Source: Marinitoga hydrogenitolerans DSM 16785 (GTDB taxonomy: Bacteria > Thermotogota > Thermotogae > Petrotogales > Petrotogaceae). From it: a DNA stretch of 38,179 nt. The translations under genes and the position numbers were made by a program. Under the pieces are notes generated by a model, which was not told where the DNA came from, made no database searches, and was given only the letters and a program-made list of their open reading frames with translations. Numbering within the stretch: position 1 is the stretch's first letter; each line of letters begins with the position of its first letter. This document shows, in pieces, positions 1 to 38,179 of this stretch. The DNA lies in the NCBI RefSeq assembly GCF_900129175.1, contig NZ_FQUI01000019.1, positions 1-38,179 of the forward strand, given 5' to 3'.

Positions 1-62
1 ACACTTTCCATTACTCTTAAATACTTTTTTCCTTTCACCTTTGATATTTTAACGAACATCAT
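1..62 (-). CDS. Partial transposase N-terminus, IS1634/IS4-like
   Basis: This is the first 20 or so codons of a minus-strand gene that runs off the left edge. Reading from 62 downward gives MMFVKISKVKGKKYLRVMES. The pattern MF(V/I)-basic-KGKKYL-(x)-ES is typical of the start of IS1634-type DDE transposases, which cut and paste their own element. The ribosome binding site AAAGGAG lies 5 bases before the ATG at 62 and 8 bases before a second ATG at 59; either may be used. A promoter and an inverted repeat lie just upstream. The family call rests on a short N-terminus only, so it is moderate. Another IS4-group transposase is possible. Confidence 0.6.
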   Translation of the reverse strand, partial: MMFVKISKVKGKKYLRVMES

Positions 63-70
63 GCCATCTC

Positions 71-107
71 CTTTTAGTGGTTTTCATATATATTATACCA
101 CTAAAAG
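71..107. repeat. 11-bp inverted repeat around IS promoter and RBS
   Basis: CTTTTAGTGGT (71-81) is the exact reverse complement of ACCACTAAAAG (97-107), with a 15-base spacer. In the transposase mRNA direction, the downstream arm overlaps the AAAGGAG ribosome binding site. The upstream arm lies before the expected transcription start. Only transcripts entering from outside the element would carry both arms and hide the ribosome binding site. Confidence 0.75.
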
Positions 108-120
108 TTAGTAAAATCAA
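92..120 (-). promoter_or_regulatory. Transposase promoter (TTGATT-17-TATAAT)
   Basis: On the minus strand the -35 box TTGATT (120-115) and the -10 box TATAAT (97-92) are separated by exactly 17 bases. Transcription should start near 85, which leaves a leader of about 23 bases carrying the AAAGGAG ribosome binding site. The -10 box begins inside the left arm and runs into the loop of an 11-bp inverted repeat (71-107), so mRNA from this promoter would lack one arm. Confidence 0.7.
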
Positions 121-142
121 TAGTTATATGCAAAAATATCAT

Positions 143-165
143 AAAAAGTTAGCCACACACTTTTT
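143..165. other. Small hairpin upstream of the IS gene, IS end nearby
   Basis: AAAAAGT (143-149) can pair with ACTTTTT (159-165) around a 9-base loop. It lies between the transposase promoter and the kbl terminator, where the end of the insertion sequence must fall. It could be part of the IS terminal repeat or a weak terminator. The exact IS boundary and target duplication cannot be seen because the other end is outside the window. Nothing else is recognised between 121 and 250. Confidence 0.25.
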
Positions 166-250
166 CGACTGACCTAGATTTACACACCTCAAATACGCAT
201 TTTACCGTCCAATTTTTTCATTTTTCCTTAAATTGCTGTCAAACTCGGGA

Positions 251-276
251 AAAGGCTGGGAATTATCCCAGCCTTT
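251..276 (-). terminator. Terminator of the tdh-kbl operon
   Basis: A perfect 11-bp stem (AAAGGCTGGGA 251-261 with TCCCAGCCTTT 266-276) closes a 4-base loop. The stem reaches the last base of the kbl stop codon. The T run on the minus strand is short (TTTT). It is symmetrical enough to act in both directions and could also stop transcription leaving the IS region. Confidence 0.75.
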
Positions 277-1460
277 TATTTGATAATATTTAATTCTTTA
301 CCAATTTTTTCGAATTTTTCAACAGCAAAATCAAGATCTTCTTTTGTATGTGCGGCACTTATCATCACTCTTATTCTTGCCAAACCTTTTGGAACTGTTG
401 GGAATCCAATTGATTGGGCGAAAATACCTTCTTCAAATAATTTTAAACTAAATTCTTTAGCAACTTTAGCATCATATAACATTACAGGAGTTATTGGAGT
501 TTCACTATGCCATGTGTCAAAGCCTAAAGCGTTAAGTTTTTCTTTGAAATATTTAGCATTATCCCATAGTTTTTCAACGACATTTCCACTTTCAACAAGT
601 ATTCTTACTGCCTCTAATGCAGCACCAGCTTCGGCAGGAGATAAGGAACTACTAAATAAAAATGGTCGGGCTTTTTGTTTTAAATAATCAATTAATTCTT
701 TTTTTCCTGCAACAAAACCACCAACAACACCAAAAGCTTTTGATAATGTACCAACTTCAATATCCACGTGTCCATGTAAATGGAAATGATCGACAATTCC
801 TCTGCCACTGTCTCCTAATACTCCTTCGCCGTGTGCATCATCCACCATTATTATAGCATTATATTTTTCTGCAACTTCAATTATTTCTGGCAATGGAGCT
901 AAATCCCCATCCATGCTAAATACGCCGTCTGTTATAATTAATAATCTTCTTGCGCCATTGTCTTTGGCTTCTTTGATTTTTTCTTCTAAATCTTTAACAT
1001 CTTTATGTTTCCATACATATTTTTTTGCTTTTGATAATCTTACACCATCAATGATACTTGCATGGTTTAATTCATCTGACAATATAGCATCTTCAGCAGT
1101 TGTTATAGCTGGAATAACAGCTTGATTAGCATTAAAACCTGATTGAACAACTAATGTAGCTTCTGTTTTTTTGAATTCTGCAAGTTCCTTTTCTAATTGT
1201 TGATGAATATTCATAGTTCCAGCAATAGTTCTTACTGCACCAGGTCCAACCCCATATTTTTCTATAGCCTTAATAGCAGCTTTTTTTAATCTTTCATAAT
1301 TAGCAAAACCTAAATAGTTATTAGAACAAAGATTTAATACTTTTTTTCCATCAACTTCAAACCATGCACCTTGAGCTCCATCTAATGTTCTAATAGTAAC
1401 AAAAAGACCATTTTCTTTTAGTTGATTCATTTCAGCACTTAATTGTTCATAAAAATTCAT
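276..1460 (-). CDS. kbl: Glycine C-acetyltransferase (2-amino-3-ketobutyrate CoA ligase)
   Basis: This PLP enzyme of the alpha-oxoamine synthase family splits 2-amino-3-oxobutyrate with CoA into glycine and acetyl-CoA, the second step of threonine breakdown. The 394 residues match the family length. Visible landmarks are LCSNNYLGF (44-52), NHAS with H133, the cofactor-binding [10 protein letters not shown] (207-216) and the PLP lysine K241 in GTLSKAFG. BioF (8-amino-7-oxononanoate synthase) is a close relative. The gene lies 10 bases downstream of threonine dehydrogenase, which makes KBL much more likely. GGGGTGA precedes the ATG by 4 bases. The operon ends in a strong hairpin that overlaps the stop codon. 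Confidence 0.92.
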
Positions 1461-1470
1461 AAAATCACCC

Positions 1471-2517
1471 CTATTCTGAAATTTTTAATACAATTTTTCC
1501 GCTTTTCTTTGAATTCATAAGTTCAAACCCCTTTTCAAAATCTTCCATTGGAAGAACATGGGTAATTAATTTTGATAAATCAATGCGATTTGTACGAAGC
1601 CATTCAGAAGCAATTTGCCATGTTTCAAACATTTTTCTGCCGGTAATACAATGGATTTTAATTCCTTTAAATACTGCAGTATTCATTATAAAAGGTACAG
1701 GATTTGTTGGGAATACACCCAATATAGCGGCTTCTCCAGCATTTGTTAATGATTCTATACCTGAGTTTAATGCGTCAGGATTCCCTGACATTTCAAGTAA
1801 TACATCAGCACCATCATTATTTGTTAATTTCATAACTTCCTCAACCAAATTTTTTTCTAAAGGATTTATAATATAATCAGCTCCCATTTCTTTTGCCATT
1901 TTTATTCTGTATTCAGAGACCTCACTAACGATTATTGTAGCAGCACCAGAAATTTTCGCAACTTGTACAGCAATGGCACCAATAGGTCCGGCTCCGGTAA
2001 TTAATACTGTTTTTCCTCTTAAATCAACAGCAGTTGCTGTATGAATAGCATTCCCTAAAGGTTCCATAACTGAAGCATATTCTCTTGGGATAGAAGGGTC
2101 TAATTTCCATAGTACAATTTCTGGAACAACAACATATTCTGCAAATACACCGTCTCTATCTACACCTAAAATTTGCATATTTTTACATACGTGCATATTT
2201 CCTGTTTTACATTGTTTACAAACACCACAGGGAATATGTGTTTCTGAAGCAACAATATCTCCAGGTTTTAAGCCTTTAACCATAGGTCCAATTTCAACAA
2301 CTTCTCCTACAAATTCATGGCCATCAATTTGAGGAGTTTTTATTCTTCCCTGAGACCATTCATCCCATTTCCATATATGTAAGTCAGTGCCGCAAATCGA
2401 AGCGTTCAAAACTTTTACTTTAACTTCATTAGGCTCTTTGATTTCAGGAATTTCAACAGTATCTAACACAAAACCTTTTCTTGGATATTTTTTTACAATA
2501 GCTTTCATAGTCCCCAA
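1471..2517 (-). CDS. tdh: L-threonine 3-dehydrogenase
   Basis: This zinc-dependent medium-chain dehydrogenase oxidises L-threonine to 2-amino-3-oxobutyrate with NAD+, feeding kbl directly downstream. Numbering from the TTG, the catalytic zinc ligands fit C42 (CGTDLHIW) and H67-E68 (GHEF). The structural zinc site is C97, C100, C103 and C111, the conserved MEPLGNAIH starts at 151, and the NAD-binding GAGPIG lies at 175-180. The WDEWSQ motif after the catalytic Cys is typical of threonine dehydrogenases. The TTG at 2517 has GGTGA 6 bases upstream. The ATG at 2508 gives the usual family start (MKAI) but its nearest G-rich site is only about 2 bases away, so I favour the TTG. Confidence 0.93.
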
Positions 2518-2648
2518 CAGAATTCACCGTCCTTATATTATATTCATTATTAGTTTAACTCAAAAATGAAAAAAATTTCAATGTCATTTTTTTCAGGTTA
2601 TTGCTTATTAAAGGTTTTAAAAGCTAATAATCTTAAAATATGAGCATT
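2518..2648 (-). promoter_or_regulatory. Intergenic region holding the presumed tdh-kbl promoter
   Basis: These 131 bases separate the tdh start from the end of the gene before it. On the minus strand there is a TATAAT at 2542-2537, but the best -35 (TTGAGT at 2563-2558) is only 15 bases away, so the promoter is uncertain. No convincing terminator is visible for the upstream gene; the only pairing seen (about 2605-2632) is broken by mismatches. Confidence 0.3.
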
Positions 2649-3143
2649 TTACTTAGGATTATAATAGAAAAATTCATTATCATCTTTAATAAGTTCATTT
2701 TCCAATAAAGAATTGATTTTTTCTTCGCTAATATATTTCAATATAAAATCTTTTGGTAGTCCTTTAATGTCACTGCTTCTATTGTATATTTTTCTTAAAT
2801 TAAGCAATAAAACTTCTTCTTCTCTTTTTTTCATAAATGAAGCTATTTCTAAAAAAGTAATTTTTAAATTTAGAAAGAATTTATCATAATAATCATTATC
2901 TTTTAATAGTTCAACAAAAAGCTGATAAGATTCTTTTTTGAAACGGGTTTTGCCAACTTTATAATAGTCTATTAAATTTATTCCAAAAACTAAAGAATCA
3001 AGGCCAAAATAATCACCTTCGCAAAAAACTTGGCCTAATTTTTCCGTTTCTTCATATTTTAATGTTGATATAACAATTCCGTTTTGAATATAAGCAATTT
3101 CTTTTATATCTCTTGAAAGATTAGTGATTAATTCACATTTCAT
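2649..3143 (-). CDS. Degenerate CRP-like protein, second of a pair
   Basis: Hypothetical protein of 164 residues. The start is placed at the ATG at 3143 because GGTGA lies 6 bases upstream and the gene then overlaps its neighbour by 11 bases; longer reading frames back to 3200 lack support. The first part (IQNGIVIST, then GQVFCEGDYFGLDSL) resembles the end of a cyclic-nucleotide-binding fold with its GxxFGxxSL turn. A long helical middle follows, as in the CRP dimer helix. The C-terminal 50 residues (GLPKDFI...YISEEKINSLLENELI) could be an eroded winged helix. No clear nucleotide-binding Glu-Arg pair is present. The family assignment is inference, and DNA binding is unproven. Confidence 0.55.
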   Translation of the reverse strand: MKCELITNLSRDIKEIAYIQNGIVISTLKYEETEKLGQVFCEGDYFGLDSLVFGINLIDYYKVGKTRFKKESYQLFVELLKDNDYYDKFFLNLKITFLEIASFMKKREEEVLLLNLRKIYNRSSDIKGLPKDFILKYISEEKINSLLENELIKDDNEFFYYNPK

Positions 3144-3981
3144 TTTTTTCACCAACATTTTTTTTATTAAAGATATTTGTAAAAATATCATAATTTTCAA
3201 CTCTAATAAGCATTTCGCCCCATGCGGGGATTCCCCAAAACCTTAAAATTTCCAGATATTCCTCAAGGACTTCTTTTATTCGTTCAGAATCATTGCAAAA
3301 AATACATGATAAATATAAAAAATATTTTACTAAAGCTCTGTCTTCTATTTCTATAGATTTTTCAAAACCATAGATTAAATCTTCACAAAGTTGACTATTA
3401 TTTATATTTTTTCGTATATAATTTGTTGTGAAAACAATTATGCCTGCCAAATCTAAATTTTCTTTATCAAATAATAATTTAAAGTTTTCTGTAGCAATTT
3501 CAGGATCTTCCGGAAGTTCGGATTCGAAAATTTCACCAACATTTAAAATCTGATCTAACTCGGCTAATAAAATATCAGTTTCGTCAAGTTGCATATCTTC
3601 AATTAAGTCTTTTCTATTAGATAATCTGGCTTTTGAAATAAGCATTTCATACACATTAGGCGTAATTTCAAATAAACTTTTAAATGAAAGATTTATATAA
3701 AGCTTTGATATATGTTCCATAAATAAAGAAAATTCTTTTTCTTCTAATATTTGTTGAATACTGTTTTTGTCTAATTTTAATACTTCTACTTTAGTATTTG
3801 CAATATAACTTTCTAATAATGGTTTTCCAGTTAAAAAACTCATAGTTCCTATAAATTCTCCTGAAACAAGTTCTCTATTTCTTAAAGATGTTGTAACTTT
3901 TCCAGAAATAATATAATAACAAAAATTGTATGACTCATTTTCTTTTAATAACAATTCACCGGGGTTAAAAAATTCTTTCAT
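3133..3981 (-). CDS. Cyclic-nucleotide-binding-fold protein, first of a pair
   Basis: Protein of 282 residues. Its first 90 or so residues fit the cyclic-nucleotide-binding (CAP effector) beta roll: FFNPGELLLKE, YYIISGKV, GEFIGTMSFLTGKPLLESYIA, then VEVLKLDKNSI. In classic CRP proteins the phosphate-binding cassette has Gly-Glu and an Arg. Here those places read GT and there is no Arg, so cAMP or cGMP binding is doubtful. The rest is mainly helical and acidic with no recognised domain or HTH. The ATG at 3981 is preceded, 6 bases away, by GAAGGTG. The gene lies 33 bases after the penicillin-binding protein and overlaps the next gene by 11 bases, so the three probably form one operon. Confidence 0.7.
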   Translation of the reverse strand: MKEFFNPGELLLKENESYNFCYYIISGKVTTSLRNRELVSGEFIGTMSFLTGKPLLESYIANTKVEVLKLDKNSIQQILEEKEFSLFMEHISKLYINLSFKSLFEITPNVYEMLISKARLSNRKDLIEDMQLDETDILLAELDQILNVGEIFESELPEDPEIATENFKLLFDKENLDLAGIIVFTTNYIRKNINNSQLCEDLIYGFEKSIEIEDRALVKYFLYLSCIFCNDSERIKEVLEEYLEILRFWGIPAWGEMLIRVENYDIFTNIFNKKNVGEKNEM

Positions 3982-4014
3982 AATAGCACCTTCTCATGTG
4001 TAATGTTTTAAAAA

Positions 4015-6030
4015 TTATTTATTTATTTCTATTGCTAAATCCGGGAAATAATATTCTAAAAACAATTTATCTCTAACAAAATCGTTATATATAAAAGTAT
4101 CTCCAAGATCTAAAGAATTTATATATTTTTGTATATTAAGTTTGTCAAATTCAAAAAGTTTAAAATTATTACTTTTGATGTTATTATAATATTTTATAAA
4201 TAAGTCAGGAAATAAAGTTTCATAATTTTGAATATTTTCTATATAATTTTTTTTGCTAAAATATAAGTTTTTATTATTAAAACGATTTGAAATAAAAGTT
4301 TCAAATGGATCGACAACATTCTTTGTTGAATAAAAACTAAAATTTGGAACCTTAGTTATTGGATTATAAGAATAATAGCTGTTTAAGATTTTTCTAGCTA
4401 TAGGGATAGCGTGTGTCGTGGATAATAAAAATCTTCCATCCTTTCTTATTGAAAGTACAATTTTAGCATCATAGCCCGAAAACCAAACGGAGGATTCAGC
4501 AGTACCGGTTTTTCCATGAAATTCATTTTTTTTAGCAAATAAATTTTTTGCTGTTCCTTCTATAACAACCTGCTTTAATAAATCATTCATTGTACTGTAT
4601 GATTTATTGTTTATATTTTGAATTTTTTTATAAATTTTAGGAGATTTCTTGTATATCAAATTCCCATTTTTATCATATATTTCTTCGATTATATAAAACT
4701 CTGGAATTAAACCATAGTTTGGAAAAATTGAAAAAGCTTTTGCAATATTGAATACGTTGCTCTCTATAGTTCCCAAAGAAATTGTTATATCATGAGGATA
4801 AAAACCATTGATACCAATTTCTTTTAAAAAACTTTCAACTGTAGAAATAGATTTTTGAGGTGAATTTTCTAATTTTAAAAATAAATTAATTGATGGTATA
4901 TTTATTGAGTGAATAAGAGCATCTTTTAATGTTGTTTTACCTTTATATGTTTTTTCAAAATTTTGAGGTGCCCAATTTCCAATTTTTAATGGTTCATCTC
5001 TTAGAACTGTATTTATATTAAATCCTTTATTAAGAGCTAATAGATAATAAAAAGGCTTTATAGTAGACCCAATTTGACGATTAGAATAAAAAACATCATA
5101 TTGGTTACCAAAAAAACTAATGATTTTTCCAGTTTTATTATCCAAAATTATAGCGCTTTGAGATGCTTGCCAGGTATTTTTTACAGTTTCAAATAAATCT
5201 TTATCTATTGTTGATTTTACTATATACCCTCCGCCATTTAAGTTAAGTTTTGATTCTTCGTTTTTTATGGCTAGTAATAATTGAAAATTATTTTCATCAA
5301 AATATGGTTTTTTAAAAATTATTTCATTAAGCTGTTGTGTATATACTTTATATTCGTTTTTTGAGATTAATTGATTATTTAATAATGAATTTAGAATAAT
5401 TAACGCTTGATTTTTAGCTCTTAAAGGGTATTTGTAAGGATTATAATATTCTGGAGCATTTATAATACCAACTAAAATAGAAATTTCAGATAAATTTAAG
5501 TCTCTTAACTCTTTACCGAAATATCTTTTTGCAGCAGCACCAAAACCATTTATATCATTTCCGAGGTAGGCTATATTTATATATGATTCTAAAATTTCAT
5601 TTTTTGTATAAGATCTTTCCACCCAGAAAGATATGAAAATTTCTAAAATTTTTCTTGAAATAAGTTTTTTTTGAGTTAAATAAATATTTTTCACAACTTG
5701 TTGAGTAATAGTACTACCTCCATAAGACGTACCGCTTTTTATATTTGTAATTATAGCCCTAATAAAACCTTTTAAATTAAAGCCGGGATGACCAAAAAAA
5801 TCTCTATCTTCAGACCATAATAAAATAAATAATAAATTGATAGGAGTTTCAGATATTTTTGTGTATTTGAATTTTGGTGGCATTATTTCATTTCCATTGG
5901 AAAAAAGATATGTATTATAATTACTATTAATTGAAAAAATGGATTTATTAATAAAGATATTATATGTATAGTTAAAAAGTATCAATCCGGTAATTAATAC
6001 CAAAAGAATTCCATATAGAAAATATTTCAA
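4015..6030 (-). CDS. Class A penicillin-binding protein (PBP1A/1C-like)
   Basis: This bifunctional cell-wall synthase polymerises glycan strands and cross-links peptides outside the membrane. An N-terminal anchor (about 3-25) is followed by the GT51 glycosyltransferase with catalytic E74 in EDRDFFGHPG and the GGSTITQQ motif (104-111). The transpeptidase carries the SxxK motif S322-TIK325, SxN S375-IN377 and KTGT (507-510). All key residues are present, so both activities should be intact. Its 671 residues make it a compact member. The start is a TTG at 6030, preceded 8 bases away by GGAGG. It is divergent from the DUF2344 gene across a 92-bp AT-rich gap. Confidence 0.93.
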   Translation of the reverse strand: MKYFLYGILLVLITGLILFNYTYNIFINKSIFSINSNYNTYLFSNGNEIMPPKFKYTKISETPINLLFILLWSEDRDFFGHPGFNLKGFIRAIITNIKSGTSYGGSTITQQVVKNIYLTQKKLISRKILEIFISFWVERSYTKNEILESYINIAYLGNDINGFGAAAKRYFGKELRDLNLSEISILVGIINAPEYYNPYKYPLRAKNQALIILNSLLNNQLISKNEYKVYTQQLNEIIFKKPYFDENNFQLLLAIKNEESKLNLNGGGYIVKSTIDKDLFETVKNTWQASQSAIILDNKTGKIISFFGNQYDVFYSNRQIGSTIKPFYYLLALNKGFNINTVLRDEPLKIGNWAPQNFEKTYKGKTTLKDALIHSINIPSINLFLKLENSPQKSISTVESFLKEIGINGFYPHDITISLGTIESNVFNIAKAFSIFPNYGLIPEFYIIEEIYDKNGNLIYKKSPKIYKKIQNINNKSYSTMNDLLKQVVIEGTAKNLFAKKNEFHGKTGTAESSVWFSGYDAKIVLSIRKDGRFLLSTTHAIPIARKILNSYYSYNPITKVPNFSFYSTKNVVDPFETFISNRFNNKNLYFSKKNYIENIQNYETLFPDLFIKYYNNIKSNNFKLFEFDKLNIQKYINSLDLGDTFIYNDFVRDKLFLEYYFPDLAIEINK

Positions 6031-6122
6031 AGCTTATTCCTCCATTTAAAATGATTTTAATAAAAATAGTATATAATAATTTTTGCTTAATTTTATTATA
6101 TCATATTATTGGAGTGAGTAAT
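6031..6122. promoter_or_regulatory. Divergent promoter region
   Basis: This 92-bp gap separates the starts of the penicillin-binding protein (minus) and the DUF2344 gene (plus). It is nearly all A+T and holds several -10-like boxes (for example TATAAT at 6072-6077 on plus), but none has a good -35 at standard spacing. Promoters in both directions are expected from the layout, but I cannot place them exactly. Confidence 0.35.
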
Positions 6123-6677
6123 TTGAAATATCTTTTAAGATTTAAAAAATATGGGAAATCCGTCTATATTTCACATAATGATACATTAGAAGAAATTGAA
6201 AGAATGTTTAGAAGAGCTAAAATAAATTTGGAATATACAAAAGGCTTTCACGCTAAACCAAAATTAAGTATTTCGCAAGCAGTACCGCTTGGTTATGTTA
6301 ATAGAGTATTGTTTGTTTTGCTTAACACGAAAGACGCATATAATTTTTCAAATTTTAACAATTATGTATCAGAAGGATTCAAATTAATAGAGTATAAATC
6401 TGTGGAAGAAAATTATAAATTGAAAATAAAATATTATTTATTCCGAACATATATATCGAAAAATTTATTTGAAATTTTTTATGAAAAAGTGGAGAAAAAT
6501 GCCGATTTAAAAAATAAATTTTTAGATTTAGAATATACTATAAATAAAAATGAAATTTATGTGTTAAAATATAAACATGAATATAACAAAATATATAATA
6601 TATGGAAGGTTTTTAATGAGATAAAAGAAAACTTCATATTTAATCCTATTCTTTATGATGTTGTTTGGGGGGATTGA
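6123..6677 (+). CDS. DUF2344 (TIGR03936) radical-SAM-linked protein
   Basis: The first 80 residues match the DUF2344 family: [20 protein letters not shown], then [24 protein letters not shown] and the AVPLG turn. In many bacteria this domain is fused to or encoded beside a B12-type radical SAM enzyme, but here no radical SAM partner is adjacent. Function unknown. The start is placed at the TTG at 6123, behind GGAGTGAG, because the upstream ATG at 6051 adds 24 hydrophobic residues with no ribosome binding site and falls in the divergent promoter region. The gene ends 1 base before the response regulator and is probably co-transcribed with it. Confidence 0.78.
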
Positions 6678-6678
6678 G

Positions 6679-7038
6679 TTGAGTAAAAAAATATTAATAG
6701 TAGATGATTCAGATGTTTTAAGGAAGATATTATCTTTTAATTTTAAAAAAGAGGGGTATGAAGTATATGAGGCTAGAGACGGTGAAGAAGGGTTACAGAA
6801 AATAAAAGAAATAAAACCAGATGCTGTTTGTCTGGATATTATGATGCCAAAAATGGATGGTTTTACAGTTTTGAAAAAATTAAAAGAAGAAAATATAAAA
6901 ATTCCAATTTTAGTTTTAACTGCTAAAGGTGGCGAGGAAGACGAAAAATTAGCGTTGTCTCTCGGTGCATTTAAAGTTGCTACTAAACCGTTCAGCCCTA
7001 AAAGTATTGTTGAGATAATAAAACAGGTGGTGGAATGA
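6679..7038 (+). CDS. Single-domain response regulator (CheY-like receiver)
   Basis: A stand-alone receiver domain of 119 residues with no output domain. The acidic pocket D9-D10, the phosphoacceptor D53 ([11 protein letters not shown]), T81 and K103 are all present, so it should be phosphorylated by a histidine kinase encoded elsewhere. The TTG at 6679 is chosen because GGGGG lies 6 bases upstream; the ATG at 6655 would add eight residues inside the previous gene. It is followed after 1 base by a GAF-PP2C phosphatase, which is its likely signalling partner. The pair resembles receiver/RsbU-type modules, but the target is not visible. Confidence 0.9.
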
Positions 7039-7039
7039 T

Positions 7040-8440
7040 ATGGATAAAGCCACCGCATATGGGTTAGAAGTTTATCATGAATTAAATGATAAAATTAATT
7101 ATTATTCAGATGAACCCAGTGAATTAGAAGAGATTAAAAATCGAGTTAAAGTATTAATTGAAAAATTGTTCGATGAAAGTGAAAATTATAGGATTCAATT
7201 AGAAGAATTTTCAATTCAATTAGAAGCGCAAGTAGAGGAGTTATCTAAGCTTTATGAGGAATTAACTGCTGTTTTAGATATTGGGAAAATTTTGCATGAA
7301 ACGCTTGATCCAAGAAAATCTATGGAAAAAATAATAGATAGAATAAATGATATTATTTTATATGAGGATATTATTGTTGGAGAATTTTCGGATTATCCTC
7401 CGGGAAAAGATTTCAGTATTTTGCATGCTGATTTTAATATTCTTGATTTTCAAAAAACCGTGGACATTATTGATTATTTAAGTTTATCTAAAAAAATAAA
7501 GCCTCTTATCTTTGAAAAACATCCCTTAACTAACGAAGAAATTCCAATAATGTTTATACCAATAGAATCAAGAATGAAAGCCTGGGGTTTTTTTCTTTTT
7601 TATGGTTCTAAAAGCGGGTTATTTACAGCGGGAAATAGGAAAATAATGGAATCTATAGCAGAGCAAATAGCATTTAGTTATGATACTCTTGATTTTTTAA
7701 GTAAAAAAATTGAACAAGAAAAGTTAGATGAGCAGCTAAGAATTGCTTCTGAAATACAAAAATCATTATTACCTGAAAAAATACCAGAATTTGAAGATAT
7801 AGAAATAGAAGCATTTTATAGACCAGCTTACGATATAGGTGGCGATTACTATGACGTGGTTGATCTTGGAGAAAAGATATTTTTAGTTTTAGCAGATGTG
7901 TCGGGTAAAAGTGTTCCGGCTGCTTTAATAATGACATCCTTTAGATCAATATTAAGGCATGAATTAGAAAAAACTTCTGATTTGACTACTGTAGTTTCTA
8001 ATTTAAATGATTATATATCTAAAGAAATTCCACAAGACAGATTTGTTACTTCTATTTTTATGATGTTAGATCATAAAAATAGAAGTATAGAAATGATAAA
8101 TTGTGGGCATAATCCAACACTTATACTAAAAGATGATGAACTATTGTCTTTTGAAGCGGAATATATGCCTATAGGTATTATGGATGGTTTTATTTTTGAA
8201 AGTCAAAAATTAAAATATGATAAAGATATAAATATAGTATTATATACTGATGGTATAACTGAGGCAAGAAATGAAGAAAGTGAAGAATTTGAAATTGAAA
8301 GGTTAACGGAAATTTTCACAAAAAACAAAGATAAAAGTTCAAAAGATATAGTTAATATAATTATAAAAGAATTAGATAAATTTGTTGGAAAAGCATCTCA
8401 ACATGATGATACAACGCTAATGATAATTAAATCAAAATGA
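7040..8440 (+). CDS. GAF-domain PP2C phosphatase (SpoIIE/RsbU type)
   Basis: A 466-residue cytoplasmic protein with no membrane segment. A coiled-coil-like, Glu-rich start (about 28-80) is followed by a GAF-like sensor region (about 80-220) and a SpoIIE/RsbU-type PP2C domain (about 230-465). The metal-binding signatures are GGDYYD (267-272, with D269), DVSGKSVPAAL (286-296), the late YTDGITEAR, and QHDDTTL near the end. Such phosphatases usually dephosphorylate anti-sigma-factor antagonists. No STAS or RsbW-like partner is in this window. GGTGGTGG precedes the ATG, and the gene starts 1 base after the receiver gene. Confidence 0.9.
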   Translation: MDKATAYGLEVYHELNDKINYYSDEPSELEEIKNRVKVLIEKLFDESENYRIQLEEFSIQLEAQVEELSKLYEELTAVLDIGKILHETLDPRKSMEKIIDRINDIILYEDIIVGEFSDYPPGKDFSILHADFNILDFQKTVDIIDYLSLSKKIKPLIFEKHPLTNEEIPIMFIPIESRMKAWGFFLFYGSKSGLFTAGNRKIMESIAEQIAFSYDTLDFLSKKIEQEKLDEQLRIASEIQKSLLPEKIPEFEDIEIEAFYRPAYDIGGDYYDVVDLGEKIFLVLADVSGKSVPAALIMTSFRSILRHELEKTSDLTTVVSNLNDYISKEIPQDRFVTSIFMMLDHKNRSIEMINCGHNPTLILKDDELLSFEAEYMPIGIMDGFIFESQKLKYDKDINIVLYTDGITEARNEESEEFEIERLTEIFTKNKDKSSKDIVNIIIKELDKFVGKASQHDDTTLMIIKSK

Positions 8441-8461
8441 TTTTAAAGGAGGTATTTTATT

Positions 8462-9214
8462 ATGTCAGGTCATAACAAGTGGGCGAATATAAAGCATAGA
8501 AAAGCAGCACAGGATGCAAAAAGATCAAAAATCTTTACAAAGCTTATTAGAGAATTAACAGTTGCAGCCAAAGAAGGTGGACCAGATCCGGAGTCAAATC
8601 CAAGGTTAAGAACAGCTATTGAAAAAGCTAAAGAAGCAAATATGCCAAAAGATAAAATAGAGGCATCAATAAAAAAAGGTGCTGGTGGAACAGAAGCTGA
8701 TTCATACGTTGAAATAATGTATGAGGGGTATGGACCAGCAGGAGTAGCAATAATTATGAGAGCCTTAACAGATAATAAAAATAGGGCGGCTCAGGAAGTG
8801 AGACATATTCTTTCTAAACATGGTGGAAGTTTAGCAGAAAGTGGAGCTGTTGCATGGAATTTTGAAAGAAAAGCTATGATTATAGTTCCTAAAAATGAAG
8901 TTGCAGATTTGGATGAATTCATGATGGTTGCCCTAGATGCAGGAGCTGAAGATGTAATTGAAGATGAAAATATTCAAGTTATAGCTTCGCCTGATGATAT
9001 GGTAAAAGTTAGAGATACTTTAAAGGATATGGGATATTCAGTGAAAGCAACCTTAACTTATATTCCTAAAACAACAGTTAAAGTGGTAGGATCAGATGCA
9101 GAAAAATTATTAAAATTATTAGATGCTTTAGAAGATAGTGATGATATTCAAGAAGTTTTTGCTAACTTCGAAATTGATGATGAAGAAATGGAAAGATTAG
9201 CACAAAACATGTGA
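8462..9214 (+). CDS. YebC/PmpR-family transcription-associated regulator
   Basis: A 250-residue YebC family protein, starting [21 protein letters not shown] as the family always does, with full length and the typical acidic end. YebC proteins are reported as DNA-binding regulators and, in some bacteria, as factors that relieve ribosome stalling. Which role applies here is not visible. AAAGGAGG lies upstream at good spacing. It follows the phosphatase by 21 bases and is closed by a strong terminator, so it ends the DUF2344-receiver-phosphatase unit. Confidence 0.95.
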
Positions 9215-9219
9215 TTAAT

Positions 9220-9246
9220 AGGGGCAATTTGCCCCTTGTTTTTAAG
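9220..9246 (+). terminator. Terminator after yebC
   Basis: AGGGGCA (9220-9226) pairs with TGCCCCT (9230-9236) around a 3-base loop and is followed by TGTTTTT. This is a compact GC-rich intrinsic terminator in an otherwise AT-rich region. Confidence 0.85.
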
Positions 9247-9254
9247 GTGATTAA

Positions 9255-10037
9255 ATGAAAAAAATTTTTCTTGCTATAATAGTATTTTTATGTTTTAATG
9301 TTGAGTTGTTTTCGAATAATATGTTTTTAACTTATTCTAATAATGGAGAGATAAAGATAGATTATAATTTTGATTTTGAAGCGACTAATTTATATGTTGC
9401 TAATATTTCCTTTTATGCTCTGATGAAGACTTTAGATAAAGATTACATAAAAGTCTCTGGGATAAATGAAGTTTTAAATTACTTAAAATTTTTCCAACCA
9501 GGATTTAGCATAAATTACAGGTATAAGAATGATTCATTTAACGATCCTAATTATTTTTTATGGTCAAATGACTCATTTATAATTTCTTTTGAAAGAGTAT
9601 TTTTTGATTATCCGGTTTCATATATTGTATCAAATGGGATGATCGGTATTAATTTAAAAAATAGTTCTAATAATTATTTTTATTGGATTAATATGTATGA
9701 TTTTTCAGAAACTTCTTTAGGCTATTATTTTGGTAATAAATTAAAACTTGGCTTTTTCGTAGATACGTTAAATAAAAGTGATGATTACGGAGTTTTTATA
9801 GCGCTTTCAAATGTTGGTATATTAACTCTATCAAAAAATAAATTTTTTGTTGAAATATTAAATAAAAAAATTTATATGTATTTTGATTTTAAAAATGAAA
9901 TTAATTTAATAAGAAACGAATTTTTTAAGAGAGAAAAAAGTAAATTTGAATTTAATATACCCATAATAAGGGATGATATATATTTTGTACTAAATTCAAA
10001 TAGAGTATATGGAATAAAGTTTAATATAGAATTTTAG
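9255..10037 (+). CDS. Secreted beta-rich protein, candidate outer-membrane barrel
   Basis: Unrecognised protein of 260 residues. It begins with a clear signal peptide (MKKIFLAIIVFLCFNVELFS, cleavage near 20). The rest is rich in aromatic residues, Asn and Ser in alternating patterns typical of beta strands, with no long helix. It ends in YGIKFNIEF: a terminal Phe with aromatic or hydrophobic residues at every second position, like the beta-signal of outer-membrane barrels. Export to the outer envelope (the toga) is an inference. The ribosome binding site is AAGGTGA before the ATG at 9255. It sits between the yebC terminator and cheR, 11 bases before the cheR start. Confidence 0.65.
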   Translation: MKKIFLAIIVFLCFNVELFSNNMFLTYSNNGEIKIDYNFDFEATNLYVANISFYALMKTLDKDYIKVSGINEVLNYLKFFQPGFSINYRYKNDSFNDPNYFLWSNDSFIISFERVFFDYPVSYIVSNGMIGINLKNSSNNYFYWINMYDFSETSLGYYFGNKLKLGFFVDTLNKSDDYGVFIALSNVGILTLSKNKFFVEILNKKIYMYFDFKNEINLIRNEFFKREKSKFEFNIPIIRDDIYFVLNSNRVYGIKFNIEF

Positions 10038-10048
10038 GAGGAATGCTT

Positions 10049-10867
10049 ATGGATGAAAAAAGTTTATATTCATCACCATATGATGATGAAGAATATGTAT
10101 GGTTATTAGATAATATATCAAGGCATTTTCAGCTTGATTTAAGGGGTTATAAACAGCATAGAGTAAGAAGAAGAATAGATATGTTAATGAGAAAATACTC
10201 TTATAAAAGTTATAAAACGTATTTTGAAGATTTGAAAAAAAATGACAAATTATGGGATGAGTTTTTGGATAAATTGACAATTAACGTTACAGAATTCTTT
10301 AGAAATCCCGAAAAATGGAATTATTTAAAAAAGAATATTTTACCAAGGATTTTAAAAGAAAGTGGAACAAAGGCAAAGATATGGAGTGCCGGGTGTTCAA
10401 CAGGAGAAGAACCATATACGCATGCAATATTGCTTGAAGAGCTAAAAGCGCCCAAGAACATAAAAGTATTAGCTACAGATTTGGATAAATTTGTTATTCA
10501 AAAAGCAAAGAGGGGTATTTATTCAGAAAGATCTATGGTAAATGTTCCAGAAGAGTTAAAGAAAAAGTATTTTAGAAAAATAGACAATGAAACATATGAA
10601 GTATTATCTTTTATAAAAGCCAGAGTTGTATTTAAACAACATAATCTATTAATGGATCCATTTGAAAAAGATGTTGACTTAATTTCTTGTAGAAATGTTG
10701 TTATTTATTTTGATATGGATGCAAAAAATAATTTATATAAAAATTTTGCAGCCGCATTAAAAAAAGGTGGAGTATTATTTGTGGGTTCAACAGAAAGAAT
10801 TTTTAATTATCGAAATCTTGGATTAGAAGTTATTGAACCATTTTTTTATCAAAAAGTGAGTGATTAA
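10049..10867 (+). CDS. cheR: CheR-type protein-glutamate methyltransferase
   Basis: Chemotaxis methyltransferase that uses S-adenosylmethionine to methylate glutamates on chemoreceptors. Residues 15-75 form the N-terminal CheR helical domain. NVTEFFRNP (79-87), the SAM-binding AGCSTGEEPY (114-123), the CRNVVIYF stretch and the final VGSTERIF complete the fold at 272 residues. AGGAGG (10036-10041) is 7 bases from the ATG at 10049 but only 1 base from the ATG at 10043, so 10049 is the start. No receptor, CheA or CheB gene is nearby; it lies instead against lspA. Confidence 0.93.
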   Translation: MDEKSLYSSPYDDEEYVWLLDNISRHFQLDLRGYKQHRVRRRIDMLMRKYSYKSYKTYFEDLKKNDKLWDEFLDKLTINVTEFFRNPEKWNYLKKNILPRILKESGTKAKIWSAGCSTGEEPYTHAILLEELKAPKNIKVLATDLDKFVIQKAKRGIYSERSMVNVPEELKKKYFRKIDNETYEVLSFIKARVVFKQHNLLMDPFEKDVDLISCRNVVIYFDMDAKNNLYKNFAAALKKGGVLFVGSTERIFNYRNLGLEVIEPFFYQKVSD

Positions 10868-10868
10868 A

Positions 10869-11321
10869 TTGGACTGGTTAATACCTATTATTTTAGTGCT
10901 TGATCAAATTTCAAAAAAAATGGCACAAGAATATTTAGCAGGAAAGAATATTAACATTATAGGAGATTTCATATCCTTATCTTATGTAACCAATACAGGT
11001 ATTGCATTTGGAATGTTACAAGGATATTCATTTTTTCATGGTATTTTAGCTACAGTTGTGGTAACGATAATATATATATTTAGAAAAAATTATCTTAAAA
11101 ATAATAATTCTATATTATTTGACATATCCACTATTTTTATCATAGGTGGAGCATTGGGGAATATTTATGATAGAATTAGATTAAACTATGTAGTTGATAT
11201 GTTTAGCGTGAAATATTTTTCTGTATTTAATGTAGCGGATTCATTTGTAACTGTTGGAGGTATTCTTTTAGCTATTTATTATTGGAGAAGGAGTAAAGAT
11301 CCGTGGAAGAAAACTTTTTAG
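10869..11321 (+). CDS. lspA: Lipoprotein signal peptidase II
   Basis: This membrane aspartyl protease cuts the signal peptide from diacylated prolipoproteins. About 150 residues with four hydrophobic segments are present. The family motifs NTGIAFG, GGALGNIYDR followed by VVDMF, and FNVADSFVTVGG supply the two catalytic Asp residues (VVD and NVAD). The TTG at 10869 has GAGTGA 5 bases upstream. A GTG at 10860 is possible but has no proper ribosome binding site. The start lies 1 base past the cheR stop, and the end overlaps the next gene by 19 bases. Confidence 0.94.
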   Translation: MDWLIPIILVLDQISKKMAQEYLAGKNINIIGDFISLSYVTNTGIAFGMLQGYSFFHGILATVVVTIIYIFRKNYLKNNNSILFDISTIFIIGGALGNIYDRIRLNYVVDMFSVKYFSVFNVADSFVTVGGILLAIYYWRRSKDPWKKTF

Positions 11322-12226
11322 TAACAAGTAGAGAGAATGGTTGGAGATTAGATAAATTTGTAGTTGAAAAAGTTCCTGATTGGATTTCCAGAAATTATGT
11401 TCAAAAAGCTATAAAACACGGGCAGATAATAGTAAATGGTAACTTAAAAAAACCCTCTTATAAAGTTAAAAATAATGATATTGTATCGATTGAAGTTCCA
11501 GATAATCCACCAAAAATAGAAGTACTACCAGAAAAAATACCTTTAAATATTATCTATGAAGATAAAGATATTATTGTAGTAAATAAACCTCCTTTTATGA
11601 TAGTACATCCAGTTTTTAACAAAGTTACAGGGACATTAGTAAATGCATTATTATATCATTGTAAAGATTTACAGGGGATTGGTGGCGAAATTAGACCAGG
11701 AATAGTTCATAGATTAGATAAGAACACGTCAGGGGCTATTGTTGTAGCAAAAAATGATTTAGCCCATCAATCGTTAAGTAAACAATTCAAGAATAGAAAA
11801 ACTAAAAAAACATATATTGCATTGATTAAAGGAACTATGAAAAGAAAAAATGGTGAAATAAATGAACCAATAGGGCGACATCCACAAATTAGAATAAAAA
11901 TGGCTGTTGTGCCTGATGGAAAAGAATCTGTAACATTATATAAAATTATAAAAGAATTTGGAAATAAGGCATCTTTAGCCTGGATAAATTTAAAAACAGG
12001 AAGAACACATCAAATTAGAGTGCATTTTAAATATATGGGACATCCATTATTAGGAGATGAAGTTTATGGAAATCCAACTGAAGATTTTAAGTATGGCATT
12101 AGGAGACAGATGTTACATGCTTTAAAATTAGGGTTATATCATCCGAGAACAAATGAATGGAAAGAATTTGTGGCGCCATTACCCGAAGATTTTAAAGAGG
12201 CTATAATAAATTTGAATAATGAATAA
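11303..12226 (+). CDS. RluA-family pseudouridine synthase with S4 domain
   Basis: It isomerises uridines in rRNA to pseudouridine. An S4 RNA-binding domain (about 12-70) is followed by the RluA catalytic domain with HRLDKNTSG (136-144) and catalytic D139. The GRTHQIRVH motif is also present. At 307 residues with S4 it fits the RluC/RluD group; RluD is the likelier call, but the site cannot be read from sequence alone. The GTG start at 11303 has GGAG 9 bases upstream and overlaps the end of lspA. The lspA-rluD neighbourhood is common in bacteria. Confidence 0.93.
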   Translation: MEENFLVTSRENGWRLDKFVVEKVPDWISRNYVQKAIKHGQIIVNGNLKKPSYKVKNNDIVSIEVPDNPPKIEVLPEKIPLNIIYEDKDIIVVNKPPFMIVHPVFNKVTGTLVNALLYHCKDLQGIGGEIRPGIVHRLDKNTSGAIVVAKNDLAHQSLSKQFKNRKTKKTYIALIKGTMKRKNGEINEPIGRHPQIRIKMAVVPDGKESVTLYKIIKEFGNKASLAWINLKTGRTHQIRVHFKYMGHPLLGDEVYGNPTEDFKYGIRRQMLHALKLGLYHPRTNEWKEFVAPLPEDFKEAIINLNNE

Positions 12227-12319
12227 ACTAAAAGATTTGGAAAAAAATAACAGAAAATTAACATACTCTTGTTATATATTAAAAAATATTGTCGTAAAAT
12301 AAAGCGCGAGGTGTTTTTT

Positions 12320-12874
12320 ATGTTAAATGATAAATTGAGAGATACAAAGCTGATTTATGATATAGAAAAAATAGAAGAGAAAGAAACGTTTGCGTTTCAA
12401 CTATCTTGGAAAAAAATAGATACACCCGAAGGTATATTAGATTTTTTGTCTCCAATTGATGTAAAATTTGAAATAGAAAAAAATGATGAAGGTTTTGTAA
12501 TAAAAGGAACTGTTGAAACTAGTATAAAATTGATATGTTCTAGGTGTTTAAAAGAGTTTGAACAAAAAATAAATGGAGTAATTGAAGCATTTTATATTAA
12601 TGATAGCTTACAAGATTTATACACTAAAAGTGAAAAATTAGATTCTTTAGATAATATTATTTTCTTTTCAGAAAATAAAGTAGATATAACTGATAGAATT
12701 ATAGAATCAATTTTAATGGAGATTCCAGAAAAACCATTATGTAAAGAAGATTGTAAGGGCTTATGTCCAGTATGTGGTGAGGATTTAAATGAAAACCTTA
12801 ATCACAATCATGAAGAGGATTATGTAGATCCAAGATTTTCAAAATTATTGGAAATATTTAATGATGAAAAATAA
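12320..12874 (+). CDS. YceD/DUF177 family protein
   Basis: A 184-residue DUF177 protein, the family that sits before rpmF in most bacteria and is linked to 23S rRNA accumulation. It has a central SRCLKEFEQ motif and a Cys-rich tail (CKEDCKGLCPVCG) that probably binds zinc. The start is the ATG at 12320 behind GAGGTG; an in-frame ATG at 12269 would add 17 residues without a ribosome binding site. It is followed after 22 bases by rpmF, the standard order. Confidence 0.9.
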   Translation: MLNDKLRDTKLIYDIEKIEEKETFAFQLSWKKIDTPEGILDFLSPIDVKFEIEKNDEGFVIKGTVETSIKLICSRCLKEFEQKINGVIEAFYINDSLQDLYTKSEKLDSLDNIIFFSENKVDITDRIIESILMEIPEKPLCKEDCKGLCPVCGEDLNENLNHNHEEDYVDPRFSKLLEIFNDEK

Positions 12875-12896
12875 TAAATTTTTAGGAGGGATATAA

Positions 12897-13082
12897 ATGG
12901 CTGTACCTAAGCAAAAAACATCAAGAGCAAGAACACATAGAAGAAGAGCTGCAAATTTATACAAGGCAATTAAGGTTAATGTATCAAAATGTCCAAATTG
13001 TGGAGAACCAAAACTCCCCCATAGAGTTTGTTTAAATTGTGGTTACTATAATGGAAAACAAATATTGGAAATAGGAGAATAA
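12897..13082 (+). CDS. rpmF: 50S ribosomal protein L32
   Basis: A 61-residue ribosomal protein of the large subunit. It has the classic start MAVPKQKTSRARTHRRRA and a zinc ribbon of two CxxC pairs (CPNC and CLNC). AGGAGGGA lies 8 bases before the ATG. It ends 2 bases before plsX, as in many bacteria where yceD-rpmF-plsX form one unit. Confidence 0.98.
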   Translation: MAVPKQKTSRARTHRRRAANLYKAIKVNVSKCPNCGEPKLPHRVCLNCGYYNGKQILEIGE

Positions 13083-13084
13083 TA

Positions 13085-14077
13085 ATGTCCGAAAAACCCA
13101 AAATAGGCTTAGACTTATTTGGTGGAGATAACGCGCCCAATTCAAATTTAGAGGGCGCGATTTTTGCTTTAAAAAATGGTTATATTGATGAGTTATACTT
13201 AATTGGGGGAGAAGAATCTTTAAAAAACGATTTACCTAAAGAAATACGATCTAGAATTAAGTTAATTAAAGCGGAAAATATAGTCGATAATCATACAAAA
13301 CCAACAGAAGTACTAAAATTAAAAAAAAGTTCAATTTATATTGGAAATGAAATGATGAAAAAAGGTGAATTAGATGCTTTTGTAAGTGCAGGAAATACAG
13401 GAGCTTTACTTGCAGCTGGGACGTTTATTACAGGTAGGATTTCTGGAATAGATAGACCGGCATTGGTAATACCATTACCAGGAAAAGGTGGAAAACCAAG
13501 AATTTTAGTAGATGGTGGGGCTAATGCAGAATTAAAACCGGCACATTTTATATCTTTAGCAAAAGAAGGTGTAGCTTTTGCTAAATTTTTAGGGATAAAA
13601 GAGCCTAAGGTTCATATATTGAATATAGGTACTGAAGAGAGCAAAGGCACAAAGCTTGTTAAAGAAGCAGCAGAATATCTTAAAAGCGATCCGAAGATTA
13701 ATTATATAGGTTTTGTTGAAGGAAGAGACATTTTTGAAAAAGAAATAGATGTAATTGTCACCGATGGTTTTACCGGTAATAATATGTTAAAGACAATTGA
13801 AGGAACAGCTTATTATATACTTTCAGAATTGAAAGAAAAAATTTCAAATGGTGGATTACTGGTCAAATTAGGAGCTCTTTTAATGAAAAAATCATTAAAA
13901 GGGCTGAAGTCTAGTTTAGATTATAGACAATATGGTGGGACCTTCTTTTTAGGAATAAATGGGATTTTAGTTAAGGCGCACGGTTCTTCTGATAGCGAAG
14001 CAATTGCAAATGCGCTATCTGTTGCTAATAAAGCAGTGAAGGAGAATATTGTGGATAAAATAAAAGAAATGTTGTAG
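13085..14077 (+). CDS. plsX: Phosphate acyltransferase PlsX
   Basis: PlsX converts acyl-ACP to acyl-phosphate, the first step of bacterial phospholipid synthesis, at the membrane surface. The 330 residues carry the family start IGLDLFGGDNAP, then SAGNTGALLAAG, a DGGANAE stretch and VTDGFTGNN. The ribosome binding site GGAG overlaps the end of rpmF. Unlike many bacteria, no fab genes follow; glmS comes next after 12 bases. Confidence 0.97.
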   Translation: MSEKPKIGLDLFGGDNAPNSNLEGAIFALKNGYIDELYLIGGEESLKNDLPKEIRSRIKLIKAENIVDNHTKPTEVLKLKKSSIYIGNEMMKKGELDAFVSAGNTGALLAAGTFITGRISGIDRPALVIPLPGKGGKPRILVDGGANAELKPAHFISLAKEGVAFAKFLGIKEPKVHILNIGTEESKGTKLVKEAAEYLKSDPKINYIGFVEGRDIFEKEIDVIVTDGFTGNNMLKTIEGTAYYILSELKEKISNGGLLVKLGALLMKKSLKGLKSSLDYRQYGGTFFLGINGILVKAHGSSDSEAIANALSVANKAVKENIVDKIKEML

Positions 14078-14089
14078 GAGGTAATTTTA

Positions 14090-15916
14090 ATGTGTGGAAT
14101 TGTGGGATTAGTTGGGAAAAAAGAAGTAAAAATAAACGATATAATAGATGGATTAAAAAAATTAGAATATAGAGGATATGATTCAGCTGGTATAGCTTTT
14201 TCACAAAATTCTCATATAGAATTAATAAAAGCAACTGGTAAAATATCAAATTTAAAAGAAGCGTTAAAAGAAGAAATTAATACATATGTAGATATAGGAA
14301 TTGCTCATACAAGATGGGCAACTCATGGTGGAGTGACAAATTTAAATGCACATCCACATACAGACTGTACAGGTAAAATAGCATTAGTGCATAATGGTAT
14401 TATAGAAAACTTTCAAGAATTAAGAAAAGAATTAAAAGAAAAAGGTCATACCTTTAAATCCGAAACAGATACAGAGGTAATAGCTCATTTAATTGAAGAA
14501 TATTATGATGGCAATTTGTTTCAGGCAGTATTAAGAGCGATAAAGCGATTAGATGGGGCTTATGCTATAGGAGTTATGCAAACAGATGAAAAAAAGATAG
14601 TATCTGTTAGAAAAGGAAGCCCGTTGGTGGTAGCATATAGTGAAGATTTTGCATTATTAGCTTCTGATATAACCCCTATAATAAAATATACAAAAGATGT
14701 GTATTTTATGAATGATAATGAAATAGCAGTATTAAATCCAGGCAATATAGAATTTTTTGATATAAATGGTGAAAAGATAGAAAAAAAATCAACACATATT
14801 GATTGGGATGAACAAGCAGCAGAAAAAGGCGGATATGATCATTTTATGTTGAAAGAGATGAACGAACAGCCAGAAGCACTAAAAGCAGCAATAACAGGAA
14901 GAATAAAAAATGGGAAGTCTATATTATCTGAAATAAACAATCTCAAAGAATTTATAACTGAGAAATTAAGGAAGATATTTGTAGTAGCCTGTGGAACCAG
15001 TTATCATGCGGGATTAACATTTAAATATTTTATGAATAGATATTCAAAAATAGGTGTTGATATTGAGGTAGCATCAGAATTTAGATATATGAATCCACAT
15101 GTTGATGAAAATACATTAGTGTTAGCTATATCCCAATCTGGCGAAACAATAGATACATTGGAAGGAATAAGAATTGCAAAGGAAAAAGGAGCAAAAGTAA
15201 TAACGATAAGTAATGTGTTTGGTTCAACTATCCCAAGGGAATCACATGGTGCAATATACATGAATACAGGTCCAGAAATAGGTGTTGCTGCAACTAAAAC
15301 ATATACAGCACAAATAGCTATTTTGTATGCATTAGGTGCAAAAATAATAGAATTAACTCAAGGCTCAAATGATGAGATAAGAGATATATTAAAAGGTATT
15401 GAAGAAATGCCAGAAGTTTATAAAAAAGTATTAAAACTGAATGAAAGAATAAAAGAGTTAGCCAGAGAATATGTTAAATTTCAACATATGATGTATATAG
15501 GAAGAGGTTTTGGATATCCAACAGCATTAGAAGGGGCGTTAAAATTAAAAGAAATAAGTTATATTCATGCTGCAGGATATCAGGCAGGGGAGTTAAAACA
15601 TGGCCCAATAGCCTTATTAGATGAACAATTTCCAGTATTTGCGATAATACCAAAAGACTCATTATATGAAAAGATGAAATCAAATTTAATGGAATCTAAA
15701 GCAAGAAATGCTAATATAATAGCAATAACGACTGAAAATAATAATGAAATAAGTCAATTAACTGATGAATATATTTGTGTTCCGCAGGTACATGAAGCGT
15801 TATATCCTTTGGCTATGGCGCCTGTTATTCAATTATTTGCGTATAATGTAGCGATATTAAGAAAACTTGATCCGGATAAGCCGAGAAATTTGGCGAAAAG
15901 TGTTACAGTAGAGTAA
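14090..15916 (+). CDS. glmS: Glutamine-fructose-6-phosphate aminotransferase
   Basis: This enzyme makes glucosamine-6-phosphate from fructose-6-phosphate and glutamine, the entry to peptidoglycan precursors. Of 608 residues, the N-terminal glutaminase starts at Cys2 (MCGIVGLVG) after Met removal and contains HTRWATHG and the NGIIENF stretch. Two SIS sugar-isomerase domains follow, and the end KSVTVE is the usual family terminus. AGGAGG precedes the ATG. No glmS ribozyme is visible in the short 12-base gap. Confidence 0.98.
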   Translation: MCGIVGLVGKKEVKINDIIDGLKKLEYRGYDSAGIAFSQNSHIELIKATGKISNLKEALKEEINTYVDIGIAHTRWATHGGVTNLNAHPHTDCTGKIALVHNGIIENFQELRKELKEKGHTFKSETDTEVIAHLIEEYYDGNLFQAVLRAIKRLDGAYAIGVMQTDEKKIVSVRKGSPLVVAYSEDFALLASDITPIIKYTKDVYFMNDNEIAVLNPGNIEFFDINGEKIEKKSTHIDWDEQAAEKGGYDHFMLKEMNEQPEALKAAITGRIKNGKSILSEINNLKEFITEKLRKIFVVACGTSYHAGLTFKYFMNRYSKIGVDIEVASEFRYMNPHVDENTLVLAISQSGETIDTLEGIRIAKEKGAKVITISNVFGSTIPRESHGAIYMNTGPEIGVAATKTYTAQIAILYALGAKIIELTQGSNDEIRDILKGIEEMPEVYKKVLKLNERIKELAREYVKFQHMMYIGRGFGYPTALEGALKLKEISYIHAAGYQAGELKHGPIALLDEQFPVFAIIPKDSLYEKMKSNLMESKARNANIIAITTENNNEISQLTDEYICVPQVHEALYPLAMAPVIQLFAYNVAILRKLDPDKPRNLAKSVTVE

Positions 15917-15931
15917 TGGAGGTGAAAATTA

Positions 15932-16291
15932 GTGAAGTTAAAATCAGAAGAGGAGATTTTTGAATTAACAAAAGAAATTGTTAAAATATTGGATGAAAAA
16001 GATGCTATAAATATAAAAGTATTGAATATGAAAAATTCTCCATTGATAGTTGACTATTTTGTAATAGCTACAGGTAATTCCGAAACACATTTGAATGCAT
16101 TGAAAGATGCAGTTATTGAAAAATTTAAAGAAAAAAATCATAAACTCTTATATTTTGATAAAGATAGAGGATATGAATGGCTAATTGTAGATGGAGGAAG
16201 TATAGTAGTTCATATTTTTACTGAAAATGCAAGAGAATTTTATGATTTAGAAGGATTATGGAGCGAAGCAGAAAAAATTGATATTCAATAA
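15932..16291 (+). CDS. rsfS: Ribosomal silencing factor RsfS
   Basis: RsfS (Iojap family) binds ribosomal protein L14 and blocks joining of the subunits under starvation. The 119 residues include KNSPLIVDYFVIATGNSETH and the conserved GYEWLIVDGGSIVVHIF. GTG start at 15932 behind GGAGGTG. The last 18 bases of the gene, including its stop, are duplicated directly downstream (16275-16310). Confidence 0.96.
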   Translation: MKLKSEEEIFELTKEIVKILDEKDAINIKVLNMKNSPLIVDYFVIATGNSETHLNALKDAVIEKFKEKNHKLLYFDKDRGYEWLIVDGGSIVVHIFTENAREFYDLEGLWSEAEKIDIQ

Positions 16292-16310
16292 TAAATTGAT
16301 ATTCAATAAT
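16275..16310. repeat. Perfect 18-bp tandem duplication at the rsfS stop
   Basis: AAATTGATATTCAATAAT occurs at 16275-16292 and again at 16293-16310 without a mismatch. The first copy covers the last codons and stop of rsfS; the second lies in the rpsB leader. Each copy contains TTGATA, similar to a -35 box. Confidence 0.9.
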
Positions 16311-16315
16311 AATAA

Positions 16316-16383
16316 TCTCTCACATCGTTATGCAGTTTCCTCGGTGCCTAAAATTAGGTCGGAAACGTAGTGCGATGGAGGGA
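16316..16383 (+). ncRNA. Structured leader of rpsB, candidate autoregulatory element
   Basis: A three-tier hairpin can be drawn. The outer stem runs from TCTCT-C-(A)-CATCG (16316-16327) to CGATGGAGGGA (16373-16383), with one bulged A at 16322. The middle stem is GTTTCC (16335-16340) with GGAAAC (16361-16366). The inner stem is CCTA (16347-16350) with TAGG (16355-16358). Two asymmetric internal loops lie between the stems. It sits 26 bases before the rpsB start, outside any gene. A cis element bound by ribosomal protein S2 is the natural reading, but this is inferred from position and structure. Confidence 0.65.
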
Positions 16384-16408
16384 AAACCAAAAACTCGGAG
16401 GTGTTTGT

Positions 16409-17206
16409 ATGTCAGTTATTAGTATGAAACAACTTTTAGAAGCAGGTGTTCACTTTGGACATAGAACTAGAAGATGGAATCCAAAGATGAAACCTTATAT
16501 TTTCACAGAAAGAAAAGGTATTTATATTATCGATTTACAAAAGTCTTTAAAAGCTGTTGAAGAAGCATATGAGTTTGTTAGAGAACAGGCAGCAGAGGGA
16601 AAAGTTATTTTATTTGTTGGTACAAAAAAGCAAGCCCAACAAATTATGGCTGAAGAGGCAAAAAGAGCTGGAGCATATTATGTAAACAACAGATGGTTAG
16701 GCGGATTATTGACAAATTTCCCAACTATCAAAAAGAGAATTAAAAAATTGGAAGAGTTGGATGAATTTGTAAATTCTGAAGAATTTGAAAAATTACCTAA
16801 AAAAGAACAAAGCAAAATAAAAAAAGTTTATGAAAAATTAGATAAAAACCTTGGTGGATTAAGAGGAATGAAAAAAATTCCAGATTTATTATTTTTAGTT
16901 GATCCAAGAAAAGAACAAATAGCTGTAGCTGAAGCAAATATGTTGGGATTACCTGTAATCGCTTTAGTAGATACAAATTGTGATCCCGATCCAATAGACA
17001 TAGTAATTCCTGGTAATGACGATGCTATTAGAGCTATAAAATTAATTACTTCAAAAATAGCTGATGCATATATCGAAGGTAGAGAAGGAAGAATGGGTGA
17101 AGAAGAAGTAGTAGAAGAAGAAGTAGTAGATGCTGTAGAAGAAGTAACAAAAGCAAAGGTTGAAGCTGAGGAAAAGTATGGTGAGGTTGTAGAAGAAGAA
17201 GAATAA
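16409..17206 (+). CDS. rpsB: 30S ribosomal protein S2
   Basis: Small-subunit protein of 265 residues from the ATG at 16409, with GGAGGTG 5 bases upstream. Family marks are [28 protein letters not shown] and [12 protein letters not shown], with [13 protein letters not shown] and [11 protein letters not shown] later. The last 35 residues are an acidic low-complexity tail of Glu and Val repeats (EEVVEEEVV). The usual partner tsf (EF-Ts) is absent; a terminator and miaB follow instead. Confidence 0.98.
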
Positions 17207-17222
17207 AAAATAATAAAAAATT

Positions 17223-17250
17223 AATCCCGGGAATTACCCGGGATTTTATT
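17223..17250 (+). terminator. Terminator after rpsB
   Basis: AATCCCGGG (17223-17231) pairs with CCCGGGATT (17237-17245) around a 5-base loop, followed by TTATTAA. A strong GC core makes this a clear end to the rpsB transcript. Confidence 0.85.
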
Positions 17251-17284
17251 AATATATATATTATGAATATCAGGAGGTGTGAGT

Positions 17285-18634
17285 GTGAAATTTTATATAA
17301 AAACATTTGGATGTCAGATGAATGTTAATGAATCTGAGATTATGACAGGTATTTTGGAAAAAGAGGGCTTCGAATGGACAGAAAATCCACAAGAAGCTGA
17401 TTTTATAGTATTAAACAGTTGTGCCGTTAGAGGAAAAGCAGAACATAAATTATATGGTGCAATTGGTCAATATGAAAAATTGAAGAAAAAGAAAAAAGAA
17501 TTAATTATAGCAGTTGGTGGTTGTGTTGCTGAAAAAGAGAAAGAAAGTATATTAAATAGATTTCATGGAGTGAATTTTGTTTTTGGTACAAGGAATTATA
17601 TGGAAATTAATAATTTTTATTTTAAGGCTAAAAGTGGAAAAAGATTTGCTGATTTTACAGATAAATTTGAAGATATTACTGCAAATTTGCCAAAACATCC
17701 ATATAGTAAACATCATGGTTGGATAAATATAATATATGGATGTAATAAATATTGTACATATTGTATAGTACCTTATACAAGGCATTTTGAAAAAAGTAGA
17801 CCTGTTGAAGATATTATTAAAGAGGTGGAATATTACAATAATAATAATTATAGAGAAATTACTTTTTTGGGTCAAAATGTAGATTCATATGGAAAAGACT
17901 TTGGTGATGGAAATCCTAAATTGGATATATTAATAAAAGAAGCTTCAAAGTTCGAATCTATTAAAAGAATATGGTTTTTGACTTCATATCCCACAGATAT
18001 TACTGAAAAATTAATAAATGAAGTTGCAAATAATCCAAAAGCAGCTAAAAATTTCCATTTGCCAGTTCAAGCTGGAAGTAACGAAATATTGCGTAAAATG
18101 AACAGAAGATACACGAAAGAATTTTATATAGAATTGTTAGATAAAATAAAGAGTAAAGTTCCACAAGTTACCATTTCTGGAGATATTATTGTTGGATTTC
18201 CTGGAGAAACAGATGAAGATTTTATGGAAACAGTAGATTTAGTTAAAAAGGCAAGATATGAAAGATTGAACTTAGCAGAATATTCACCAAGAGAAGGGAC
18301 AATTTCTGCTAAATATTATGAAGATGATGTTCCGAAAAAAATAAAAAACAAAAGATTTCAATATTTAATGAATATTCAAAAACAAATTAACCACGAAGAA
18401 AATGAGAAATATTTAGATAAAGTTGTTATGGTAATTCAAGAAGGAAAAATAAAATCTGGAGCTTATTTAGGAAGAACAATAAATAATAAAGTTGTAATTT
18501 TTGAAAGCAATGAGAGTCTAATCGGAAGGTTTGTGAAAATTAAAATTAATAAGATATCAGCAGGACCATTATATGGTGAAATTATTTCTAAAGAAAATGA
18601 AAATAAATTTGAAAGTATAGAAGTCTTTATATAA
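17285..18634 (+). CDS. miaB: tRNA-2-methylthio-N6-adenosine synthase MiaB
   Basis: This radical SAM enzyme adds a methylthio group to i6A37 of tRNAs reading UNN codons. It carries the N-terminal cluster cysteines (FGCQMN, SCAVR, GGCVAE) and the radical SAM motif CNKYCTYC, with a C-terminal TRAM domain from about residue 380. Length 449. The GTG at 17285 lies 7 bases from AGGAGG; the GTG at 17279 is only 1 base away and is rejected. The gene ends inside the long hairpin shared with the convergent HD-GYP gene. Confidence 0.95.
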   Translation: MKFYIKTFGCQMNVNESEIMTGILEKEGFEWTENPQEADFIVLNSCAVRGKAEHKLYGAIGQYEKLKKKKKELIIAVGGCVAEKEKESILNRFHGVNFVFGTRNYMEINNFYFKAKSGKRFADFTDKFEDITANLPKHPYSKHHGWINIIYGCNKYCTYCIVPYTRHFEKSRPVEDIIKEVEYYNNNNYREITFLGQNVDSYGKDFGDGNPKLDILIKEASKFESIKRIWFLTSYPTDITEKLINEVANNPKAAKNFHLPVQAGSNEILRKMNRRYTKEFYIELLDKIKSKVPQVTISGDIIVGFPGETDEDFMETVDLVKKARYERLNLAEYSPREGTISAKYYEDDVPKKIKNKRFQYLMNIQKQINHEENEKYLDKVVMVIQEGKIKSGAYLGRTINNKVVIFESNESLIGRFVKIKINKISAGPLYGEIISKENENKFESIEVFI

Positions 18635-18666
18635 CAATAGTCCGGTTATTCCGGACTATTGTTATA
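18630..18666. terminator. Shared terminator-like hairpin of miaB and HD-GYP gene
   Basis: A perfect 16-bp stem (18630-18645 with 18651-18666) with a TTATT loop lies between two convergent genes and contains both stop codons. Neither strand has a good T run after the stem, so termination may depend on the stability of the stem or on convergent transcription. Confidence 0.75.
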
Positions 18667-19552
18667 TAAACTCCTCTTTTGATAAATATTCTTTTAAAAA
18701 GTTAGCAAATTGTTTCCCAATTTCAGGGTCAAATTTTTTATTTAAATTAAATTTAATATACTCAATAGCTTCTTGGGGAGATAATATTCCAAAATGTTCA
18801 GATGTTGCTGTATGTGTTGCCCAATCAAACCAGTCAATAATTCCAATAAACCGAGCTAAATATGGTATTTCTTCTTTTTTTAAATGATCAGGATAGCCGG
18901 TGCCATCCCAATGCTCATGGTGAGATCTTACAACATCCATGGCATACCAGAGTTCTTTTCTGTTTGATAAAAAGATAGAGCCAGCAATAGTATGTTCTAA
19001 GTCCCATTCTTCAAGATCATAAACACGAGTTTTGGAAAAAAGCATTAATTGTTCTATTCCTATTCTACCGATATCGTGTAACATAGCAACGTCATAAATA
19101 AGATTTATTTCATCTTTAGATTTTCCTAAATAGTCAGCGAATTTTTTAGCATAATAAGCTACTCTTTGGGTATGGCTCATACTACTTTTTTTATCTTCAA
19201 CTTCAAATAGAACAATTAGATTTTTTATAAATTCCCCAACTTCTTTTCTTTTTTCTTCCAGTAAATATAAAAGTTCAAAAGGTTCTTCATTAAATACTTT
19301 TGATAATAATTTTAATAGTAGTATCTGAAAATTCTCAATAGAAAAATCCATTGTTATAATCTCGATATCATTTTCAATTAGTTTTAAAACTTCTTTTTCT
19401 AATAGAATATAAGGTTTATCGATATTAGCTTTTTTGTTAGAAATAATTATCTTAGCATTATTAATATTAGATATGTAATCAAAAATAAATATATTTAATA
19501 AATCTTTTGATAAGTTAGTGGAATCGTAAATTTTATATTTGTTAAAGGGCAT
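18662..19552 (-). CDS. HD-GYP domain protein, probable c-di-GMP phosphodiesterase
   Basis: The 296-residue protein has an unrecognised N-terminal region (1-110) and an HD-GYP domain. Visible are H127, H159-D160 in MLHDIGRIGI, H187, the HHEHWDGTGYP stretch (211-221) and D240/D243. Most HD-GYP proteins have HDIGK; here it is HDIGR. Family members degrade cyclic di-GMP. The N-terminus could be a decayed receiver or sensor, but I cannot identify it. GGAGGTCATAAA precedes the ATG at 19552. The upstream gap holds TATAAT boxes on the minus strand (19591-19586 and 19583-19578) without a good -35. Confidence 0.87.
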   Translation of the reverse strand: MPFNKYKIYDSTNLSKDLLNIFIFDYISNINNAKIIISNKKANIDKPYILLEKEVLKLIENDIEIITMDFSIENFQILLLKLLSKVFNEEPFELLYLLEEKRKEVGEFIKNLIVLFEVEDKKSSMSHTQRVAYYAKKFADYLGKSKDEINLIYDVAMLHDIGRIGIEQLMLFSKTRVYDLEEWDLEHTIAGSIFLSNRKELWYAMDVVRSHHEHWDGTGYPDHLKKEEIPYLARFIGIIDWFDWATHTATSEHFGILSPQEAIEYIKFNLNKKFDPEIGKQFANFLKEYLSKEEFI

Positions 19553-19666
19553 TTTATGACCTCCTTCCCCCGCTTGTATTATATAATTATAACATAAAAA
19601 ATTCTGAAAAAAAAGAAATATAAAAAAATATAGGTAGAAAAATAATAATTAGAAATGAAAAATAAC

Positions 19667-19695
19667 TTGACATTTTAAAATAAAAAATATATAAT
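19667..19695 (+). promoter_or_regulatory. Consensus promoter of tRNA-Thr
   Basis: TTGACA (19667-19672), exactly 17 bases, then TATAAT (19690-19695). Both boxes match the vegetative consensus completely. The tRNA begins 15 bases after the -10 box, so the transcript leader is only about 8 bases. Confidence 0.92.
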
Positions 19696-19709
19696 ATCTT
19701 TTGGTATTT

Positions 19710-19784
19710 GCCGGTGTAGCTCAACGGTAGAGCGGCTCATTCGTAATGAGTAGGTTGGGGGTTCAAGTCCCTTCACCGGCTCCA
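19710..19784 (+). tRNA. tRNA-Thr (anticodon CGU)
   Basis: A 75-base gene that folds into the full cloverleaf: acceptor GCCGGTG with CACCGGC, D arm GCTC-GAGC, anticodon stem GCTCA-TGAGT with loop TTCGTAA (anticodon CGT), T arm GGGGG-CCCTT with loop TTCAAGT, discriminator T and an encoded CCA. It reads ACG, a rare codon in such an AT-rich genome. The CCA is part of the gene. Confidence 0.95.
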
Positions 19785-19795
19785 AATTTGTTATT

Positions 19796-19827
19796 AAGAT
19801 TCTCCTTAAAGGAGAATCTTTTTTATT
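19796..19827 (+). terminator. Terminator of tRNA-Thr
   Basis: AAGATTCTCC (19796-19805) pairs with GGAGAATCTT (19811-19820) around TTAAA, followed by TTTTATT. It separates the tRNA from tilS. Confidence 0.88.
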
Positions 19828-19857
19828 TATTATATAACATATATTAAAAAAATATGA

Positions 19858-19863
19858 TATAAT
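19858..19863 (+). promoter_or_regulatory. Possible -10 box of the tilS operon
   Basis: TATAAT 29 bases before the tilS ATG, downstream of the tRNA terminator, where a new promoter is expected. At 17 bases spacing the -35 would be TAACAT, a poor match, so confidence is limited. Confidence 0.4.
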
Positions 19864-19891
19864 TAACAAGTAAGAGATAGGAGATGTAAGA

Positions 19892-20842
19892 ATGAAAATA
19901 GAGTATGAAGTATTAAAATTCATAAAAAAATATGATATGTATGAAGATGGAGACAGAATATTATTAGGAGTTTCTGGTGGAAGAGACTCTATGGTAATGT
20001 TAGATATATTGCATAAGTTAAAAGATAATTTAGGGATTTCATTAGGAGTTGCACATTTTAATCATTCTTTAAGAGAAACATCAGATGAAGAAGAATTGTT
20101 TGTTAAAAGCGAATGTAGAAAAAGAAGTCTTCCTTTTTATTCGAAAAAGGAAGATGTTAAGAAATACGCATTAGAGAATAAAATAGGCATAGAAGAAGCT
20201 GCAAGAGAGTTAAGATATAATTTTTTTAATGAACTTTTAGAAGCTAAACGTTATGATAAAATAGCAATAGCTCATTATTCGAAAGATTTGTCTGAGACGG
20301 TTATATATAGATTAGTGAAGGGAACAGGTATTTTGGGAATAGGAGGAATATTACCAATATACAAAAATGTTACAAGACCGATATTGAGTTTAAATTTTGA
20401 AATTTTAGAAAAATATGTTACAATTAACAATGTTAAATATATTGTAGATGAATCAAATTTTGATACGAAATATATAAGAAATAAGATTAGGCATGAGATT
20501 TTACCAAAATTTCATGAGATAAATGAGCAATATGAAGATGCTATTTTTAGATTTGCAGAAATCACGTGGGAATATAGAAAATATTTAGAGGTTATATATA
20601 ATGAAAGAGTTAAAATTGAAGGGAATATATATAAGATTTTAATAAAAAAAGATTTTTTAGATAAAGAAATTTTAAGAATGATTTTTTTAAATTTAGGACA
20701 ATTTCCTCCATCAAAATTAGAAGTTGAAAAAATCTTATCTATGAAATCCAAAGGAAAAAGAAAAATTAATAATCTATTTTTAGAAAAAGAAAAAAATATG
20801 CTCTATATATCGAAGGAGGTAAATACTCTTGGCGGAGAATAA
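19892..20842 (+). CDS. tilS: tRNA(Ile)-lysidine synthase, short form
   Basis: TilS adds lysine to C34 of tRNA-Ile(CAU) so that it reads AUA, a very common codon here. The ATP-binding PP-loop SGGRDS is at 28-33, and HFNHSLRE, IGIEEAARELRYNFF and the YIRNKIRHEILP stretch follow. The 316 residues lack the long C-terminal part of the E. coli or B. subtilis enzymes, like the Aquifex type. AGGAGATG precedes the ATG. It overlaps ftsH by 14 bases, an arrangement common in bacteria. Confidence 0.94.
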   Translation: MKIEYEVLKFIKKYDMYEDGDRILLGVSGGRDSMVMLDILHKLKDNLGISLGVAHFNHSLRETSDEEELFVKSECRKRSLPFYSKKEDVKKYALENKIGIEEAARELRYNFFNELLEAKRYDKIAIAHYSKDLSETVIYRLVKGTGILGIGGILPIYKNVTRPILSLNFEILEKYVTINNVKYIVDESNFDTKYIRNKIRHEILPKFHEINEQYEDAIFRFAEITWEYRKYLEVIYNERVKIEGNIYKILIKKDFLDKEILRMIFLNLGQFPPSKLEVEKILSMKSKGKRKINNLFLEKEKNMLYISKEVNTLGGE

Positions 20843-22718
20843 AAATAATAAAAATAACGACAAAAAAAGGTTATTAGGAGTTATAACAGTATATCTTATA
20901 ATTGGTTTAATTATATTTTTTATAATTAGAGGTATGACAGTAGATACAACGAGTTTAACAATTAGCTATACAGAATTTGTTGATTTAGTTGATAGAGGGA
21001 AAATATCAAAAGTTTTGGTTAAAGATACAGGTAGTTTGAGTATAAAAACAATTGACGGTCAAACATATGAATTGTTTGCACCAATATTGCTTAGAGATGC
21101 TAATTTTATTGACAAACTAATAGAAAAGAATATAGAAGTGGATTTTAAACAGGATGTTACTTCTGGGTGGTTATATGGAATTTTAAGTTACGTCATACCA
21201 TTTATTATCTTAATATTCTTATGGATGATAATGTTAAGACCATTAACTGGTAGAGGACCACAAGGAATGAATTTTACAAAGAGTCCTGCAAGAAAGTATG
21301 ATCCAGAAAAAGAAAGAGTAACTTTTGATGATGTTGCAGGTGTAGATGAAGCAAGAGAAGAGTTAGACGATATTGTGAAATTCTTAAAAAATCCTCAAGT
21401 GTTTAATAAAATTGGAGCAAGGATGCCAAAAGGAATTTTATTAGTAGGACCTCCCGGTACAGGAAAAACATTAATAGCTAGAGCTGTTGCAGGTGAAGCG
21501 AGGGTTCCTTTTTTCTATATCAGTGGTTCTGATTTTGTTGAATTATTTGTAGGTGTAGGTGCTGCCAGAGTGAGAGATTTATTTACTCAGGCTAAAGCAA
21601 ATGCTCCTGCGATAATTTTTATAGATGAAATTGATGCGGTTGGAAGGCAAAGAGGTGCAGGTTTAGGTGGAGGACATGATGAAAGAGAACAAACGTTAAA
21701 CCAGCTGTTGGTAGAGATGGATGGTTTTGATCCTAGAGCTGGAATAATTATTATGGCAGCTACAAACAGACCAGATATATTAGATAAAGCACTATTAAGG
21801 CCTGGAAGATTTGATAAGAAAATAATTCTTGATATGCCTGATGTAAAGGGTAGAGAACAAATATTGAAGATACATATGAAAGGGAAACCCATTTCACCAA
21901 ATATTGATATAGAAGTGTTAGCAAGAAGAACTCCGGGTTTTTCAGGAGCAGATTTGGAAAATTTAATTAATGAAGCAGCATTGTTATCAGCAAGAAAAGG
22001 TAAGAAAATTATTGAAATGGATGAATTAGAAGAAGCAATAGATAGAGTTATAGCAGGACCAGCAAGAAAAAGCAGGATAATCTCTAAAAAGACAAGGAAA
22101 ATTATAGCTTATCATGAATTGGGTCATGCAATTGTGGGCGCATTACTCCCAAATGCAGATCCTGTACATAAAGTTACAATAGTACCAAGAGGTCATCAAG
22201 CTTTAGGCTTTACATTGCAGTTACCTTTAGAAGATAAGTATTTAATGACAAAAGAAGAAATATTGGATAGGATTACAGGTATATTAGGTGGTAGAGCGGC
22301 GGAAGAGTTAGTATTTAACCAAATCACGAGTGGTGCTGCAAATGATTTACAAAAGGCAACAGAATATGCAAGGATTATGATATTAAAATTTGGTATGAGT
22401 GAAAGACTTGGACCTATAGCCTGGGGGTCTGAGGAAGAAGAAGTATTTCTTGGTAAAGAATTGGCCAAAATGAAAAATTATAGTGAAGAAACAGCTAGTG
22501 AAATAGATAATGAAATAAAAAGAATTATAATAGAGTCATATGATAAAGCTAAGAAAATATTAGAGGAAAATGAAGATAAATTGCATGAAATAGCCAAAGT
22601 TTTACTTGAAAAAGAAACTTTAAGTGGGGAAGAATTGAACGAAATGTTAGGAGTGAAAAAAAACGGATCCTCAATTGAGGAGGTGGGAGATAATGGAGGT
22701 GAGTTGGGAAAAGATTAA
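20829..22718 (+). CDS. ftsH: ATP-dependent zinc metalloprotease FtsH
   Basis: Membrane AAA protease that degrades misfolded membrane proteins and regulators. Two membrane segments (about 15-34 and 117-137) flank a short outer domain. Walker A GPPGTGKT (207-214), Walker B IIFIDEID (262-269), and the zinc site HELGH (429-433) are intact. Length 629 is normal. The start is a TTG at 20829 inside the end of tilS, with GGAGG 9 bases before it. The end overlaps the following thioesterase-like gene by 26 bases. Confidence 0.97.
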
Positions 22719-23115
22719 GGAATTAGAAGGTAAAGAATTTAATTATTCATTTAGTGTGAATGATGAAAGTTTTTTATGGTCTGAAAAGGAAGAATATAAA
22801 GATTTTCATTTATTATCTACTACAGCGTTATTAGAAGAAATATTTAGAGCATCAACAGAAATTTTAGAACCTTATATTCCAGAACATGTTGCCGTAGTAT
22901 CTTCTGCAAAAATCAATCATATAGCCCCGACACCATATGGGTTTAAGGTTTTTATGAAAATAAAAATCATATATGTAAAAGGGAATAAAATTAAATTTTC
23001 AGCTGACGTTTATGATGAAATTGAAAAAATAGCTCAAGCTGAATTTAAAAAATTTATAGTTAATAAGAATGCTCTAAAAAGAAAAAATAATGAAAAATCA
23101 TCAAAATTAATTTAA
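22693..23115 (+). CDS. Hotdog-fold thioesterase, FlK-like
   Basis: A 140-residue single hotdog domain. The pattern STTALLEEIFRAS, then INHIAPTPYGFKV with H76, resembles fluoroacetyl-CoA thioesterase (FlK) family proteins, which use Thr, Glu and His. Candidates here are T43 or T44, E48 or E49, and H76. The real substrate is probably another acyl-CoA or acyl-ACP and is unknown. The ATG at 22693 is chosen over the TTG at 22675 because GGAGG and GGGAG lie just upstream. It overlaps ftsH and is followed after 28 bases by the response regulator. Confidence 0.75.
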   Translation: MEVSWEKIKELEGKEFNYSFSVNDESFLWSEKEEYKDFHLLSTTALLEEIFRASTEILEPYIPEHVAVVSSAKINHIAPTPYGFKVFMKIKIIYVKGNKIKFSADVYDEIEKIAQAEFKKFIVNKNALKRKNNEKSSKLI

Positions 23116-23143
23116 AAAGCATATTTCGAAGGGAGGAACAAAA

Positions 23144-23875
23144 ATGGGTAAAAGAGTTATTATGATTATCGAAGATGATCCAGCTATTTCCGAAATGTTG
23201 AACTTCAATCTAACAAAGGAAGGTTATGACATTATTTTAGCTTCAGATGCTGATGAAGCGGTGAAAATGATTGAAGAAAAAGAGGTAGATTTCTTTATTG
23301 TTGATATTATGCTTCCAGGTTCTATGGATGGATTCGATTTTATTAGAACTGTAAAAAGCAATGAAAAATTTAAGAATGCACCAGTGTTAATTTTAAGTGC
23401 TAAGGACGATCCAGCAGATAAAGTGGCAGGTTTAGAACTAGGTAGTGATGATTATGTAACAAAACCTTTTAATGTAAGAGAATTGATTGCAAGAATAAAA
23501 TCAATATTTAGAAGACAACAACAAGCAATGCAAATAAAAGAAGAGGGTCCAAAGAAAATTGTTGCAAAAGATTTAGAAATTGACACAGAAAGATACGAAG
23601 TTTTAATTAGAGGTAATCCTGTAGAGTTGACACCTTTAGAGTTTGAGTTATTAACATTTTTGGCAAAAAATGAAGGTAAAGTATTTAGCAGAGATGTTTT
23701 ACTTGATAAATTATGGGGATATGATTATTTTGGAGACACACGAACTGTTGATGTTCACATAAGAAGATTAAGAACTAAAATAGAAGAAGACCCATCAAAC
23801 CCAAAATACATTATTACAGTTAGAGGAAAAGGTTATAAATTTAGAGATCCAGGAAAAGAAAAATTAGACTACTAA
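23144..23875 (+). CDS. OmpR/PhoB-family response regulator
   Basis: A 243-residue transcription regulator. The receiver domain has acidic residues E10-D11-D12 and phosphoacceptor D54 (FIVDIMLP), and a KPF motif follows the switch Thr/Ser region. A winged-helix DNA-binding domain follows (LTPLEFELLTFLAKN, then TVDVHIRRLRTKIEEDP and the final RGKGYKF). GGGAGG precedes the ATG. The cognate kinase is the next gene, but an intrinsic terminator lies between the two. The target genes are not visible. Confidence 0.94.
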   Translation: MGKRVIMIIEDDPAISEMLNFNLTKEGYDIILASDADEAVKMIEEKEVDFFIVDIMLPGSMDGFDFIRTVKSNEKFKNAPVLILSAKDDPADKVAGLELGSDDYVTKPFNVRELIARIKSIFRRQQQAMQIKEEGPKKIVAKDLEIDTERYEVLIRGNPVELTPLEFELLTFLAKNEGKVFSRDVLLDKLWGYDYFGDTRTVDVHIRRLRTKIEEDPSNPKYIITVRGKGYKFRDPGKEKLDY

Positions 23876-23880
23876 AAACA

Positions 23881-23910
23881 AAAAGCGGCAGATGAGTCTG
23901 TCGCTTTTTT
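23881..23910 (+). terminator. Terminator between response regulator and kinase
   Basis: AAAAGCGGCAGA (23881-23892) pairs with TCTGTCGCTTTT (23897-23908) with one G-T pair and a TGAG loop, followed by further T. It is 6 bases after the response-regulator stop and 16 bases before the kinase start, so it should lower kinase expression relative to the regulator. Confidence 0.85.
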
Positions 23911-23925
23911 GAAATAGGTGATAAG

Positions 23926-25209
23926 ATGGTTTATTCTTTAATAATAATATTATTATTCATTATAATTTTTTATATATTTTTCTCAAATTATTTAGTAATA
24001 AAAAGAGAAAATAATAAACTTAAGTCTTCCATATCTAAGGTTTTATCAATTAGTGCAAATGATCCAGCAGTTGAATATTTAATACATTCTTTAGAAGAAA
24101 AGATAAATAATTTAAATAAAAAAGTTTTTTTTGAAAAAATAAAAAGAAAGAATATATATTCAGTTTTAAATAATATTTCAGAAGCAATTATGCTTGTGTT
24201 TTATTCTGATGACTCAAATACACTTATTCTTGATTATGCAAATAAGAGCGCTCAAAATCTTTTTGTTACATCAGATTTTTTGGGAAAAACATTGTCAGAA
24301 ATTTTAGAGGATCATAATTTAATAGATATAGTATTAAGAAGTTATCGTTTAGATGAGAATATAAGCGATGAAATAATAGTATATAGTCCAAAAAAATCTT
24401 TTTTTCATTGCGAAATAAAAAAGATTTTTTTAGAATCTGAAAAAAATCAAAATTATAGAATAGTTGTTCTAAGAGATATAACAAAGGAGAAGGAATTAGA
24501 TTTAATGAGACGAGAATTTTTAACTATAATGTCTCATGAGTTGAAAACCCCATTAACAGTAATTCATGGGTATTCTGAAACATTATTGATGAGTGATGAA
24601 AAATTATCCTCTCAAGCATTAAGATTTTTAAATATCATAGAAGATGAATCTTCTAGATTAACAAGGTTAATTAATGATTTATTAGATATTAGTAGATTAG
24701 AAAGGAAAGATTATGAGTATCATTTTAAAGGAATAAATCTTTCCAATCTCTTAAAAAAAATAAATTTAATATTTAACTCTTTGACAAAAGAAATGAATAT
24801 TAATATCTATTTAGATATTAAAGAAGATCTAACTATCATTGGTGACGAAGATAGATTAATGCAAGCTATATACAATATTTTAGATAATGCTGTAAAATTT
24901 ACACATATCAAAGAGTCAGATAAAAAAGAAATATTTATTAGACTATATAGCGAAGACAATGAAGTTATTTTAGAAGTGGAAGATACTGGAATAGGTATTC
25001 CAGAACGTGAAAGAAATAAAATATTTAACCTATTTTATAGAGTTGATAAATCAAGGACAAGACAAGTTCCTGGTACAGGTTTGGGATTATATATAGTGAA
25101 ACAGATATTAGAAAAACATAGGGCATATATTGAAGTTGATAGTGAAGAAAATCAAGGGACATTAGTAAAAATAATTTTTAAGAGGAGGAATAATGATGAG
25201 GCCAGTTGA
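23926..25209 (+). CDS. Membrane sensor histidine kinase (PhoR-like)
   Basis: A 427-residue kinase with one N-terminal membrane segment (about 3-23) and almost no outer domain. A PAS-like region (about 75-185) precedes the HisKA helix with phosphorylated H204 (MSHELKTPL). The ATPase domain has an N box (IYNILDNAVKF), G1 (EDTGIGIP) and the GTGLGLYIVK motif. The layout of one anchor plus PAS suggests sensing in or near the cytoplasm. GGTGATAAG precedes the ATG. The end overlaps the phosphorylase gene by 14-17 bases. Confidence 0.93.
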   Translation: MVYSLIIILLFIIIFYIFFSNYLVIKRENNKLKSSISKVLSISANDPAVEYLIHSLEEKINNLNKKVFFEKIKRKNIYSVLNNISEAIMLVFYSDDSNTLILDYANKSAQNLFVTSDFLGKTLSEILEDHNLIDIVLRSYRLDENISDEIIVYSPKKSFFHCEIKKIFLESEKNQNYRIVVLRDITKEKELDLMRREFLTIMSHELKTPLTVIHGYSETLLMSDEKLSSQALRFLNIIEDESSRLTRLINDLLDISRLERKDYEYHFKGINLSNLLKKINLIFNSLTKEMNINIYLDIKEDLTIIGDEDRLMQAIYNILDNAVKFTHIKESDKKEIFIRLYSEDNEVILEVEDTGIGIPERERNKIFNLFYRVDKSRTRQVPGTGLGLYIVKQILEKHRAYIEVDSEENQGTLVKIIFKRRNNDEAS

Positions 25210-26515
25210 TATAATTTATAAAAAGAGAAATGGAGAAATAAATACAAAAGAAGAAATTGAGTTTATGATAAATGGTTATGTAAATGGACAAGTTCCAGAT
25301 TATCAAATTTCAGCTTGGTTAATGGCGATATTTTTTAATGGAATGACAAAAGAAGAAAGATATCATTTAACAATGGTTATGAGAGATAGCGGAGATACAA
25401 TTGATTTATCAGGGATAAAAGGAATAAAAATTGATAAACACTCAACCGGAGGTGTTGGAGATAAAACAACTTTAGCAGTCGGACCCTTAGTAGCTTCTGC
25501 AGGGTTAAAAGTTTCTAAATTATCTGGAAGAGGATTGGGACATACTGGAGGAACTATTGATAAATTAGAATCAATTCCTGGATTTAAAACAGCGATTTCT
25601 AAAGATGAATTTTTTAAAATCGCAAATGAAGTTGGTATGGTTGTAGCAGGTCAAACAGGAAATATTGCTCCAGCAGATAAAAAAATATATGCATTAAGAG
25701 ATGTGACAGCAACGGTTGATGAAATTTCATTAATATCTGCAAGTATAATGAGTAAAAAATTAGCAGTTCAATCTGATGGTATAGTATTAGATGTAAAAAC
25801 AGGTAGTGGAGCTTTTATGAAAAATATCCCAGATGCAGTTGAATTAGCGAAATCCATGGTAGAAATAGCCGAATTAAACAATAGAAAAATAATAGCATTA
25901 GTTACAAATATGGATCAACCATTAGGAGATAATATTGGTAATTCATTAGAAGTCCTTGAAGCAATTGAAACGTTAAAAGGAAAAGGACCAAAGGATTTTA
26001 CTGATTTATGTGTAGAGTTAGGAGCAAATATGTTAGATTTATCAGGATTATATACTTATGAAGAAGCAAAAGAAATATTAAATAAAAATATTGAAAATGG
26101 CAAAGCTTTAGATATAATGAAAATGTGGATAAAAGCACAAGGTGGTGATGAAAGAGTAGTAGATAATCCTGAAGAAATTTTGCCTATATCAGAAAAAATA
26201 GTTGAATTCAAAGCAGAAAAAGATGGATTTGTTTCTCATATAGATACAGAAAAAGTTGGTATTGCTTCAATGGTTTTAGGAGCAGGAAGAAAAAGAAAAG
26301 AAGATGAAATAGATTTTTCTGTTGGAATTAAAGTATTAAAAAAATTAGGAGCTAAAATATCTAAAGGAGATACAATAGCAAAATTATATATTTCTGAAAA
26401 AAGTAATGTAGAGGAAGCTATAGAGTTATTAAAAGAAGCTTATGAAATCTCAAAAAATCCTCCAAAAGAAGAAAAAATGAAATTGATATATGAAAAAATT
26501 GTAGGAGGTAAATAA
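25196..26515 (+). CDS. pdp: Pyrimidine-nucleoside phosphorylase
   Basis: It splits uridine, thymidine or deoxyuridine with phosphate for salvage. The family signature KHSTGGVGDK is at about 81-90, followed by the GRGLGHTGGTIDKLE stretch and the C-terminal PYNP domain; length 439. Thymidine phosphorylase (DeoA) is closely related. Low-GC and Thermotogales enzymes of this group are usually of the Pdp type with broad use, so I call it Pdp. The ATG at 25196 is 7 bases from GAGGAGG; the ATG at 25193 is also possible. The stop overlaps the next ATG (TAATG). Confidence 0.9.
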   Translation: MRPVDIIYKKRNGEINTKEEIEFMINGYVNGQVPDYQISAWLMAIFFNGMTKEERYHLTMVMRDSGDTIDLSGIKGIKIDKHSTGGVGDKTTLAVGPLVASAGLKVSKLSGRGLGHTGGTIDKLESIPGFKTAISKDEFFKIANEVGMVVAGQTGNIAPADKKIYALRDVTATVDEISLISASIMSKKLAVQSDGIVLDVKTGSGAFMKNIPDAVELAKSMVEIAELNNRKIIALVTNMDQPLGDNIGNSLEVLEAIETLKGKGPKDFTDLCVELGANMLDLSGLYTYEEAKEILNKNIENGKALDIMKMWIKAQGGDERVVDNPEEILPISEKIVEFKAEKDGFVSHIDTEKVGIASMVLGAGRKRKEDEIDFSVGIKVLKKLGAKISKGDTIAKLYISEKSNVEEAIELLKEAYEISKNPPKEEKMKLIYEKIVGGK

Positions 26516-28338
26516 TGTATAAGAAAATTTTTCTTATATTAGCAATGTTATTTGCTATTCTCTCTTTTTCGAATGTTTATTATATAGATATAACTAAAAA
26601 TTCTACAGAATTTACTAATATAAAGCTTTCAGATAAAGTATTTATCAATATAAAGCAATTTGTTGATTTTTTTAAACTTCAACAATTTCCGTCTAAAAAT
26701 ATTATATATATTTCTAATCCTGAAAACAATGATATACTAGAGTTGGATTTAATAAAAGGAACAGCAAGAATTAATTTTAATATTAATAGATCTTTTTCAT
26801 CTGCTGTAATATCAAAAGATGAAAATTTATACGTATGGTTAGAAGCTATTAAAGATTTTTTTAATCTTAAATCATTTGAAGTGAATGAAAATATTTTTAT
26901 ATATAAAAGCATTCCTCGAATGATAAAAATAGAGTATTCGTTTAATAAAATTATATTTACATTAAGTCATTTAATCAATGAACATATGATAAAACTAGAA
27001 AAAGATGGATTTGTTATTTTTCCGTCAATTAATGAGTTTCCAGTACCGAAAGATATAGATTTTAAAATAATATCAAACAATATAATAAAATATAAAATAA
27101 ATAATTTTGAAAATTATGATTTGTTGATTACAAAAAGAAATATTATATTAACGCTTAATGAATCAAAAATACAAACAAATAATGAAAAAGAAAATGAGAA
27201 AGTTGTTGAAAAGTCGAATGATACCAAAAATCAAGTCTCACCACTAGAACAAAAGTTAAATGAAATAAAAAATCAAAATTCTACTAATGCTACTACAAAT
27301 ACTAATATAAAGAAAAAAAATGAACAGAGCAATGTAGCAGTTAACGATTCAAAGCTTGACATTGAATTATTAAAAGTTGAAAATAAAATGATTGATTTAA
27401 ATGGAAGAATTGTTCCAGTTCATATTGCAAGAATTAATCCAAAAGAATTTGATATAAAGATATTATTCAATAATTTAGGAGCACCAAATGATGCAGAAAA
27501 ATTTTTAAAGGAAGTAAACCCAATATTGGCGATTAATGCTGGTTATTTTGACGTATCAACCCTAGAACCAATTGGAAAAATTATTACCAATGGTAAAATA
27601 CAGCATATATCACCATATTTAAGGCCATCTTTTATTATTGACAATCATAATAACCCTATGATAAAAGATGTTGTTATGGAGTACAAAATATATGTAAAAG
27701 ATGTACCTTTTTGGATAAAAGCAATAAATACCGCATGGAAAGGTGATGTTAAGCTTTATACAAGTGAATATAAAGCTAATATTAAGGAAAGTGAAGAAGA
27801 TTATATATTTTTACTCATAGAAAATGGTTTTATTGTTCATGTTGGAAAGGAAAGACCTATAAACGATCAAAGATTATTATTAATTGATAAAAAATATTTA
27901 AAATATATTCCGGATATTAGTGAAGGAGACGAAGTTGTTTTTAATATAGATATAAATCAAAAAATTTCTATAAAAGAAATGGTTGAAGGAGGACCTTTAG
28001 TAATAACTGATGATTTAATGCAAGAAGCCTTAAAAGAGGAGAAATTATCCTATTCATCAAGCATTATTAGTCGAAAAACACCAAGAACGATAGTTGCAAT
28101 TGATAATAATAATATGGTATTATTTATAGTAGTTGATGGATATATGGAATCAAATCCAGGGATAAATTATGATGAAGCGCAATTATTATTAGAGAAAATA
28201 GGGAATATAAAACAAGCAATGATGCTTGATGGTGGTAGTTCATCAATGTTTTATTATAATGGAAAAATTTTAAACTACAGATCAGAAAATTGGAGAAATA
28301 AAATTCCTGCCTTTTTGGGGGTATTTAAGAAAAAATAG
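26515..28338 (+). CDS. Secreted phosphodiester glycosidase (NAGPA domain)
   Basis: Exported protein of 607 residues. A signal peptide (1-20) leads to an N-terminal region (about 25-215) with features of a copper-amine-oxidase-like stalk domain, then a low-complexity Asn/Lys/Glu linker (about 220-285). The C-terminal half is a phosphodiester glycosidase domain: AINAGYFDVSTLEPIG, EGGPLVITD, PRTIVAI and the final MMLDGGSSSMFYYNG. Relatives cleave GlcNAc-phosphodiesters or act in cell-wall and exopolysaccharide metabolism. The substrate is unknown. It is in a nucleoside and translation neighbourhood by co-transcription only. Confidence 0.83.
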   Translation: MYKKIFLILAMLFAILSFSNVYYIDITKNSTEFTNIKLSDKVFINIKQFVDFFKLQQFPSKNIIYISNPENNDILELDLIKGTARINFNINRSFSSAVISKDENLYVWLEAIKDFFNLKSFEVNENIFIYKSIPRMIKIEYSFNKIIFTLSHLINEHMIKLEKDGFVIFPSINEFPVPKDIDFKIISNNIIKYKINNFENYDLLITKRNIILTLNESKIQTNNEKENEKVVEKSNDTKNQVSPLEQKLNEIKNQNSTNATTNTNIKKKNEQSNVAVNDSKLDIELLKVENKMIDLNGRIVPVHIARINPKEFDIKILFNNLGAPNDAEKFLKEVNPILAINAGYFDVSTLEPIGKIITNGKIQHISPYLRPSFIIDNHNNPMIKDVVMEYKIYVKDVPFWIKAINTAWKGDVKLYTSEYKANIKESEEDYIFLLIENGFIVHVGKERPINDQRLLLIDKKYLKYIPDISEGDEVVFNIDINQKISIKEMVEGGPLVITDDLMQEALKEEKLSYSSSIISRKTPRTIVAIDNNNMVLFIVVDGYMESNPGINYDEAQLLLEKIGNIKQAMMLDGGSSSMFYYNGKILNYRSENWRNKIPAFLGVFKKK

Positions 28339-28363
28339 ATATCTAACAGTGGGGGTGTATTAT

Positions 28364-30448
28364 ATGGCTAATATTAAACCAGATAAAAAAAGGATAGTGG
28401 GTCTTTTTGGGCATCATGGATGTGGGAAAACTACATTGATGGATGCCATATTAAAAAATTATAGTGGAGCAGATAGAATAGGTCAAAGATATTTGGATGA
28501 TGAAGAAGTTGAAAAGGATAAAGGAGCAACATTTTCAAATCATGTAGTATCTGTTGATTATAAAGATTCTCGTTTTTATTTCTTTGATACACCAGGTATG
28601 TCAGATTTTTTAGGTGATATAGACGTTGCTATTAATGCAGTTGATAATGTAGTGTTAGTTGTAAATGCAGGTTCTGGAGTTGAAGTTACCACAGAAAGAA
28701 TCTGGAAGATTGCCAGAGAACATAAAAAACCAATATTTATATTCATAAATCAAATGGATAAAGAAGGAGTAAATTTTGGTGAGTTAGTTTCTTCTATAAA
28801 AGAAGCTTTTGAAGATGGTGTAAAGATTGTGCCATTGCAAGCACCAATGGGTGAAGGTTCTGAGTTTAAAGGATTAGTAAATTTAATTACTCATGAAGCA
28901 TTTGAATATGAATTGAATCAAAGTGGTAAAGATAAAAAATTAGAAATAATTCCAGATAATGCAAAAAAATATTATGAGGATTACCATCAAGAATTAATTG
29001 AAGATGTTGTTGAAACCAATGAAGAAATGATGGAAAAATATTTAGAAGAAGGAGAAGAAGCATTAAATCCAGAAAATATATTTAAAGCACTTCATCAAGC
29101 ATTTGAAGATGATGAAATCGTTCCGATTGTGATAGGTTCAGCAGAAAAAAATATTGGGTTAGATAGGTTTATGGAAATGATTAGATTAGTTGGAATGTAT
29201 CCATCAGAAAGAGTTTTTAAAGGAAAAATAGGCGATAAAGAATTTGAGGTTGAAGGAAAAGAAGAAGAACCATTTGTCGGATTAGTCGTTAAAAATGCTG
29301 TTGATCCTTTTGTTGGTAAATTAACATATATTAGAATTTTGTCTGGGGTGTTAAAGGCAGGAGATTCTTTTGTAGAAGTTCAGGAAGATTCTAATGAAAA
29401 GGTATCTCATATTTATATACCAAGATTTGATAAAAATGAAGAAGTTTCTGATGCATCTGTTGGAGATATTATTGTTGTACCAAAACTTAAAAAAAGCAGA
29501 ATAAATGATACTGTAGCGCATTCTTCAAGACTTATAAAAATAAATGTTCCTGAATTTCCTGAACCTATGATTTCAAAATCTGTAAAACCAACATCTAAAA
29601 ATGAAATAGATAAGGTTAATAATGCCCTTTCAAAATTACAAGAATCAGATCCAACATTTTCTTGGGAATTTGATCCGGAAACTGGAGAAACTATAGTATC
29701 AGGATTAGGAACTACACATTTAGAAATAATGATTGAAAGGTTAAAGAAAACATTTAAAGTAAATGTTGAAGTTGGAAAGCCAAAGATTGCATATAGAGAA
29801 ACTATTAAGAGAAAAGTAATAGCAGAATATAAACATAAAAAACAAACAGGTGGGCATGGTCAATATGGACATGTAAAAATAGAAATAGAGCCTTTACCAA
29901 GAGGAGAAGGTTATGAATTTGTAGATAAAATAGTTGGTGGTGTTATACCAAAGAACTTTATACCATCAGTTGATAAGGGAATAAAGGAAGCAATGAAAAA
30001 AGGTGTTGTCGCTGAATATCCTGTTGTTGACATAAAAGTTACATTATTTGATGGTTCCTATCATGATGTTGATTCTTCAGATATAGCATTCCAAATTGCA
30101 GCAAGGCAAGCATTTAAAGATGGTATGAAAAATGCAAGTCCTGTAATATTAGAGCCTGTAATGAAGGTTGAAGTATATACTCCAACAGAATATACAGGAG
30201 ACGTAATGGGTGAAATATCTTCAAAACGAGGAAGACCTATGGGAATGCAATCAATGGGTAGAGGAATGGATAGAATAGATGCAGAAATTCCTCTTGCTGA
30301 GATGTTAGATTTTTCTCCAAGATTAAGTTCAATTACAAGCGGTAAAGGATATTTTACAATGAAATTCTCAACATATCAGGAAGTAACACCTGATATACAA
30401 CAAAAGATTGTTCAAGAAAGACAAAGAGAAAAAGAAGAACAAGAATAA
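28364..30448 (+). CDS. EF-G-like translation GTPase (EF-G-II/FusA2 type)
   Basis: A 694-residue paralogue of elongation factor G. The P-loop is GHHGCGKT (16-23), G3 DTPGMSDF (75-82) and G4 NQMD (129-132). In true EF-G, G3 is DTPGHVDF; here the catalytic His is Met79. Domains II to V follow, with the domain IV tip loop GGVIPKNFIPSVDKGI retained. This fits the EF-G-like group that co-exists with the main EF-G. Its task, such as translocation without recycling or a stress role, is not settled. GGGGGTG is 6 bases before the ATG; a GTG at 28349 would lack such a site. Confidence 0.87.
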   Translation: MANIKPDKKRIVGLFGHHGCGKTTLMDAILKNYSGADRIGQRYLDDEEVEKDKGATFSNHVVSVDYKDSRFYFFDTPGMSDFLGDIDVAINAVDNVVLVVNAGSGVEVTTERIWKIAREHKKPIFIFINQMDKEGVNFGELVSSIKEAFEDGVKIVPLQAPMGEGSEFKGLVNLITHEAFEYELNQSGKDKKLEIIPDNAKKYYEDYHQELIEDVVETNEEMMEKYLEEGEEALNPENIFKALHQAFEDDEIVPIVIGSAEKNIGLDRFMEMIRLVGMYPSERVFKGKIGDKEFEVEGKEEEPFVGLVVKNAVDPFVGKLTYIRILSGVLKAGDSFVEVQEDSNEKVSHIYIPRFDKNEEVSDASVGDIIVVPKLKKSRINDTVAHSSRLIKINVPEFPEPMISKSVKPTSKNEIDKVNNALSKLQESDPTFSWEFDPETGETIVSGLGTTHLEIMIERLKKTFKVNVEVGKPKIAYRETIKRKVIAEYKHKKQTGGHGQYGHVKIEIEPLPRGEGYEFVDKIVGGVIPKNFIPSVDKGIKEAMKKGVVAEYPVVDIKVTLFDGSYHDVDSSDIAFQIAARQAFKDGMKNASPVILEPVMKVEVYTPTEYTGDVMGEISSKRGRPMGMQSMGRGMDRIDAEIPLAEMLDFSPRLSSITSGKGYFTMKFSTYQEVTPDIQQKIVQERQREKEEQE

Positions 30449-30452
30449 AGAT

Positions 30453-30490
30453 AAAAAGCGGTTGCATTATGTTGCAGCCGCTTTTTTTTT
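30453..30490 (+). terminator. Terminator after the EF-G-like gene
   Basis: AAAAAGCGGTTGCA (30453-30466) pairs with TGCAGCCGCTTTTT (30473-30486), 14 bp with one G-T pair and a 6-base loop, followed by more T (about nine in a row). It ends the ftsH to EF-G-like block. Confidence 0.92.
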
Positions 30491-30505
30491 AAAAAAATAA
30501 AAAAC

Positions 30506-30534
30506 TTAAAAATTTGGATGGAAAATGGTATAAT
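30506..30534 (+). promoter_or_regulatory. Extended -10 promoter for the pduO-type operon
   Basis: TGGTATAAT at 30526-30534 is an extended -10 (TGn then TATAAT). TTAAAA at 30506-30511 matches four of six -35 positions at 17 bases spacing. It lies directly after a terminator and 36 bases before the next ATG, so it probably starts the long right-hand operon. Confidence 0.7.
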
Positions 30535-30570
30535 AAAAATGAAGTATATAAAAAGTAAGGAGGATTTTGA

Positions 30571-31098
30571 ATGTCTATAAGTACTGGTGGAGGAGATAAA
30601 GGTAAGACAAGTTTATGGTCAGGCGAAAGGGTTCCTAAAAATGATTTAAGAGTAGAGGCTTATGGTACAATCGATGAATTATCTGCACATTTAGGGGAAG
30701 CAAAACACTATGTAAAATCATATAAAGTAAGAAATATAATAAATGAAATACAAAACGATTTATTCAAAGTGGTTGGAGAATTAGCTTCTAAAAATAAAGA
30801 ATTTATTCAACCTATTACAAAAGAGGATGGAGAAAAACTAACGAACTATATAAAAAATTTTGAGGAAAGGGTTAAACTGAAGGGATTTGTTATTACAGGT
30901 AGCACAATAGAATCTGCCAAATTAGATATATGTCGAACAATTGCTCGAAGGGCGGAAAGAAGAATAATTTGTGTAAAAGATGAAGATGAAGTTTCTGAAG
31001 AAGTATTAGTGTATATGAATAGACTATCTGATTTATTATTTATTATGGCAAGATTTGAAGAATTTTTATTAGATAAAATAGAACAAAAACAATGGTGA
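30571..31098 (+). CDS. PduO-type cob(I)alamin adenosyltransferase
   Basis: It transfers the adenosyl group of ATP to cob(I)alamin to make coenzyme B12. The 175 residues show the ATP-binding start TGGGDKGKTSLWSGERVPK, the YGTIDELSAHLG motif and the helical ICRTIARRAERRI and NRLSDLLFIMARFEE segments that are standard in the PduO family. AAGGAGG precedes the ATG. The gene leads the operon after a promoter. No B12 enzyme or B12 riboswitch is visible in this window. Confidence 0.94.
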   Translation: MSISTGGGDKGKTSLWSGERVPKNDLRVEAYGTIDELSAHLGEAKHYVKSYKVRNIINEIQNDLFKVVGELASKNKEFIQPITKEDGEKLTNYIKNFEERVKLKGFVITGSTIESAKLDICRTIARRAERRIICVKDEDEVSEEVLVYMNRLSDLLFIMARFEEFLLDKIEQKQW

Positions 31099-31102
31099 TG
31101 TA

Positions 31103-31384
31103 ATGAAAATATTAGAAGCTGTATATCAAATAGAATTAATAAATATTCATTCATTAAAAGAGAAAAGAAGTATTGTAAAAAAGCTGATAAATGATTTAAG
31201 AAAAAAATATAATATTTCAATAAGTGAAAGCGGATTTAATGATAATAAAAGAATTTTTGAAATTACAATTATAACATTATCCCAAGATAAAAATTTTCTA
31301 TTGAATTTTTTTGAAAAATTAGAAGAAGAAATTGAATATAAATATGGATTGAGAGTTATTTTTTCTGATTTTAGAATAATATAG
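31103..31384 (+). CDS. DUF503 family protein
   Basis: A 93-residue protein matching DUF503 (YlxP-like): SLKEKRSIVKKLINDLRKKYNISISESG and the final SDF. In many bacteria the family sits in nusA-infB-rbfA clusters; here it is between the adenosyltransferase and yqeK. Function unknown. GGTGATG precedes the ATG with the last gene 4 bases upstream. Confidence 0.83.
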   Translation: MKILEAVYQIELINIHSLKEKRSIVKKLINDLRKKYNISISESGFNDNKRIFEITIITLSQDKNFLLNFFEKLEEEIEYKYGLRVIFSDFRII

Positions 31385-31396
31385 AGGTGATAATTT

Positions 31397-31960
31397 TTGG
31401 AAGAAGTAATAGAAGAAATTAAAAGAATATTAAAAAAAATGATTTCTGAATATAGGTTAAAACATATTATGGGAGTAACATATACTGCTAAAATATTAGC
31501 AGATAAATATGGTGTTGAAGAAAATAGAATAGAATTAGCAGCATTGGGTCATGATTTATTTAGAGATGTAAAACCATATAAATTTTTAAAAATTGCAAAA
31601 GTTTATGAAATAGGGATCTCATATGTCGAAAAGAAGAATCCGATATTATTGCATGGAAAAATTGCTGCTGAATATCTTAAAAGAGAATACAATATACCTG
31701 AGGATGTTTATGAAGCAATATATTATCATACCAGTGGATATAAACATTTTGGTATAGTTGGTAAAATTATATTTATTGCCGATTCAATAGAACCTACAAG
31801 AAAATATAAAAATGTTGAATATTACAGAGATATAGCTTTTTACGATATTAATAGAGCATACAAGGAAATTTTGAAAAATAAAGTTATTTATTCACTTGAA
31901 AGGAATCACTTTTTATTGTCAGATACAGTTGACGCATGGAATTACAGCATAGCACAATGA
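31397..31960 (+). CDS. yqeK: YqeK-type HD hydrolase (Ap4A hydrolase)
   Basis: An HD-domain enzyme of 187 residues. Members of YqeK cut diadenosine tetraphosphate symmetrically to ADP. Metal ligands fit H23, H52-D53 (ALGHDLFRD), H85 (LLHGKIAA), H111 (YYHTSGY) and the IADSIEPTRKY motif. The TTG start at 31397 is 6 bases from GAGGTGA. In many bacteria yqeK is beside rsfS and nadD; here rsfS is 15 kb away. The reading frame overlaps nothing; the next start is 23 bases on. Confidence 0.9.
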   Translation: MEEVIEEIKRILKKMISEYRLKHIMGVTYTAKILADKYGVEENRIELAALGHDLFRDVKPYKFLKIAKVYEIGISYVEKKNPILLHGKIAAEYLKREYNIPEDVYEAIYYHTSGYKHFGIVGKIIFIADSIEPTRKYKNVEYYRDIAFYDINRAYKEILKNKVIYSLERNHFLLSDTVDAWNYSIAQ

Positions 31961-31983
31961 AAAAATTATGGAGGTGGAGTAAA

Positions 31984-32706
31984 GTGGCAACAAGAATTCA
32001 AGTTGGTAATAGTAGAAGAACATCAGGAAAATGGATATGGATTTTATTGATTGTAATAATTGTAATAGCTATAGGTGGAATTTTTTATTTTTATAATAAT
32101 TTAAAAAATACAACAGAAATGAAAGCTGATGCCGTAAGTTATTTAATTACTTATGAAATGCCTCAAAAAACAGAATTATACTTTGTTAGAATAAAAAACC
32201 AATCAAGGAAAATTTTTATTGTAAAGAGTCCAGATAATATATTTTATTCTGAAAAAGGGTTGTATATAGATTCTTTAAAGCCAGAAGAAGCATTAACTAA
32301 TTTTGAACAAATGTTCGATATTAATCCTTCTACAGTTAAATATCATTTTATTTTAAAAAATGATAATATTCCAGCGTTTTTATCTATAATAAAGGGGCAA
32401 GGAAATACTATAGATGATGTTTTTGAATATTTAAAAACAAGAAAATCAGGAATTATGGATATGTTAGTAGCAAATAATTTAATTAATGAAGTAAGAAAAT
32501 ATGGGAATACAAATTTATCATATAATGGTGCATTTGCTTTTTTACAAGCATTTTCAAAATATTCTATAACAAGTTATGACAAGTTGGAAATAAAGACATT
32601 ATTATCAAAACCAGTTGTAATAAACTTGCCAGATCTTAAGAAGAAAATGGAAAGAAATTATGTTGATAAAACAACATTAGAGTCTTTAAAAACAATTTTG
32701 GAGTGA
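31984..32706 (+). CDS. Membrane-anchored protein of unknown function, beside LCP gene
   Basis: Unrecognised 240-residue protein: a short basic N-terminus (ATRIQVGNSRRTSGK), one membrane helix (about 17-38) and an extracytoplasmic domain of about 200 residues, inferred from the orientation of positive charges. No known motif. The GTG at 31984 follows GGAGGTGGAG by a few bases; an in-frame ATG at 31936 lies inside yqeK and would add 16 residues. It is 4 bases from the LCP gene, so a role near the cell wall is plausible but not shown. Confidence 0.7.
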   Translation: MATRIQVGNSRRTSGKWIWILLIVIIVIAIGGIFYFYNNLKNTTEMKADAVSYLITYEMPQKTELYFVRIKNQSRKIFIVKSPDNIFYSEKGLYIDSLKPEEALTNFEQMFDINPSTVKYHFILKNDNIPAFLSIIKGQGNTIDDVFEYLKTRKSGIMDMLVANNLINEVRKYGNTNLSYNGAFAFLQAFSKYSITSYDKLEIKTLLSKPVVINLPDLKKKMERNYVDKTTLESLKTILE

Positions 32707-32710
32707 TGAA

Positions 32711-33895
32711 ATGAAATTTCTAATGTATGTGATAGGCATTATTTTTTCTTTAATTGTAGTGATGTCTATGTTTTTCCCTTTTTTAAATGTTTATGCAAAA
32801 ATGGAAAAAATACCAGATCCATATTATTTTTTAGTTTTAGGAATGGATACAACAGATGTTAATGAGAAAGTGTCAAGGACTGATTCAATATTATTAGTGG
32901 GTGTTAGCGAAAAGAAAAACAAAATTCTTGTTTTACCAATACCAAGAGATTTATTAGTAAACATTGAAAAAGAAACACTTAGAATAAATGCTGTCTATGT
33001 GAAGTATGGGATAGAAAAATTACAGAAAATTATTCAAGATATATTTAAAGTAAAAATTTCAGATTATTTGATTTTTGATTATGGACTTTTTAAAGAGATT
33101 GGAGAGATATATGCACCAGTAAAAATATATGTTCCAAAAGATATGTATTATGAGGATTTTCATCAAAATTTACATATAAATTTTAAACAGGGATATAATT
33201 ATTTAAATGGTGAAGAGTTATTGTATTATGCAAGATTTAGATATGATGCATTGGGTGATTTAGGTAGAATACAAAGACAAAAAGATGTTTTATTTGCTTT
33301 GATGGGTGAAGCTAAAAATTCAGGGTTGTCAAAAGTTTTATATTCTATAGATAAAGTTTTAAATAGAACAGTAAATTCTTTCGATTATAAAAAGTTGTTT
33401 TCACTCTTTTTAATAACAAAAAAGAGTGAGATAAATTTTCTATCTTTACCTATAGAAATTGTAGGTGATTATGTCAAAATAAATAATGATCAAATAAAAT
33501 ACACAAATAAATATTTAGTAGATTTTGAAAAACCATTAAAAAAAGAAAAAATCTGGGTAACATTAATAAATAATATGGAGAGTTTTAAGCTGAGTTTTTA
33601 TACAATTACAAGGCAAAGATGGACTAATGCTCAAGGATATTTGATAGAAATAGTAGATATATTGCCTAATATTGATGGGATTGATCATAACAAGTCTTAC
33701 TTAATAATAAAAAATGATAAATATGAAAGAAAAATATTAAATGAAATAAAAAATAGATATAGCAAAATAACTTTTAAATTAATAGACGCAAAACAAAATC
33801 CAACACAATATTTTTCAATAATAAAATTTTTAAGTGATAATTTTTATAACACATTAAACTCAGATGTTATTATATTAGTGGGGAGTAACTCATGA
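32711..33895 (+). CDS. LytR-CpsA-Psr (LCP) family protein
   Basis: LCP proteins attach glycopolymers to peptidoglycan or act on lipid-linked carriers. The 394 residues have an N-terminal membrane anchor (about 5-25), then the LCP domain with GMDTTDVNEKVSRTDSILL, PIPRDLLV and YARFRYDALGDLGRIQRQ, which hold the conserved Asp and Arg residues. The C-terminal part (about 278-394) resembles the LytR_C domain. GGAGTGA precedes the ATG. Its stop overlaps the start of the permease gene (ATGA). Confidence 0.9.
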   Translation: MKFLMYVIGIIFSLIVVMSMFFPFLNVYAKMEKIPDPYYFLVLGMDTTDVNEKVSRTDSILLVGVSEKKNKILVLPIPRDLLVNIEKETLRINAVYVKYGIEKLQKIIQDIFKVKISDYLIFDYGLFKEIGEIYAPVKIYVPKDMYYEDFHQNLHINFKQGYNYLNGEELLYYARFRYDALGDLGRIQRQKDVLFALMGEAKNSGLSKVLYSIDKVLNRTVNSFDYKKLFSLFLITKKSEINFLSLPIEIVGDYVKINNDQIKYTNKYLVDFEKPLKKEKIWVTLINNMESFKLSFYTITRQRWTNAQGYLIEIVDILPNIDGIDHNKSYLIIKNDKYERKILNEIKNRYSKITFKLIDAKQNPTQYFSIIKFLSDNFYNTLNSDVIILVGSNS

Positions 33896-34965
33896 AAGAG
33901 ATAATATTATTAATTAAAGGTTTTTTAAAAAGAAATAAAAAACATTTCTTGTTTCCTTTCCTTTCAATATTTATAGGAGTATGGGGAATGATTGTTGTAA
34001 TCTCTGTTATCAAAGGATTTGATAAAGCTTTAATAGATTCTTTAACATCATTTTATCCTCATATTATCGTATATGATAAAGTTGATAAAACAATAGGTAA
34101 TGAAAGATTTAAAATGTATTTTTCAACATATCAAGGATTTTTTAATAAAAGTAATAAAAGGATAAGCGTGTCTTATTGGGAAATGAATGATATGGGGTAT
34201 TATAATAAATTACTTATTAAGGGTAATATAGATGGGAGTATTATTGGAAGTGTTATGTCAAAGACATTAAATTTAAATCCAGGAGATACAATAAATCTCT
34301 TTTATACAGATGATAAAAATAATATTAGATTAAAAAGATTAAAAATCACTGGAGTTTTTCATTCTGGAATATATTTTATAGATTCTTCTTTTATAATAAA
34401 AAAAGAAACGGAAAATTTTTTAAATTATACAGGGATATATTTGAATAATCCAAAAAACGCAAAAAAAATAAAGAGTAAGTATTTAAAAGAGTACATTTCT
34501 TCTACATGGGAAGAACAAAATGAAAATCTTGCTAAGGCTGTAGAAATAGATTCGTATTTTGCTCTAATTATAACCTTTTTTGTTGTTTTAATGAGTGGAT
34601 TTAGTATTTCGAATTCCGTTATGTATTCTATATTCGTGAGAAAAAAGGAAATAGGAATATTATACTCAATGGGTATGGAGAAAAGTAAAATTTCAATAAT
34701 CTTTATTTTGGAAAGTTTAATAGTAGCAATAAGTGGTTTTTTTATAGGTGTTTTTTCATCTTCTATTACTATTTTTATATTGAAAAAAATAGATTTGAAA
34801 TTACCTTCAGGAATATTTTATATAGACAAGATTCCTTTTTATTTAAATATTAATGATATTATTATTAGCTTTATATTTATTATCATTTTATCTTTTGTTT
34901 TTTCATTCTTTTCTTCAAGAAAATTGTTATCCTTTGATCCTGTAGAGGTGCTTCATAATGAATAG
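33892..34965 (+). CDS. FtsX/MacB-type ABC transporter permease
   Basis: A 357-residue permease of the type VII ABC group: a first membrane helix (about 18-40), an external domain (about 45-220), and three further helices (about 224-248, 268-296 and 322-346). The terminal FDPVEVLHNE is typical for FtsX/LolC-like permeases. The start overlaps the LCP stop by 4 bases and the ATPase start by 8 bases. Such pairs drive lipoprotein release, extrusion or envelope signalling. No membrane-fusion partner is adjacent. Confidence 0.88.
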   Translation: MKEIILLIKGFLKRNKKHFLFPFLSIFIGVWGMIVVISVIKGFDKALIDSLTSFYPHIIVYDKVDKTIGNERFKMYFSTYQGFFNKSNKRISVSYWEMNDMGYYNKLLIKGNIDGSIIGSVMSKTLNLNPGDTINLFYTDDKNNIRLKRLKITGVFHSGIYFIDSSFIIKKETENFLNYTGIYLNNPKNAKKIKSKYLKEYISSTWEEQNENLAKAVEIDSYFALIITFFVVLMSGFSISNSVMYSIFVRKKEIGILYSMGMEKSKISIIFILESLIVAISGFFIGVFSSSITIFILKKIDLKLPSGIFYIDKIPFYLNINDIIISFIFIIILSFVFSFFSSRKLLSFDPVEVLHNE

Positions 34966-35584
34966 TCTAATAGAAATAAGTAATGTATCGTTTTCATACG
35001 ATGGTAAAATAAATGTATTGGAAAATATTAATTTAAATATAGAAGAAAATAGTTACTATGGAATCTATGGTCATTCTGGTAGTGGTAAAAGTACATTATT
35101 ATTTTTAATAGGAAATCTATTGAATCCTGATTTAGGTAAAATTGAATATCGATTCAGTAATATAAAGAAAAATACAGGTTTTGTATTTCAGTTTTTTAAT
35201 TTAATAAATGAATTAACAATTTTAGAAAATGCTAAATTAGCTCAATATATTAGAAATAAAAAGGAAAATTTAAAAGAAATAAAGCAATTTGCTGAAATAT
35301 TAGGAATTAGTGAATTATTAAATAAATTTCCTACAGAATTATCAGGTGGAGAGAAACAAAGAGCCAGCATTTTGAGAGCAGTGGTTGGCAATGTTAAAAT
35401 TATTTTAGCTGATGAGCCAACAGGTAGTTTAGATATGAAAAACAAAATAATAGTGTTTAAATTATTTAGAGATTTGATTAAATTTAATAAAACGGTTATT
35501 GTTGTATCACATGAAAAAGAATTAATGGATTTTTGTGATAATAAAATTTTGCTAGAAGATGGCAAAATAAAGGGGGAATCTTAA
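34958..35584 (+). CDS. LolD/MacB-type ABC ATPase
   Basis: A 208-residue ATP-binding subunit: Walker A GHSGSGKST (38-46), Q loop VFQFFN, signature LSGGE (128-132), Walker B ADEPTGSLD (151-159) and the H loop (SHEKE). ADEPTGSLD is typical of the LolD/FtsE/MacB group. It pairs with the FtsX-like permease just upstream. The stop shares one base with the ndk ATG. Confidence 0.93.
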   Translation: MNSLIEISNVSFSYDGKINVLENINLNIEENSYYGIYGHSGSGKSTLLFLIGNLLNPDLGKIEYRFSNIKKNTGFVFQFFNLINELTILENAKLAQYIRNKKENLKEIKQFAEILGISELLNKFPTELSGGEKQRASILRAVVGNVKIILADEPTGSLDMKNKIIVFKLFRDLIKFNKTVIVVSHEKELMDFCDNKILLEDGKIKGES

Positions 35585-36027
35585 TGGAAAGAGAATTTTT
35601 ATTTTTAAAGCCAAATACTGTTAGAAGAGGATTAATCGGTGAAGTAATAAGTAGATTGGAAAGAAGAGGAATAAAAATTATAGCGTTGAAAATGATTTGG
35701 GTAACAAAAGAGCAAGCAGAAGAATTATATCAAGAGCATAAAGGAAAATCGTTTTATAATGATCTAATAGATTTTGTTCTTTCTGGTCCAGTTGTTGTAA
35801 TGATTTTAGAAGGACCTAGAGTTATAGAAATGGTAAGGCATATCATCGGAAACACAGATCCACTAAAAGCTTCACCAGGAAGTATTAGGGGAGAGTTTGG
35901 TATGAGTGTTACCAAAAATATTGTTCATGCATCTGATTCTCTAGAGAGCGCAAAAAGAGAAATGAAGATATTTTTTTCAGAAAATGAAATTCTAAATTAT
36001 AGATTGGATGTGCAACACGATTTATGA
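35584..36027 (+). CDS. ndk: Nucleoside diphosphate kinase
   Basis: Transfers phosphate between nucleoside tri- and diphosphates through a phosphohistidine. The 147 residues carry FLFLKPNTVRRGLIGEV, the GNTDPLKASPGSIRG stretch and the active site NIVHASDS with H115. Length and motifs are normal. GGGG lies in front of the ATG, which overlaps the ATPase stop. It ends 4 bases inside the start of the methyltransferase gene. Confidence 0.97.
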   Translation: MEREFLFLKPNTVRRGLIGEVISRLERRGIKIIALKMIWVTKEQAEELYQEHKGKSFYNDLIDFVLSGPVVVMILEGPRVIEMVRHIIGNTDPLKASPGSIRGEFGMSVTKNIVHASDSLESAKREMKIFFSENEILNYRLDVQHDL

Positions 36028-37190
36028 TTATTGTTAAACTAAAAAAAGGCAAAGAAAAAAAAATAAAAAATGGATATTTATGGATATTTAAAAATGAAAT
36101 TTCAGAAATTACAGGTGAGAAAATTGATGGTGAAATTTGCAATGTTTTTTCATCTAATTTTGAATATATAGGTAAAGGGATATTTTCAAATTCAACTAAT
36201 ATAACCGTTAAAATCCTCTCTTTAAAAGATGAAGAAATTAATGAATCTTTTTTTTATAATAAATTTATTAAAGCTTTAAAATTAAGAAATAATTTCGGTA
36301 AATCATATCGTTTTTTTCATGCAGAAGCAGATGGTGTTCCAGGATTGATTGTAGATAAATATAACGAGTATTTGGTTGTTCAGTTTAGAAATAAAGGTGT
36401 AGAAAATAAAAAAAATGAAATAATAGATGCATTATTGAAAATATTTGATAATGAAATAAAAGGGATATATGAGAGAAGTGATTTTGAAACATCATCTAAG
36501 GAAGATTTAAAAAGAAATACAGGAAGATTATATGGTGTTGAACCACCAGATAATTTTATTATAGAAGAAGAAGGAATAAAATATATAGTTGACATTAAAA
36601 ATGGTCAAAAAACGGGTTTTTTCTTTGATCAACGAAAAAACAGACTTTATATCAGACAATTTTCTAAAAATGCAATAGGTCTTGATGCATATTCGTATAC
36701 AGGTGGTTTTGCTCTTAATATGGCCAAATATGGGGCAAAAAAGGTTATAGCAGTGGATAAAGATGAATATGCGTTAGAATTATTAAAACAAAATGCAAAA
36801 TTAAATGGAGTTGAAGATGTTATAGAAACTATATATGAAGATGTTGAGCTATTTCTAAATAACTCAAATGCTATTTTTAATTTAGTGATGTTAGATCCAC
36901 CATCTTTAATAAAAAAGAAAGCAGAAAGATTCAAGGGAGTTCAAATATTTAAAAAAATTTCTGAATTGGGAATAAAAAGACTTAGTAACTTTGGTATATT
37001 AGGCTTATGTAGTTGTGCGTATCAAGCGGATATAACCTTATTAATAGAATCACTTAGAAGGAGTGTTGAAAACAAAGGAATTATGCTACAAAATTTAGAT
37101 ATTATTACTCAATCGAATGATCACCCGTGGATACTTCAAATACCGGAAAGTTTGTATTTAAAATGTTTATGGGTTAAAGTTTTGAGGTGA
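36024..37190 (+). CDS. RlmI-like class I SAM-dependent rRNA methyltransferase
   Basis: A 388-residue methyltransferase: an N-terminal PUA domain (about 1-75), an RlmI-type middle (GVPGLIVDKY), and a Rossmann methyltransferase with GQKTGFFFDQRKNR, LDAYSYTGGFALN, VDKDEYALELLKQNA, LDPPSL and SCAY. RlmI makes m5C in 23S rRNA, and the LDPPS and SC motifs fit that reaction. The exact target cannot be read here. The ATG overlaps the ndk stop (ATGA). Confidence 0.88.
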   Translation: MIIVKLKKGKEKKIKNGYLWIFKNEISEITGEKIDGEICNVFSSNFEYIGKGIFSNSTNITVKILSLKDEEINESFFYNKFIKALKLRNNFGKSYRFFHAEADGVPGLIVDKYNEYLVVQFRNKGVENKKNEIIDALLKIFDNEIKGIYERSDFETSSKEDLKRNTGRLYGVEPPDNFIIEEEGIKYIVDIKNGQKTGFFFDQRKNRLYIRQFSKNAIGLDAYSYTGGFALNMAKYGAKKVIAVDKDEYALELLKQNAKLNGVEDVIETIYEDVELFLNNSNAIFNLVMLDPPSLIKKKAERFKGVQIFKKISELGIKRLSNFGILGLCSCAYQADITLLIESLRRSVENKGIMLQNLDIITQSNDHPWILQIPESLYLKCLWVKVLR

Positions 37191-37194
37191 TTAA

Positions 37195-37863
37195 ATGCCA
37201 AGTATTTTAGCTCATATAATTTACACAATAAAAAATCCTGTTGAATATTTAGGCCCAGAACTATATTTAGGAGCTCAAGGGCCAGATGTGTTTTTTTATG
37301 CCAATGAAACAGATTATATCTCTGTTGGAACGGCATTACACAAATTAAAGAGCACAGAATATAAAGAATTAATGAAAAATTTTCCGAAAAGTTTTTATTA
37401 TGGATATATTTCTCATATGAAGTTAGACGAAAAATTGCATCCGCTTATTAATTCATATTATTCTGAACCTATACAACATACAAAATTCGAATATAATTTT
37501 GATGAATTATTATCTCTTAAACTTTTTGGTATTCATTTTATTGAACATAAATGGTGGAAAATATTAGAAGTTAAAAATATTGAAAAAATTTCTAAAGAGT
37601 TTGATAAAATGCTAAAAAAAGAATTTAAAATAAGAAATGTTAGTTATGAATATGCCTATAAAAAAATGTTGAAAAATTTAAGAATATTATTTGAATTACC
37701 TTATTTTAAAAAAAATATATTGGCAAAAATATTAAAATATATAGGAAAAGATTACACTTATTTATTTCCTAATATAGAGGATAATGATATAAATAAATTG
37801 AGTCATATAGAAAAAGAATTTTTTTCGATTCTTAAGATTTCCGGTAGGGAGTCAAATCAGTAA
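37195..37863 (+). CDS. Zinc-dependent phospholipase C-like protein
   Basis: A 222-residue protein with the start MPSILAHIIYTIKNP, then ELYLGAQGPDVFFYA and YGYISHMKLDEKLHP. These are the His and Asp positions of the zinc-dependent phospholipase C family (PF00882). No signal peptide is visible, so it may act inside the cell, and the real substrate is unknown. GAGGTGA lies 5 bases before the ATG. It is the last gene before the right-hand IS. Confidence 0.78.
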   Translation: MPSILAHIIYTIKNPVEYLGPELYLGAQGPDVFFYANETDYISVGTALHKLKSTEYKELMKNFPKSFYYGYISHMKLDEKLHPLINSYYSEPIQHTKFEYNFDELLSLKLFGIHFIEHKWWKILEVKNIEKISKEFDKMLKKEFKIRNVSYEYAYKKMLKNLRILFELPYFKKNILAKILKYIGKDYTYLFPNIEDNDINKLSHIEKEFFSILKISGRESNQ

Positions 37864-37969
37864 AAAAGAGCAAAAAGGAAATAATTAGCTATAAAAGAAG
37901 CTAATAGTTTGAGAATATTGAAATTCAAAAATAAAAGAAAATAAATAATAAAACAAGGATGAGAAAAAA
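37864..37969. other. Gap holding the end of the IS110 element
   Basis: These 106 bases run from the stop of the phospholipase-like gene to the stop of the IS110 transposase. One small inverted repeat is visible: ATTAGCT (37884-37890) with AGCTAAT (37899-37905). It lacks a T run, so it is a weak terminator or part of the IS end. The IS border must fall here, but it cannot be fixed without another copy. Confidence 0.45.
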
Positions 37970-38179
37970 TTATTTCATGGGAATATAAGGTACATTGTTT
38001 TTAAGTAAATAAAAAATAAGATTGACAAGTTTTCTACCGCTTAATACAAGAGCTCTCATATGACGATGAGAATTAGATTCATTAAACTTTTTCCAGTAAT
38101 ATTCTTTGAAAATAGGATTATGATATCTAAGAGAATTAGCAGCTAAAATCAAATAAGTTCTAAGATATTTATTACCTTT
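37970..38179 (-). CDS. Partial IS110-family transposase (C-terminus)
   Basis: A minus-strand frame is open from the right edge to the TAA at 37970, about 69 residues. The protein reads KGNKYLRTYLILAANSLRYH, then PIFKEYYWKKFNES, and ends in RKLVNLIFYLLKNNVPYIP. This is the characteristic C-terminal end of IS110/IS116/IS902 transposases (transposase_20 domain). These are DEDD recombinases guided by a structured RNA from the element. The TTG at 38152 is an internal codon, not the start; the gene continues outside the window. Confidence 0.88.
   Translation of the reverse strand, partial: KGNKYLRTYLILAANSLRYHNPIFKEYYWKKFNESNSHRHMRALVLSGRKLVNLIFYLLKNNVPYIPMK

Follow-up and report, generated by a model that had tools for sequence, protein, structure and literature searches.

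A probable read-through insulator at the transposase start of an IS1634-family insertion sequence in Marinitoga hydrogenitolerans

The window analysed here, a stretch of 38,179 nucleotides from Marinitoga hydrogenitolerans DSM 16785, is the end of contig C19 in a 2.31-Mb genome of 87 contigs, and its first 249 bp are the left part of an insertion sequence whose terminus, CCCGAGTTTGACAGC, lies at position 249 and whose interior runs past the contig end. The contig breaks off about 20 codons into the transposase gene, the repetitive element having interrupted the assembly; the same happens in every copy of the element in this genome, so that the body of the transposase is missing. The N-terminus, as read in the copy on contig C4, is 81% identical over 26 residues to P0001, a 534-residue transposase of M. 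lauensis that scores 377.8 bits against the NCBIfam IS1634 model NF033559 (cut-off 100). The window itself holds only this N-terminus, and it is through the M. lauensis relative that the element is placed among those with an IS1634-type DDE transposase, in agreement with the original prediction. We refer to the window's kind of element as A-type. The ends of the element are CCCGAGTTTGACAGC and TGTCAAAGTCAGG in this genome and CCTG..TTTGACAG / TGTCAAACTCAGG in M. lauensis, where the left ends, CCTG[CC/AG]TTTGACAGC, are homologous to that of the window. We note that the M. lauensis transposase gene is frameshifted in several copies (L055, L058-L061), which may reflect either long-read errors or decay, and that the transposase of genome G004 (L062 805-2436) differs from P0001 in its first ~70 residues and in the promoter region and is nearly identical in the remainder; to judge by this alignment, the G004 element looks recombinant.

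Table 1. Positions of the features at the left end of the insertion sequence and in the adjoining DNA of the window.
Feature	Position	Strand	Basis or remark
Left end of IS1634-family insertion sequence	1..249	-	Boundary common to contigs C43, C4, C66 and the window
Transposase, first ~20 codons	1..62	-	ATG at 62-60 or 59-57
Shine-Dalgarno (SD) sequence AAAGGAGA	67..74	-	Duplex with anti-SD -8.7
Hairpin arm 2 ACCACTAAAAG	71..81	-	Overlaps the SD
Transcription start, predicted	85..86	-	From promoter geometry only, 6-7 nt past the -10 box
-10 box TATAAT	92..97	-	Promoter scan; relatives show the same placement
Hairpin arm 1 CTTTTAGTGGT	97..107	-	Lies in the promoter spacer and takes in the first T of the -10 box; upstream of the predicted start
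-35 box TTGATT	115..120	-	Promoter scan; 17-nt spacer to the -10 box
Subterminal motif GTGTGTGGCTAACTTTT	144..160	-	M. lauensis copies have it again, in direct orientation, past the stop codon and close to the right end
Terminator-like hairpin of neighbouring gene (ORF 276-1460)	250..277	-	By eye; not called by terminator scan
72-bp direct repeat adjoining the element	250..321	.	Recurs beyond the right end on contig C75

The transposase gene is preceded by a promoter that matches the consensus at 10 of 12 positions and by a strong SD sequence, and both are touched by an inverted repeat whose arms, 107-97 and 81-71 on the minus strand, are perfectly complementary over 11 bp, exactly as had been predicted. 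The placement of the arms was likewise described correctly, in that arm 2 lies on the SD and the first T of TATAAT falls inside arm 1; on the minus strand arm 2 is followed by GAGA, TGGC and then ATGATG (62-57). One arm thus stands upstream of the element's own predicted transcription start and the other on the translation signals. From this anatomy we infer both the position of the start and the block to translation: messages made from the element's own promoter would lack arm 1 and be translated, while in transcripts entering from flanking genes both arms would be present and their folding would conceal the SD. Insertion beside a strong host promoter would then not lead to an excess of transposase. 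We consider it very probable that the repeat serves as an insulator of this kind against read-through.

Folding of the two RNAs is consistent with such a role. The read-through RNA folds to -17.7 kcal/mol with the SD in the stem (shuffles -9.6 +/- 2.65, z -3.05, with 3 of 200 as good), and the RNA from position 86 on folds to -6.1 kcal/mol (z +0.35) and lacks the stem. The predicted cost of opening the SD, by which we replaced a looser hairpin score (based on the leader paired with some 70 nt of upstream sequence) that proved noisy and separated the groups only partly, amounts to 7.6 kcal/mol for read-through RNA and to 1.2 kcal/mol for own-promoter RNA, and the ribosome site is therefore predicted to be open in the element's own message. 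Complementarity of this sort could arise by chance, as a T-rich promoter and a purine-rich SD readily pair in a genome rich in A+T; among 80 strong-SD host genes of Marinitoga, one shows an equally large difference in SD cost, and for three of the Petrotogaceae hairpins the difference relative to host genes is only modest. In 150 dinucleotide shuffles of the upstream sequence, however, a cost of 7.6 was never reached (p=0.007, the floor of 150 shuffles), and because of this value and because only that one host gene is as extreme, chance is an extremely unlikely explanation; the small p values of relatives with unrelated arms and the conservation of the repeat in many copies, both presented below, also speak against it.

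It is also conceivable that the true start lies further upstream, in which case the hairpin would act on the message of the element itself, as an RNA thermometer, an attenuator or a general translational damper. The start is indeed a predicted one, and the stem of this thermophile's element loses stability as the temperature rises: in a heat model at 60-65 C the SD cost falls to 4.0-3.3 kcal/mol in read-through RNA and to 0.4-0.3 kcal/mol in own RNA, with the hairpin remaining favourable. We nevertheless regard an action on the own message as very unlikely, given a good promoter with 17-nt spacing that is positioned such that its RNA lacks arm 1, the same promoter placement in relatives, and the absence of a terminator-like U-tract after the stem. 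The possibility that the repeat is an intrinsic terminator or attenuator was rejected on this last ground, together with the fact that the terminator scan called none.

If the repeat insulates the transposase gene from read-through, its pairing should be recognizable in related elements, and non-conservation between copies had been named as a result that would tell against the idea. The repeat is intact in all four copies seen in this genome (the window, C43, C4 and C66), and in M. lauensis both arms are intact in 29 of 30 A-type copies and in 12 of 12 B-type copies. The A-type arms of M. lauensis, CCTTTTGGTGGT / ACCACTGAAAGG in about 30 copies, differ from those of the window in two of the 11 pairs, both changed from A-U to G-U, and have gained one outer C-G pair. 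A sister subfamily, found in M. lauensis, in this genome and in six further Petrotogaceae genomes (G004, G008, G012, G017, G018 and G020), has arms of wholly different sequence (CTTGATTTCATAAT type with ATTATGAAATCAAG type) in the same geometry, one lying over the -35 box and spacer and the other against the SD. Over a 19-pair structure in 11 distinct sequences that are related to each other, 94.3% of the cells are paired, compared with 42-54% after sliding by 1-3 columns. The covariation score of the arms was matched by 5 of 500 shuffles, but the three pairs changed on both sides hardly exceed the shuffle mean of 2.8. The evidence from these alignments that RNA pairing has been kept in the sister subfamily is good but not overwhelming, since the aligned sequences are few and close relatives of each other, with few independent double changes.

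These departures also bear on whether the repeat might be a DNA operator, with a dimeric protein, either the transposase or a host repressor, bound to two half-sites across the promoter and repressing transcription. The arms flank the -10 box, which is a frequent location of repressor sites; yet the two changed positions in M. lauensis lose DNA symmetry and still pair as G-U in RNA, and in a manual count 40 of the 52 cells of the sister subfamily that depart from Watson-Crick pairing are G-U, so that RNA pairing fits better than a DNA palindrome. Two further observations speak against an operator: the arm sequences are completely replaced between subfamilies with close transposases, and in every case arm 2 extends to the SD. 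We think this alternative very unlikely.

The comparison was extended to 62 start regions of IS1634-family transposase genes, taken from many lineages. Where both a leader and a usable promoter were present, the SD accessibility test was significant (p<0.05) for both A-type elements, for all ten B-type elements tested and for five relatives from other lineages (G045, G140, G040, G057 and G126). The hairpins of G045 (arms CCTCGTTATATATTA/TAATATATAACGAGG), of G140 (in which ACTTGACA, the -35 box itself, stands against TGTCAAGT), of G040/G057 and of G126 were observed to be unrelated in sequence and to occupy the same place. The accessibility test was not significant at 0.05 for G317, G117, G225, G205b, G323, G145 and a Lactobacillus plasmid element, although G225 shows TTTCATCGTTA/TAACGATGAAA by eye. 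Mapped on the transposase tree, the set of elements with a significant result requires five changes or more, and the layout therefore either arose several times or is old with repeated replacement of its sequence. Searches of the phyla around G142, G140 and G148 gave one element each, few genomes of those phyla being compared, and a scan of viral contigs gave one M. lauensis-like copy only.

A different arrangement was seen in a survey of 47 elements outside the Petrotogaceae types, with start regions among L170-L182 and L184-L225. In 23 of the 47 the best sigma-70-like promoter has a -10 box whose last base lies 5-9 nt ahead of the start codon, the distance being exactly 6 nt in 16 of them; shuffles gave means of 3.1 and 0.5 and maxima of 7 and 3, respectively. 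An SD of -5 kcal/mol or better is found in none of the 23 elements with a close -10 box, versus 12 of the 24 others. Promoter position and SD strength thus predict leaderless messages for about half of the other IS1634 transposase genes surveyed. The start codon of a leaderless message serves little purpose when it is embedded in a longer RNA, and translation would therefore be confined to RNA from the element's own promoter; the leaderless layout is perhaps another solution to the same read-through problem. A broader rule, which we hold with about even confidence, is that throughout the IS1634 family only own-promoter RNA is translatable, by way of either a leaderless message or an SD-masking hairpin that spans the promoter, each having arisen repeatedly and Marinitoga representing the hairpin. 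An ATG at 87-85 of the window, moreover, lies where the A-type message is predicted to begin; the matching ATG in M. lauensis (L094 about 2971) is in frame, ten codons before the start served by the SD. It could be the relic of a leaderless start.

A small number of elements from enteric bacteria are known to be insulated against read-through. In an IS10 copy folded here, CACATCTTGTC pairs with the transposase start region, and IS10 (IS4 family, Tn10) resembles the Marinitoga element in having an outer arm outside the own-promoter message and an inner arm over the transposase start; it differs in belonging to another family and in that its inner arm covers the start codon rather than the SD, and no antisense RNA was seen for the Marinitoga element. 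Its function in protection against read-through was reportedly described by Davis, Simons and Kleckner in 1985. A copy of IS50 (Tn5), also of another family, was found on examination to carry a short inverted repeat near its transposase start, CCATGT/ACATGG, as the Marinitoga element does. The translation of IS50 is protected against read-through RNA, and this element also yields an inhibitor protein from a second start. IS200 has an antisense RNA, and the stem at its ribosome binding site lies inside its own message. The ribosome binding site of IS200 is occluded by a stem-loop, as is proposed here, and unlike the Marinitoga element IS200 has a further upstream stem that terminates transcription (PMC3196728). 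With arms kept between copies and unrelated arms at the same place in relatives, the comparison bears out the IS10/IS50-type logic proposed originally, and we consider this interpretation, as far as comparative sequence can carry it, well supported.

No earlier description of hairpin or leaderless control in the IS1634 family was found in the open-access papers searched, and a word search of the paper that defines the family (PMC2266710) gave no hits for translation, promoters or secondary structure. The hairpin would accordingly be a known type of mechanism that is new to this family. Its occurrence in a distant family, with several unrelated sequences in the same position, suggests that insertion sequences in general need to protect their transposase from promoters nearby, and the link to leaderless starts provides a simple and testable rule for the IS1634 family as a whole.

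The DNA next to the element has features of its own. The 72-bp repeat that adjoins the left end is found again at 96-167 of contig C75 (L006), beside the right end ATTGTCAAAGTCAGG, and is, judged from these two positions, a long target-site duplication. In M. lauensis the repeats flanking the copies are likewise long and variable, from 28 to 433 bp. IS1634 and IS1549 have been described with such duplications, which are uncommon among insertion sequences and had by then no proposed mechanism (PMC2266710). The terminator-like hairpin of the neighbouring gene abuts the end of the element inside the duplicated target; it was duplicated along with it, stands directly before the insertion sequence and would itself lower read-through at this site. 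Terminator-like hairpins adjoin the window copy and one other (L002). Targeting of terminators was considered and rejected, since the M. lauensis sites follow no such rule and the terminator beside the window copy is part of the 72-bp duplication.

Lastly, a subterminal motif (GTGTGTGGCTAA in A-type elements, TGTAGTGACAC / TGTAATGACAC in B-type) is present upstream of the promoter and again, in direct orientation, after the stop codon (L094). Many IS1634 elements have similar GTAGTGnCAC motifs on the upstream side of their promoters. The motif may be a binding site of the transposase.
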